Of a DNA stretch of 46,281 bases, positions 1-46,281 are shown piece after piece. The number at the start of each line of letters is the position of its first letter. The stretch's first letter is position 1. The notes beneath the pieces were generated by a model. That model made no database searches. It saw only the letters and a program-made list of their open reading frames with translations, and had not been told where the DNA came from. The stretch lies in contig JAIXKN010000055.1 in assembly GCA_026932425.1 (NCBI GenBank), positions 1 through 46,281 of the forward strand. The letters are read 5' to 3'. Both the position numbers and the translations under genes were made by a program. Source of the stretch: Burkholderiales bacterium. GTDB taxonomy: Bacteria > Pseudomonadota > Gammaproteobacteria > Burkholderiales > Burkholderiaceae_C.

Positions 1-30
1 CTTGGCGACCGACTGCCGATATCCGGCGGA

Positions 31-672
31 ATGCGAATCCAGCCCGCGATCTGGCAGACGCCGGAATTCGTGGCGCTCACGCCGGCCGCGAAGTTGACGT
101 GGCTGTTGCTGTCCACGGCACCAGAAACGAACCTCGCGGGGATCGTCCCGGCGCACCCGGCAGTGATCGCGAAGCTCTGCGGGATCAAGACGCGCGAGGC
201 CGCGACCGCGCTCGCGCAGCTCGACCAGCTCGGGTTGATCGACTACGACGCCGAGCGCTGCGTCGTCTGGATACGTGGTCATATGGCACGGCAGCTCGGC
301 GCGATGAAGCCCAATGCTGCGCAAGTGCGAGGCGCTGCTGCGGTGCTCGACCGCATGCCCGAGACGGACATGGTGGCCGCGTTCCGGAGGCTGTACGGCA
401 TACCCGCGAGAGGCGTCGTCACGGCTCACCGGCAAGAGAAACGGCGCGCGAAAGCTGCTCAAAAAAGAGGCAGTTCCGATAGGGTATCGGATAGGGTACC
501 GGGGGACCGTCCCGGGGGACCGTCACCGGGGACTGTACCGAGCGTGACCTCCTACCTACCGTCTACTAGTGCAAGCGTTCTGCTGCACGAGGACGACGCC
601 GACACGCCGACCGCTGACACGTCCGACGCCGCAACGCCGACGCACGCACGCCACGCCGGGGGTGCGTCATGA
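31..672 (+). CDS. Phage replication-type protein with N-terminal winged-helix-like region
   Basis: The 213-residue product has an N-terminal half (about 1-125) that looks like the helical DNA-binding domain of phage replication proteins: an opening of the type 'IQPAIWQTPEFVALTPAAK', then a GIVPAHPAVIAKLCG stretch and a helix before 'LGLIDYD'. The C-terminal 80 residues are low-complexity, basic and then Thr/Ser/Ala-rich. Its stop overlaps the primase start (ATGA), so the two are translationally coupled. The frame stays open to base 1, so an upstream start outside the window is possible; the ATG at 31 is chosen because the family-like sequence begins there. The function is inferred from position and fold pattern, not from a catalytic motif. 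Confidence 0.6.
   Translation: MRIQPAIWQTPEFVALTPAAKLTWLLLSTAPETNLAGIVPAHPAVIAKLCGIKTREAATALAQLDQLGLIDYDAERCVVWIRGHMARQLGAMKPNAAQVRGAAAVLDRMPETDMVAAFRRLYGIPARGVVTAHRQEKRRAKAAQKRGSSDRVSDRVPGDRPGGPSPGTVPSVTSYLPSTSASVLLHEDDADTPTADTSDAATPTHARHAGGAS
477..538 (+). repeat. Short tandem repeats inside the replication gene, candidate iterons
   Basis: Two copies of an 11-12-nt unit (c-gatagggta-t/c, 477-499) are followed by three 13-nt units at 500-512, 513-525 and 526-538: CGGGGGACCGTCC, CGGGGGACCGTCA and CCGGGGACTGTAC. They sit at the 3' end of the replication gene, just after an A-run (461-466). Lambdoid phages place origin iterons inside the initiator gene (lambda O), so this is a candidate origin; that role is inference. 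Confidence 0.4.
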
Positions 673-1703
673 CCGGCTGGCTCCAGCATCTGCTGCGCGA
701 CGCCGGCCGGGTTGAACTGCGCCATCACGACGGCCAGCGCTGGACGAGCGGCATCTTCGACGACGAGCACGCACTGCGCGCCACCGTCGAGCGGCTGGCG
801 GGCGTCGGCAACCTCTTCACGTCGCTGAACGCACCGAAGCCGCTGCCGGCCGGCAACGCCATGAACGGCCGTGCTCTGCGCGACATGGATATCGGCTGGA
901 TCACGCGCCTACCGTTCGACTTCGATCCCGTGCGGCCGACTGGCGTGCCCAGCACCGACGACGAGCTGCAGACCGCGATCGCTCGGCGCGACCGGCTCGT
1001 GCAAGCTCTTCGCGCGATCGGCTGGCCGACCCCGGCGACGGCCATCAGCGGCAACGGTGCGCACGCGATCTACCGCTGCCGGCTGCCGGCCAACGACGAG
1101 ACGGCCGACATGCTGCGCTCGATCTACACCGGCATGCAGATCGAGTTCACGACCAAGTCCGTGATCTTCGACGTGACGGTGCGCAACCCGGCGCGAATTT
1201 GGCGCTTGTACGGCGTTTTCAACCGCAAGGGCACCCCTACCCTTGACCGACCGCATCGGCGCGCTCTGGTGCGCATTCCGGGCCGCTGGGCGGGTGTTTC
1301 TGCGCAGCAAGTCGAGCGGCTGGCCGACGCCTACGCGAAAGCGCTCGATCGGCAGCTCCAGCAGCAGCACGTCGAGCGGCCGGCAGCACGGGTGCCGGCT
1401 GGCAGCAGCGGCGACTACAACACGTTGGACGTGGTGGCTTGGTTCGCGGCGCACCAGTCCTACCGGCGACCGCTGGCCGACGGCAAGCACGCGGCGCGCT
1501 GCCCCTGGACGCACGAGCACAGCACCGAGCCGACGGCCAACGACACCAGCACCGTCGTCTGGCAGTCCGACGGCAACGGCTGGCCGACCTTCCACTGCTC
1601 GCACGCGCACTGCCACGGCCGGCGCATCACCGACGTGATGCGGCACTGGGGCGACGCCGATCGCTTCTGCGGCCGCGCCTGGCGCAAGGGGGTGACGGCA
1701 TGA
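669..1703 (+). CDS. Phage/plasmid-type archaeo-eukaryotic primase with C-terminal zinc motif
   Basis: This 344-residue protein carries the marks of the archaeo-eukaryotic primase superfamily: an acidic FDFD pair (Asp84, Asp86), a SGNGAH nucleotide-binding motif (Ser127-His132), and a later 'FDVTVRNPARIWRLYG' segment with the third acidic and basic residues. A C-terminal Cys/His cluster (ARCPWTHEH ... FHCSHAHCHGR) is a probable zinc finger for template recognition. It likely primes replication of the element together with the adjacent helicase. The start overlaps the preceding stop (ATGA), and its own stop overlaps the helicase ATG, indicating a coupled operon. Whether it also has polymerase activity cannot be judged from sequence. 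Confidence 0.82.
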   Translation: MTGWLQHLLRDAGRVELRHHDGQRWTSGIFDDEHALRATVERLAGVGNLFTSLNAPKPLPAGNAMNGRALRDMDIGWITRLPFDFDPVRPTGVPSTDDELQTAIARRDRLVQALRAIGWPTPATAISGNGAHAIYRCRLPANDETADMLRSIYTGMQIEFTTKSVIFDVTVRNPARIWRLYGVFNRKGTPTLDRPHRRALVRIPGRWAGVSAQQVERLADAYAKALDRQLQQQHVERPAARVPAGSSGDYNTLDVVAWFAAHQSYRRPLADGKHAARCPWTHEHSTEPTANDTSTVVWQSDGNGWPTFHCSHAHCHGRRITDVMRHWGDADRFCGRAWRKGVTA

Positions 1704-3226
1704 AGCTGCGCGACTACCAAACCCGCCTTGTCGCTGCCATCCGCGAGCACTGGGACGCTGGCCGTCGTCGCGTGCTGGCCGTGCTGCCGACCGGCGGCGG
1801 CAAGACCGAGACCGCAATCGACATCATCCGCGACGAGGCCACGCCGACCACGCGCGTGCTGATCATCGCCGAGCGCAAGCAGCTGGCCGTGCAGTGGGTG
1901 GCACGGCTCAAGCGCCACGGCTTCGACTACGTCGGCCTGCTGCAAGCCGACAACACGATCCGGCTGGCCGCACCGATCATCGTCGCCACGGCACAAAGCC
2001 TGCGCTCGCGCGGCTGTCCCGAGGGCGTCGCGCTGATCGTCATCGACGAGAGCCACATCTGGCACCGGACGCACGACGATGTGCTCGATCGCCTGCCGGA
2101 CGCGCGCGTGCTCGGTCTGACGGCTACGCCGCTGCGCGAAGGTCTTGGTCTACGCTTCGACGCGCTGGCCGTCGGCTCGACGATTGCCGAGCTGCAAGCC
2201 GAGGGCTCGCTGGTCCGTGCGAGGTACTACGCACCAGCACAAGACGAGATCGAGCGCGCGCTGCAAGTGGTGGCCATCCAAGCCGGCGACTACCACGGCG
2301 CGCAGTTGTCCAAGACCATGCGGCAGAAGGCCATCATCGGCGACGTGGTGAGCACCTGGCAACGGCTCGGCGAGGACCGGCAGACGATCGCCTTCTGCGT
2401 GGACAAGCAGCACGCGCGCGACCTGGCCGACGAGTTCCAGTCTGCCGGTGTCGCGGCCGAGGTCATGCTCGACGACACGAGCGACGAGGACCGCGCCGAG
2501 CTGATCGCGGACTTCGAGGCCAAGCGCTTGCGCATCCTCGTGTCCGTCGGCGTGCTGTCCATCGGCTTCGACAGTCCGATCGCGAGCTGCGCGATCATGG
2601 CGCGGCCGACGCTGTCGCTGGGGCTGTACATCCAGCAAGGCGGCCGGGTGCTGCGACCGTACCCCGGCAAGACGGACGCGATCGTGCTCGACCACGCCGG
2701 CAATGTCTTGCGGCACGGCAAGCTGGAAGACTTCGAGCCACCCGCCGACTTGTCGAAGATCGACAAGGGCACCGACAAGAAGTCGCGGCGCGATCCGGCA
2801 AAGGCCTGGGTCTGCCGCTCGTGCCACGCACTCAACGATCTGGCCGATGACATCTGCACCGAGTGCGGGACCGCGTGCTATCGGCGGACGCTGGCCGTCG
2901 TCGTCGACGGTGAGCTGCGGCCGTTCGATGTCGAGCGACCGGGCGATCCGCTGCCGGGCGCGACGCTGGACGAGGTTCATCGGTTCTACCAGTCCTGTCG
3001 CTGGCACGGGCGCAGCCGCGGCATGCGCAGCCCCGACGGCTGGGCCTACTACGCGACCATCCGGCGCTTCGGCTTGCGCGACGGCGCTGTGAAGCTGCTG
3101 TTGCCGTACAGCCTTCGCGATCAGCAGCCGATCCCGCCAGACGAGGCTACGGCACGGTGGCTGCGTGCGGACCTCCAGCGGGCGCGCGTGGCTGCTCGGT
3201 ATCGGGCACAACGAGGTGCAGCGTGA
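1700..3226 (+). CDS. Superfamily 2 DESH-box helicase with zinc ribbon
   Basis: The 508-residue protein has the SF2 order: a Q-like 'LRDYQ' opening, Walker A PTGGGKT (residues 30-36), a DESH box (116-119), motif III-like 'LTATPLR', and a C-terminal RecA domain with 'GFDSP' and 'QQGGRVLRPYPGK' (motif VI with the arginine finger). Cys372, Cys375, Cys386 and Cys389 form a C-terminal zinc ribbon. Related phage proteins unwind the element's DNA alongside the primase. The ATG at 1700 is chosen because it overlaps the primase stop and directly precedes the conserved domain; the longer open frame upstream is only a shadow of the primase gene. Confidence 0.88.
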   Translation: MKLRDYQTRLVAAIREHWDAGRRRVLAVLPTGGGKTETAIDIIRDEATPTTRVLIIAERKQLAVQWVARLKRHGFDYVGLLQADNTIRLAAPIIVATAQSLRSRGCPEGVALIVIDESHIWHRTHDDVLDRLPDARVLGLTATPLREGLGLRFDALAVGSTIAELQAEGSLVRARYYAPAQDEIERALQVVAIQAGDYHGAQLSKTMRQKAIIGDVVSTWQRLGEDRQTIAFCVDKQHARDLADEFQSAGVAAEVMLDDTSDEDRAELIADFEAKRLRILVSVGVLSIGFDSPIASCAIMARPTLSLGLYIQQGGRVLRPYPGKTDAIVLDHAGNVLRHGKLEDFEPPADLSKIDKGTDKKSRRDPAKAWVCRSCHALNDLADDICTECGTACYRRTLAVVVDGELRPFDVERPGDPLPGATLDEVHRFYQSCRWHGRSRGMRSPDGWAYYATIRRFGLRDGAVKLLLPYSLRDQQPIPPDEATARWLRADLQRARVAARYRAQRGAA

Positions 3227-3468
3227 CCGCGCCTAGCTGGGGCTGGATGCTGCTGCTGTCCGTGCTCGGCGGCGGCAAGCTGCCAGAGCTGCCGGCCTAC
3301 CGCGAGGCGCGGCACGTCTCGCGCAAGACGGACGAAGATGCGCGGCCGCTCGTCGGCGAGGACGCGGCGCTGCTCATTGCGGACACGAGCGTCACGTCGT
3401 CGCTGGCCGCGACGCTGCTCGGCATGGCCACCGCGACGCTGCAGCAGCTGCGGGGGGCCCGGCGATGA
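3223..3468 (+). CDS. Small unknown protein coupled to the helicase
   Basis: An 81-residue ORF starts at GTG 3223 in a GTGA overlap with the helicase stop, the same coupling used elsewhere in this operon. The N-terminus is hydrophobic (WGWMLLLSVLGG), followed by a charged middle and an Ala/Thr-rich helix ending 'LQQLRGARR'. I do not recognise a family. A single short hydrophobic stretch could be a membrane anchor, but it is too short to be sure. Support is the overlap and conserved direction; there is no domain evidence. Confidence 0.5.
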   Translation: MTAPSWGWMLLLSVLGGGKLPELPAYREARHVSRKTDEDARPLVGEDAALLIADTSVTSSLAATLLGMATATLQQLRGARR

Positions 3469-3497
3469 GCCCCGGCGGTCACGGGTCCTTCCCGGGC

Positions 3498-3514
3498 ACC
3501 CCCCAAATGGGGGT
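3498..3514 (+). terminator. Hairpin between replication and head genes
   Basis: A run of six C's and a run of five G's flank an AAAT loop, closed by an A-T pair, followed by 'aattcgggcc'. There is no clear T-tract, so it may be a weak terminator or an mRNA-stabilising hairpin. It separates the replication operon from terS, which has its own -10 box downstream. Confidence 0.4.
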
Positions 3515-3549
3515 AATTCGGGCCCCGCGATGACGCTAGTGAGCAGCCC

Positions 3550-3555
3550 TAGGAT
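3550..3555 (+). promoter_or_regulatory. Candidate -10 box (TAGGAT) for the terS-capsid operon
   Basis: TAGGAT lies 6 nt before the ATG at 3562, so transcription would begin at or next to the start codon, giving a leaderless mRNA. No convincing -35 is visible. Confidence 0.4.
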
Positions 3556-3561
3556 TTCACA

Positions 3562-4029
3562 ATGCGGGAAGATGATGCGCCACCCATGAGCCAATCCGCG
3601 CTCGCGAAAGCGTTGGACCTGAGCGAGGCTGTAGTGTCCCGACTCAAGCGCCGCGGCATGCCGGTCGATTCGGTCGAGGCCGCGCGAGCCTGGCGCGCCG
3701 CGAACGTGCGGCCGCGCATGGCGCCCGTGGCCGAGGGCGCCGGGCTGAATGGTGCGGACTACACACGCGCCAAGGCTCAACGCGAGGCCGCCGAAGCCCA
3801 GCTCGCCGAGCTGCGCGCGGCGCGGGAACGCGCCGAGCTGGTGTCCGCGGCCGACGCCGCGCGCGCCTGGGCGGACTTCCGCGTCCGGGCCGAGCGCGAA
3901 CTGCACGGCCTGGTCGACCGAGTGGTGCCGCTGCTGGTCGAGGTCGGCCCCGACGCTGCCGGCCTTGACGAGGTGCTGCGGCGCGAGATCCTGGGCACGC
4001 TGGCGAAGCTTTCGGGCCGCGCCAAGTGA
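3562..4029 (+). CDS. Terminase small subunit-like DNA-packaging protein (Nu1-type)
   Basis: This 155-residue protein has an N-terminal helix-turn-helix of Nu1/TerS type: 'MSQSALAKALDLSEAVVSRLKRR' followed by a 'GMPVDSVEAARAW' wing. A central coiled-coil-like region is rich in Ala/Glu/Arg (about residues 70-110), and the C-terminal helical domain ends 'LGTLAKLSGRAK'. Small terminases bind the packaging site and recruit the large subunit; none is encoded nearby, so a helper enzyme may be used. The start at 3562 is preferred over 3586 because of the -10 box just upstream. Its stop overlaps the next gene (GTGA). The assignment rests on architecture and position before the capsid gene. Confidence 0.7.
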   Translation: MREDDAPPMSQSALAKALDLSEAVVSRLKRRGMPVDSVEAARAWRAANVRPRMAPVAEGAGLNGADYTRAKAQREAAEAQLAELRAARERAELVSAADAARAWADFRVRAERELHGLVDRVVPLLVEVGPDAAGLDEVLRREILGTLAKLSGRAK

Positions 4030-4511
4030 CCGCCTGGGACAACATGCTCGCCGCCTTCGGCGCCACGCCGGCCGAGTCCATCGCCACCGACGCGCGCCTA
4101 CGCGCCGAGCTGCAGCGCCTGGTGCGCGCCGTGGTCGAGGACCACACCTTCAGCCGTGCCGAGCTGCTCGACTTGCTCGGCCGCGCGCACCTGGCGCCGT
4201 TGTCTGACGCGGATCTCGAGGTCGCACCGGCGCTGCTCAACTGGCTGCACCGCACGCGGCCGGGCGAGTGGATGACTGCCGCCGGCATTGCCACGATGCT
4301 GCTGGCCGACGCCGACGCCGAGCATCTGCGGCACGCTCTGGCGCCCGAGCTGCGCGCGCAGCATCCAGCGCGCGAACTGGGTCGACTGCTGCGCCGCCTC
4401 GCGTGGCGCGACGTCGGCGGCCTCCTGCTGCGGCACCGGCCGCCGGCGCACCGCCGCGACTCGTCGCAGTACCGCGTCGAGGAAGTCCGAGACGGGACGA
4501 TTCCCGGCTGA
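4026..4511 (+). CDS. Unknown helical protein between terS and capsid
   Basis: The 161-residue protein begins with GTG overlapping the terS stop. It is predominantly helical and rich in Ala, Leu, Arg and Asp. A middle section, 'LEVAPALLNWLHRTRPGEWMTAAGIATMLL', could form a winged-helix-like fold, and the C-terminus is basic. I do not recognise a family. Its place between the small terminase and the capsid protein suggests a head-assembly or packaging role (for example scaffold or size control), but that is inference from position only. The 53 bp to the capsid start contain that gene's ribosome-binding site. Confidence 0.6.
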   Translation: MTAWDNMLAAFGATPAESIATDARLRAELQRLVRAVVEDHTFSRAELLDLLGRAHLAPLSDADLEVAPALLNWLHRTRPGEWMTAAGIATMLLADADAEHLRHALAPELRAQHPARELGRLLRRLAWRDVGGLLLRHRPPAHRRDSSQYRVEEVRDGTIPG

Positions 4512-4564
4512 TTGTCCAAGCGACGCGCGCGCGGCACCATCGTGCCAACGACACGAGGTCACGC

Positions 4565-5575
4565 ATGGACAGACACCACGGACTGCCGCTCGACATGTAC
4601 GACGCGGACACGCTGCGCAAACTCGGGCTGCTCGACGAGAGCGGCGCAGCCGATACGACGCTTGCGCAAGCACTGCGCGCGATGGTCGGCAACCCGGCCG
4701 CCACCGGGCCGCAGCGCCGGCGGATCGGACTCGCGAGCTTGACGCGGGATCTGACGGTAGGCACGGCCAATGCCGGCGGCTACCTCACCGCCACCAGCAT
4801 GGGCGCCTTCGAGACGCTGATGCGCCGCTGGAGCATCCTCGGGCAAGCCGGATGCAACGTCGTCGGCCCCTTCGACTCGGCCACCGTCATCCCCCGCGCG
4901 GGCACGAGGCCGGCCGCGTCATGGCTTGCCAACGAAGGCGTCAGCATTCCGCAGAACGAGGGCACCTTCGCGCAAGCTGCGGTTACGCCGCACTACGTCG
5001 CGATTTTCTCGAAGGTGAGCCGGCAACTGCTCATGCAAGGGGGAAAGGCCGTTGACGCCATCGTCAACGAGCTGGCCGCCGACGCGGTAGGCCGCGCCAT
5101 CGACGAGGCCATCGTCGCCGGTGCGGGTGCTGCTGGCGCGCCGACCGGCATCGTGAACACCAGCGGGATCAGCACGCAGTCCGGCACGAGCCTTGCGCAC
5201 GCCGGCCTGCTGAACATGCGCGAGGCCGCGCTGCTGCAGTCCGCGCAAGAGCAGAACCTGGTCTGGTTGGGCAATCCCGCCGTGCAGAAGACGCTCGCCG
5301 GCCGCGAGCGCCACGCTGGCGGGGGCCGGGCGCTTTGGGACGACAACGGCATCTTGGGCCGTCCGGCCTACGCGACGACGGCCGTCCCCGCCGCGACGCT
5401 GGTTTGCTGCGACCCGAGCCGAATCACCGTCGCGCACTTCAGCGGTGGCCTCGGCGTCGAGGTTGACCCGTACACCGACTTCCGTTCGGGCAAGGTTGCG
5501 TTCCGGCTCATCGTCGCCGTGGACTTCGCCTTTACGCCGGCCGCGAGCTTTGCAGTGGCCACGAACATCACCTGA
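4565..5575 (+). CDS. HK97-type major capsid protein
   Basis: The 336-residue protein matches the HK97-fold capsid pattern. It has a short N-terminal arm (about 60 residues), then the E-loop/P-domain entry 'LTVGTANAGGYLTATSMGAFETLMRRWSIL', an FSKVSRQLLMQGG helix, an 'AADAVGRAIDEAIVAGAGA..GAPTGI' spine helix, and a C-terminal A-domain with 'YTDFRSGKVAFR'. The arm is shorter than the roughly 100-residue delta domain of HK97 itself, and no protease gene is adjacent. ATG 4565 is chosen for its GAGGT site about 6 nt upstream; the longer open frame to 4268 only shadows the preceding gene. It forms the shell of the element's or a hybrid virion. Confidence 0.85.
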   Translation: MDRHHGLPLDMYDADTLRKLGLLDESGAADTTLAQALRAMVGNPAATGPQRRRIGLASLTRDLTVGTANAGGYLTATSMGAFETLMRRWSILGQAGCNVVGPFDSATVIPRAGTRPAASWLANEGVSIPQNEGTFAQAAVTPHYVAIFSKVSRQLLMQGGKAVDAIVNELAADAVGRAIDEAIVAGAGAAGAPTGIVNTSGISTQSGTSLAHAGLLNMREAALLQSAQEQNLVWLGNPAVQKTLAGRERHAGGGRALWDDNGILGRPAYATTAVPAATLVCCDPSRITVAHFSGGLGVEVDPYTDFRSGKVAFRLIVAVDFAFTPAASFAVATNIT

Positions 5576-5591
5576 CGCGCGAGGAAAACCC

Positions 5592-5849
5592 ATGTTTCCG
5601 ACCCAAAACTACGCCGGCGCGACGACGCAAGTCCGTTGCCTCGTCAAGCACTGCATCCACGGCCAGCGCATCGAGCCCGGGCAGACCTACGAGCTGGCCG
5701 CGCACGAGGCCGCATTGCTGGCGGCAGACGGCCGCGTCGAGCTTGTCGACCCGGACACGGCCGCTGTCTGCGCGCTGGCCGTGCGCCAGCAGTCCGGGCG
5801 CCTTGCGCGTCTTCAAGGCGGGCACGTAATTCCCGCCGCGTTCGCGTAG
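5592..5849 (+). CDS. Small head-region phage protein
   Basis: An 85-residue ORF begins 16 bp after the capsid stop, with a strong GAGGAAAA ribosome-binding site. The core 'VKHCIHGQRIEPGQTYELAAHEAALLAADGRVELVD' follows a pattern common to small phage head-module proteins: a beta strand, His-Gly, a Gly turn, a helix with EAALL, then Gly-x-Val-Glu. The exact role (decoration, head completion or other) is unknown. It is the last clear gene of the rightward operon before the palindrome array. Confidence 0.65.
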   Translation: MFPTQNYAGATTQVRCLVKHCIHGQRIEPGQTYELAAHEAALLAADGRVELVDPDTAAVCALAVRQQSGRLARLQGGHVIPAAFA

Positions 5850-6086
5850 GGGTCCGCGCACCGATAGAGATCGTCGGCGCGCGGTGTTGTGGGCCGCGCG
5901 CATGTCGAGCGGGATCGCCGCCCCAGCCCGCCGTCGGATTTCGGCACCGACGACCCAAGGGCGGCAACTTCAAGATCGCGCGGGGTTTCGTCGGGTTGGC
6001 CCGCGCGCGCAGCGGGTTCCGCCGCCTCTCCCGCCGCCGACTCGGCGTCAAGGGCGGCATCTTCAGCCGCCTTCGGGCGAGCTCTC
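5850..6086. other. Non-coding stretch leading into the palindrome array
   Basis: This GC-rich sequence has several overlapping open frames on both strands, but none has a ribosome-binding site or protein-like composition. It contains small GC hairpins, such as GGCGGC/GCCGCC near 6053-6071. No gene is called. Confidence 0.5.
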
Positions 6087-6541
6087 AAGCGGTAAGTCAA
6101 CTTACCGCTTTGCAAACCAAAACCGCAGCTCAAGCTGCGGATTTGGCGGACAACACCCAGCACCTCGCCGCCATCCACGCGCTGCCCGAGAGCTGCTGAA
6201 AACTGTCCGGCCGGCCGGACGGTTTTGGCGGACAGCACCCAGCCCTCGCCGCTGCGGCGAGCTGCTGGCGCTGGCCTGTGGATCAAGCGGCAAATTTGCC
6301 GTTTGATCGCGGGCGAATCAGCGTTCGCCAATTGGCGAATCCAAATCGCAGCCCGAAGCCGCTGGAGGTTCGCCAATTGGCGAAGCTGCAACGCAGTCCG
6401 AAGCCGCCGCGCTGCACTGCGTCAAGTCGCCAATTGGCGACTTGGTGCCCCACGGCTCAACGTCGGCAAGCGCGAGACGGCGGCGGCGAGGCTGGCGAAC
6501 ATGCGGCAGGGCGCGCGGGTAGATGCCTCAATTGATGCATC
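6087..6541. repeat. Array of about nine distinct long palindromes
   Basis: Within 455 bp there are: 6087-6110 (AAGCGGTAAGT + CA-centred mirror, 11-bp arms); 6118-6147 (CCGCAGCT/AGCTGCGG core, one mismatch pair outside); 6199-6226 (GTCCGGCC/GGCCGGAC core, AAAAC/GTTTT ends); 6245-6261 (CTCGCCGC/GCGGCGAG); 6281-6308 (GATCAA-CGGCAAA mirrored, one mismatch pair); 6324-6339 and 6369-6384 (TTCGCCAATTGGCGAA, identical); 6423-6444 (CAAGTCGCCAA mirrored, perfect); and 6522-6541 (TCAATTGA core). Flanks are also duplicated: TTTGGCGGACA(A/G)CACCCAGC at 6142 and 6224, and a CGCAG-CCGAAGCCGC spacer after two of the CCAATTGG copies. No array-spanning ORF is convincing. Confidence 0.85.
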
Positions 6542-6634
6542 ACCAGTGCGACAAGCCGATTCCGCCGCGCTGCAGGCGCAACCTCAAGCCGGGTTCCCAG
6601 CAGTTTTCCGGCACTGGCGGGGGCTCGGCGCGCG

Positions 6635-6640
6635 TACGAT
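6635..6640 (+). promoter_or_regulatory. Candidate -10 box (TACGAT) for the 6647 ORF
   Basis: TACGAT is 6 nt upstream of the ATG at 6647, and no ribosome-binding site is present. A leaderless transcript is implied. The -35 region is not recognisable. Confidence 0.4.
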
Positions 6641-6646
6641 GCGCGC

Positions 6647-6892
6647 ATGAAGCCGATAGACGATCCCGAGCTGACCGCAGCATGCCGCCGCTACGGCGCG
6701 CGCCGAGTGCACGACGCGGCGATGGCCGGCTTGTACGGCCGCATGGAGCCGCTGCGGGCGCTGGGCTTGCCGGCGCGCGGAGCCCCGGACGCGCACGACG
6801 CGCTGCGCGTGGCGTACGCGTTACTGGACGATGAGGACCGCGCGGCGGTTGACGCCGAGGCGGTGATCGGGCTGGCGCGGCTGGCTCGGTGA
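6647..6892 (+). CDS. Small unknown protein at the element's right end
   Basis: The 81-residue protein opens 'MKPIDDPELTAACRRYGARRVHDAAMAGLYGRM' and ends with an acidic-to-basic helical tail 'LLDDEDRAAVDAEAVIGLARLAR'. Composition and periodicity look like a real compact helical protein, and similar short proteins occur near phage replication and cargo genes, but I cannot name a family. It has its own -10 box and no Shine-Dalgarno sequence. It is the last coding unit before the attachment site, a position that often carries cargo in satellites. Confidence 0.5.
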   Translation: MKPIDDPELTAACRRYGARRVHDAAMAGLYGRMEPLRALGLPARGAPDAHDALRVAYALLDDEDRAAVDAEAVIGLARLAR

Positions 6893-7186
6893 GCTGCCGG
6901 CGCTCGGGCCTGCCGGCTTTCCATGGCGCCCTGCGTGCTGCAGGGACGCGCCAGAACGCCCGAGAACGCGCGCACGCTGGCGGATGAAGCCTTGCCCCTT
7001 GCCGAGCGGCTGCGAGCGCTTGGCGGGCCTTCTGCTGCGCCCTGGCCGGCGAGGCCGACACCGGCGCGAGGCGCCAGTAGCTCATGCAATGAGCCACCGA
7101 TTCCACCTGTTCGGGGATTCGTACTCCGTCGATGCGGCTGCGGCGTGAAGTGGTGCAGAATGGTGCCCCGTAGGGTCTGGCTAGGC
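6893..7186. other. Non-coding right arm of the element, up to the attachment site
   Basis: No gene is supported. A small inverted repeat (GCTCAT-gca-ATGAGC) lies at 7081-7095 in the arm next to the tRNA fragment. It could be an integrase or Xis arm site, but only by position. Confidence 0.4.
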
Positions 7187-7230
7187 TTGCAAATCCGTCT
7201 AGGCCGGTTCGACTCCGGCTCGCGCCTCCA
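7187..7230 (+). other. Duplicated 3' end of tRNA-Cys, attachment site (attR)
   Basis: The 44 nt read as anticodon loop TTGCAAA, partial anticodon stem, variable loop, T-arm (CCGG-TTCGACT-CCGG) and acceptor CGCGCC-T-CCA of a Cys(GCA) tRNA. The sequence 5' of the anticodon does not form the D-arm, the 5' anticodon strand or a matching GGCGCGA acceptor strand, so this is not a working gene. A tRNA 3' fragment at the boundary between phage and host genes is the standard mark of integration into a tRNA; the intact copy should be at the left end. Confidence 0.8.
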
Positions 7231-7265
7231 AGATTTCCCCTGGCCTGACACGGCCGCAAGCGAAG

Positions 7266-7285
7266 GGGCTCCCGACCGGGAGCCC
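7266..7285 (+). terminator. GC-rich hairpin behind the tRNA-Cys end
   Basis: GGGCTCCC-gacc-GGGAGCCC is followed by 'gttgtg'. It lies 35 bp after the tRNA 3' end and is probably the original tRNA-Cys terminator, now separated from the rest of the gene by the element. Confidence 0.6.
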
Positions 7286-7323
7286 GTTGTGCGTTCGGCG
7301 CCGGCGATGGGCTTCGGGCTGGC

Positions 7324-7329
7324 GATAAT
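7324..7329 (+). promoter_or_regulatory. -10 box (GATAAT) of tRNA-Leu
   Basis: GATAAT ends 8 nt before the tRNA-Leu 5' end, the expected spacing for a tRNA promoter. Confidence 0.55.
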
Positions 7330-7337
7330 GCCCGCCG

Positions 7338-7426
7338 GCCCGGATGGCGAAACCGGTAGACGCAGCGGACTTAAAATCCGCGGCCCTTCGCGGGGCATGC
7401 GGGTTCGAATCCCGCTCCGGGCACCA
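7338..7426 (+). tRNA. tRNA-Leu (anticodon UAA)
   Basis: An 89-nt class II tRNA with acceptor pairing GCCCGGA/TCCGGGC and anticodon stem GCGGA-CTTAAAA-TCCGC (anticodon TAA). The long variable arm is GGCCCTTCGCGGGGC-like, the T-arm is GCGGG-TTCGAAT-CCCGC, and CCA is encoded at 7424-7426. Confidence 0.95.
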
Positions 7427-7491
7427 GCGTGCGGCGGACCTGCGCGGGGAGCGCTGAATCCCGATGGCGCGAGGGCTTTGATCGAGAGATA

Positions 7492-7507
7492 CTGTATGGA
7501 CATACAG
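7492..7507. promoter_or_regulatory. LexA (SOS) box upstream of dnaE2
   Basis: CTGTATGGACATACAG is a perfect dyad matching the CTG-N10-CAG proteobacterial LexA operator, extended by A/T on each side. It ends 14 bp before the dnaE2 ATG and overlaps where the -10 would fall for a TTGATC -35 at 7478-7483, so LexA would block polymerase directly. Confidence 0.88.
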
Positions 7508-7521
7508 TCGTTGAATCCGTC

Positions 7522-10500
7522 ATGCCCGCATCGCGCAGCAGCCCCGAGCTGCCCGGCTACGCCGAGCTCGTCTGTCGCAGCAACTTCAGCTTCCTGACCG
7601 GGGCCTCGCATCCGCAGGAGCTGGTGCTGCGGGCCAAGGCGCTGCGCTATGCGGCACTGGCGATCACCGACGAGTGCTCACTGGCGGGCGTCGTGCGCGC
7701 GCATGCGCAGGCCAGGGATTGCGGGCTGCCTCTGATCGTCGGTGCGACGATGCAGCTGCAGGCGCGGGGGCAAGCGGCCGGCGCCGAGGCTGCACAGTCG
7801 GGCCCGCGCCTCGTGCTGTTGGCGCAGACCCGGCGCGGCTACGGCAACCTCTCGCAGTGGATCACGGTCGCACGCCGGCGGGCGACCAAGGGACAGTACG
7901 AGGCGCTGATGGACGACCTCGAAGGCAAGGTGCCCGATGCGCCGACGCTGGCCGGGCTCCCGGATTGCCTGGCGCTGCTGATGTGCCCGGCGGTGCTGTC
8001 ACCGGCCGTCGTGGACCCGTTCGAGGCCTTGTTCGCGCAGGCGCTGTGGCTCTCGACCTGGTTCGGGCCCGAGCGCTGCGCGCTGGCGCTGCCGCTGCTG
8101 CTGCGCACGCACGACGCGCTGCTGATGGACGTGGTGCAGCGCGTTGCGGCGCTCACCGGCCTGCGCATCGTCGCGGTCGGCGACGTGCTCATGCACCGGC
8201 GCTCGCGCAAGCCGCTGCAGGACGTGCTGACCGCGACGCGGCTTGGCCGCCCGCTGGCCGAGTGCGGCCACGCGCTCGAACCCAACGCCGAGGCGCATCT
8301 GCGCTCGCGCGCGCGGCTGGCGCGGCTTTATCGGCCCGAGTGGCTGCAGGCAACGCTGGCGGTCGCCGGGCAGTGCCGCTTCTCGCTCGATGAGCTGCGC
8401 TACGAGTACCCGGACGAGATCGTCCCCGCGGGTCACACGCCCACGAGCTGGCTGCGCCAGCTCACCGAGGAAGGCCTGCGGCGGCGCTATCGCCGCACGG
8501 ATGCGCGGGAGGATGGCGAGGCGGCCGACCCGGCACCGCCTGCGGTGCGCGCGATCGTCGAGCACGAGCTGGCGCTGATCGCGCAGTTGCGCTACGAGCC
8601 CTACTTCCTCACCGTCGCCGAGCTCGTGCACTGGGCGCGCGCGCAGGGCATCCTGTGCCAGGGTCGCGGCAGCGCGGCCAACTCGGCGGTGTGCTACGCC
8701 CTGGGCGTGACCGAGGTCGACCCGGCGCGCATGTCGGTGCTTTTCGAGCGCTTCATCAGCGCCGAGCGCAACGAGCCGCCGGACATCGACATCGACTTCG
8801 AGCACCAGCGCCGCGAGGAGGTGATCCAGCACGTCTATCGCAAGTACGGCCGCCACCGTGCCGCGCTCACCGCCGTCCTCGTCAGCTACCGCACGCGCTC
8901 GGCGCTGCGCGACGTCGGGCGCGCGCTCGGGATCGACCTCGACCGCATCGACGCCGTCGCCAGGAGCCAGCACCGCTTCATCGACGGCGGCCTGGCGCCC
9001 GAGCGCCTGCGCGAGCACGGCTTCGACCCCGAGGCACCGCTGTCGCGGCTGTGGCTCGAGCTGAGCGCGACGCTCACGGGCTTTCCGCGCCACCTCTCGC
9101 AGCACCCGGGCGGCTTCGTCATCGCGCGCGACCAGATCGCGCGCCTGGTGCCGGTGGAGAACGCGGCCATGCCCGGGCGCAGCGTCATCCAGTGGGACAA
9201 GGACGACCTCGACGCGCTCGGGCTCATCAAGGTCGACCTGCTGGCGCTGGGCATGCTGAGCGCGATCCGCCGCGCGCTGGCGCTGGTGGCCACCAAGCTC
9301 GGGCGCGCCGCGTTCACGATGCAGGACGTTCCCGCCGAGGACGCCGCCACCTACGAGATGCTCTGCCGCGGCGACAGCGTGGGCGTGTTCCAGGTCGAGA
9401 GCCGGGCGCAGATGAGCATGCTGCCGCGGCTGCAGCCGCGCTGCTTCTACGACCTCGTGATCCAGGTCGCGATCGTGCGCCCGGGGCCCATCCAGGGCGG
9501 CATGGTCCATCCCTACCTGCGCCGCCGTCAGGGCCTGGAGCCCGAGGATTACCCGAGCGAGGAGGTGCGCCAGGCGCTTGCACGCACGCTGGGCGTGCCG
9601 ATCTTCCAGGAGCAGGTGATGCAGCTGGCGATGCTGGCGGCCGACTTCACGCCCGGTGAAGCTGACCAGCTCCGCCGCGCGATGGCTGCGTGGAAGCGCA
9701 AGGGCGGGCTCGGCCCCTTCCACGAGCGGCTCGTCGGCCGCATGCGCGCCAAGGGCTACAGCGCCGAGTTCGCCGAGCGCATCTTCAGGCAGATCGAGGG
9801 CTTCGGCGAATACGGCTTCCCGGAGAGCCACGCGGCGAGCTTTGCGCTGCTCGTCTACGTCAGCGCCTGGCTCAAGTGCCACCATCCGGACGCCTTCCTC
9901 GCCGCGCTGCTCAACAGCCAGCCGCTGGGTTTCTACGCGCCCGCGCAGCTCGTGCGCGACGCGCGTGCGCACGGCGTGCAGGTGCGGCCGGTCGACGTGA
10001 CGCGCAGCGCCTCTGAGAGCACGCTGGAGGCGGCCGGCGCCGGCGGCGACGCGGACGCCGCGCAGGGGGTGGGGAAGGGCGCCGGGCGATGCGCCGTGCG
10101 GCTGGGGCTGGATCGCATCCACGGCCTGGCCGAGGACGCCGCCCGGCGCGTGCTGGACGCGCGCGCGCGGGCGCCGTTTGCCGGCGCCGAGGATCTGGCG
10201 CGCCGTGCGCGACTGGACGCGCGCGCGCTGGGTCTGCTCGCTGCGGCCGGGGCGCTGGCGCCGCTGACCGGGCATCGCCGCCACGCCGCCTGGGCCGTGG
10301 CCGGCATCGACACTCGCGCCACGCCGCTGCTGCACGCCACGCGCACGCACGAGGCGCTGCCTGCGCTGCCCGCCCCCGGCGTCGCGGACGAGCTGGCGGC
10401 CGACTACCGCAGCACGGGCCTGAGCCTTTCCTCACACCCGCTGGCGCTGCTGCGCACGCATCTCGCGGGCTTCGGGGTGCAGCCGGCGGCGGTGCTGCAC

Positions 10501-10833
10501 GGCTACCCGAACGGGCGGCTTGCCCGCGCCAGCGGCCTGATCACGCACCGCCAGCGGCCGGCCACGGCAGCCGGCGTGGTCTTCGTCACGCTCGAGGACG
10601 AGACCGGCGTCGTCAACGTCATCTGCTGGCCGCAGCTCGTGCGCCGGCAGCATCGCGAGCTGCTTGCCAGCACGCTGCTCACCGTTTACGGCGTCTGGCA
10701 GCGCGAGGGCGAGGTCTGTCATCTGGTGGCGCGCCGGCTTGTCGACCACACGCCGCTGCTGCCGCTGGGATCAGGCTTCGCTACAGCTGGCGGTCGCGCG
10801 CAAGCGGCGGATTGCGCGCGAAGTAGCGCCTGA
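7522..10833 (+). CDS. dnaE2: Error-prone DNA polymerase DnaE2
   Basis: This 1103-residue C-family polymerase has an N-terminal PHP domain ('YAELVCRSNFSFLTGASHPQEL', then 'ITDECSLAGVVRA'). The palm has catalytic acids in PPDIDIDFE (Asp423 and Asp425), and DnaE-type finger motifs include 'SAANSAVCYALGVT' and 'YGFPESHAASFALLVYVSAWLK'. A C-terminal OB-fold ends the conserved part. Length and content fit DnaE2, the translesion polymerase that works with ImuB in SOS mutagenesis. The LexA box 14 bp upstream supports this. No imuA or imuB lies beside it; tRNA-Leu is upstream instead. ATG 7522 is chosen because family similarity starts there and the SOS box lies upstream. The last 53 bp overlap amiC on the other strand. 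Confidence 0.95.
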   Translation: MPASRSSPELPGYAELVCRSNFSFLTGASHPQELVLRAKALRYAALAITDECSLAGVVRAHAQARDCGLPLIVGATMQLQARGQAAGAEAAQSGPRLVLLAQTRRGYGNLSQWITVARRRATKGQYEALMDDLEGKVPDAPTLAGLPDCLALLMCPAVLSPAVVDPFEALFAQALWLSTWFGPERCALALPLLLRTHDALLMDVVQRVAALTGLRIVAVGDVLMHRRSRKPLQDVLTATRLGRPLAECGHALEPNAEAHLRSRARLARLYRPEWLQATLAVAGQCRFSLDELRYEYPDEIVPAGHTPTSWLRQLTEEGLRRRYRRTDAREDGEAADPAPPAVRAIVEHELALIAQLRYEPYFLTVAELVHWARAQGILCQGRGSAANSAVCYALGVTEVDPARMSVLFERFISAERNEPPDIDIDFEHQRREEVIQHVYRKYGRHRAALTAVLVSYRTRSALRDVGRALGIDLDRIDAVARSQHRFIDGGLAPERLREHGFDPEAPLSRLWLELSATLTGFPRHLSQHPGGFVIARDQIARLVPVENAAMPGRSVIQWDKDDLDALGLIKVDLLALGMLSAIRRALALVATKLGRAAFTMQDVPAEDAATYEMLCRGDSVGVFQVESRAQMSMLPRLQPRCFYDLVIQVAIVRPGPIQGGMVHPYLRRRQGLEPEDYPSEEVRQALARTLGVPIFQEQVMQLAMLAADFTPGEADQLRRAMAAWKRKGGLGPFHERLVGRMRAKGYSAEFAERIFRQIEGFGEYGFPESHAASFALLVYVSAWLKCHHPDAFLAALLNSQPLGFYAPAQLVRDARAHGVQVRPVDVTRSASESTLEAAGAGGDADAAQGVGKGAGRCAVRLGLDRIHGLAEDAARRVLDARARAPFAGAEDLARRARLDARALGLLAAAGALAPLTGHRRHAAWAVAGIDTRATPLLHATRTHEALPALPAPGVADELAADYRSTGLSLSSHPLALLRTHLAGFGVQPAAVLHGYPNGRLARASGLITHRQRPATAAGVVFVTLEDETGVVNVICWPQLVRRQHRELLASTLLTVYGVWQREGEVCHLVARRLVDHTPLLPLGSGFATAGGRAQAADCARSSA

Positions 10834-12124
10834 TGCCGGTGGCGATCGCCCGCACCAGTTCGCCCCGGTAGTCCGGGTCGCGCAGCTTGCGCTCCTCCTC
10901 GGGGTTGGAGATGAACGCCGTCTCGACGAGGATGCTCGGGATGTCCGGCGCCTTGAGCACCGCAAAGCCCGCCTGTTCGACGGCTGCCTTGTGCAGCTTG
11001 CCGACGCGGCCGATGTGGCCGAGGACCTCGCGCCCGAGCTTCAGGCTGTCCTTGATCTGCGCCGTGGTGCTCATGTCGAGCATCGCGCGCACCACCTGGG
11101 CGTCGCTCGATGCGATGTTGACGCCGCCGATCGCGTCGGCACGGTTCTCGCGGTCGGCCATCCATCGCGCCGCCGCGCTCGATGCCCCGCGCGTGCTGAG
11201 CGCGAAGACGCTCGCGCCCCGCGCCTCGGGGCGGATGAAGGCGTCGGCGTGGATCGAGACGAAGAGGTCGGCCTGGACGCGGCGCGCCTTGCGCACGCGT
11301 TCGTACAGCGGCACGAAGTAGTCGCCGGTGCGCGTGAGCATCACGCGCAGGTTGCGCTGCTTGTTCAGTTCGTCGCGCAGCGCTCGCGCGATCGCGAGCA
11401 CCACATCCTTCTCGCGCAGGCCGGTCGGCCCGATCGCCCCCGGGTCTTCGCCGCCATGGCCGGGATCGACCGCGACGATGATCAGCCGCTCGACATCGCG
11501 CCGCTCGGCCTCGGTGGGCGGTGCCGGCGGCGGTTTGGGTGCCGGGGTCATCAGGCGTGGCGCCGACGCCGGCGGCGCGGGCAGCCCAGACCGGTCACCG
11601 CGATCGATGCGCGCGATCAGATCGCCCAGCGCGTCCTCGACGGCGCGCGCGGCCTGCGCGTCGGCGGCCTCCTTCTCGCGGATCAGCGCGAGCAGCGGAT
11701 CGCGTTCCTGCGCCGGGTGCAGGTCGAGCACCAGCCGATGCTGGTAGGCTGCCACGGGCGGCAGCGCGAACTGCTGCGGCGCCACCGGCTGCTTCAGGTC
11801 CAGCACCAAGCGCACGACCTGCGGCTGGTACTGGCCCACGCGCACGCCGGCGATGTAGGGATCGTCGGGCTGCACCTTGCCGACCAGCTCGCGCAGCGCC
11901 GCGTCGAGCTCGAGCCCGTCGATGTCGAGCACCAGGCGATAGGGCCCCTCGGTGAGGAAGTGCTGCGCGGCCAGCGCCCGGTCGCTTTCGATCGTCAACC
12001 GCGTGTAGTCGGCCGCAGGCCAGACGCGCACCGCGAGGATGGTCGCGCCACGCACGATGTCGGCTGCGCCCAGCAGCAGCACCACGCTGCCGACGCGGGC
12101 GAGAGTCTCGCGCCGCGTACTCAC
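10781..12124 (-). CDS. amiC: N-acetylmuramoyl-L-alanine amidase AmiC
   Basis: The 447-residue exported amidase cleaves the amide between MurNAc and L-Ala in peptidoglycan to separate daughter cells. It starts with a twin-arginine-like signal (STRRETLARVGSVVLLLG), then an AMIN domain (about residues 40-150) for septal targeting and a proline-rich linker. The Amidase_3 domain has the zinc motifs 'VDPGHGGEDPGAIG', 'SIHADAF' and 'LVETAFISNPEEE'. The GTG start at 12124 overlaps the tsaE stop (GTGA), so the two are coupled, as is common for tsaE-amiC. Its stop lies inside the dnaE2 tail in convergent overlap. Confidence 0.93.
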   Translation of the reverse strand: MSTRRETLARVGSVVLLLGAADIVRGATILAVRVWPAADYTRLTIESDRALAAQHFLTEGPYRLVLDIDGLELDAALRELVGKVQPDDPYIAGVRVGQYQPQVVRLVLDLKQPVAPQQFALPPVAAYQHRLVLDLHPAQERDPLLALIREKEAADAQAARAVEDALGDLIARIDRGDRSGLPAPPASAPRLMTPAPKPPPAPPTEAERRDVERLIIVAVDPGHGGEDPGAIGPTGLREKDVVLAIARALRDELNKQRNLRVMLTRTGDYFVPLYERVRKARRVQADLFVSIHADAFIRPEARGASVFALSTRGASSAAARWMADRENRADAIGGVNIASSDAQVVRAMLDMSTTAQIKDSLKLGREVLGHIGRVGKLHKAAVEQAGFAVLKAPDIPSILVETAFISNPEEERKLRDPDYRGELVRAIATGIRRYFARNPPLARDRQL

Positions 12125-12594
12125 CCGAGCAGCTCCAGCCCGCGCGGCGTGCAGGCCTGCAGCTCGACGCGGCGCGACTCGTCGTCCAGGACCTCGATGA
12201 AGACGCGCAGGTCCGGCAGCGGCAGCACGGCCGCCGCCTTCTCGGGCCATTCGGCGAGCTTGAGGCCGGGCGCGGCGAAGATCTCGCGAAAGCCCGCGTC
12301 CTCCCACTCGCGCGGATCCTCGAAGCGATAGAAGTCGAAGTGCGAGATCGGGAGGCCGCCGATCTCGTAGGGCTCGACGACCGCGTAGGTCGGGCTCTTG
12401 ATGCGCCCCTTCACGCCCAGCGCGCGCAGCAGGTGGCGCACGAAGCTCGTCTTGCCGGCACCGAGCGTGCCGTGCAGTTCGAGGTAGGCATCGCGCAGTG
12501 CCGGCCGCAGGGCCAGCCCCTGTGCGAACGCGGCGCAGGCCGCCTCGTCGGGCCAGGCCAGGGTGCGCGTTCCTAGAATCGGCGCATGCCTCAT
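12121..12594 (-). CDS. tsaE: tRNA threonylcarbamoyladenosine biosynthesis ATPase TsaE
   Basis: The 157-residue protein has the Walker A 'LHGTLGAGKTSFVRHLLRALG', the conserved 'KSPTYAVVEPY' and 'HFDFYRFEDPREWEDAGFREIF' blocks, and 'LAEWPEKA', all diagnostic of TsaE. It is the ATPase that drives the TsaBD complex making t6A37 on ANN-decoding tRNAs. The first in-frame ATG (12594) overlaps the queG start by 9 bp in divergent orientation. A shorter start is possible but no better start codon is visible. It is coupled to amiC downstream. Confidence 0.92.
   Translation of the reverse strand: MRHAPILGTRTLAWPDEAACAAFAQGLALRPALRDAYLELHGTLGAGKTSFVRHLLRALGVKGRIKSPTYAVVEPYEIGGLPISHFDFYRFEDPREWEDAGFREIFAAPGLKLAEWPEKAAAVLPLPDLRVFIEVLDDESRRVELQACTPRGLELLG
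12575..12580 (+). promoter_or_regulatory. -10 box (TAGAAT) of queG
   Basis: TAGAAT is 5 nt before the queG ATG and lies inside the first codons of the divergent tsaE. There is no room for a Shine-Dalgarno leader, so queG mRNA is probably leaderless. Confidence 0.45.
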
Positions 12595-13704
12595 TCGCGG
12601 GACTTCGATGGGCCGCGGCTCGTGCAGCAGCTGCGGACTTGGGCGCATGAGCTCGGATTCTCCCAGATCGGCATTGCGGGAATCGACCTCGCGAGTGCCG
12701 AGCCGGGCCTGCTCGCCTGGCTGGAGGCGGGCTTTCACGGCCGCATGGGCTACATGGCCGCGCACGGGCTGAAGCGGGCGCGGCCGGCCGAGCTCGTCCC
12801 GGGCACGCTCTGCGTGATCACCGCGCGCATGGACTACCTCCCCGCGGCCACGCCCGAGGGCTGGCAGGCGCGCGAGTGGCAGCGCCTGAGCGAGCCCGCG
12901 CGTGCGCAGGTCTCGCTCTACGCCCGCGGGCGCGACTACCACAAGGTGATCCGCCCGCGGCTGCAGCAACTGGCCGACCGGCTGCAGGCCGAGATCGGGC
13001 CGCTCGGCCACCGGGCGTTCAGCGATTCGGCGCCGGTGCTCGAAGGCGAGCTCGCCGCGCGCAGCGGCCTGGGCTGGCGCGGCAAGCACACGCTGGTGCT
13101 GGACCGGACGGCGGGCTCGATGTTCTTCCTCGGCGAGCTCTTCGTCGACATCGCATTGCCGCCGACCGAACCCGTCAGCGCGCACTGCGGGCAGTGCCGC
13201 GCCTGCATCGAGGTCTGCCCGACGCAGGCGATCGTCGCGCCCTATCGCGTCGATGCGCGGCGCTGCATTTCCTACCTGACGATCGAGAACGACGGTCCCA
13301 TCCCGCCCGAGCTGCGCGCGCCGATCGGCAACCGCATCTACGGTTGCGACGACTGCCAGCTCGCCTGCCCCTGGAACAAGTACGCGCGCCGCGCGCTGCT
13401 GCCCGACTTCGATGCCCGCTCCTGGCTCGCCGAAGCCTCGCTGCTGGAGCTGTGGGGCTGGACCGAGGCCGAGTTCCTGCAGCGCACCGAGGGCAACCCG
13501 ATCCGGCGCATCGGCTGGCAGCGCTGGCGGCGCAATCTCGCGGTCGGGCTCGGCAACGCGCTGCGCGCCAGCGGCGATCCGGGGATCGCGACGGCGCTTG
13601 CAGCGGCACGCGAGGCCGAGGGCGAGCTGGTGCGCGAGCACATCGACTGGGCGCTGGCACAGGGGGAAGTGCAGACCTCGGGCCCGGACGCAGGCGTCGC
13701 TTAG
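12586..13704 (+). CDS. queG: Epoxyqueuosine reductase QueG
   Basis: This 372-residue cobalamin- and iron-sulfur-dependent enzyme reduces epoxyqueuosine to queuosine in tRNA, the last step of Q34 synthesis. The N-terminal catalytic domain (about 1-190) includes 'LYARGRDYHKVIR' and 'GWRGKHTLVL'. Two 4Fe-4S motifs follow: CGQCRACIEVCP from Cys201 and CDDCQLACP from Cys254. A HEAT-like C-terminal tail ends the protein. Length is typical. It is divergent from tsaE and convergent with the transporter gene. The ATG at 12586 follows directly on a TAGAAT box. Confidence 0.95.
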   Translation: MPHSRDFDGPRLVQQLRTWAHELGFSQIGIAGIDLASAEPGLLAWLEAGFHGRMGYMAAHGLKRARPAELVPGTLCVITARMDYLPAATPEGWQAREWQRLSEPARAQVSLYARGRDYHKVIRPRLQQLADRLQAEIGPLGHRAFSDSAPVLEGELAARSGLGWRGKHTLVLDRTAGSMFFLGELFVDIALPPTEPVSAHCGQCRACIEVCPTQAIVAPYRVDARRCISYLTIENDGPIPPELRAPIGNRIYGCDDCQLACPWNKYARRALLPDFDARSWLAEASLLELWGWTEAEFLQRTEGNPIRRIGWQRWRRNLAVGLGNALRASGDPGIATALAAAREAEGELVREHIDWALAQGEVQTSGPDAGVA

Positions 13705-13789
13705 CCGCGAAGCGGCCGATCCCGCGACCGCGCATGGCCGGCTGGCGAGAGGCACGCGTGCCGCTGCGAACGCATCCGGCCGATCGCGC

Positions 13790-14701
13790 TCAGCTCTGGT
13801 GCACCCATTGCAGTGCCGCCAGCGCCAGCGGCAGCCCCGCCATCCCGATCACGGTCGAGATCGTGATCAGCCCGGCGACGTAGCTGCCGTGCCCGCCCAT
13901 GCGCACCGCGAGGACGTAGGCGCTCGATGCGGTGGGCATCGCCGCGAAGGCAACGACGACGAGCTGCTGCGGCAGCGGCAGGCGCAAGCCGACGGCAAGC
14001 GCGATGCCGGCGACCGGCAGCAGCAGGTGGCGGATCGTCAGCAGGGCCGCCGCGAGTCCCGGCCCTTCGCGCAGCGCACCCAGGCGCAGCCCGGCGCCGA
14101 CCGCCATCAGTCCGAGCGGCAGCGCCGCCGAACCGACGCGCGTCGCGGTGTTCATCGCCAGGTCCGGCAGGCGCAGGCCCAGCGTGTTGAAGAGCAGCCC
14201 GCCGACCGTTGCCAGGATCAGCGGGTTGCGCCCCAGCTCGCGCGCCAGTCCCTGCCCGCCGTGGCGCGCCAGCGGCCACACCGCGCCGACGTTCACGATC
14301 GGCACGCACAGTGACATGATCAGCCCGATCCAGGCCAGGCCCTGGCCCCCGGCCAGGCGCTCGGACAGCGCGAGCGCGACGTAGCTGTTGAAGCGGAACG
14401 CCGCCTGCGCGCCCGAGGCGTGCAGCTTGGGGTCGACGCCGGGAAAGCGGCGCAGCGCGTAGGCCAGGCCGATGCCCAGCAGCACCACGCCGACGCCGCA
14501 GGCGGCCAGCGGCAGCAGTTCGCCCGGACCCTGCGGGTTGCGCACGATCGAGGTGAACAGCAGCACCGGGAACAGCAGGTAGTAGACGAGCCGCTCGACC
14601 CCGTCCCAGATCGGGCGGTTGAGCGCGGTGTGGCGGCAGACCAGGTAGCCGATGACGATCAGCAGGAAATCCGGGAGCAGCAGCGTCAGCAGTTCGGCCA
14701 T
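13790..14701 (-). CDS. AEC-family auxin-efflux-carrier-like permease
   Basis: The 303-residue integral membrane protein has about ten predicted transmembrane segments in the AEC (auxin efflux carrier) arrangement: 'LLLPDFLLIVIGYLVCRH' at the N-terminus, 'YYLLFPVLLFTSIV', 'NPLILATVGGLLFNTLG' in the middle and 'AFAAMPTASSAYVLAVRMGG' near the C-terminus. Bacterial members move small organic acids or amino acids; the substrate here cannot be read. The start at 14701 (MAELLTLLLP) is chosen over the upstream ATG because the extra 26 residues are Ala/Gly-rich and uncharacteristic. It is divergent from xerD. Confidence 0.85.
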   Translation of the reverse strand: MAELLTLLLPDFLLIVIGYLVCRHTALNRPIWDGVERLVYYLLFPVLLFTSIVRNPQGPGELLPLAACGVGVVLLGIGLAYALRRFPGVDPKLHASGAQAAFRFNSYVALALSERLAGGQGLAWIGLIMSLCVPIVNVGAVWPLARHGGQGLARELGRNPLILATVGGLLFNTLGLRLPDLAMNTATRVGSAALPLGLMAVGAGLRLGALREGPGLAAALLTIRHLLLPVAGIALAVGLRLPLPQQLVVVAFAAMPTASSAYVLAVRMGGHGSYVAGLITISTVIGMAGLPLALAALQWVHQS

Positions 14702-14774
14702 GGCCGCGAGTGTGCCAGCGCGGCCAGCGACGCCTGGCGCCGGCCGCGCGCCGCTCGCCGCCGCGGAGCCGGCG

Positions 14775-14780
14775 GACAAT
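14775..14780 (+). promoter_or_regulatory. -10 box (GACAAT) of xerD
   Basis: GACAAT is 7 nt before the xerD ATG with no ribosome-binding site between, fitting a leaderless message. Confidence 0.4.
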
Positions 14781-14787
14781 CCGCGCG

Positions 14788-15684
14788 ATGGACCCGCAGA
14801 GCCAGGCCGCGATCGACCGCTTCATCGACGCCCTCTGGATCGAGGACGGGCTGGCCGCGCTCACGCTCTCGGCGTACCGGCGCGACCTCGCGCTCTACGC
14901 CGCCTGGCTGCAGCAGCACGCCGGCAAGGCGATCGACGCCAGCACCGAGGCCGACCTGCTCGGCTACGTCACCGCGCGCCACGCGGCCACGCGCGCGACC
15001 ACCGCGAACCGGCGGTTGGCGGTCTTTCGGCGCTACTTCCGCTGGGCGTTGCGCGAAGGGCGCGTGCGCGCCGACCCGACGCTGCGCCTGATGGCCGCGC
15101 GCCAGCCGCTGCGCGTGCCGCGCAGCCTGAGCGAGGCGCAGGTCGAGGCGCTGCTGGCGGCGCCCGACGTCGACACGCCGCTGGGCGAGCGCGACCGCGC
15201 GATGCTCGAGCTGATGTACGCAAGCGGCCTGCGCGTGAGCGAGCTGGTCGGCCTGAAGACGGTTCACGTCGCGCTCGACGAAGGCGTGCTGCGCGTCTTC
15301 GGCAAGGGTTCGAAGGAGCGGCTCGTCCCCTTCGGCGAGGAGGCGCACGCCTGGCTGCGCCGCTGGCTCGCGCAGGGGCGGCCGCAGATCCTCGGCGCGC
15401 GCGGCGCCGACGCGCTCTTCGTCACCGTGCGCGGCGCGGGCATGACGCGGCAGATGTTCTGGAACCTCGTCAAGCGCTACGCGCGCAAGGCCGGGATCGA
15501 CGCGCCGCTTTCGCCGCACACGCTGCGCCACGCGTTTGCCACGCACCTGCTGAACCACGGCGCCGACCTGCGCGCGGTGCAGTTGCTGCTGGGCCACGCC
15601 GACATCGGCACGACGACGATCTACACCCACGTCGCGCGCGAGCGCCTGCGCCAGCTGCACGCACGGCATCATCCGCGCGGCTGA
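14788..15684 (+). CDS. xerD: Site-specific tyrosine recombinase XerD
   Basis: The 298-residue recombinase resolves chromosome dimers at dif together with XerC and FtsK. The N-terminal SAM-like core-binding domain spans about residues 1-95. The catalytic domain carries the Arg in 'ASGLRVSELVGLK', the Lys in 'GKGSKERLVPF', HTLRH, LLGHADIGTTTIYTH with the tyrosine nucleophile, and the tail 'RERLRQLHARHHPRG'. The HHPRG end and 'LNHGADLRAVQLLLGH' are typical of XerD rather than XerC. It stands alone on its strand, with its own promoter. Confidence 0.93.
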   Translation: MDPQSQAAIDRFIDALWIEDGLAALTLSAYRRDLALYAAWLQQHAGKAIDASTEADLLGYVTARHAATRATTANRRLAVFRRYFRWALREGRVRADPTLRLMAARQPLRVPRSLSEAQVEALLAAPDVDTPLGERDRAMLELMYASGLRVSELVGLKTVHVALDEGVLRVFGKGSKERLVPFGEEAHAWLRRWLAQGRPQILGARGADALFVTVRGAGMTRQMFWNLVKRYARKAGIDAPLSPHTLRHAFATHLLNHGADLRAVQLLLGHADIGTTTIYTHVARERLRQLHARHHPRG

Positions 15685-15716
15685 GCCGCCGTGGCTGCGG
15701 ATCGGCAGGAGGCAGC

Positions 15717-16004
15717 ATGGGCAGGGGAGAGGGGATGACGATGGCCGAGTTCTTCCGCAGTTCCCGCGTCTGGGTCGTCGACTACCTCTACGACGGCCGC
15801 CCGCGCCGCTGGATCAAGGCCTTGCCGAGCGGCTCCGATGCTCCCGCGGAGATGGCCGCGCAGCTTCGCGAGCTCTACGAAGGGCGAGCACGCCTCGTCG
15901 CGGTGCGTGCGGCGACGCCCGACGAGGAGGCACAGTTCCTGCGCGACGAGCGTCCGGTGAACGTCTTCTGCCCGACCGGGCGCCGCGGGCCCGACCGAGG
16001 CTGA
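15717..16004 (+). CDS. Small conserved-type protein of unknown function
   Basis: The 95-residue ORF has an AGGAGG site 4 nt before ATG 15717; the in-frame ATGs at 15735 or 15741 are alternatives. Sequence features are 'SSRVWVVDYLYDGRPRRWIKALP', an acidic-hydrophobic helix 'MAAQLRELYEG', and 'ATPDEEAQFLRDE'. It looks like a small soluble alpha/beta protein; no family is recognised. It may be cotranscribed with xerD, 32 bp upstream, although the strong ribosome-binding site suggests independent translation. Confidence 0.65.
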   Translation: MGRGEGMTMAEFFRSSRVWVVDYLYDGRPRRWIKALPSGSDAPAEMAAQLRELYEGRARLVAVRAATPDEEAQFLRDERPVNVFCPTGRRGPDRG

Positions 16005-16046
16005 CGGGCGCCCGGCTCCGTCGCCGTAGCACCGCGGTGCCGGCCT

Positions 16047-16080
16047 GGCCCGCGCTTCCGAGCGCTCGTCGAGGCGGGCC
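16047..16080. terminator. Hairpin between convergent genes
   Basis: GGCCCGC and GCGGGCC flank a 20-nt loop between the stops of the 15717 gene and prsT. There is no U-tract, so this is only a candidate bidirectional terminator. Confidence 0.3.
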
Positions 16081-16085
16081 TTGCG

Positions 16086-18860
16086 CTACAGCGTCTTCAG
16101 CAGCGCCCGCACTTCGGCCTGCTTCGGGTAGCCGGCGCCGAGTTCGGTGAGGAGCTTGAGCGTCTGGCGCGCATCGTCGCGCTGCCCGGCCTCGAGCTGG
16201 TAGCGCGCCAGGCGCAGCTTCAGCTCCGGATTCCTCGGGTCGGCGCTCGCCGCGGCGCGCTGCGTCTCGACCGCCTTGCCGATGTCCCCGGCCGCAGCCT
16301 GGATGCCGGCGAGCGTGTCGAGGATCGGTGCGCGATTGGGCATCGTCGCGTTTGCGCGCTCGGCCATCGCGAGCGCGCCGGGCTTGCCCTGCTTCTGCAG
16401 CAGCCAGGCGATGTTGTTCATCGCCATCGCGTTGGCCGGCTGCGAGGCCAGCACCGCCCGGTACTGCGCCTCGGCCTCGGCGTAATCGCCCTTGCTCGTC
16501 GCGAGGTCGCCCAGATAGAAGCGGAAGGCCGGGTCCTTCGGCCGCTTCTTCTCCCACTCGGCAGCCAGGCCCGCGGCGTCGGCGCTGCGCCCGAGCGCCC
16601 GGTAGGCGGTGTGCAGCTTGATCGCCGCCTCGCTGGCGCCGCTTTCGTCCAGCGCCTTGCGATAGGCCGGTGCCGCGGCCGCCCAGTTGCGGCGCCCGGC
16701 CTGGATGTCGCCCTCGGTCGCGTGGCCCAGCGCGCTCTCGCTCTTGTGCTTCTGCATCTTGCGCGCGATCGCCAGCGCCTGGTCGACCTTGCCGTCCTGC
16801 ATCGCCATCATCGCCAGCGCGCGGTGCGCCTCCCCGAGTTCCGGGTCGATCTCGAGCGCCTTCTTCAAAGCCGCCTCGGCTCCGTCGCGATTCTTGTCGG
16901 CCAGCAGCGCCTCGGCCAATTCCAGCTGCAGCGAGGCGTTGCCCGGCAACAGGGCGGTGAGCTGATACATCGTCGTGCTCGCCTGCCGGTTCTGGCCTGC
17001 ACCCAGCTGGGCCCGGGCCAGAGCCCGCAGGATCGCAGGTTCGTTGGGCAGAGCGGTGGCCGCGGCCTGGGCCGCATTGAGCGCGGAGGCCAGATCGGCG
17101 TTGCGGACATGGGCATCGATCAGCGCCAGCTGCAGCGCCACGCTCCGCGGGTTGGCGCGAACGGCGTCGGCGAGGATCTGCAACGCATCGGGTGCCGGAG
17201 TCCCGTCATCCGCCGGAATGCTCGCAAGCAGCAGCGTGGCCTGCTCGTGCTGGGGCTGCGCGTCGAGGTAGGCCTTGACGCGCTGGCGGGCGTCCTTGGG
17301 CTTGCCGGTCGCCACATCGAGCGAGGCCAGCGCCGCGACCGCCGGGAAGTACTTCGCATCCTTGGCCAGCGCCGATTCGAAGCTGCGGCGGGCACCGGCG
17401 GCGTCGCGCTGCGCGATCAGGATCTGCCCCCGCAGCAGGTCGGGCAGCGGCTGTCCTGGCAGCTTCGCGGCCATCGCGTCGATCGCCTTGCTGGCGCCGG
17501 CCCAGTCCCTCGCGGCAATCCGCGCGCTGACCAGGGCCTGATCGGCCTGCGCGCTTGCGTCGCCGGCGGCCAGCGCCTCGAGTTCCCGCGTCGCGATCTC
17601 GGCCTGGCCGCCCTGCAAGCGCGCCAGCGCCGCCTGCGTGCGCAGGCCGGTGTCCTTGGGCGCGAACGCGACCGCGCGCTTGAAGGCCTCGTCCGCGCGG
17701 CGGGCGTCGCCCATCTGCAGATGGATCTCACCGGCCAGCGCGAAGCTCTTCGCGTCCACCGCCGAACCCTGCAGCAGCGGCGCCAGTGCCTGCAGCGCCT
17801 GCTCGGGGTTGCCCATGCGCAGCAGGCTGCGCGCCAGGATCTGGCGGGCCAGCACCAGTCCAGGCTGCAGCTCGAGCGCACGGGCCGCATAGGCCTGGGC
17901 CGAGATGTCCTGCCCGAGCCGGTATTCGGTGGCTGCCGCGAGCTCGAGCGCACGCGTGTGCTCCGGGAAATACTTCAGCAGCAGGTCCAGGGATTCGCGC
18001 GCGCGGGGCAAGTCGCCGTCGACGTAAGCGAACTGAGCCTCGAAGAAGAGGGTTTCGGGATCGGTCGGCGCGGCCTTCTTCAGCGTCTCGAAAGCCTCGC
18101 GTGCCTGCTTGACCTCGCCTTGCCGGAACAGGATCGAGACGGTCTCCCCCAGCGCCTGCACATGCTTCGGGTGAGCGGTCAGCGCTTCGCGCAGGACGGC
18201 CAGTGCGCCCGCGCTGTCGCCCTTGGCGAGCCAGAGCAGGTGTGCCTTCGCGGTGCTGGCGTCGGCGTTGCCCGGGTCACGCGAGAGCACCCCGTCCAGC
18301 AGGCGCAGCGCGTCCTCCGTATCGCCGCCCAGCGCCTTCATCCGCGCCTTCTCGATCGCCGCCACGGCCGAGTCGGGGGCTGCGCGCAGCGCGGCGTCGA
18401 TGGTCAGCGCCGCCTTCTCGTACTGGCCAAGGGCCCAGTGCGCGGCGGCGACCGCGGTCTGCAGCTCGGCCTGGGCGGCGGGCTCGGTGAGCGTCTTGGC
18501 GCCGTAGGCCTCGATCACCTGCCGCGGCTTGCCCGTCATCAGCATCGCCTTGGCCAGCACCGGCAGGACCTCCGATTCCGGCGCTCCTGCCGAGAGCGCG
18601 CGCTGCAGCTCCACCTCGGCGCCCGCGCCATCCTCCCGGGAAAACAGCAGCTTGCCCAGCATCAGGCGCGCGTCGGCGGACTCGCCTTCGCGCTCGAGCA
18701 GGCGCTTGAGCTCGAACTCGGCCTCGGTCGTCTCGCCTTCGGCCTGGAAGCTGCGGGCCGAGGCGAGGATGTCTTCCGGCGCCTCGCCGGTGCAGCCGGC
18801 AAGCAGGCTCCCGGCGAGGGCGAGTGCCAGCAGGCGGGCAGGGGTCAGTGGGCAACGCAT
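16086..18860 (-). CDS. prsT: PEP-CTERM system TPR-repeat lipoprotein (PrsT-type)
   Basis: The 924-residue protein begins with a lipoprotein signal ending LLAGC (lipidated Cys23), followed by some twenty tetratricopeptide repeats to the C-terminus. Examples are 'AEFELKRLLEREGESADARLMLGKLLF', 'AEAALKKALEIDPELGEAHRALAMMA' and 'AEAQYRAVLASQPANAMAMNNIAWLL'. Size, lipobox and repeat content match PrsT, the large TPR lipoprotein tied to exosortase/PEP-CTERM loci in beta- and deltaproteobacteria. Its likely site is the periplasmic face of the outer membrane, where it could scaffold surface sorting or polysaccharide export. No exosortase, PrsK or PrsR gene lies in the window, but the divergent neighbour is a PEP-CTERM protein. 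ATG 18860 precedes the signal directly. Confidence 0.85.
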   Translation of the reverse strand: MRCPLTPARLLALALAGSLLAGCTGEAPEDILASARSFQAEGETTEAEFELKRLLEREGESADARLMLGKLLFSREDGAGAEVELQRALSAGAPESEVLPVLAKAMLMTGKPRQVIEAYGAKTLTEPAAQAELQTAVAAAHWALGQYEKAALTIDAALRAAPDSAVAAIEKARMKALGGDTEDALRLLDGVLSRDPGNADASTAKAHLLWLAKGDSAGALAVLREALTAHPKHVQALGETVSILFRQGEVKQAREAFETLKKAAPTDPETLFFEAQFAYVDGDLPRARESLDLLLKYFPEHTRALELAAATEYRLGQDISAQAYAARALELQPGLVLARQILARSLLRMGNPEQALQALAPLLQGSAVDAKSFALAGEIHLQMGDARRADEAFKRAVAFAPKDTGLRTQAALARLQGGQAEIATRELEALAAGDASAQADQALVSARIAARDWAGASKAIDAMAAKLPGQPLPDLLRGQILIAQRDAAGARRSFESALAKDAKYFPAVAALASLDVATGKPKDARQRVKAYLDAQPQHEQATLLLASIPADDGTPAPDALQILADAVRANPRSVALQLALIDAHVRNADLASALNAAQAAATALPNEPAILRALARAQLGAGQNRQASTTMYQLTALLPGNASLQLELAEALLADKNRDGAEAALKKALEIDPELGEAHRALAMMAMQDGKVDQALAIARKMQKHKSESALGHATEGDIQAGRRNWAAAAPAYRKALDESGASEAAIKLHTAYRALGRSADAAGLAAEWEKKRPKDPAFRFYLGDLATSKGDYAEAEAQYRAVLASQPANAMAMNNIAWLLQKQGKPGALAMAERANATMPNRAPILDTLAGIQAAAGDIGKAVETQRAAASADPRNPELKLRLARYQLEAGQRDDARQTLKLLTELGAGYPKQAEVRALLKTL

Positions 18861-19049
18861 CACGGGCCTACGGAAAAGGGCAGGACCCGGCACCATAGCG
18901 CGCCGCACCCGCTTGCGCCGCCCTTCGAATGCGGGTGAACGGCAGGCGGCGCGGCTTCGCGCCAATTCTGTCGCGCCTCGTCTGTCGCGTCTTCTCGCGG
19001 CCGGCACGGGCCGATCTGGCCGCGAGCGCTGGCGCACGGGACAGGTGAA

Positions 19050-19123
19050 CATGTGTCGAATCCTTTTACAACTTTCACCTCGGTGAGGGAGAGTCCATAG
19101 CTAATCCATTGATTCAACACATG
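19050..19123. promoter_or_regulatory. Inverted CATGTGTYGAATC motifs, candidate activator sites
   Basis: CATGTGTCGAATC at 19050-19062 (+) and CATGTGTTGAATC at 19123-19111 (-) form an inverted pair upstream of the sigma-54 promoter. A third partial copy, CATGTGTCAA, is at 19148-19157 over the -12 element. Such repeats are the pattern expected for an enhancer-binding protein (PrsR would be the candidate); the regulator is inference. Confidence 0.5.
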
Positions 19124-19133
19124 AACACAAAAC

Positions 19134-19150
19134 TGGCACGCAAGATGCAT
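19134..19150 (+). promoter_or_regulatory. Sigma-54 (-24/-12) promoter of the PEP-CTERM gene
   Basis: TGGCACG-CAAG-ATGCAT matches the RpoN consensus TGGCACG-N4-TTGCA except for one base, with exact GG-to-GC spacing. The start codon is 74 bp downstream, leaving a leader that contains a T-run and a GGCGGGGGA sequence. Confidence 0.75.
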
Positions 19151-19223
19151 GTGTCAACGCAGGTCGGCTCGACAGCCGGTCGCCTGTTGAGTCAGGTCAA
19201 TTTTTTTGGCGGGGGAACCAAAC

Positions 19224-20027
19224 ATGAGCAAGCTTCAACGTTTCGCGCGAACCGCGGTCGCGTCCTGCGTCGTCGGTCTGGGCATCCTGAGCGCGCCGGC
19301 GGCCAATGCCGACACCATTCAGCTCGGCTTCATTCTTGACAGCTCGGGGAGCATCACGTCGCCGAACTGGAACATCATCAAAACCGGTCTGGCGAATGCG
19401 CTGAATACGTGGATTCCGGTCGGCGGGTCGGATACCTACGAGATCTCGGTCGTGTCGTTCTCGGCTTCGGCCAGTACGATCGTCAACCACCAGATGATCA
19501 ACTCGGCAGCCGATCTGGCCTCCGTCGTGAGCGCCGTGAACGCGATGCCGTTCCTCGGTTCGACGACGAACTACACCGCAGCGTTCACCGCGATGGACAA
19601 CGCCTTGCGCGGGAGCTCGGCTTTCCAGACGGGTCATATTGACGCCACCTACGTCAACTTCGCAACCGACGGCTATCCCGTCCCTTCCGACGCTGATGGC
19701 GTTGCCAAGCGCGACAGCATGATCAGCACGGCGACCAATGGCTATGTCGACAATATCAGCATTGAAGCGATCGGGAGCAGTCTGGATGCGAATTTCCTGA
19801 AGAACAGCATCTGCTATCCGACGCCCTGCACGGACGCACCAGGGAACGTCAATTTCCCGAACCAAGGCTTCTATTACGCGCTCGCCAATGCTCAAGACTA
19901 CGTCGCGGCCATCGAGCACAAGATCAGGGTTGTGACCGGGCAGATCCCCGAGCCCGCCAGCATCGCACTCGTCGGCCTGGCGCTGATGGGCATCGGCGCT
20001 GCGCGCCGCCGCAAGGATCGCGCCTGA
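19224..20027 (+). CDS. VWA-domain PEP-CTERM sorted surface protein
   Basis: The 267-residue protein has a signal peptide cleaved after about residue 29 (APAANA). A von Willebrand A domain follows, with a complete-looking MIDAS: DSSGS (Asp39, Ser41, Ser43), a Thr in 'GSTTNYTAA' and the Asp of 'NFATDGYP'. It ends in a C-terminal sorting signal: IPEPAS at about 241-246, a hydrophobic helix, and a basic RRRK tail. Exosortase would cleave after the PEP motif and release or anchor the protein at the surface. The VWA metal site suggests adhesion or matrix binding. The ATG at 19224 is preferred to 19206 because the signal peptide starts there. Expression is predicted to be RpoN-dependent. Confidence 0.88.
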   Translation: MSKLQRFARTAVASCVVGLGILSAPAANADTIQLGFILDSSGSITSPNWNIIKTGLANALNTWIPVGGSDTYEISVVSFSASASTIVNHQMINSAADLASVVSAVNAMPFLGSTTNYTAAFTAMDNALRGSSAFQTGHIDATYVNFATDGYPVPSDADGVAKRDSMISTATNGYVDNISIEAIGSSLDANFLKNSICYPTPCTDAPGNVNFPNQGFYYALANAQDYVAAIEHKIRVVTGQIPEPASIALVGLALMGIGAARRRKDRA

Positions 20028-20042
20028 GAGCGGACGCAGGCA

Positions 20043-20097
20043 GGGGCCCGATCCGGGCCCCGCATGAAGAACGAAAGCCGGCTGCACGCCGGCTTTC
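20043..20097. terminator. Double hairpin, bidirectional terminator
   Basis: GGGGCCCG-atc-CGGGCCCC (20043-20061) is followed by GAAAGCCGGC-tgcac-GCCGGCTTTC (20073-20097) with a trailing TTC. The second has A and T tracts on both sides, so it can end the PEP-CTERM gene and the convergent cold-shock gene. Confidence 0.75.
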
Positions 20098-20109
20098 TTC
20101 GTTGAACCT

Positions 20110-20343
20110 TCAGTCGCTGCGAGCTACCTTGGCCGCCTCGCCGATCGGCCGGATGTTCTGCGCGAGCTGGCCCTTCGGGCCCTGCACGAGCTCGAAGCTC
20201 ACGCGGCTGCCTTGCTTGAGGGTGCGAAAGCCCTCCATCTGCACCGCGGAGAAGTGTGCGAAGACGTCAGCGCCGCCATCGTCGGGCTGGATGAAACCGA
20301 AACCCTTGGCGTCATTGAACCACTTGACGACACCGGCAACCAT
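20110..20343 (-). CDS. Cold-shock domain protein (CspA family)
   Basis: The 77-residue single cold-shock-domain protein has RNP1 '[12 protein letters not shown]' and RNP2 'DVFAHFSAV', with the surface aromatics that stack on single-stranded RNA. Family members melt mRNA secondary structure and act as transcription antiterminators. The C-terminal extension ([10 protein letters not shown]) is slightly longer than the E. coli CspA end. A GGGAGG site lies 8-9 nt upstream, and a consensus TTGACA promoter is present. The leader is short (about 24 nt), unlike the long thermosensor leader of cspA, so it need not be cold-induced. Confidence 0.92.
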
Positions 20344-20373
20344 TGCAGAGCCCTCCCTGAGTACAGCTCAGAA

Positions 20374-20403
20374 ATTCTCTTTGGCGTCAGGAAAGACTGT
20401 CAA
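20374..20403 (-). promoter_or_regulatory. Sigma-70 promoter of the cold-shock gene
   Basis: On the minus strand, a perfect -35 TTGACA (20403-20398) and GAGAAT -10 (20379-20374) are separated by 18 bp, with the start codon about 30 bp downstream. Confidence 0.6.
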
Positions 20404-20668
20404 GCCCTCGGATGGAGGGTCGAGCGTTCAGCCGCTCGGCTTGTGGTCGCGAGGCGTCGGCAGGGCAGCGGCTCGGACGCGCGGCAGATCGGCGCGCGGG
20501 CGCCCGCGGGGCCACGGAGCATTCGGGGTCTCGAGGCCGGGCGAACTGGCGAGACCCGAAAAGCGAGACATCGGCCCCGCAGTCCGGCCCTTGATCCGAC
20601 GCGTTCCGGGCCAAGATGCAGGCCTGTGGATGATCTGCACCTCACGGACCGTGATCATGCTTGCTCGC
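20404..20668. other. Intergenic region between the csp and clpS promoters
   Basis: This 265-bp GC-rich spacer separates two divergent genes. Short open frames exist on both strands, but none has a start signal or protein-like sequence. I see no repeat or RNA structure worth calling. Confidence 0.5.
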
Positions 20669-20674
20669 TAGAAT
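20669..20674 (+). promoter_or_regulatory. -10 box (TAGAAT) of clpS
   Basis: TAGAAT is 5 nt before the clpS ATG. The message would start at or beside the initiation codon. Confidence 0.45.
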
Positions 20675-20679
20675 GAGCC

Positions 20680-21032
20680 ATGCCTGACGATGGGTCGAAA
20701 CTGCCACCGAAGACAGGTGTCCGGCCACGCCGGGACGGCGGGCAGGGTGCTGTCGTTGCCGAGCGCAAGACGGCGCGCACGAAGCCACCTTCGCTCTACC
20801 AGGTGGTGCTGCTCAACGACGACTACACGCCGATGGAGTTCGTCGTGATGGTGCTGCAGCAGTATTTCCAGCGTGACCTGAACACGGCCACGCACATCAT
20901 GCTCAAGATCCACCACGAGGGCCGCGGCGTCTGCGGGGTCTACCCCAAGGACATCGCCGCGACCAAGGTCGAACTGGTCCTGGCCGCGGCGCGCCGCGAC
21001 GGACACCCGCTGCAGTGCATTATGGAGGCCGC

Positions 21033-21036
<4 letters not shown>
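20680..21036 (+). CDS. clpS: ATP-dependent Clp protease adaptor ClpS
   Basis: The 118-residue N-end-rule adaptor delivers proteins with destabilising N-terminal residues to ClpAP. After a flexible basic N-terminus (about 35 residues), the ClpS core shows '[24 protein letters not shown]', '[27 protein letters not shown]' and '[11 protein letters not shown]'. These include the Asn-Asp-Asp and His residues of the N-degron pocket. Its stop overlaps the clpA start (ATGA). Confidence 0.96.
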
Positions 21037-23342
<2,306 letters not shown>

Positions 23343-23354
23343 GCCTGAGGCCCG

Positions 23355-23395
23355 TTGCAGGCTTGCAGGGCTTGCAGAGCTGTACTGAGCAGTAC
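23355..23395. repeat. TTGCAG repeats and a small palindrome after clpA
   Basis: TTGCAG occurs at 23355, 23363 and 23372, followed by GTACTG-AG-CAGTAC (23382-23395). The stretch lies between the convergent clpA and toxin stops. It may be a weak bidirectional terminator; no T-tract is present. Confidence 0.4.
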
Positions 23396-23465
23396 GGTCG
23401 TGTAGCGCGCGCAGACCTTGTGTGCGCCCGCCGCATGAGCGATGAGGCCGCGCGCGGGTGACGGC

Positions 23466-23879
23466 TTAGCGCGGCGGCGCCAACACCGGGATCGCCTTGC
23501 GGCCGTGGCGACGATAGACGTGAAAGTCGTTGTCCAGCGTCAGGATGCGGCACGGCTCGTACAGCTCCGACATGCGGATCAGGCAGGCATCCGCCAGCGA
23601 GGCCGGTACGTTGTCGTAGCGCGTGAACAAGCGCCGCACGGCTGCGATCTCCTCGCCCAACGCCAAGGCCGGCTTGACGACGCCGCGTTCGATCAGCTCG
23701 AGCGCCCGTCCCGGGTCGAAGCCGCTTCGGGCAAGCAGAAAGCAGGTCTCTGCGACCACCGCTTCGCAGGTGAGCAGAGGTTCGGCGGTGGCGGCGAACT
23801 GGGTCCGCGCCCAGTCATGATGCTGCTCGTCGCGGCAATGCAGCGCCACCCAGGGGCCGGTGTCGAGGATCAGGTGCAT
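23466..23879 (-). CDS. PIN-domain toxin (VapC-like)
   Basis: The 137-residue PIN-domain ribonuclease has acidic metal-binding residues in 'HLILDTGPWVAL', 'CEAVVAETCFLL', 'SLADACLIRM' and 'ILTLDNDF', the four-acid pattern of VapC-type toxins that cleave tRNA or rRNA. Its ATG immediately follows the antitoxin stop with no gap, so the pair is translationally coupled. The RNA target cannot be deduced. It is convergent with clpA. Confidence 0.85.
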   Translation of the reverse strand: MHLILDTGPWVALHCRDEQHHDWARTQFAATAEPLLTCEAVVAETCFLLARSGFDPGRALELIERGVVKPALALGEEIAAVRRLFTRYDNVPASLADACLIRMSELYEPCRILTLDNDFHVYRRHGRKAIPVLAPPR

Positions 23880-24128
23880 CTACCGCTTGCCGAAGCCTTC
23901 CAGATGCGCCGGGTTGGACGCCAGATCGTGTGGCCCGCCTTCGAAGCAGCCGACCAGATCACCCGCCTTGTCGAGCGCTGAAACGAAGGGCTGGCCCGAC
24001 TTGCGCTGGGCAAGATAGATTTCCAGAGCGCGGCGTACCAGCACCGACTTGCTCAGATGCTCTTGCGCACTGGCGGCGGCCAGCTCGCTCTCGAGTTGGG
24101 GCGAAATCTTGATGGTGAGCGTGTTCAT
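23880..24128 (-). CDS. Ribbon-helix-helix antitoxin (CopG/VapB-like)
   Basis: The 82-residue antitoxin has an N-terminal ribbon-helix-helix DNA-binding domain, 'MNTLTIKISPQLESELAAASAQEHLSKSVLVRRALEIYL' (shown here only as a region, residues 1-39). The C-terminal tail is flexible, acidic to aromatic, and includes 'GDLVGCFEGGPHDLASNP', which should wrap the PIN toxin. The 'DLVGCFEGGPHDLASNP' element recurs in antitoxins of PIN partners. It probably represses its own operon by binding the dyad just upstream. Confidence 0.85.
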   Translation of the reverse strand: MNTLTIKISPQLESELAAASAQEHLSKSVLVRRALEIYLAQRKSGQPFVSALDKAGDLVGCFEGGPHDLASNPAHLEGFGKR

Positions 24129-24134
24129 CGAAAG

Positions 24135-24157
24135 ATATTACCAGCTGCCGGATGGTA
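24135..24157 (-). promoter_or_regulatory. Promoter and operator of the toxin-antitoxin operon
   Basis: On the minus strand, TAATAT (24140-24135) is a good -10 only 6 nt before the antitoxin ATG. A dyad TACCA-N9-TGGTA (24139-24157) overlaps it by two bases and would be the autoregulatory operator. Confidence 0.5.
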
Positions 24158-24207
24158 GTACGCCCATCCAGAGCGCCAGCGCTGCCTGCCGCGACCAACC
24201 AGCCGCC

Positions 24208-24984
24208 TCAGGTCGCGATGCCCAGGCGATAGAAGCGCGCCAGCAGCCGATGAAATGCCGGGTGCTCCGCCTGCAGCCGCTCGGGCGCGACGAAGAGCGC
24301 TTCGCTTGCCACTGCGAAGAACTCCTCGGGCGCGTGCGCGCCGTAGGGATCCAGCGCGGTGTCCTCGCCGGCATCGACGCGCGCGGCAAACGCTTCGTAT
24401 TCGGCGCCAAGCGTCTGCAGCCAGAGCGCGCGGGGGATATCGGGCGGCAGCAAGGGCACGCCGTCGGCGAGGCCGTCCTCCATGTCGAGCACATGCGCGA
24501 ACTCGTGGATGACGACGTTGTAGCCCTCGGCGGCGCTGCGCCCGCTGCCGCGCACGTCGCGCCAGGAGAGCATCACCGGTCCGCCCTGTACCGCCTCGCC
24601 GGAGAGCACTTCGTCGTATTCGTGCAGGACGCCGTCCTCGTCCAGGTGCTGGCGGTGCGCGACGACCTGGTCGGGCTGCAGCACGATGCCGACGAAGCCG
24701 TCGTAGTGGTGCAAGCCCAGTTGCAGCACGGGCAGGCAGGCCTGCGCCGCGACGGCGACAACGACGTCGTTGGTCAGGCGCAGCGGCGGCACCGCGGTGA
24801 ACTCCTTGCGGTCCAGGAAGAGGCTCGTCATCCGCCGCAGCGCAAGCCCCTGGGGGTCGGCGGCGGTGCGCAGGAAGGGGTAGCGCACGAGCGTGCGCTT
24901 CCACAGGTCGTCGGGAATCGGTCGGCGCCGCAGCGCCGCGGCTTCGCTGCGGCTACGCCACCAGCGTGAGAGGGCGCGAAGCAT
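24208..24984 (-). CDS. mtfA: MtfA-type zinc peptidase (M90 family)
   Basis: The 258-residue protein has the zinc motif HEFAHVLDMEDG (HExxH) and upstream family blocks 'LTNDVVVAVAAQACLPVLQLGLHHYDG' and 'VLSGEAVQGGPVMLSWRDV'. A downstream 'YGAHAPEEFFAVASEALF' supplies the third zinc ligand region. MtfA is a cytosolic aminopeptidase that binds the regulator Mlc in E. coli; here the partner is unknown. ATG 24984 lies 8 bp after the lpxH stop, so the two form an operon. Confidence 0.9.
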   Translation of the reverse strand: MLRALSRWWRSRSEAAALRRRPIPDDLWKRTLVRYPFLRTAADPQGLALRRMTSLFLDRKEFTAVPPLRLTNDVVVAVAAQACLPVLQLGLHHYDGFVGIVLQPDQVVAHRQHLDEDGVLHEYDEVLSGEAVQGGPVMLSWRDVRGSGRSAAEGYNVVIHEFAHVLDMEDGLADGVPLLPPDIPRALWLQTLGAEYEAFAARVDAGEDTALDPYGAHAPEEFFAVASEALFVAPERLQAEHPAFHRLLARFYRLGIAT

Positions 24985-24992
24985 CGCGACGC

Positions 24993-25826
24993 TCAGGGCT
25001 CCTCTTCGGGGAAGAGACCCTCGGGGGATTCCCGTGCGCAGGCCGCCCGCGGCGTGATGCGGCGCAGGCATCCGTCGGGTTCCAGACGCAGCACCTCGGC
25101 GCGCGGGGCGCTTGCGTCGTCCAGATCCCAGTCGCTGAGCACGTGGCGACGCATACCGCCACCGAGATCGTGGACCGCGGGCCGGTGCGTGTGGCCGTGG
25201 ATCATCTCGCGTGCGCCGCAGGCGGCCAGCAGCGCGCGGCAGGCCTGTGCGTCGAGGTCGGCGCGGGTCTCGACGTCTTCGCGCTGCACGCGCATGCTCT
25301 CTGTACGCATCTCGCGCGCCAGCGCGACGCGCTCCTGCAGCGGTCGGGCGAGGAAGCTCTGTTGCCAGGCCGGGCTGCGCACCCGCGCCCGGTAGGCCTG
25401 GTAGCGCGCATCGGCCAGGCACTGCGCGTCCCCGTGCGCGAGCAGCCAGCGCCTGCCGGCAGCGTGCAGGCAGCTCGGGTCGGGCAGGGCCGTGATTCCG
25501 ATCTCGGCGAGCAAGCCCGGGCCGACAAGAAAGTCGCGGTTGCCCGGCATGAAGTGGATCTGCCGCGTGCGGGCCGCATCGGCGAACAGGTCCCCCAGCG
25601 TACGCTCGAACGCGAGCTCGCGACTGTCGTCGCCGACCCAGACTTCGAAGACGTCGCCCAGGAGGACGAGGTGGTCGGCCTTCGTTGCCTGCAGATAGCG
25701 CGCGAAGGCCTCGACGGTGCGCGGCTGCCCGGGCGCCAGGTGCAGGTCGGCAACGAAGTCGATCGCGCGCCAGGGCCTGGCCGGCGTCCACTCGGGTATC
25801 GCGGCGGGCGCGGCGTGTTCGCTCAC
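24993..25826 (-). CDS. lpxH: UDP-2,3-diacylglucosamine diphosphatase LpxH
   Basis: The 277-residue metallophosphoesterase hydrolyses UDP-2,3-diacylglucosamine to lipid X and UMP in lipid A synthesis at the inner membrane. Motifs are 'DFVADLHL', 'LLGDVFEVWVGDD', 'FMPGNRDFLVG', 'LLAHGDAQC' and 'MIHGHTHRPAVH'. They give the two-manganese site in the usual order, with the LpxH-specific helical cap between. The C-terminal tail past about residue 245 is variable. It is upstream of mtfA and downstream of the cyclophilin genes on the same strand, with 40 bp to ppiB. Confidence 0.93.
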   Translation of the reverse strand: MSEHAAPAAIPEWTPARPWRAIDFVADLHLAPGQPRTVEAFARYLQATKADHLVLLGDVFEVWVGDDSRELAFERTLGDLFADAARTRQIHFMPGNRDFLVGPGLLAEIGITALPDPSCLHAAGRRWLLAHGDAQCLADARYQAYRARVRSPAWQQSFLARPLQERVALAREMRTESMRVQREDVETRADLDAQACRALLAACGAREMIHGHTHRPAVHDLGGGMRRHVLSDWDLDDASAPRAEVLRLEPDGCLRRITPRAACARESPEGLFPEEEP

Positions 25827-25866
25827 GTCAGCGGGGCGCCGCGGCGCGGCCCTGCGGCGCGGCGTT

Positions 25867-26367
25867 TCACTCGACCAGGTAGGCGCGCTCGATGACCACG
25901 TCCTCGAGCGGAACGTCGTCGTGGAAGCCCTTGCGTCCGGTGCGCACGCCCTCGATCGCGTCGACGGCGTCGGTGCCGGCGACGACCTTGCCGAAGACGG
26001 CGTAGCCCCAGCCGTCCTGCGCGCGGTCGTTGTCGAGGAAGCCGTTGTCGGCGGTGTTGATGAAGAACTGCGCGGTCGCCGAATGCGGGTCGGAAGTGCG
26101 CGCCATCGCCAGCGTGTACTTGGTGTTCTTCAGGCCGTTCTTCGCCTCGTTGGCGATCGGCCGATCGGTGGGCTTCTGCGTCATGCCGGGCGCGAAGCCG
26201 CCGCCCTGGATCATGAAGCCCTTGATCACGCGGTGGAAGACGGTGCCGTCGTAGTGGCCCTTCTGCACGTAGGCGAGGAAGTTGCGTGTGCTCTCCGGCG
26301 CCTTGACGTCGTCGAGCTCGATGTCGAGCGTCCCGCGGCTGGTCTGCATCTTCACGGTCTTGGGCAT
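25867..26367 (-). CDS. ppiB: Cytoplasmic peptidyl-prolyl isomerase (cyclophilin, PpiB-type)
   Basis: The 166-residue cyclophilin has no signal peptide. Conserved blocks are '[29 protein letters not shown]' (region 32-60; catalytic Arg in FHRV), '[19 protein letters not shown]' and '[18 protein letters not shown]'. It catalyses cis-trans isomerisation of X-Pro bonds during folding. It starts 2 bp after the stop of the exported paralogue. Confidence 0.93.
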
Positions 26368-26369
26368 GG

Positions 26370-26945
26370 TCAATCCTCCAGGGTGGCCTTGTTGATGACG
26401 ACGTCGGTGGCAGGCAGGTTGGCGAAGGCCGGCCCCTTGTTGGTCGTGGGCACCGCCTTGATGCGGTCGACCACGTCCATCCCGGCGACGACCTTGCCGA
26501 AGACGGCGTAGCCGCCGCCGTAGCTGTCCAGCGGCAGGTTGTCGACCACGTTGATGAAGAACTGCGAGGTGGCGCTGTTGGGTGCCGCGGTGCGCGCCAT
26601 CGCGATCGTGCCGCGCAGGTTGGACAGGCCGTTGCCGGCCTCCAGCGGGATCGGCGCGCGCGTGGGCTTCTGCACCCGCTCGGCGCTGTAGCCGCCGCCC
26701 TGGATCATGAAGCCGTCGATCACGCGGTGGAAGATGGTGCCGTCGTAGTGGCCGGCCTTCACGTACTGGACGAAGTTCTCGACCGACTTGGGCGCCTTCG
26801 CGGGGTCGAGCTCGACGACGATGTCGCCCATGCTCGTGGCCAGGCGCACCTTCTGCGCCCAGGCGCTGGAAGTGAGGCCGAGCGCGATGATCGACGCGAG
26901 GACGAGGGCGCCGACGGTTCGCCGGCGCGGGGCTGGGTTCTGCAT
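26370..26945 (-). CDS. ppiA: Periplasmic peptidyl-prolyl isomerase (cyclophilin, PpiA-type)
   Basis: The 191-residue cyclophilin has an N-terminal signal peptide ([19 protein letters not shown], cleavage after SSAWA), so it acts in the periplasm. The catalytic region '[22 protein letters not shown]', '[19 protein letters not shown]' and '[18 protein letters not shown]' closely parallels the downstream gene, indicating local duplication followed by export specialisation. It shares a 146-bp divergent promoter region with cysS. Confidence 0.93.
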
Positions 26946-27009
26946 GGGGTCTCCGGCGATGCGGGGTTCGCGGCAGGCTTGCCGAGCGAGAAGTGCGGGG
27001 GCCGCTCGC

Positions 27010-27015
27010 TATACT
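27010..27015 (+). promoter_or_regulatory. -10 box (TATACT) of cysS
   Basis: TATACT lies about 77 bp before the cysS ATG in the divergent ppiA-cysS spacer. A TTGCCG upstream is too far (25 bp) to be a standard -35. Confidence 0.4.
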
Positions 27016-27091
27016 GATCGATTCTATCGGGCCGGCCTTCGGCCCCTTGCGCTGCAGGGGCCCCGCGCTTCCTGGCCCGCGCTGCCGACGC

Positions 27092-28495
27092 ATGAGCCTA
27101 CGCATCCACAACACGCTGACGCGCCGCGTCGAGGAGTTCCGGCCGATCGAGCCGGGACACGTGCGCATGTACGTCTGCGGCATCACCGTCTACGACCTCT
27201 GCCACATCGGGCACGCGCGGATGATGGTGGCCTTCGACGTCGTCTACCGCTGGCTGCGCGAGAGCGGCTGGCGCGTGACCTTCGTGCGCAACATCACCGA
27301 CATCGACGACAAGATCATCCGCCGCGCGCTCGAGCGCGGGATCCCGATCCGGCAGCTCACCGACGAGATGATCGCCGCGATGCACCGCGACATCGGCGCG
27401 CTGGGCGTGCTGCCGCCGACGCACGAGCCGCGGGCGACCGACTACGTGCCGCAGATGCTCGGGATGATCGGGCGGCTCGAGGACAAGGGGCTGGCCTATC
27501 GCGCCGCCGGTGGCGACGTGAACTACGCGGTGCGCCGCTTCCCGGGCTACGGCCGGCTCTCGGGCAAGTCGCTCGACGAGCTGCGCGCCGGCGAGCGCGT
27601 CGCGGCCGACGGCGACAAGCAGGACCCGCTGGACTTCGTGCTCTGGAAGGCCGCCAAACCCGGCGAGCCGGCCGACGCGCAGTGGCCTTCGCCCTTCGGC
27701 ACCGGGCGGCCGGGCTGGCACATCGAGTGCTCGGCGATGTCGTGCGCGCTGCTGGGCACGCACTTCGACATCCACGGCGGCGGCATGGACCTGCAGTTCC
27801 CGCACCACGAGAACGAGATCGCGCAGAGCGAGGGCGCCAGCGGCGGCCCCTTCGTCAACGTCTGGATGCACAACGGCTTCGTCAACGTCGACAACGAGAA
27901 GATGTCCAAGAGCCTGGGCAACTTCTTCACCATCGCCGACGTGCTGAAGACCTTCGACGGCGAGACGGTGCGCTTCTTCATGCTGCGCACGCATTACCGC
28001 AGCCCGCTCAATTACAGCGACGCGAGCATCGAGGACGCACGCCAGGCGCTGCGGCGGCTCTACACCGCGCTGGATGCGGTGCTCGGCGGCGAGGGTGCGG
28101 CGGATGAGGCGGACGCGACGGACGAGGCTGTCGACTGGTCCGATGCGCACGCGGCAGCGTTTCGCGCCGCGATGGACGACGACTTCAACACGCCGGGGGC
28201 GGTCGCGGTGCTCTTCGAGCTGGCAAGCGAGGTCAACCGCAGCCGCGATGCGGGCAAGGCGCGGCTGCTGCGGCGCCTGGGCGGCATCCTCGGCATCCTG
28301 CAGCAGCGGCCGCGCGACTTCCTGCAGGCCGGAGCCGGCCTCGACGAGGCCGCGATCCTCGAGGCGATCGCGGCGCGCGCAGCGGCCAAGGCAGCGCGCG
28401 ACTACGGCGAGGCCGACCGCATCCGCAAGGAGCTCGCGGAGCAGGGCATCGAACTCAAGGACAGCGCCCAGGGGACGACCTGGGTCAGGGCCTGA
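27092..28495 (+). CDS. cysS: Cysteinyl-tRNA synthetase
   Basis: The 467-residue class I synthetase charges tRNA-Cys. It has the zinc-binding Cys29 in 'YVCGITVYD', HIGH at 38-41, '[10 protein letters not shown]' with the second zinc cysteine, '[11 protein letters not shown]', and KMSKS from Lys270. A DALR-type helical domain and an anticodon-binding tail complete it. Length is normal for proteobacteria. It heads the rightward cysS-glycosylase-accA-tilS run; ATG 27092 is the family start. Confidence 0.97.
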
Positions 28496-28515
28496 AGGCC
28501 TGAAGGGCGAAAGCC

Positions 28516-29229
28516 TTGCCCAAGCGTCAAGCCCCAACCACCACGGCGCCCCCCGCGGAGGCAGCGCAGGCCGCGCCGCGTTCGTCGGACGCGCTGCTCG
28601 TTGCGCCGGCGTACTGGGACGACGCCTGCCGCCACCTGGCCCGGCGCGATCGGGTGATGAAGCGGCTGATCCCGCGCTACGGCGACGCGCGGCTGCAAAG
28701 CCGGGGCGACGCGTTCACGACGCTGGCGCGCTCGATCGTGGGCCAGCAGATCTCGGTGAAGGCGGCGCAGTCGGTGTGGGACCGCTTCGCCGCGCTTGCG
28801 GCTGCGCAGCAGCATTCGTTGCACCCGGGCCACGTGCTGGCGCTGTCGCCGCAGGCGATGCGCGGCGCGGGCCTTTCGGCGCGCAAGGCGGAATACCTGC
28901 TCGACCTGGCGCGGCACTTCGACGGCGGCAGCGTGCACGTCGCGCAGTGGGAAGCGATGGACGACGAGGCGATCATCAGCGAGCTCGTCGCGATCCGGGG
29001 CATCGGCCGCTGGACGGCCGAGATGTTCCTGATCTTCCACCTGATGCGGCCCAACGTGCTGCCGCTGGACGACATCGGCCTTCTGCGCGGGATCAGCCTG
29101 AACTACTTCAGCGGCGAGCCGGTGTCGCGCGCCGAGGCGCGCGAGCTCGGCGAGGCCTGGGCGCCCTACCGCTCGGTGGCCACTTGGTATATTTGGCGCA
29201 GCCTCGATCCGCTGCCCGTGGAGTACTGA
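28516..29229 (+). CDS. DNA-3-methyladenine glycosylase II (AlkA-like HhH-GPD)
   Basis: The 237-residue protein starts at TTG 28516. The helix-hairpin-helix-GPD fold shows '[23 protein letters not shown]', '[16 protein letters not shown]', the HhH '[20 protein letters not shown]' and the catalytic Asp in '[12 protein letters not shown]'. It excises alkylated purines as the first step of base-excision repair. The first 30 residues are Ala/Pro-rich and probably disordered; an internal start is possible. Its stop overlaps the accA start (TGATG), an arrangement typical of Burkholderiales. Confidence 0.9.
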
Positions 29230-30200
29230 TGAGCAAACGTCATTTTCTGGATTTCGAGCAGCCGATCGCCGAGCTCGAGTCCAAAATCGACGAGCTGCGC
29301 TTCGTGCAGAACGAGTCGGCGGTGGACATCTCGGACGAGATCGAGCGGCTCTCGAAGAAGAGCCAGCAGCTCACCAAGGACATCTATTCCAGCCTCTCGC
29401 CCTGGCAGGTGACGCAGATCGCGCGGCACCCGCAGCGGCCCTACACGCTGGATTATGTTGCCGAGATCTTCACCGATTTCCAGGAGATGCACGGCGATCG
29501 GCACTACGGCGACGACCTCTCGATCACCGGCGGGCTGGCGCGCTTCAACGGCCAGCCGTGCATGGTGATCGGGCATCAGAAGGGACGCGACACCAAGGAG
29601 CGCACGGCGCGCAACTTCGGCATGTCGCGCCCGGAAGGCTACCGCAAGGCGCTGCGGCTGATGAAGGTCGCCGAAAAGTTCGGCCTGCCCGTGTTCACCT
29701 TCGTCGACACGCCCGGCGCCTACCCGGGCATCGGCGCCGAGGAGCGCGGCCAGTCGGAGGCGATCGGCCGCAACATCTACGAGATGGCGCAGCTGCAGGT
29801 GCCGATCGTCTGCACGATCATCGGCGAGGGCGGCTCGGGCGGGGCGCTGGCGATCGCCGTCGGCGACCAGGTGCTGATGCTGCAGTTCAGCGTCTACTCG
29901 GTGATCTCGCCCGAGGGCTGCGCGTCGATCCTCTGGAAGACCTCCGACCGCGCGTCCGAGGCCGCCGAGGCGCTGGGCATCACCGCGCACCGGCTCAAGG
30001 CGCTGGGCGTGGTCGACAAGATCGTCAACGAGCCCGTCGGCGGCGCGCATCGCGATCCGAAGTGGATGGCGGCACAGCTCAAGCGCGCGCTCAACGACGC
30101 GCTGCGCCAGGTCGTCGACCTCAAGCCCAAGGAGCTGCTGCAGCGCCGCTACGAGCGTCTGCAGTCCTACGGCCGCTTCTCCGACACCAAGGAGCGCTGA
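29229..30200 (+). CDS. accA: Acetyl-CoA carboxylase carboxyltransferase subunit alpha
   Basis: The 323-residue subunit pairs with AccD to transfer CO2 from biotin to acetyl-CoA, making malonyl-CoA for fatty acid synthesis. The sequence runs from '[18 protein letters not shown]' through '[21 protein letters not shown]', '[20 protein letters not shown]' and '[20 protein letters not shown]' to '[13 protein letters not shown]', the crotonase-type oxyanion and biotin sites. ATG overlaps the glycosylase stop, and full length is present. Confidence 0.97.
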
Positions 30201-30232
30201 GAGCCTGTGAAGCCGGGCCCGGGCGATCCGCC

Positions 30233-31540
30233 GTGAACGCCCCGCAGGAAACCGCGCCCCCGAAACGGCTCGCGGTGGCCGCCAGCGGCGGCATCGATTC
30301 GACTGCACTGCTGCATGCGACGGCGCGGCTTGCCACGCCGCTGGGCATCGAGGTGCACGCACTGCACGTGCACCACGGTCTGCAGCCGCAGGCCGATGCC
30401 TGGATGCACGGCGTCGCGGCGCAGTGCCGGCGCTGGGCGGGCAGCGGCCTGGCCGTCGTCTTTCATGGACATCGCCTGGCGGGCGCACCCGCGCGCGGGC
30501 AGAGCGAGGAAGCCTGGGCGCGCCGCGAACGCTACCGTGCGCTGGTGTCGATGGCGCACGAGGCCGGCTGCGACGTCGTGCTGCTGGCCCAGCACCGGCG
30601 CGACCAGGCCGAGACCGTGCTGCTACAGGCGCTGCGCGGCGCTGGGCCCGCAGGGCTTGCGGCGATGCCGGCGCGCTTCGAGCGCGACGGCATCCTGTGG
30701 CTGCGACCCTGGCTTGCGCATCCGCGCGAGGCGATCGAGGCCTACGTCCGGCACTGGCGGCTGCGCGTTGTGCTCGACCCGTCGAACGTCGACGCGCGCT
30801 TTGCGCGCAGCCGGCTGCGCACGCAGGTGTGGCCGGCGCTGCAGGCCGCGTTTGCCGATGCCGAGGTCAGCCTCGGCGCGGTCGCAAGGCAGGCGGCACT
30901 TGCGCATGCGCTCGAAAGCGAGGTCGCGAGCGGCGATCTGGCGACCTGCGTCGATGCCGATGGTCTCGACGTCGCGGCGTGGCTGAAGCTGAGCGAAGCC
31001 CGTCGGCACGCCTTGCTGCGGCTGTGGCTGGCGCGCGAGCTCGCACCGGGATGGCCGCAGACGCTCGTCTGGCGCTTGCTGCGGGAACTGCCCGAAGCAA
31101 AGCATGCGCGCTGGCCTGCCGGCGCGGCCGAACTCCGGCTGTACCGCGGCTGCCTGCGCGTCTTGCCGTTGCCCGACGCGACCCGCCATGCGTCGCAGCC
31201 GCGTGCGATCGATCTCTCGCGGCCCGGCGATTACAGCCTGTCGCCCTGGCGCGGTCGGCTGCGCGTCGAGCCCGCGAAGGAGGGCGGTGTCCCGGCGGCT
31301 GCGCTGGAACATGCCGAACTCCGCCCTCGAAGCGGGGGCGAGCGGTTTCAGCGGCACGCGCTCGGCCCGGCGCGCAGCCTGAAAAAACAGTTCCAGGATG
31401 CGGGCGTGCCGGCCTGGGAACGAGATTTGCCGCTGCTGTGGGCCCGCGGTGATCTGGTCTACGTGCCCGGGCTCGGACTGGATGCGCGCGTGCGGAACTG
31501 GCCCGGACGACCCCGCGTACGACTGCAGTGGCTGCCTTGA
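30233..31540 (+). CDS. tilS: tRNA(Ile)-lysidine synthase TilS
   Basis: The 435-residue ATPase has the PP-loop SGGIDS near the N-terminus, 'VHALHVHHGLQPQADAW' and 'LLAQHRRDQAETVLLQALRGAG', then TilS substrate-binding domains including the C-terminal 'LGPARSLKKQFQDAGVPAWER'. It converts C34 of tRNA-Ile(CAU) to lysidine so that it reads AUA. The family usually has HxxDDQxET; here the segment reads HRRDQAET, one Asp shorter. GTG 30233 is 32 bp after accA and is the only start before the PP-loop. Confidence 0.93.
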   Translation: MNAPQETAPPKRLAVAASGGIDSTALLHATARLATPLGIEVHALHVHHGLQPQADAWMHGVAAQCRRWAGSGLAVVFHGHRLAGAPARGQSEEAWARRERYRALVSMAHEAGCDVVLLAQHRRDQAETVLLQALRGAGPAGLAAMPARFERDGILWLRPWLAHPREAIEAYVRHWRLRVVLDPSNVDARFARSRLRTQVWPALQAAFADAEVSLGAVARQAALAHALESEVASGDLATCVDADGLDVAAWLKLSEARRHALLRLWLARELAPGWPQTLVWRLLRELPEAKHARWPAGAAELRLYRGCLRVLPLPDATRHASQPRAIDLSRPGDYSLSPWRGRLRVEPAKEGGVPAAALEHAELRPRSGGERFQRHALGPARSLKKQFQDAGVPAWERDLPLLWARGDLVYVPGLGLDARVRNWPGRPRVRLQWLP

Positions 31541-31582
31541 ACGAAACCCGCCCCCGTCATCGGCGGGCAAGGCTGCGCCCAC

Positions 31583-31588
31583 TACAAT
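31583..31588 (+). promoter_or_regulatory. -10 box (TACAAT) of lysC
   Basis: TACAAT lies about 68 bp before the lysC ATG, giving a leader of roughly 60 nt with a GGGAAG ribosome-binding site. No lysine riboswitch-like structure is evident in so short a leader. Confidence 0.5.
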
Positions 31589-31656
31589 TTCGCCCCTTCG
31601 CGACTTGATTCCGATCCCAGCCGCATCGCGCGGGTGCGGTCCCCGGGAAGACATCC

Positions 31657-32934
31657 ATGGCATTGTTCGTTCACAAGTACGGCGGCACGTCGATGGGCTC
31701 GACCGAGCGCATCCGCAGCGTCGCGCAGCGCGTGGCCAAGTGGGCACGTGCGGGCCACCGGATGGTGGTGGTGCCCTCGGCGATGAGCGGCGAGACGAAC
31801 CGGCTCCTGGCGCTGGCCAAGGAGCTGGCGCCGGCGAGCCCGACCCCGCAGAGCCTGCGTGAGCAGGATGCGATCGCCTCGACCGGGGAACAGGTCTCGG
31901 TCGGTCTGCTCGCGCTGGCCTTGCAGGCGCAAGGCGTGCCGGCAGTCAGCTACGCGGGCTGGCAGGTGCCGATCGTCACCGACGACGCGTTCACCAAGGC
32001 GCGCATCCAGCGCATCGACGACGCGCGCGTGCGCGCCGATCTCGACGCCGGCAAGGTCGTGATCATCACCGGCTTCCAGGGCATCGACGAGGCCGGCGAC
32101 CTGACCACGCTCGGGCGCGGCGGCAGCGACACTTCCGCTGTCGCGGTGGCCGCGGCGCTGCGAGCCGACGAGTGCCTGATCTTCACCGACGTCGATGGCG
32201 TCTACACCACCGACCCGCGCATCGTCCCCGAGGCGCGCCGCCTGGCCACCGTGAGCTTCGAGGAGATGCTCGAGATGGCGAGCCTGGGCTCCAAGGTCCT
32301 GCAGATCCGCGCGGTCGAGTTCGCCGGCAAGTACAAGGTGCCCTTGCGCGTGCTCTCGAGCTTCACGTCCTGGGACATCGATCTGCAGGAAGAGGCGCAG
32401 TCGGGCACGCTGATCACTTTCGAGGAAGACGAGAAGATGGAAAAGGCCGTTGTTTCGGGCATCGCGTTCAACCGCGACGAAGCCAAGATCACCGTGATGG
32501 GCGTGCCCGACCGCCCCGGAATCGCGTTCCAGATCCTCGGCCCCGTGGCCGAGGCCAACATCGACGTCGACGTGATCATCCAGAACGTCTCGCACGACGG
32601 CCGCACCGACTTCTCGTTCACGGTCAACCGCGGCGACTACGCGCGCACGATCGACCTGCTGATGAACAAGGTGATCCCGGCGACCGGCGCCGCGCAGGTG
32701 ATCGGCGACGCCAAGATCTGCAAGGTCTCGATCGTCGGCATCGGCATGCGCAGCCATGTGGGCGTGGCCAGCAAGATGTTCCGCACGCTCTCGGAGGAGG
32801 GCATCAACATCCAGATGATCAGCACGAGCGAGATCAAGACCAGCGTGGTGATCGACGAGAAGTACATGGAACTCGCGGTGCGCGCGCTGCACAAGGCCTT
32901 CGACCTGGACGCGGCGAGCATTGCCGCCGAGTAG
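31657..32934 (+). CDS. lysC: Aspartate kinase
   Basis: The 425-residue kinase phosphorylates L-aspartate, the first step to lysine, threonine, methionine and diaminopimelate. The N-terminal kinase domain has 'VHKYGGTSMGS', 'STGEQVSVGLLA', 'LGRGGSDTSAVAVAAAL' and 'FTDVDGVYTTDPRIV'. Two C-terminal ACT domains (about 265-425) include 'ITVMGVPDRPGIAFQIL' and 'VSIVGIGMRSHVGVASKMF', the allosteric site for feedback by lysine and threonine. Length matches monofunctional proteobacterial enzymes. Confidence 0.97.
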   Translation: MALFVHKYGGTSMGSTERIRSVAQRVAKWARAGHRMVVVPSAMSGETNRLLALAKELAPASPTPQSLREQDAIASTGEQVSVGLLALALQAQGVPAVSYAGWQVPIVTDDAFTKARIQRIDDARVRADLDAGKVVIITGFQGIDEAGDLTTLGRGGSDTSAVAVAAALRADECLIFTDVDGVYTTDPRIVPEARRLATVSFEEMLEMASLGSKVLQIRAVEFAGKYKVPLRVLSSFTSWDIDLQEEAQSGTLITFEEDEKMEKAVVSGIAFNRDEAKITVMGVPDRPGIAFQILGPVAEANIDVDVIIQNVSHDGRTDFSFTVNRGDYARTIDLLMNKVIPATGAAQVIGDAKICKVSIVGIGMRSHVGVASKMFRTLSEEGINIQMISTSEIKTSVVIDEKYMELAVRALHKAFDLDAASIAAE

Positions 32935-32988
32935 CCCGAGGCCGAGCACGCGCCGATTCGGCGCTAGAATTCAACGCTTCGCCGAGCT

Positions 32989-33080
32989 GGAGTCGTGACC
33001 GAGAGGCCGAAGGTGCTCCCCTGCTAAGGGAGTATGCGGGCAAAACCTGCATCGAGGGTTCGAATCCTCCGACTCCGCCA
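32989..33080 (+). tRNA. tRNA-Ser (anticodon GCU)
   Basis: A 92-nt class II tRNA with acceptor GGAGTCG/CGACTCC and anticodon stem CTCCC-CTGCTAA-GGGAG (anticodon GCT). It has a long variable arm, the T-arm GAGGG-TTCGAAT-CCTCC (as written on the + strand) and an encoded CCA. A TAGAAT -10 at 32965-32970 gives a 5' leader of about a dozen bases. Confidence 0.95.
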
Positions 33081-33323
33081 ATGAGGCTTTTGCATTCACG
33101 GCACCGGCATGGGACGAACGCCGGTCACCGCCGAAAGCGGCAAGGGCCACGCGCTGCGGTGGTACTGCAGTCATGGGCCTCGACATCGCCCTTGGCCTGT
33201 CTGGGTCCGCGGCTGCACGAATGACGCCTGCGGTGCGTGGCACCGATCGGGCCGATGTTGCCGGATTCCTCGTGATTCCCGTAAGCCGAGCCGGCCAGCG
33301 TTTACGCCGCTGCCGTTCGGCGC
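33081..33323. other. Gene-free stretch after tRNA-Ser
   Basis: No supported gene lies in these 243 bp. Short frames exist without a ribosome-binding site. No tRNA-end duplication, integrase remnant or terminator with a T-tract was found. Confidence 0.5.
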
Positions 33324-33935
33324 TCAGGCCATTCGCGCCGCAGCGTCGTCGAAGGCTGCCAGCAGCGAGGGGTAGCTCTCGTGCCGCGGGAATTGCGGGA
33401 ACTCGGCGGCGATGTGCTCCGGCGCGTGCATCAGGAAACCGGTGTCGGCCGCACCGAGCATCGCGGTGTCGTTGTACGAGTCGCCCGCGGCCATGACCCT
33501 GAAGTTCAGCGCCTTGAGCGCGTTGACGGCCTGGCGCTTCTGGTCGGGCTGGCGCAGCCGGTACTCGACGACGAAACCGTCGGCATCGGTCATCAGGCGA
33601 TGGCAGAAGAGCGTGGGCCGGCCGAGCTGGCTCATCAGCGGATCGGCGAATTCATAGAAGGTGTCCGAGAGGATGATGAGCTGATAGCGCGAGCGAAGCT
33701 CGTCGAGGAACTCGCGCGCCCCGGGCAGCGGTGCCATGCCGCCGATCACCTCCTGGATGTCGGCGAGCTTGAGCCGGTGCTGGCGCAGCAGATCGAGGCG
33801 CCAGCGCATGAGTTTGTCGTAGTCGGGCTCGTCGCGCGTCGTGCGCCGGAAGTCGGGGATGCCGGTGCGCTCGGCAAAGGCGATCCAGATCTCGGGCACG
33901 AGCACGCCTTCGAGGTCGAGGCAGACGACTTGCAT
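33324..33935 (-). CDS. thrH: Phosphoserine phosphatase / homoserine phosphotransferase ThrH
   Basis: The 203-residue HAD-superfamily protein has motif I 'CLDLEGVLVPEIW', motif II 'LIILSDTFYEF', the Lys of 'RQPDQKRQAVNAL' and motif III 'AAGDSYNDTAMLGAAD'. DLEGV in place of DxDGT and the 'IGGMAPLPGAREFLDELR' block mark the ThrH subfamily. It dephosphorylates phosphoserine and can pass the phosphate to homoserine. It may be cotranscribed with the upstream lipoprotein gene, 66 bp away. Confidence 0.92.
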   Translation of the reverse strand: MQVVCLDLEGVLVPEIWIAFAERTGIPDFRRTTRDEPDYDKLMRWRLDLLRQHRLKLADIQEVIGGMAPLPGAREFLDELRSRYQLIILSDTFYEFADPLMSQLGRPTLFCHRLMTDADGFVVEYRLRQPDQKRQAVNALKALNFRVMAAGDSYNDTAMLGAADTGFLMHAPEHIAAEFPQFPRHESYPSLLAAFDDAAARMA

Positions 33936-34001
33936 GGCGAAGAGGCCCCGCAGGGCTTGGAGTCGGGGCCGCGATCGTAGCCCAGCCCCGGCCTGGGCAG
34001 T

Positions 34002-34517
34002 TCACAGCGGGGCTGCGTGCAGGGGGCCGCTGGCCGGCGCCGATGCGGGCGCGGGGAAGGGCACGATTCCGGGGACGATCGGCGGCCGCGGTGGTCGTGG
34101 CGGTCGTGCCGGTGCGACCATCTGCCCGGGCTCCTGCGGCGTGCCCACTGCGTCTGCGGGCTCGCGCGGGCATCGGCCCTGGCGCTCGGCCCAGTAGACG
34201 ATGTTGCCGATGACCGCGACGCTGCCCGACACCACGGCGCTGGCCGCCGTGACGATCCCGAGCGTGGCCAGCATCGCGACGCAGCCGTCGTTCTGGCAGT
34301 GCCCGAAGGTGCCGATGACCGCGGTCTCGAGCACCATCTGCCGCACCATCGTCCGGCACTGCGGGTCGTAGACCTCGGCGCTGCGCGGGACGACGATGCA
34401 TCCGGCCAGCAAGGTCGCGGCCAATGTCGACAGCACCCGCGCGAGTGACGCCTCGAGGCCACGGACAGCGACGGAGCGCGGGCCTGACGCACGAGGGGTT
34501 GGGCTTTGCCGACGCAT
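34002..34517 (-). CDS. Conserved hypothetical lipoprotein
   Basis: The 171-residue protein has an N-terminal signal ending ATLLAGC (lipidation at Cys40 from the chosen start). A conserved core follows: 'YDPQCRTMVRQMVLETAVIG', 'CQNDGCVAMLATLGIVTAASAVVSGSVAVIGNIVYWAERQGRC' (as a region), with paired cysteines and a hydrophobic stretch that could enter the membrane. The C-terminal 50 residues are Pro/Ala-rich. This pattern recurs in Burkholderiales as an uncharacterised lipoprotein; no function is known to me. The start at 34517 avoids a basic 22-residue extension. Confidence 0.72.
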   Translation of the reverse strand: MRRQSPTPRASGPRSVAVRGLEASLARVLSTLAATLLAGCIVVPRSAEVYDPQCRTMVRQMVLETAVIGTFGHCQNDGCVAMLATLGIVTAASAVVSGSVAVIGNIVYWAERQGRCPREPADAVGTPQEPGQMVAPARPPRPPRPPIVPGIVPFPAPASAPASGPLHAAPL

Positions 34518-34583
34518 TGGGCGCGCACCATAACGCAGCCGGTGCCGGCGCGCGCGAGGCGGGCGCGGCACTCGGCTGTTCAC

Positions 34584-34822
34584 CGACTCGGCCGCACGCC
34601 GTCGACGATCTGGTCGAAGCTCGGTGAAGGGGCGCCGATGGAGACGGCGCGCAAGGCTGCGTCGGGCCCGAATCGGGAAAGTCGCTTGCGAACGCTGAAA
34701 CGCAGCGCGCGGTCACTGCATCCAATGGGCAGGACGGGTGGAAATTGGGGGCGTCCGAAGGCGCCCGCGAAGACCACCCCATCCGGAACAAGCGTCAAAC
34801 ACCCATGCTGCAGGAGCCCATC
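34584..34822. other. Divergent intergenic region
   Basis: The spacer holds the upstream regions of the leftward lipoprotein gene and the rightward 34823 gene. The AGGAG at 34812-34816 serves the latter. No clear -35/-10 pair or further gene was found. Confidence 0.4.
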
Positions 34823-35524
34823 ATGTCGACTCTCCACATCACCAGGCCCGCCACGCTCTCCCGCGCCGCTCGCGCACTTGCCCTCGCCGCCGCGCTGGGC
34901 GTCTCGCTGGCCAGCGCGCCGGCCCTGGCCCACAACGGCGTCGTGCACGCACAGCCGGTCAAGTACGTCCAGGCCGCGGCCACGCCCAACGCCGCCGCGC
35001 TGCACGACGCGATGCGCACGCTTTGGGCGCAGCACATGGAATGGACCTATGCCGCCGTCACCGCATTTGCCACCGGTTCGCCGGCCTTCGACGCGACCGC
35101 GGCGCGCCTGATGGCCAATCAGGTCGACATCGGCAACGCGATCAAGCCCTTCTACGGCGAGCAGGCCGGCAACGCGCTGACCAAGCTGCTGCAGGAGCAC
35201 ATCGCCGGCGCGGTCGAGGTCGTCAAGGCCGCGAAGGCGGACGACAAGCCGGCGCTGGACAAGAACATCGCCGCCGCCTACGCGAATGCGCAGCAGATCG
35301 CCGACTTCCTCTCCTCGGCGAACAAGCACTGGCCGCAGGCCGAGGTGCGCGACATGCTCAAGGGCCACATCGACACCACGCTGGTCTACGCGACCTCGCT
35401 GCTGCAGGGCCGCTACGCCGAGGGCATCGCCGAATACGGCAAGGCCGAGGCGCACATGCTGATGCTGGCCGACGCGCTGACCAAGGGCCTGATCGCGGCC
35501 TTCCCGTCCAAGTTCGATCTGTGA
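34823..35524 (+). CDS. Secreted helical protein of a widespread uncharacterised family
   Basis: The 233-residue protein has a signal peptide ([23 protein letters not shown]) and an all-helical mature part with spaced conserved blocks: '[20 protein letters not shown]', '[43 protein letters not shown]' (as a region), '[18 protein letters not shown]' and '[18 protein letters not shown]'. The spacing resembles two antiparallel helix pairs. Similar secreted or cytoplasmic proteins are known to me from Gram-positives, with no assigned function. ATG 34823 has AGGAG 6-7 nt upstream; ATG 34805 is the less likely alternative. It sits 147 bp before an ECF sigma gene. Confidence 0.75.
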
Positions 35525-35534
35525 ACCGACGGGG

Positions 35535-35583
35535 AGCAAGCGCGGATACGGATGAACACCATCCGTGTCCGGGAACACTTGCT
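35535..35583 (+). terminator. Large hairpin between the secreted protein and ECF sigma genes
   Basis: GGATACGGATG-aacac-CATCCGTGTCC (one mismatch) is nested inside AGCAAG ... CTTGCT. There is no T-tract, so it may terminate weakly or act as a leader structure. Confidence 0.5.
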
Positions 35584-35671
35584 TCACGATCGGGGTTGAT
35601 CCCCTGGCGCCCGGTGCTCTCGCCCGGGTCGACACAGAATCACGCCTGCACTGCACGAAGGAGCACTCACG

Positions 35672-36409
35672 ATGCCACGCGCTGCCCAGAGCCTTGCCCC
35701 GTCCGTCGCGCCTTCGGGTGAGGCCTCGGAAGCGGGACTGGTCGCCCGTGCCGTTGCCGGCGAGGCTGCGGCCTTCGAGCGGCTGATGCGGCGCCACAAC
35801 CGGCTGCTCTTTCGCACCGCGCGCAGCATCCTGAAGGACGACGGCGAGGCCGAGGACGCGGTGCAGGAGGCCTATCTGCGTGCGTGGCGCGCGCTGCCCG
35901 AATTCCGCACCGAGAGCAAGCTCTCGACCTGGCTCGTTCGCATCGCTGCAAACGAGGCGCTTGGCCGGCTGCGCCGCACGAGCAGCCAGGTCGCGCAGGT
36001 CATTGCACTGGAGGCTGCCATGAGCTCCCCCGAACCCGACACCCAGGCCGCGTTCACCGACGAACCCGATCGCGGCCCCGAGCGGCTGCTGGCGCGCGCG
36101 CAGGTGCGCGCGCTGCTCGAGTCGCGCATCGACCTGCTTCCCGAGATGTACCGCACGGTCTTCATGCTGCGGGCCGTCGAGGAGCTGAGCGTCGAGGAGA
36201 CCGCGCAGGTGCTGGACATGCCCGAGGCCACGGTGCGCACGCGCTTCTTCCGCGCGCGCGCGCTGCTGCGCGAGGGGCTGGCCAGCGAGATGGACACTGC
36301 GCTCTCGGAGGTGTTCTCCTTCGACGGCGCGCGCTGCGACCGCATCGTCGCCAAGGTGCTCGCGCGGGCCAGTGCCGAGGGCCTGACGCGCGACGCCGAC
36401 CCGGCCTGA
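35672..36409 (+). CDS. ECF-type RNA polymerase sigma factor
   Basis: The 245-residue sigma-70-family protein has region 2 'FERLMRRHNRLLFRTARSILKDDGEAEDAVQEAYLRAWRAL' (about 37-77; DAVQEAY core) and region 4 'LPEMYRTVFMLRAVEELSVEETAQVLDMPEATVRTRFFRARALLRE' (about 155-200), the ECF layout without regions 1 and 3. There is a long acidic linker and a 40-residue tail after region 4. No anti-sigma gene is adjacent; the next gene is a Rieske/FAD protein 77 bp away. A strong AAGGAG precedes ATG 35672. It may control stress or envelope genes; target promoters are unknown. Confidence 0.92.
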   Translation: MPRAAQSLAPSVAPSGEASEAGLVARAVAGEAAAFERLMRRHNRLLFRTARSILKDDGEAEDAVQEAYLRAWRALPEFRTESKLSTWLVRIAANEALGRLRRTSSQVAQVIALEAAMSSPEPDTQAAFTDEPDRGPERLLARAQVRALLESRIDLLPEMYRTVFMLRAVEELSVEETAQVLDMPEATVRTRFFRARALLREGLASEMDTALSEVFSFDGARCDRIVAKVLARASAEGLTRDADPA

Positions 36410-36486
36410 CCGAGCCTGACGCGGCCCGGTCCGTCGACCGCAAGCGAACCCCAAGACGACCACTGAAACGAACGAGGAGAAGCGCG

Positions 36487-38010
36487 ATGTCATCGAACGA
36501 CGCAGCCGATGCCGGCCCCGACCTGACCCAGGGCGTGAGCCTGGCCGACTTCGGCGCAGCGCGCATGCTGCGCGGCCATGTCGGCGAGCAGGCGGTGCTG
36601 CTGGCGCGCGTCGGCGACGAGGTGCTGGCGGTCGGCGCCAACTGCACGCACTACGGCGGCCCGCTGGAGCAGGGCACACTCGAAGGCGAAACGGTGCGCT
36701 GCCCCTGGCACCACGCCTGCTTCTCGCTGCGCACCGGCGAGGCCGTCGCCGCACCGGCCTTCGATGCGATCCCGTGCTGGAAGGTCGAGAAGCAGGGCGA
36801 TCGCTTCTTCGTGCGCGAGCAGGGCGCCGCCGCGCCGCGGGTCAGCCGCAAGGCCGGCAGCGGCGAGCCCGAGCGCATCGTGATCGTCGGCGGCGGCGCC
36901 GCGGGTTTTGCCGCGGCCGAGATGCTGCGCCGCCGTGGCTGGGCCGGCCAGCTGACGATGTTCAGCAGCGAAGCCGACCCGCCCTGCGACCGCCCGAACC
37001 TCTCGAAGGACTACCTCGCCGGCAATGCGCCCGAGGAATGGATTCCGCTGCGCGGCGACGATTTCTACGCCGAGCAGCGCATCGACCTGCGCCTGTCGAC
37101 GACGGTCGATCGCATCGACGCCGCCGCGCGTACGGTCGTCACGGGCGATGGCGCTGCGCACCGCTGGGACAAGCTGCTGATCGCCACCGGCGCCGAACCG
37201 GTGCGCCTGCCGATCCCGGGCGCCGACCAGCCGCAGGTGTTCACGCTGCGCTCGCTGGCCGACAGCCGGGCGATCATCGCGCGCGCGGCGCAGGCCAGAT
37301 CGGCCGTGGTGCTGGGCTCGGGCTTCATCGGGCTCGAGGTGGCGGCCTCGCTTGCCGCGCGCAACATCAAGACGCACATCGTCTCGCTCGATGCACGGCC
37401 GCTCGAGCGCGTGCTCGGTGCCGAGCTCGGGGACTTCGTGCGCGCGCTGCACGAGCAGCACGGCGAGGTCTTCCACATGGGCGCGTCGATCGCGGCGATC
37501 GAGCCTGGCGCGGTGACGCTGTCCACCGGCGAGAAGCTCGACGCCGACCTGGTCGTGATCGGCGTGGGCGTGCGGCCGCGACTGGCGCTGGCCGAAGCGG
37601 CCGGCCTGAAGCTCGAGCGCGGCATCCTCGTCAACGCGTTGCTGCAGAGCTCGAACCCGGACATCTATGCCGCGGGTGACGTCGCGAGCTGGCCGGGCGG
37701 CGAGGCCGGTGTGCCGATCCGCGTCGAGCACTGGGTCGTCGCCGAACGACAGGGGCAGGTCGCGGCCGCCAACATGCTCGGCGCGCGCGAGGCCTACCGC
37801 GACGTGCCCTTCTTCTGGAGCGCGCATCACGACGTGATGATCCGCTACGTGGGCCATGCGCTTGCCTGGGACGAGATCCGCGTCGAGGGCAGCATCGCCG
37901 CGCGCGACTGCGCGGTGCACTACGTCAAGGGCGGGCGCACGATCGCGCTGGCGACGATCGGCCGCGACGTGCAGGCGCTCGAACAGGCACGCCTGCTGGC
38001 GCAGGCCTGA
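36487..38010 (+). CDS. Rieske-domain FAD-dependent oxidoreductase (AIFM3/ferredoxin reductase-like)
   Basis: The 507-residue fusion has an N-terminal Rieske domain (about 15-105) with the cluster ligands in 'NCTHYGGPL' and 'CPWHHACF'. The FAD/NAD(P) reductase part has 'IVIVGGGAAGFAAAEMLRRRG', a second Rossmann motif 'VVLGSGFIGLEVAASLAARN', and 'NPDIYAAGDVASWP'. A C-terminal reductase domain has 'WSAHHDVMIRYVGHA'. It probably moves electrons from NAD(P)H through FAD to the Rieske cluster; the acceptor is not encoded nearby. A GAGGAG site precedes ATG 36487. The close position behind the ECF sigma gene suggests co-regulation. Confidence 0.9.
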   Translation: MSSNDAADAGPDLTQGVSLADFGAARMLRGHVGEQAVLLARVGDEVLAVGANCTHYGGPLEQGTLEGETVRCPWHHACFSLRTGEAVAAPAFDAIPCWKVEKQGDRFFVREQGAAAPRVSRKAGSGEPERIVIVGGGAAGFAAAEMLRRRGWAGQLTMFSSEADPPCDRPNLSKDYLAGNAPEEWIPLRGDDFYAEQRIDLRLSTTVDRIDAAARTVVTGDGAAHRWDKLLIATGAEPVRLPIPGADQPQVFTLRSLADSRAIIARAAQARSAVVLGSGFIGLEVAASLAARNIKTHIVSLDARPLERVLGAELGDFVRALHEQHGEVFHMGASIAAIEPGAVTLSTGEKLDADLVVIGVGVRPRLALAEAAGLKLERGILVNALLQSSNPDIYAAGDVASWPGGEAGVPIRVEHWVVAERQGQVAAANMLGAREAYRDVPFFWSAHHDVMIRYVGHALAWDEIRVEGSIAARDCAVHYVKGGRTIALATIGRDVQALEQARLLAQA

Positions 38011-38037
38011 ACCCGGGCGAGCGATCCCGACGCAAAG

Positions 38038-38928
38038 GTGGCCGACGAGACCGGGCTTCCAGAGGTGACCGGGCAGACGGCCTTCGTCTTCGCGGGAGGG
38101 GGAAGCCTGGGCGCCGTCCAGGTCGGGATGCTGCACGAGCTGCTGCTTGCGGGCGTGCAACCGGGCTTCGTCGTCGGCTCGTCGGTCGGCGCGATCAATG
38201 CGGCCTATTTCGCCGCGTCGCCCAACCTCGAGTGCGTCGAGCGGCTCGAAGGCCTGTGGATGGGCCTCAGCCGACGCGACGTCTTCCCGTTCACGCTCGG
38301 CAGCGCGCTGCGCATGCTGAGCGGCGGCGAGAATCTGATCGACCCCAGCCACCTGCGCGGTCTGCTCGAAGCGCACCTGGCGATCAGCCGGCTCGAGCAG
38401 GCGCGCATCGGGCTGCACGTGATGGCCACCGACCAGCAGGGCCTGGGCGTGCGCCTCTCGAGCGGCCCGGCGGTCGAAGCGGTGCTGGCCAGCGCAGCGA
38501 TCCCGGGCATCTTCCCGCCGGTGCGCATCGACGGCGAGGACCTGATGGACGGCGCCATCGCCGCCAACACGCCGCTGCGGCTGGCGGTGGAGCTGGGCGC
38601 AAGCCGCATCGTCGTGCTGCCGACCGGCTATGCCTGCGCGCTCGAGCGCGCACCTCGCAACGCGATCGCCAAGGTGCTGCACGCGGTGACGCTGCTGATC
38701 GCCTGGCAGCTGATGCACGAGCTGGACACGGTGCCGGAGAACGTCCAGGTGCATCTGGCGCCGGCGCTGTGCCCGCTGGCGGTCTCGCCCTATGACTTCT
38801 CGGCCTCGCGCCAGCTCATCGAGCGTGCGCGCCACGACACGCGCAAGTGGATCGAGAGCGGCGGGCTCGAGCGCCGCGCGCGCTCACGCGAGCTGGCGGC
38901 GCACCACCACCGTCACCACCACGCCTGA
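38038..38928 (+). CDS. Patatin-like phospholipase
   Basis: The 296-residue patatin-fold hydrolase has an oxyanion loop 'FAGGGSLGAVQVG', a nucleophile elbow GSSVG ('VVGSSVGAINAAYF') and the catalytic dyad Asp in 'EDLMDGAIAANTPL'. It probably deacylates membrane or storage lipids. The C-terminus ends in a histidine cluster (AHHHRHHHA), unusual for the family and possibly metal-binding. It starts at GTG 38038, 27 bp after the Rieske gene, likely the same transcript. Confidence 0.9.
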   Translation: MADETGLPEVTGQTAFVFAGGGSLGAVQVGMLHELLLAGVQPGFVVGSSVGAINAAYFAASPNLECVERLEGLWMGLSRRDVFPFTLGSALRMLSGGENLIDPSHLRGLLEAHLAISRLEQARIGLHVMATDQQGLGVRLSSGPAVEAVLASAAIPGIFPPVRIDGEDLMDGAIAANTPLRLAVELGASRIVVLPTGYACALERAPRNAIAKVLHAVTLLIAWQLMHELDTVPENVQVHLAPALCPLAVSPYDFSASRQLIERARHDTRKWIESGGLERRARSRELAAHHHRHHHA

Positions 38929-38946
38929 GCCGCGGGGTGCTCCCGC

Positions 38947-38994
38947 GCGCGCATTCAGGCTCGCATTCAGACGCGTATTCAGGCGCGTATTCAG
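38947..38994. repeat. Four tandem 12-bp repeats overlapping the SDR stop codon
   Basis: The units are GCGCGCATTCAG, GCTCGCATTCAG, ACGCGTATTCAG and GCGCGTATTCAG. The last provides the SDR stop (TCA on the + strand at 38991). They lie between the convergent patatin and SDR ends. Confidence 0.9.
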
Positions 38995-39686
38995 GCGCGC
39001 GCGTAGAGCGGCAGCACCGCGCCGCTGACTTCGGTGTTCGCCGGCGAGATCAGGTGCAGGATGGTCTCGGCCGCCGCGGCCGGCGAGAGCCACTGGCTGG
39101 CGTCGGCGCCCGGCATCGCACGGCGGTTGGCCGGCGTGTCCAGCGTCGAGGGCGCGATCGCGTTGACGAGGATGTGGCCGCCCTTCAACTCCTCGGCGAG
39201 CGCGATCGTCAGCGCCGCCACGGCCGCCTTGCTCGCGGTGTAGGCGGCCATCCCCGCGCCGCGGCGCGGCTCGAGTCCCGGGCGCGCGGCGACGTTGACG
39301 ATGCGCCCGCCGTGGCCGGCGCGGCGCATGCCGCGCACCGCCGCGCGGCAGCAGAGGAAGGCCGTGAGCGTGTTCATCTCCAGCTGCTGCACGAAGTCGG
39401 CGCGCGTGGTCTCGGTGACGCCGGCCATCGCGAAACCACCGGCCAGGTGCACCGAGGCCCAGAGCCGCGGAATCGCGTCGTAGAAGCGGTCGACGCCGGC
39501 CTCGTCGCTGAGGTCGACGCCGCCGACGATGTGCAGACGCTCGCTGCCGCCCTCCACGGGTTGCGCTTCGCGCGCCGGCACATGACAGGTGGCACCCGCG
39601 GCGAGCAGCCGCTCTACGACCACCTTCCCGAGCGCTCCCGTGCCCCCGCTGACGACGACCTCGCGTCCAGCCAACACCTGCTCCAT
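38991..39686 (-). CDS. Short-chain dehydrogenase/reductase with altered catalytic serine
   Basis: The 231-residue SDR has the cofactor motif 'VVSGGTGALGKVV', a 'HLAGGF' strand, Asn in 'QLEMNTLTAF', and the YTASK active site. Where most SDRs carry the catalytic serine (NxSS), this protein reads 'IVNVAARPGLEPRR', giving two alanines. The fold and NAD(P) binding should be intact; catalysis may differ or use another residue, as in dihydropteridine-reductase-like members. It is probably cotranscribed with ogt upstream (144 bp). The substrate is unknown. Confidence 0.85.
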   Translation of the reverse strand: MEQVLAGREVVVSGGTGALGKVVVERLLAAGATCHVPAREAQPVEGGSERLHIVGGVDLSDEAGVDRFYDAIPRLWASVHLAGGFAMAGVTETTRADFVQQLEMNTLTAFLCCRAAVRGMRRAGHGGRIVNVAARPGLEPRRGAGMAAYTASKAAVAALTIALAEELKGGHILVNAIAPSTLDTPANRRAMPGADASQWLSPAAAAETILHLISPANTEVSGAVLPLYARA

Positions 39687-39830
39687 CCCGCTTTCCTCTC
39701 GAAGTTGAGGCCGATACCCGTCCCCGGCCGGTTCGTGTGATCGTCGCGCGCTTTGGCCCCGTGCGCGCGTCGTGTTCCAGGGCTCCTTGCTCCGCGTTCG
39801 GCGCAGCGAGGACTCCTCTGTACGCAGCGC

Positions 39831-40379
39831 TCAGGATGCGGACGTCGGCATGGACGCCGGCACCGGAGGCGGCGCGCCATCGTGTTCGAGCGCGAGCAGC
39901 CAGCGCTTGCGCGCGATCCCGCCGCCGTAGCCGGTCAGGCTGCCGTCGCTGCCGATCACGCGATGACAGGGCACGACGAGGCTGATCTTGTTCTGGCCGT
40001 TGGCCGCGGCGACCGCGCGCGTTGCGGTCGGATGCCCGATGCGCGCGGCCTGCTGCGCGTAGCTGCGCGTCTGGCCGTAGGGAATCTCGAGCAGCGCCTG
40101 CCAGGCCTGGCGCTGGAACGGCGTCCCGACGAGGTCGACCGCGACGTCGAAATCCTTGCGCCGGCCGGCGAAGTACTCGGCGAGCTCCTTGCCCAGTTGC
40201 CGCGTCCGCGCGTTCTCGCCATCCTGCGCGGCGCCGCCGCGCGCGCCCTCGACCTGCCGCAGCTCACGCTCCAGCCCCTTCGTCTCCTCGCTGAATTCGA
40301 GCAGGCACAGGCCCTGGTCGGAGAAGAGCGCGGTCATCTCGCCGAGCGGCGTCGCGTAGCGGTGACGGATCAGAGGCAT
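39831..40379 (-). CDS. ogt: Methylated-DNA-protein-cysteine methyltransferase
   Basis: The 182-residue protein has the helix-turn-helix region 'TPFQRQAWQALLEIPYGQTRSYAQQAARIG' (as a region) and the active-site 'NKISLVVPCHRVIGSDGSLTGYGGG', whose cysteine irreversibly accepts the alkyl group from O6-alkylguanine. The architecture lacks the Ada N-terminal domain, so it is the Ogt/AGT single-domain type. The start has the family N-terminus 'LIRHRYATPLGEMTALF'. Confidence 0.93.
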   Translation of the reverse strand: MPLIRHRYATPLGEMTALFSDQGLCLLEFSEETKGLERELRQVEGARGGAAQDGENARTRQLGKELAEYFAGRRKDFDVAVDLVGTPFQRQAWQALLEIPYGQTRSYAQQAARIGHPTATRAVAAANGQNKISLVVPCHRVIGSDGSLTGYGGGIARKRWLLALEHDGAPPPVPASMPTSAS

Positions 40380-40445
40380 GACGGGAGGCTAAGGGTTTCC
40401 GTGTTCGCGGGCGATCGGCGTGGTCTTCTCGTCTGACGCTCGCCT

Positions 40446-41414
40446 TCAGGCATGTGCCCGCCACCAGTTGCGCGCGTCGTCGACGTCGCGTGCGATGCCC
40501 GCGCGCAGGGCGTCCAGCGATTCGTAGCGGCGCTCGTCGTGCAGCTTGTGCAGGAGCTCGACGCGCAGCACGCGGCCATAGCCGCCCTCGGGCCCGAGCT
40601 TGCGCGGCCAGTGCAGGCAATGGACCTCGAGCAGCACACGCTTGCTGTCCTCGACCGTGGGTCGCACGCCAAGGCTTGCGACGCCGGGCACCGGTGAAGT
40701 CGAGAGGCCGTGCACGCGAACGACGAAGATGCCCATCGCCGCCGGGCGCTCGTGCGGGAAGCGGATGTTGAGCGTGCGAAAGCCCAGTTCGCGCCCGAGC
40801 TTGCGACCGTGGATCGCGTGGCCGCTGATCGTGTAGGGGCGGCCGAGCAGCGCCGCGGCCTCGGCCATCCTGCCTTCGCCCAGCGCGGCACGCACCGCGG
40901 AGCTCGAGACCCGCATCCCGTGCACCTCGTAGCTGAGCATGCGGGCGACATCGAAGCCCAGGCGCGTGCCGGCCTCGTCGAGCAGCGTGTAGTTGCCGCT
41001 GCGCCCCGCGCCGAACTGGAAGTCGTCGCCGACGAGCACGTAGCGCGCGCCCAGTCCCTTGACCAGCATGTCCTCGATGAAGGCTTGCGCGCTGCGCGAG
41101 GCCAGGCGTTCGTCGAAGCGGGCGACGACGACGCGGTCGATGCCGCAGCGCTGGAGCTCGTCGAGCTTGTCGCGCAGCGTCGCGATGCGCGTCGGTGCAT
41201 TCTCCGGGCGACCCTGGCGGCGGGCGAAGTAGTCGCGCGGGTGCGGCTCGAAGGTCAGCACGCAGCTGCGCAGGCTGCGGTTGCGGGCCTCGTTGGTCAG
41301 CAGCGCGAGCATCGCCTGATGGCCGCGATGCACGCCGTCGAAATTGCCGATGGTGAGCGCGCAGCCGCCTTCGGCCAGCGATATGGAGCGGGGCAAGCCG
41401 CGGTACACCTGCAT
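40446..41414 (-). CDS. ribF: Bifunctional riboflavin kinase / FAD synthetase RibF
   Basis: The 322-residue enzyme makes FMN then FAD. The N-terminal adenylyltransferase domain has 'ALTIGNFDGVHRGHQAML', 'VLTFEPHPRDYF', 'LVGDDFQFGAGRSGNYTLL' and 'VSSSAVRAALGEG'. The C-terminal riboflavin kinase domain has 'ISGHAIHGRKLGRELGFRTLNI' and 'GVASLGVRPTV'. ATG 41414 is the family start. It is 7 bp downstream of the rsuA stop, so the two form an operon. Confidence 0.95.
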   Translation of the reverse strand: MQVYRGLPRSISLAEGGCALTIGNFDGVHRGHQAMLALLTNEARNRSLRSCVLTFEPHPRDYFARRQGRPENAPTRIATLRDKLDELQRCGIDRVVVARFDERLASRSAQAFIEDMLVKGLGARYVLVGDDFQFGAGRSGNYTLLDEAGTRLGFDVARMLSYEVHGMRVSSSAVRAALGEGRMAEAAALLGRPYTISGHAIHGRKLGRELGFRTLNIRFPHERPAAMGIFVVRVHGLSTSPVPGVASLGVRPTVEDSKRVLLEVHCLHWPRKLGPEGGYGRVLRVELLHKLHDERRYESLDALRAGIARDVDDARNWWRAHA

Positions 41415-41421
41415 GCGGCGA

Positions 41422-42120
41422 TTATCGTGGGCGCTCGAACTCGCCGGGATCGACCCAGCGCCACTGGCCGGGTGACAGCTCCGGCGGCAGGCTGATCGAC
41501 GCGAAGGCGCTGCGGTGCAGCGCCTCGACACGGTTGCCGACCGCGGCGAGCATGCGCTTGACCTGGTGGTAGCGGCCCTCGGTCAGCACGAGGCGCAGCG
41601 CGCGCGGTCCGCGGGCTTGGACCTCCACCGCGCGCACCGGCGCCGGATCGTCGTCGAGGACGACGCCCTGCCGCAGTCGCTCCAGCTGCTGCGCCGTGAC
41701 CGGGTGGCGCGTGCTGACCTCGTAGACCTTGGGCGTGCGGTGCCGCGGGGAGGTGAGGCGGTGCAGCAGCGCGCCGTCGTCGGTGAGCAGCAGCAAGCCG
41801 GTCGTGTCGGCGTCGAGCCGGCCCACCGGCTGCACGCCGCGCGTGCGCAGCGGCGCCGGCAGCAGGCTCATCACGCTCGGGTGGTGCCGCGGGCGCTGCG
41901 AACACTCGTAGCCCGCCGGCTTGTGCAGCATCACGACGGCCCGCTCGTGAAACGGCCAGCTCTGCCCCTCGACCTCGAAGACCAGTCCGTCCGGCTCGAG
42001 TTCGGTAGCCGGATCTTCGATCACGCGCCCCGCGACGCGGACTCGGCCGGAGGCGATCAGCGCGCCGCACTCGCGCCGCGTGCCGAAACCCTGGCTGAAG
42101 AGGATCTGCGCAAGCCGCAT
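41422..42120 (-). CDS. rsuA: 16S rRNA pseudouridine(516) synthase RsuA
   Basis: The 232-residue protein has an N-terminal S4 RNA-binding domain ('AQILFSQGFGTRRECGALIASGRVRV') and an RsuA/RluE-type catalytic domain. This includes 'PVGRLDADTTGLLLLTDDG' (catalytic Asp), 'KVYEV' and 'LVLTEGRYHQVKRMLAAVGN'. It isomerises U516 in helix 18 of 16S rRNA; the lack of an RluB-type extension favours RsuA. Start 42120 is chosen because the S4 domain begins at once and a GGAGAA lies upstream; 42159 is the longer alternative. Confidence 0.9.
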   Translation of the reverse strand: MRLAQILFSQGFGTRRECGALIASGRVRVAGRVIEDPATELEPDGLVFEVEGQSWPFHERAVVMLHKPAGYECSQRPRHHPSVMSLLPAPLRTRGVQPVGRLDADTTGLLLLTDDGALLHRLTSPRHRTPKVYEVSTRHPVTAQQLERLRQGVVLDDDPAPVRAVEVQARGPRALRLVLTEGRYHQVKRMLAAVGNRVEALHRSAFASISLPPELSPGQWRWVDPGEFERPR

Positions 42121-42161
42121 CGGGGGATTCTCCCCTGCTGGCATTGCGGGACAGGGCACGC

Positions 42162-42167
42162 TAGCAT
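42162..42167 (+). promoter_or_regulatory. -10 box (TAGCAT) of ggt
   Basis: TAGCAT lies 36 bp before the GTG start, within the 83-bp divergent rsuA-ggt spacer; GAGGAGGG follows as the ribosome-binding site. Confidence 0.45.
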
Positions 42168-42203
42168 GCCCCGCACCAGGGTCGATCCAGCGAGGAGGGC
42201 AAG

Positions 42204-44153
42204 GTGAAACGAATCTTCATGCAGGGCAGTGCGGTGGCCGTGGGCCTCTCGCTCGTCGCGCTCGCAGGTTGCGGGACCAGCGACTCGATCGAGGACAACG
42301 CCTGTCTTCAGTCCACACCGACCGGCGAGATCTACGACCCCGGCACGCCCGGGGAGCAGGGCGCGCCGGAAATTCCGACCGGCTTCGCGAGCAAGCGTGT
42401 CGCGACCGCGAAGAGCTACATGGTCGTGGCCGCGAACCCGCTGGCTTCGAAGGCTGGCTGCGAGGTGCTGCGCAAGGGCGGCTCGGCCGTCGACGCCGCG
42501 GTGGCCGTGCAGATGGTGCTGAACCTGGTCGAGCCGCAGTCCTCGGGCATCGGTGGCGGTGCGTTCATGCTTCACTATCGCGCGAAGGACGGCAGTGTCA
42601 CCGCCTACGACGGCCGCGAGACGGCGCCGGCCGCAGCGACCGAGAACTACCTGCGCTGGGTCAGCGACGACGACCGCAGCACGCCCAAGCCGAACGCCAG
42701 GGCCTCGGGCCGCTCGATCGGCACGCCCGGGGTGTTGCACATGCTCGACGCCGCGTACCGCGACGCCGGGCGCCTGACCTGGAAGGAGCTGTTCGAGCCC
42801 GCGATCCGCATTGCCGACGAGGGTTTTCGCGTCAGTCCGCGCATGTCGAGTTCGATCGCGGCCTCGGCCAGCGGCCTTGCCCGCGACCCCGAAGCGCGCG
42901 CGTATTTCCTGCAGCCCGACGGCAGCGCCAAGCCCGAGGGCACGCAGCTGAAGAGCCCGGCGCTCGCCGCGACCTTCAGGACGCTGGCGTCGCAGGGCGT
43001 CGGCGCCTTCTACGACGGCACGCTCTCGCAGGACATCATCGACGAGATCGCCGACACGAACGGCGGCATCACCCCCGGGGTGACGACGCGCGCCGACCTG
43101 GCTGCGTATCGATCGAAGAAGCGCGAGGCGATCTGCACCAGCTACCGGAACACCTACGTCGTCTGCGGCATGCCGCCGCCGTCCTCGGGCGGGCTGGCGG
43201 TCGCCCAGGCGCTGGGCATCCTCGAGCACTTCGACCTCGCGGCGCACAAGCCGGCGGCGCTCGATGCCGACGGCGGCAAGCCCAGCGCGATGGGCGTGCA
43301 CCTGGTCGCCGAGGCCGAGCGCCTGGCCTACGCCGACCGCGACAAGTACGTCGCGGACGCCGACTTCGTGCCGCTGCCCGGCGGCAGCCCGGCGATGATG
43401 CTCGATCCGGCCTATTTGCAGCAGCGTGCCTCGCTGATCAGCACGACGGCCAGCATGGGGACGGCGCAGCCGGGTGATCTGGGCCCGGTGCCGCTCGGCG
43501 TGGGCGCGCCGGTCGCGGAGAGGGGAACGACGCAGGTGACGATCGTCGACCGCTACGGCAACGTGGTCTCGATGACGACGACGGTCGAGTCCGCCTTCGG
43601 TTCCTTCCACATGACGCGGGGCGGCTACCTGCTCAACAACCAGCTGACCGACTTCTCCTCGGCACCGGTCGACGCCGCGGGCAATCCCGTGGCCAACCGG
43701 GTGGCCGCGGGCAAGCGCCCGCGCAGTTCGATGGCGCCCACGCTCGTGTTCCGCCGCAAGCCGGACGGCTCGCGCGGCGACTTCGTGATGGCCACCGGCT
43801 CGCCCGGCGGCGCGACGATCATCCAGTACGTCACGAAGACGCTCGTCGGCGTGCTCGACTGGGGCCTGGACGCGCAGCAGGCGACTTCGATGATCGACTT
43901 CGGCGCCGCCAACAGCATCAACACGAACGTCGGCAGCGAGCACCCGAACGTCAACCTGGCCAACGGCGGCAGCGACGACGCCCTGATCAGCGGCCTGCGG
44001 GCGCTGGGTCACACGGTCAACACCGCGGCGCAGAGCAGCGGCATCGCGACCATCGTCCGCCGCGCCGATGACAGCGGGGATGACGTCTACGACGGCGGCG
44101 CGGACCCGCGCCGGGAGGGGGTTGCGCTGGGCAACCTGATGCTCTTCAAGTAG
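42204..44153 (+). CDS. ggt: Gamma-glutamyltransferase, lipoprotein form
   Basis: The 649-residue protein has a signal ending VALAGC (lipidation at Cys23), so it is membrane-anchored in the periplasm. The Ntn-hydrolase parts are 'VVAANPLASKAGCEVLRKGGSAVDAAVAVQ', 'SSGIGGGAFMLHY', 'YDGRETAP', 'MPPPSSGGLAVAQALGIL' and the processing site 'ERGTTQVTIVD' with nucleophile Thr442. The small subunit ends with 'SSMAPTLVF' and 'GSPGGATIIQYV'. It cleaves glutathione and gamma-glutamyl peptides. The usual TTH after cleavage is TTQ here. GTG 42204 follows a strong ribosome-binding site. Confidence 0.92.
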   Translation: MKRIFMQGSAVAVGLSLVALAGCGTSDSIEDNACLQSTPTGEIYDPGTPGEQGAPEIPTGFASKRVATAKSYMVVAANPLASKAGCEVLRKGGSAVDAAVAVQMVLNLVEPQSSGIGGGAFMLHYRAKDGSVTAYDGRETAPAAATENYLRWVSDDDRSTPKPNARASGRSIGTPGVLHMLDAAYRDAGRLTWKELFEPAIRIADEGFRVSPRMSSSIAASASGLARDPEARAYFLQPDGSAKPEGTQLKSPALAATFRTLASQGVGAFYDGTLSQDIIDEIADTNGGITPGVTTRADLAAYRSKKREAICTSYRNTYVVCGMPPPSSGGLAVAQALGILEHFDLAAHKPAALDADGGKPSAMGVHLVAEAERLAYADRDKYVADADFVPLPGGSPAMMLDPAYLQQRASLISTTASMGTAQPGDLGPVPLGVGAPVAERGTTQVTIVDRYGNVVSMTTTVESAFGSFHMTRGGYLLNNQLTDFSSAPVDAAGNPVANRVAAGKRPRSSMAPTLVFRRKPDGSRGDFVMATGSPGGATIIQYVTKTLVGVLDWGLDAQQATSMIDFGAANSINTNVGSEHPNVNLANGGSDDALISGLRALGHTVNTAAQSSGIATIVRRADDSGDDVYDGGADPRREGVALGNLMLFK

Positions 44154-45099
44154 ACGAAGCTGCGGCCGAGGACGCGCGCACCGCATTGCGGATCGCGCGC
44201 GCCACCGCTTCGGCGGCCATCGCACCGAGGGCGCTCAGGTCGCCGCTGCGCGCGGTGCCGCCGGTGGCCAGCGCAAAGAGCGTGTCGCCGTCGTGCACGG
44301 TGATCGGGTCGATGGCGCGCGAGAGGCCGTGGTGCGCGAGCGCCGCGAGCTTGTTCGCCTGCGCCTTGGAGAGCAGCGCGTCGGTGGCGACGACGCCGAT
44401 CGTCGTCGCCATCCCCGACATGATCTGCATCGGCCCCTCGCCGGCGAGCAGCCGCTCGCTGGTCCGCACGAGCGAGCGGCCGTCCGCACCGCGCGCCCCG
44501 GCCAGCACCTGCCCGTCCTCGCCGATCACGTCGCCGACCGCGTTCACGGCCACCAGCGCGGCAACCGTGAAGGCACCGAGCCGGATCGACGCGCTGCCGA
44601 TGCCACCCTTCATCGCGCGTTCGGGGCCGAAGAGCTTGCCGACGGTTGCCCCCGCCCCGGCGCCGACGCGTCCCTGTGCCGGCGCCGCGGTGGAAGCAGC
44701 GATGCAGGCCGCGTAGCCGTCGTCGGCTCCGGGGCGGATGCGCGCATCGCCGACCCAGAGGTCGAAGAGCACCGCGGCCGGCACGATCGGCACGCGCGCG
44801 GGGCCGACGGCGATGCCGTGCCCGTGCTCGTCGAGCCAGCGCATCACGCCGCCGGCCGCATCCAGCCCGAAGGCGCTGCCGCCGGTGAGCAGCACCGCGT
44901 GCACGCGCTCGACGGTGTTCTCGCTCTTGAGCAGATCGGTCTCGCGCGTGCCCGGCGCGCCGCCGCGCTGGTCGACCCCGCAGACCACGCCCTGCGGGCA
45001 GAGGACGACGCTGCAGCCCGTCGGACGATCGCTGCGCGTGTGGTGGCCGACCGAGAGGCCGGCGACGTCGGTCAGGCTGCCGGGGTGGGGGGCGTTCAC
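44146..45099 (-). CDS. P1-family (DmpA/NylC-like) peptidase
   Basis: The 317-residue Ntn-fold protein has 'LTDVAGLSVGHHT', 'TGCSVVLCPQGVVCGVDQRGGAPGTRETDLL', 'VLLTGGSAFGLDAAGGVMRWL', 'VGAGAGATVGKLFG' and 'TTIGVVATDALLSKAQANKLA', the features of the self-processing P1/S58 group. The threonine of TTIGVV is the expected nucleophile; the residue before it is Ala, where I recall Asn in better-known members. The start is uncertain: GTG 45099 begins at the conserved region, while GTG 45171 would overlap the acyl-CoA dehydrogenase end. Its stop overlaps ggt by 8 bp on the opposite strand. Confidence 0.85.
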   Translation of the reverse strand: MNAPHPGSLTDVAGLSVGHHTRSDRPTGCSVVLCPQGVVCGVDQRGGAPGTRETDLLKSENTVERVHAVLLTGGSAFGLDAAGGVMRWLDEHGHGIAVGPARVPIVPAAVLFDLWVGDARIRPGADDGYAACIAASTAAPAQGRVGAGAGATVGKLFGPERAMKGGIGSASIRLGAFTVAALVAVNAVGDVIGEDGQVLAGARGADGRSLVRTSERLLAGEGPMQIMSGMATTIGVVATDALLSKAQANKLAALAHHGLSRAIDPITVHDGDTLFALATGGTARSGDLSALGAMAAEAVARAIRNAVRASSAAASST

Positions 45100-45157
45100 T
45101 GGACGAGCTTTGGCGCTGAACGCCTGACGATGAGCAACCGGGAGCAGCTCGGCATGC

Positions 45158-46281
45158 TCATGCGAAGACACCCGCCGTGTCCTGCATGCGCGCCGAGACC
45201 TCGCCCAGGTGATGCAGCGTGTCGCCGAAGCTCATCTCGAGCATCGTCAGGCGCTTGAAGTAGTGGCTGCCCAGGTACTCGTCGGTGACGCCGATGCCGC
45301 CGTGCAGCTGCACGCACTGCTGGCCGACGAAGCGCATCGAGTGGCCGAGCTGCACGCGCGCCTGGCTGACCGCGCGGCGGCGCGCCTCGCGCTCGCGCGC
45401 AAGCGTCAGCGTCGCGAAGTAGCTCATCGAGCGGCCGAGCTCGAGCTGCATCTTCACGTCCGCGATGCGGTGGCGCAGCGCCTGGAAGCTGGCGATCGGC
45501 ACGCCGAACTGCTTGCGCGTGTTCATGTAGTCGACGGTGATCGCGGTGAGCTGGTCCATCAGCCCGACGGCTTCGGCGCATTGCGCGGCGATGCCGACGT
45601 CGACCGCGGCTTCGAGCGCCTCGAAGCCCTCGGCCGCGATCAGCGTCGCGGGGCTGTCCTGCAGCACGACTTCGGCCGCGCGCGCGCCATCCTGCGTCGG
45701 GTAGCCTCGGACCTTCGCTGCCGTCTTTTCGACGAGGAAAAGACCGATGCCCGCTTCCTCGGCCTCGTCGCCCGAAATGCGCGCCGGGACGATGAAGGCG
45801 TCGGCCTCGTCGCCCGCGGGGACGACCGACTTCGCGCCGGTGAGCTTCCAGGCGCCGCCGTCCTGCCGCGCGCGCGTCTGCACCTGCGCGAGCCGGTAGC
45901 GCGCGGCCGCTTCCTGGTGCGCGAGCACGACGAGGGCCGAACCGTCGGCCACGCGCGGCAGCCAGGCTTGCTGCAGCTCGGGTGGAGCGGCCGCGAGCAG
46001 TGCCGGCGTGATCAGCGCGCCCTGCGCGTAGGGTGCGTTGACGAGGCCGCGGCCGAGCTCCTCCATCACCACCATCGCCTCGACCGCGCCAAAGCCCATG
46101 CCGCCCTGCGCTTCGGGGACCGCGAGGCCGGTGAGCCCGAGGCCGGCCAGTTCGGTGTAGACGGCGCGCGTGGCGCCGCCGGCGCGCGCGATCGCGTGGC
46201 GGCGATCGAAGGGGAAACCCTTCTCGACCCAGCGCGCGACGGCTTCGCGCAGCGAGAGCTGTTCCGGCGTGAAATCGAAGT
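45158..46281 (-). CDS. Acyl-CoA dehydrogenase (PimD-like), 5' end cut by the window
   Basis: The frame is open from the window edge to the stop at 45158 (about 374 codons visible), beginning 'FDFTPEQLSLREAVARWVEK', so only the first codons are missing. The N-terminal helical domain, middle beta-barrel ('WKLTGAKSVVPAGDEADAFIVPAR') and C-terminal four-helix domain ('YMNTRKQFGVPIASFQALRHRIADVKM', 'QLHGGIGVTDEYLGSHYFKRL') are all present. Opening and length resemble the small subunit of pimeloyl-CoA-type dehydrogenases. FAD-dependent alpha,beta-oxidation of an acyl-CoA is likely; a second subunit gene would be expected just outside the window. Confidence 0.9.
   Translation of the reverse strand, partial: FDFTPEQLSLREAVARWVEKGFPFDRRHAIARAGGATRAVYTELAGLGLTGLAVPEAQGGMGFGAVEAMVVMEELGRGLVNAPYAQGALITPALLAAAPPELQQAWLPRVADGSALVVLAHQEAAARYRLAQVQTRARQDGGAWKLTGAKSVVPAGDEADAFIVPARISGDEAEEAGIGLFLVEKTAAKVRGYPTQDGARAAEVVLQDSPATLIAAEGFEALEAAVDVGIAAQCAEAVGLMDQLTAITVDYMNTRKQFGVPIASFQALRHRIADVKMQLELGRSMSYFATLTLAREREARRRAVSQARVQLGHSMRFVGQQCVQLHGGIGVTDEYLGSHYFKRLTMLEMSFGDTLHHLGEVSARMQDTAGVFA

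Follow-up and report, generated by a model that had tools for sequence, protein, structure and literature searches.

A dense array of dissimilar palindromes in a PICI-like element of a Burkholderiales bacterium: two types recur in phage ParB-like genes

The window (the whole stretch of 46,281 nucleotides analysed here) begins inside a mobile element in which nine palindromes, most of them different in sequence, are packed into 455 bp between the capsid gene and the attachment site. The question raised by this locus is why so many two-fold-symmetric sequences should be gathered at one place, and whether anything like them is found elsewhere.

The palindrome array and the element that carries it

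Palindromes were counted if they had an arm score of at least 7 and a centre of 0-2 nt, one mismatch being permitted at a cost. By this rule, positions 6087-6541 contain nine palindromes, of 24, 30, 28, 17, 28, 16, 16, 22 and 20 bp, and the remaining 45.8 kb of the window contain 46 more. Dinucleotide shuffles of positions 6070-6560 (n=300) gave a mean of 0.31 palindromes and a maximum of 3, versus the 9 observed, and 40 control stretches of the same genome (515,596 bases, 628 palindromes) held no more than 4 per 455 bp (20-bp steps). The first-pass annotation had reported about nine palindromes of 16-30 bp in 455 bp, two of them identical; all were recovered, at a density far above that of the shuffles and of the own-genome stretches. 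The features of the array are as follows:

6087..6110, palindrome 1: 11-bp arms, 2-nt centre
6117..6146, palindrome 2: 14-bp arms with one mismatch, 2-nt centre
6138..6161 (copy 1) and 6220-6243 (copy 2), + strand, flank repeat: 24 nt, 92%
6199..6226, palindrome 3: 14-bp arms with one mismatch, without a centre
6245..6261, palindrome 4: 8-bp arms, 1-nt centre
6281..6308, palindrome 5 (A type): 14-bp arms with one G.T departure
6323..6407, + strand, two direct repeats of 40 nt (6323-6362 and 6368-6407): 85%, containing palindromes 6 and 7
6324..6339, palindrome 6 (S type): identical to palindrome 7, a 16-mer also found in phage contigs
6369..6384, palindrome 7 (S type): identical to palindrome 6
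6423..6444, palindrome 8: 11-bp arms, the CGCCAATTGGCG core of palindromes 6 and 7, outer arms CAAGT/ACTTG
6522..6541, palindrome 9: 10-bp arms with one mismatch

Departures from symmetry number one each in 6117-6146, 6199-6226, 6281-6308 and 6522-6541. Kinship inside the array is demonstrable for the three CCAATTGG palindromes (6-8) only, palindrome 8 having its inner 14 bp in common with 6 and 7; the others resemble one another as random palindromes of that composition do (a best pair as good in 0.60 of trials). The partial duplication of the flanks described earlier was confirmed by the 24-nt and 40-nt repeats, and the accompanying view of conserved flanks around diverged but symmetric cores stands for the flanks; divergence from common copies inside the array does not, the CCAATTGG trio alone being related. 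Descent by compensatory change was considered for palindromes 5 and 8, which differ by three double changes and one single change, with none broken, but this reading was dropped because random palindromes reach the same score in 0.60 of trials. The whole array was also considered as the operator of one protein; the centre-anchored arms were not alike (P 0.41; P 0.014 with a free offset), and one protein would not bind an array of so many different palindromes.

The element, of about 9.4 kb and inserted in a tRNA-Cys gene, is by its gene content a PICI-like phage satellite: it has an integrase, replication genes, a small terminase subunit (TerS) and a capsid homologue, and no large terminase among the ORFs scanned. 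Searches of nine ORFs of the window and three of the left end gave no match to large terminase, portal, tail or lysis genes. The genome is a draft of 110 contigs, and the other end of the element lies on another contig (C48), which shares 55 bp with the start of the window and carries an intact tRNA-Cys, an adjoining tyrosine integrase and small ORFs. The part in the window is arranged as follows:

31..672, + strand: replication initiation/DnaD-like helicase-loader protein (phrog_3171, phrog_1701)
669..1703, + strand: putative primase-like protein, without a family match of its own
1694..3226, + strand: DEAD/RadD-like helicase (family matches)
3562..4029, + strand: small terminase subunit (phrog_57)
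4553..5575, + strand: HK97-type major capsid protein, the frame being open further upstream
5592..5849, + strand: small gene 3' of the capsid gene, no family match
5850..6646, no strand assigned: array-bearing stretch with weak 3-base GC periodicity and 2-7 stops per frame in six frames
6647..6892, + strand: 81-aa helical protein adjoining the array, no confident relative
7187..7230, + strand: attR, the 3' part of tRNA-Cys (intact tRNA-Cys at the opposite end of the element, on C48)

The array had been placed between the head genes and the attachment site, and the tRNA-Cys 3' fragment ending near 7230 bears this out. The initiator has no relative in the other 80 genomes of the genus. The 669..1703 protein is partially matched, at 26-41% identity, in four more genomes of the genus, one of them that of a sister satellite whose counterpart matches primase families. 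A single-sequence model of the 81-aa orphan has five helices and a pLDDT of 91, with no clear structural relative. On contig C48, where the integrase gene begins beside attL, there are two 21-nt repeats 60 bp apart (2143-2223); one of them adjoins TTTTGGCGGAC, an 11-mer that is also found in the array at 6223. A DNA polymerase gene, which we take to be of the DnaE2/ImuC type, lies at 7429-10833, directly beyond the tRNA-Leu that comes after attR.

The difference in GC between codon positions was 0.21-0.35 inside genes, 0.12-0.13 across gene ends and 0.02-0.12 in windows of 5850-6750. Despite stops in all six frames, two frames of 5850-6646 are open for 183 and 190 codons, so the argument for a non-coding stretch rests on composition and not on stops. 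The symmetry had been attributed to the nucleic acid itself, which agrees with the absence of coding periodicity and with the finding that two of the types also occur elsewhere, some copies within reading frames and others in intergenic DNA.

Relatives of the element and occurrences of its palindromes in phages

DNA similarity to the array was detected in none of 50,697 phage records, and plasmids gave two 48-bp matches at E 0.04. Matches were found in 12 of 61 genomes (own included) and, apart from the array itself, were 22-43 bp long. The S-type 16-mer occurs in its own genome in the array only and was not found in any of the other 80 genus genomes, so that no resident prophage partner was seen. 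The flank motif, with up to two mismatches, was present in 4 of 81 genomes, and was exact in its own genome only. A pair pattern was matched in 2 of 399 family genomes, the genome itself and one with a tandem repeat, and a search of the family genomes for the capsid protein at E 1e-30 returned, among the matches listed, its own genome alone (1/399).

Relatives of the capsid protein were found in 17 of the 81 genus genomes, own included. There were at most two palindromes per 500 bp at 18 capsid loci (L014-L031) scanned with short flanks under a stricter rule, and at most two at the seven loci taken up for a longer inspection. Scans with a three-row capsid alignment recovered one viral locus and two loci in genomes, the latter apparently on the G072 and G010 contigs; none has an array. 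The nearest clear satellite relative is the sister satellite (G072), with a capsid protein 41% identical, a tyrosine integrase, a primase-like protein, a partial TerS match and other cargo; it has no array between its capsid gene and tRNA. The capsid relative on a cut contig of 8.6 kb (G010) also lacks one. Homologous elements without the array, named at the outset as evidence against selection for pairing, therefore exist as far as these relatives go, which places the array outside any conserved core.

The search of phage, plasmid and Burkholderiales genomes proposed with the original description thus yielded no homologous array; what recurs in phage contigs is two of the palindrome types. 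The S-type 16-mer (palindromes 6 and 7) was found in IMG/VR at 37 sites in 33 stretches. The A pattern, modelled on palindromes 1 and 5 and matched by palindrome 5, was found in 34 stretches and in 2 of 328 other family genomes; several AT-rich matches may, we presume, be Pasteurellaceae uptake signals. Palindrome 5 has a 22-bp core in common with phage contigs except at its G.T departure base, and the cores in common with other phages carry different symmetric outer arms.

These two separate array queries led to one place in ParB-like phage genes, 3' of a conserved ...SQRA...G(G/Q)(D/R)RKS stretch and before a helix-turn-helix (HTH)-like motif. A signature test, written after A-type examples and short S-type contexts had been seen, was passed by 6 of 37 S-type sites and 7 of 34 A-pattern loci, versus 1 of 1340 random positions of the same loci; the other 31 S-type sites and 27 A-pattern loci lack the signature. 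Two further loci (L169 and L193) have the palindrome at the same place, but missed the signature and are outside these counts. In these genes the palindromes are read as SPIGE (S type), QAANLPL (A type) or QAATLPL (C type), and the type matches the motif behind it at 13 of 13 sites: the S type is followed by NVGKR[ST]VERA (6/6), the A type (AAATTT) by [GS][EA]RSVR[SA]A (3/3) and the C type (AACGTT) by SERTQRMAD (4/4). This agreement possibly reflects descent, as three subfamilies are involved, and because exact patterns served to find the 13 sites, some of their perfection comes from the selection itself. In the array, the A- and S-type readings fall in different frames (6281 in codon phase 2; 6325, 6370 and 6427 in phase 1; assigned by hand).

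In a profile search of seven of these proteins, all matched phrog_21315 and six matched the ParB-like partition family phrog_4715. The HTH_ParB profile had one weak match among the seven (E 0.028, below the cut-off) and none in the others. We infer that the motif behind the palindrome may be an HTH containing the recognition helix; as the HTH was not confirmed by the profile, our confidence in the readings below that depend on it is slightly lowered, to the benefit of the insertion and terminator alternatives. Twelve homologues found by protein (five phage and seven plasmid, picked from 9 phage and 54 plasmid records) were also inspected. A palindrome of different sequence (scores 9 and 10, read GTECP) is present in Acidovorax phage AP1 and in phage ctsTn925, and a Sinorhizobium homologue has a 12-bp palindrome at the corresponding place. 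Counted by hand and without regard to gaps, these three fall at residues 136-138 of the query protein (L170), which has its own palindrome at residue 137. In the remaining 9 of the 12, no palindrome in the aligned portion scores above 7. The ParB-like protein of phage ctsTn925 (L228, 589-1557) contains repeated GTECP, encoded by the GGGCACTGAGTGCCC palindrome and degenerate copies of it. Among five further copies of GGCAA-NN-TTGCC in the loci examined, three continue their symmetry for another 4-6 bp, and each of these is in a locus fetched by the A-type pattern. Three of the ParB-like proteins carry a DNA methyltransferase domain, which makes the palindrome as a methylation target a further possibility; their genes, each with an internal coding palindrome, are:

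L192 8741-10213, - strand: ParB-like protein with MT-A70 domain
L046 3004-4740: ParB-like protein with MT-A70 domain
L058 7923-9251: ParB-like protein with N6_N4_Mtase domain

Sites were also found outside ParB-like genes. In IMGVR_UViG_3300037246_001819 (loci L037, L044, L054, L055 and L066), the S-type site TTCGCCAATTGGCGAA occurs eight times in the 42,849 bases examined, and at least four of the eight are, by eye, just upstream of a start codon; this looks like the operator of a phage regulon, judging from the positions of the sites. The ParB-like motifs sought were found neither in the examined part of this contig nor in the window, the left end of the element or the examined parts of three contigs with at least two S-type sites. 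The only other array of at least five palindromes in the loci scanned is that of IMGVR_UViG_3300048578_000217 (L181), where seven different palindromes lie in 229 bp (495-723), two of them containing the A core and one the S core. All are in frame, within the part of a small terminase gene (Terminase_4) that encodes an N-terminal extension; this gene lies between an HNH gene and the large terminase.

The original observation that no named family matches the array holds within the searches made, with the qualification that two of its palindrome types are a recurring feature of phages. In the portions available of the literature on palindrome arrays, coding palindromes, ParB-like own-gene operators and satellite decoys (e.g. 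PMC2996958), nothing was recognised as matching, and this partial coverage contained no description of the recurring phage feature.

Candidate explanations of the array

The symmetry, AT-richness, sequence diversity and lack of coding periodicity of the array, together with its place in the cargo region of the satellite, would be explained by a set of sites for several phage DNA-binding proteins. Our preferred reading, offered tentatively, is that the palindromes are two-fold-symmetric double-stranded DNA sites for phage proteins of several specificities, forming a decoy or capture array. When loops of up to 20 nt were allowed at a score of at least 8, all eight inverted repeats in 6070-6560 had loops of 0-2 nt, whereas elsewhere in the window (6001-6700 excluded) 14 of 82 did; at score 7, nine of the ten in the array had short loops and the tenth had a loop of 18 nt. 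The palindromes have a GC content of 0.54 and the spacers one of 0.72. An RNA hairpin needs a loop, so symmetry running through the centre is unexpected for RNA, and the centres of 0-2 nt, with palindromes AT-richer than spacers, favour double-stranded DNA over RNA as the seat of the signal. The pairing first suggested, in RNA hairpins or in cruciform or dimer-binding sites, can accordingly be narrowed: dimer-binding DNA sites are favoured, and RNA hairpins less so, in view of the short centres, AT-rich palindromes and differing stems.

Under the preferred reading, the array would consist of dyad sites like those lying within the genes of phage ParB-like proteins. At least two site types, A (palindrome 5) and S (palindromes 6-8), would be combined in the satellite with five further palindromes. 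Dimeric DNA-binding proteins of incoming or helper phages would dock on the array, and docking would either titrate these proteins (decoy) or mark the satellite DNA for replication or packaging (capture). Two steps, that ParB-like proteins bind the palindromes in their own genes and that binding to the array helps the satellite, are suppositions. A bolder version is doubtful: phage ParB-like proteins, some of them fused to methyltransferases, would keep their own palindromic site in the coding sequence before the DNA-binding motif, site and motif changing together, and the satellite would have collected several such sites as a non-coding, multi-specific decoy or sensor for helper or rival phages. 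Among the functions proposed at first (packaging or recognition locus, structured RNA, decoy array), a decoy or capture array thus appears plausible on sequence grounds, packaging or replication keeps a smaller share, and a structured RNA is less favoured.

The alternatives were ranked as functionless palindromic insertions, a replication or packaging centre, an RNA and terminators. The first, which we consider unlikely, is that short palindromic insertions, like Rickettsia palindromic elements, enter tolerant genic and intergenic DNA without any protein partner, have piled up here in a decayed stretch, and are kept symmetric by correction of one hairpin arm from the other. Such insertions would account for palindromes that lie in frame in apparent linkers, for the seven different ones in the N-terminal extension of a single small terminase (L181), for homologues with and without a palindrome, and for an array of several types that are AT-richer than their surroundings. 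A CAA triplet, one in each of palindromes 1, 2, 5, 6, 7 and 8, also falls in a single codon phase, the frame being interrupted once, by a stop located between palindromes 2 and 3, and may be a relic of coding; however, this triplet was picked post hoc, and palindromes 2, 5 and 8 contain CAA in other phases too. Random insertion would not be expected to give a constant position in a protein family or a match between palindrome type and motif, and the insertions come without a demonstrated target duplication or empty-site pair.

Rather unlikely, too, is a cis-acting centre of the satellite itself, either a replication origin with dyad iterons or a packaging site for its own small terminase. The array stretch is the longest of the element without a recognised gene (ORFs were read, with no gene predictor), and the most AT-rich 60-bp window of 1-7230 is at 6085, although by duplex stability it comes second to that at 449. 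Sites of the cos or pac kind are known near the HNH-TerS position, and the L181 array sits between HNH and the TerS domain. The origin of PLE satellites, in the extracts available, is likewise a non-coding region with semi-palindromic iterons (PMC7145576, PMC8263062). Iterons, however, repeat one sequence, whereas the array palindromes differ; nor is there an array in the sister satellite, which admittedly has different replication genes.

A structured RNA, with tandem hairpins in the 3' part of the capsid transcript, is improbable. Folding z-scores were -9.9 (+ strand) and -7.6 (- strand), and two of the four symmetry departures are, by hand, G.U on the + strand; but any palindrome folds well on both strands, the symmetry and composition discussed above point to DNA, no loop is common to all nine palindromes, and the Rfam gathering score in 5500-7600 was reached by tRNA-Leu only, with weak sub-threshold matches over the array. 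Least probable of all are stacked bidirectional terminators insulating the satellite from host genes beyond attR: palindromes 2 and 3 have A/T-rich feet, but most palindromes lack a T run by eye, a stem followed by a T run is found in one of nine (palindrome 2, - strand), and 5400-7300 contains 4 terminator-like sites (shuffles: 1.7, sd 1.2), of which that one alone is on a palindrome.

If the palindromes are the sites of proteins encoded around them, the targets of many phage regulators and methyltransferases could be read from the gene, such arrays would reveal which phages a satellite deals with, and satellite-helper specificity would become testable from sequence. If they are instead tolerated insertions, a class of very short coding palindromes has spread through phages. 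Either way, the two palindrome types are not peculiar to the genome in which they were noticed.

Comparison with known systems

The closest parallels are with satellite origins. Like the array, the PLE origin belongs to a phage satellite and has closely set dyad sites in a non-coding region; as far as the partial accounts go, its iterons differ from the array in being copies of one sequence bound by one RepA_N dimer (PMC7145576, PMC8263062). No RepA_N match was found among the satellite ORFs scanned, and only palindromes 6-8 have a common core beyond chance. Gram-negative PICIs share with the element an integrase, replication genes, TerS and a capsid homologue, and PICIs with capsid homologues are known (PMC6092414, in part). 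They are unlike it in their origin, described in the sections available as an AT-rich region with a set of iterons on either side, immediately 3' of rep, with no palindrome array mentioned there (PMC6092414); the array, a set of differing palindromes, lies 2.9 kb past the helicase gene. Repeat families in positions 1-5860 of the window have two copies each in the best five of seven.

REP/BIME elements are also palindromes, of 20-40 bp, but, in the descriptions at hand, REPs are high-copy families with end tags (GTAG/CGTC), whereas the 16-mer is confined in its own genome to the array and a search with the whole array at E 0.001 revealed no high-copy repeat and no palindrome in many copies.

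Rickettsia palindromic elements are inverted repeats inside reading frames, and, with the coding palindromes of nematomorph mitochondria and PARCELs, they resemble the phage palindromes in this respect. The nematomorph ones reach 284 bp and PARCELs are tandem 25-residue units, according to the excerpts available; the palindromes described here differ in being 14-30 bp long, phage-borne, and at one place matched to the motif behind them.

ParB-parS systems and phage operators consist of palindromic sites for dimeric proteins. The likeness lies in the palindromic sites themselves and in the phage contig that repeats the S-type site before start codons; the array is set apart by its several site types, and the sites in phages by the fact that some of them lie inside the gene of their presumed binder.
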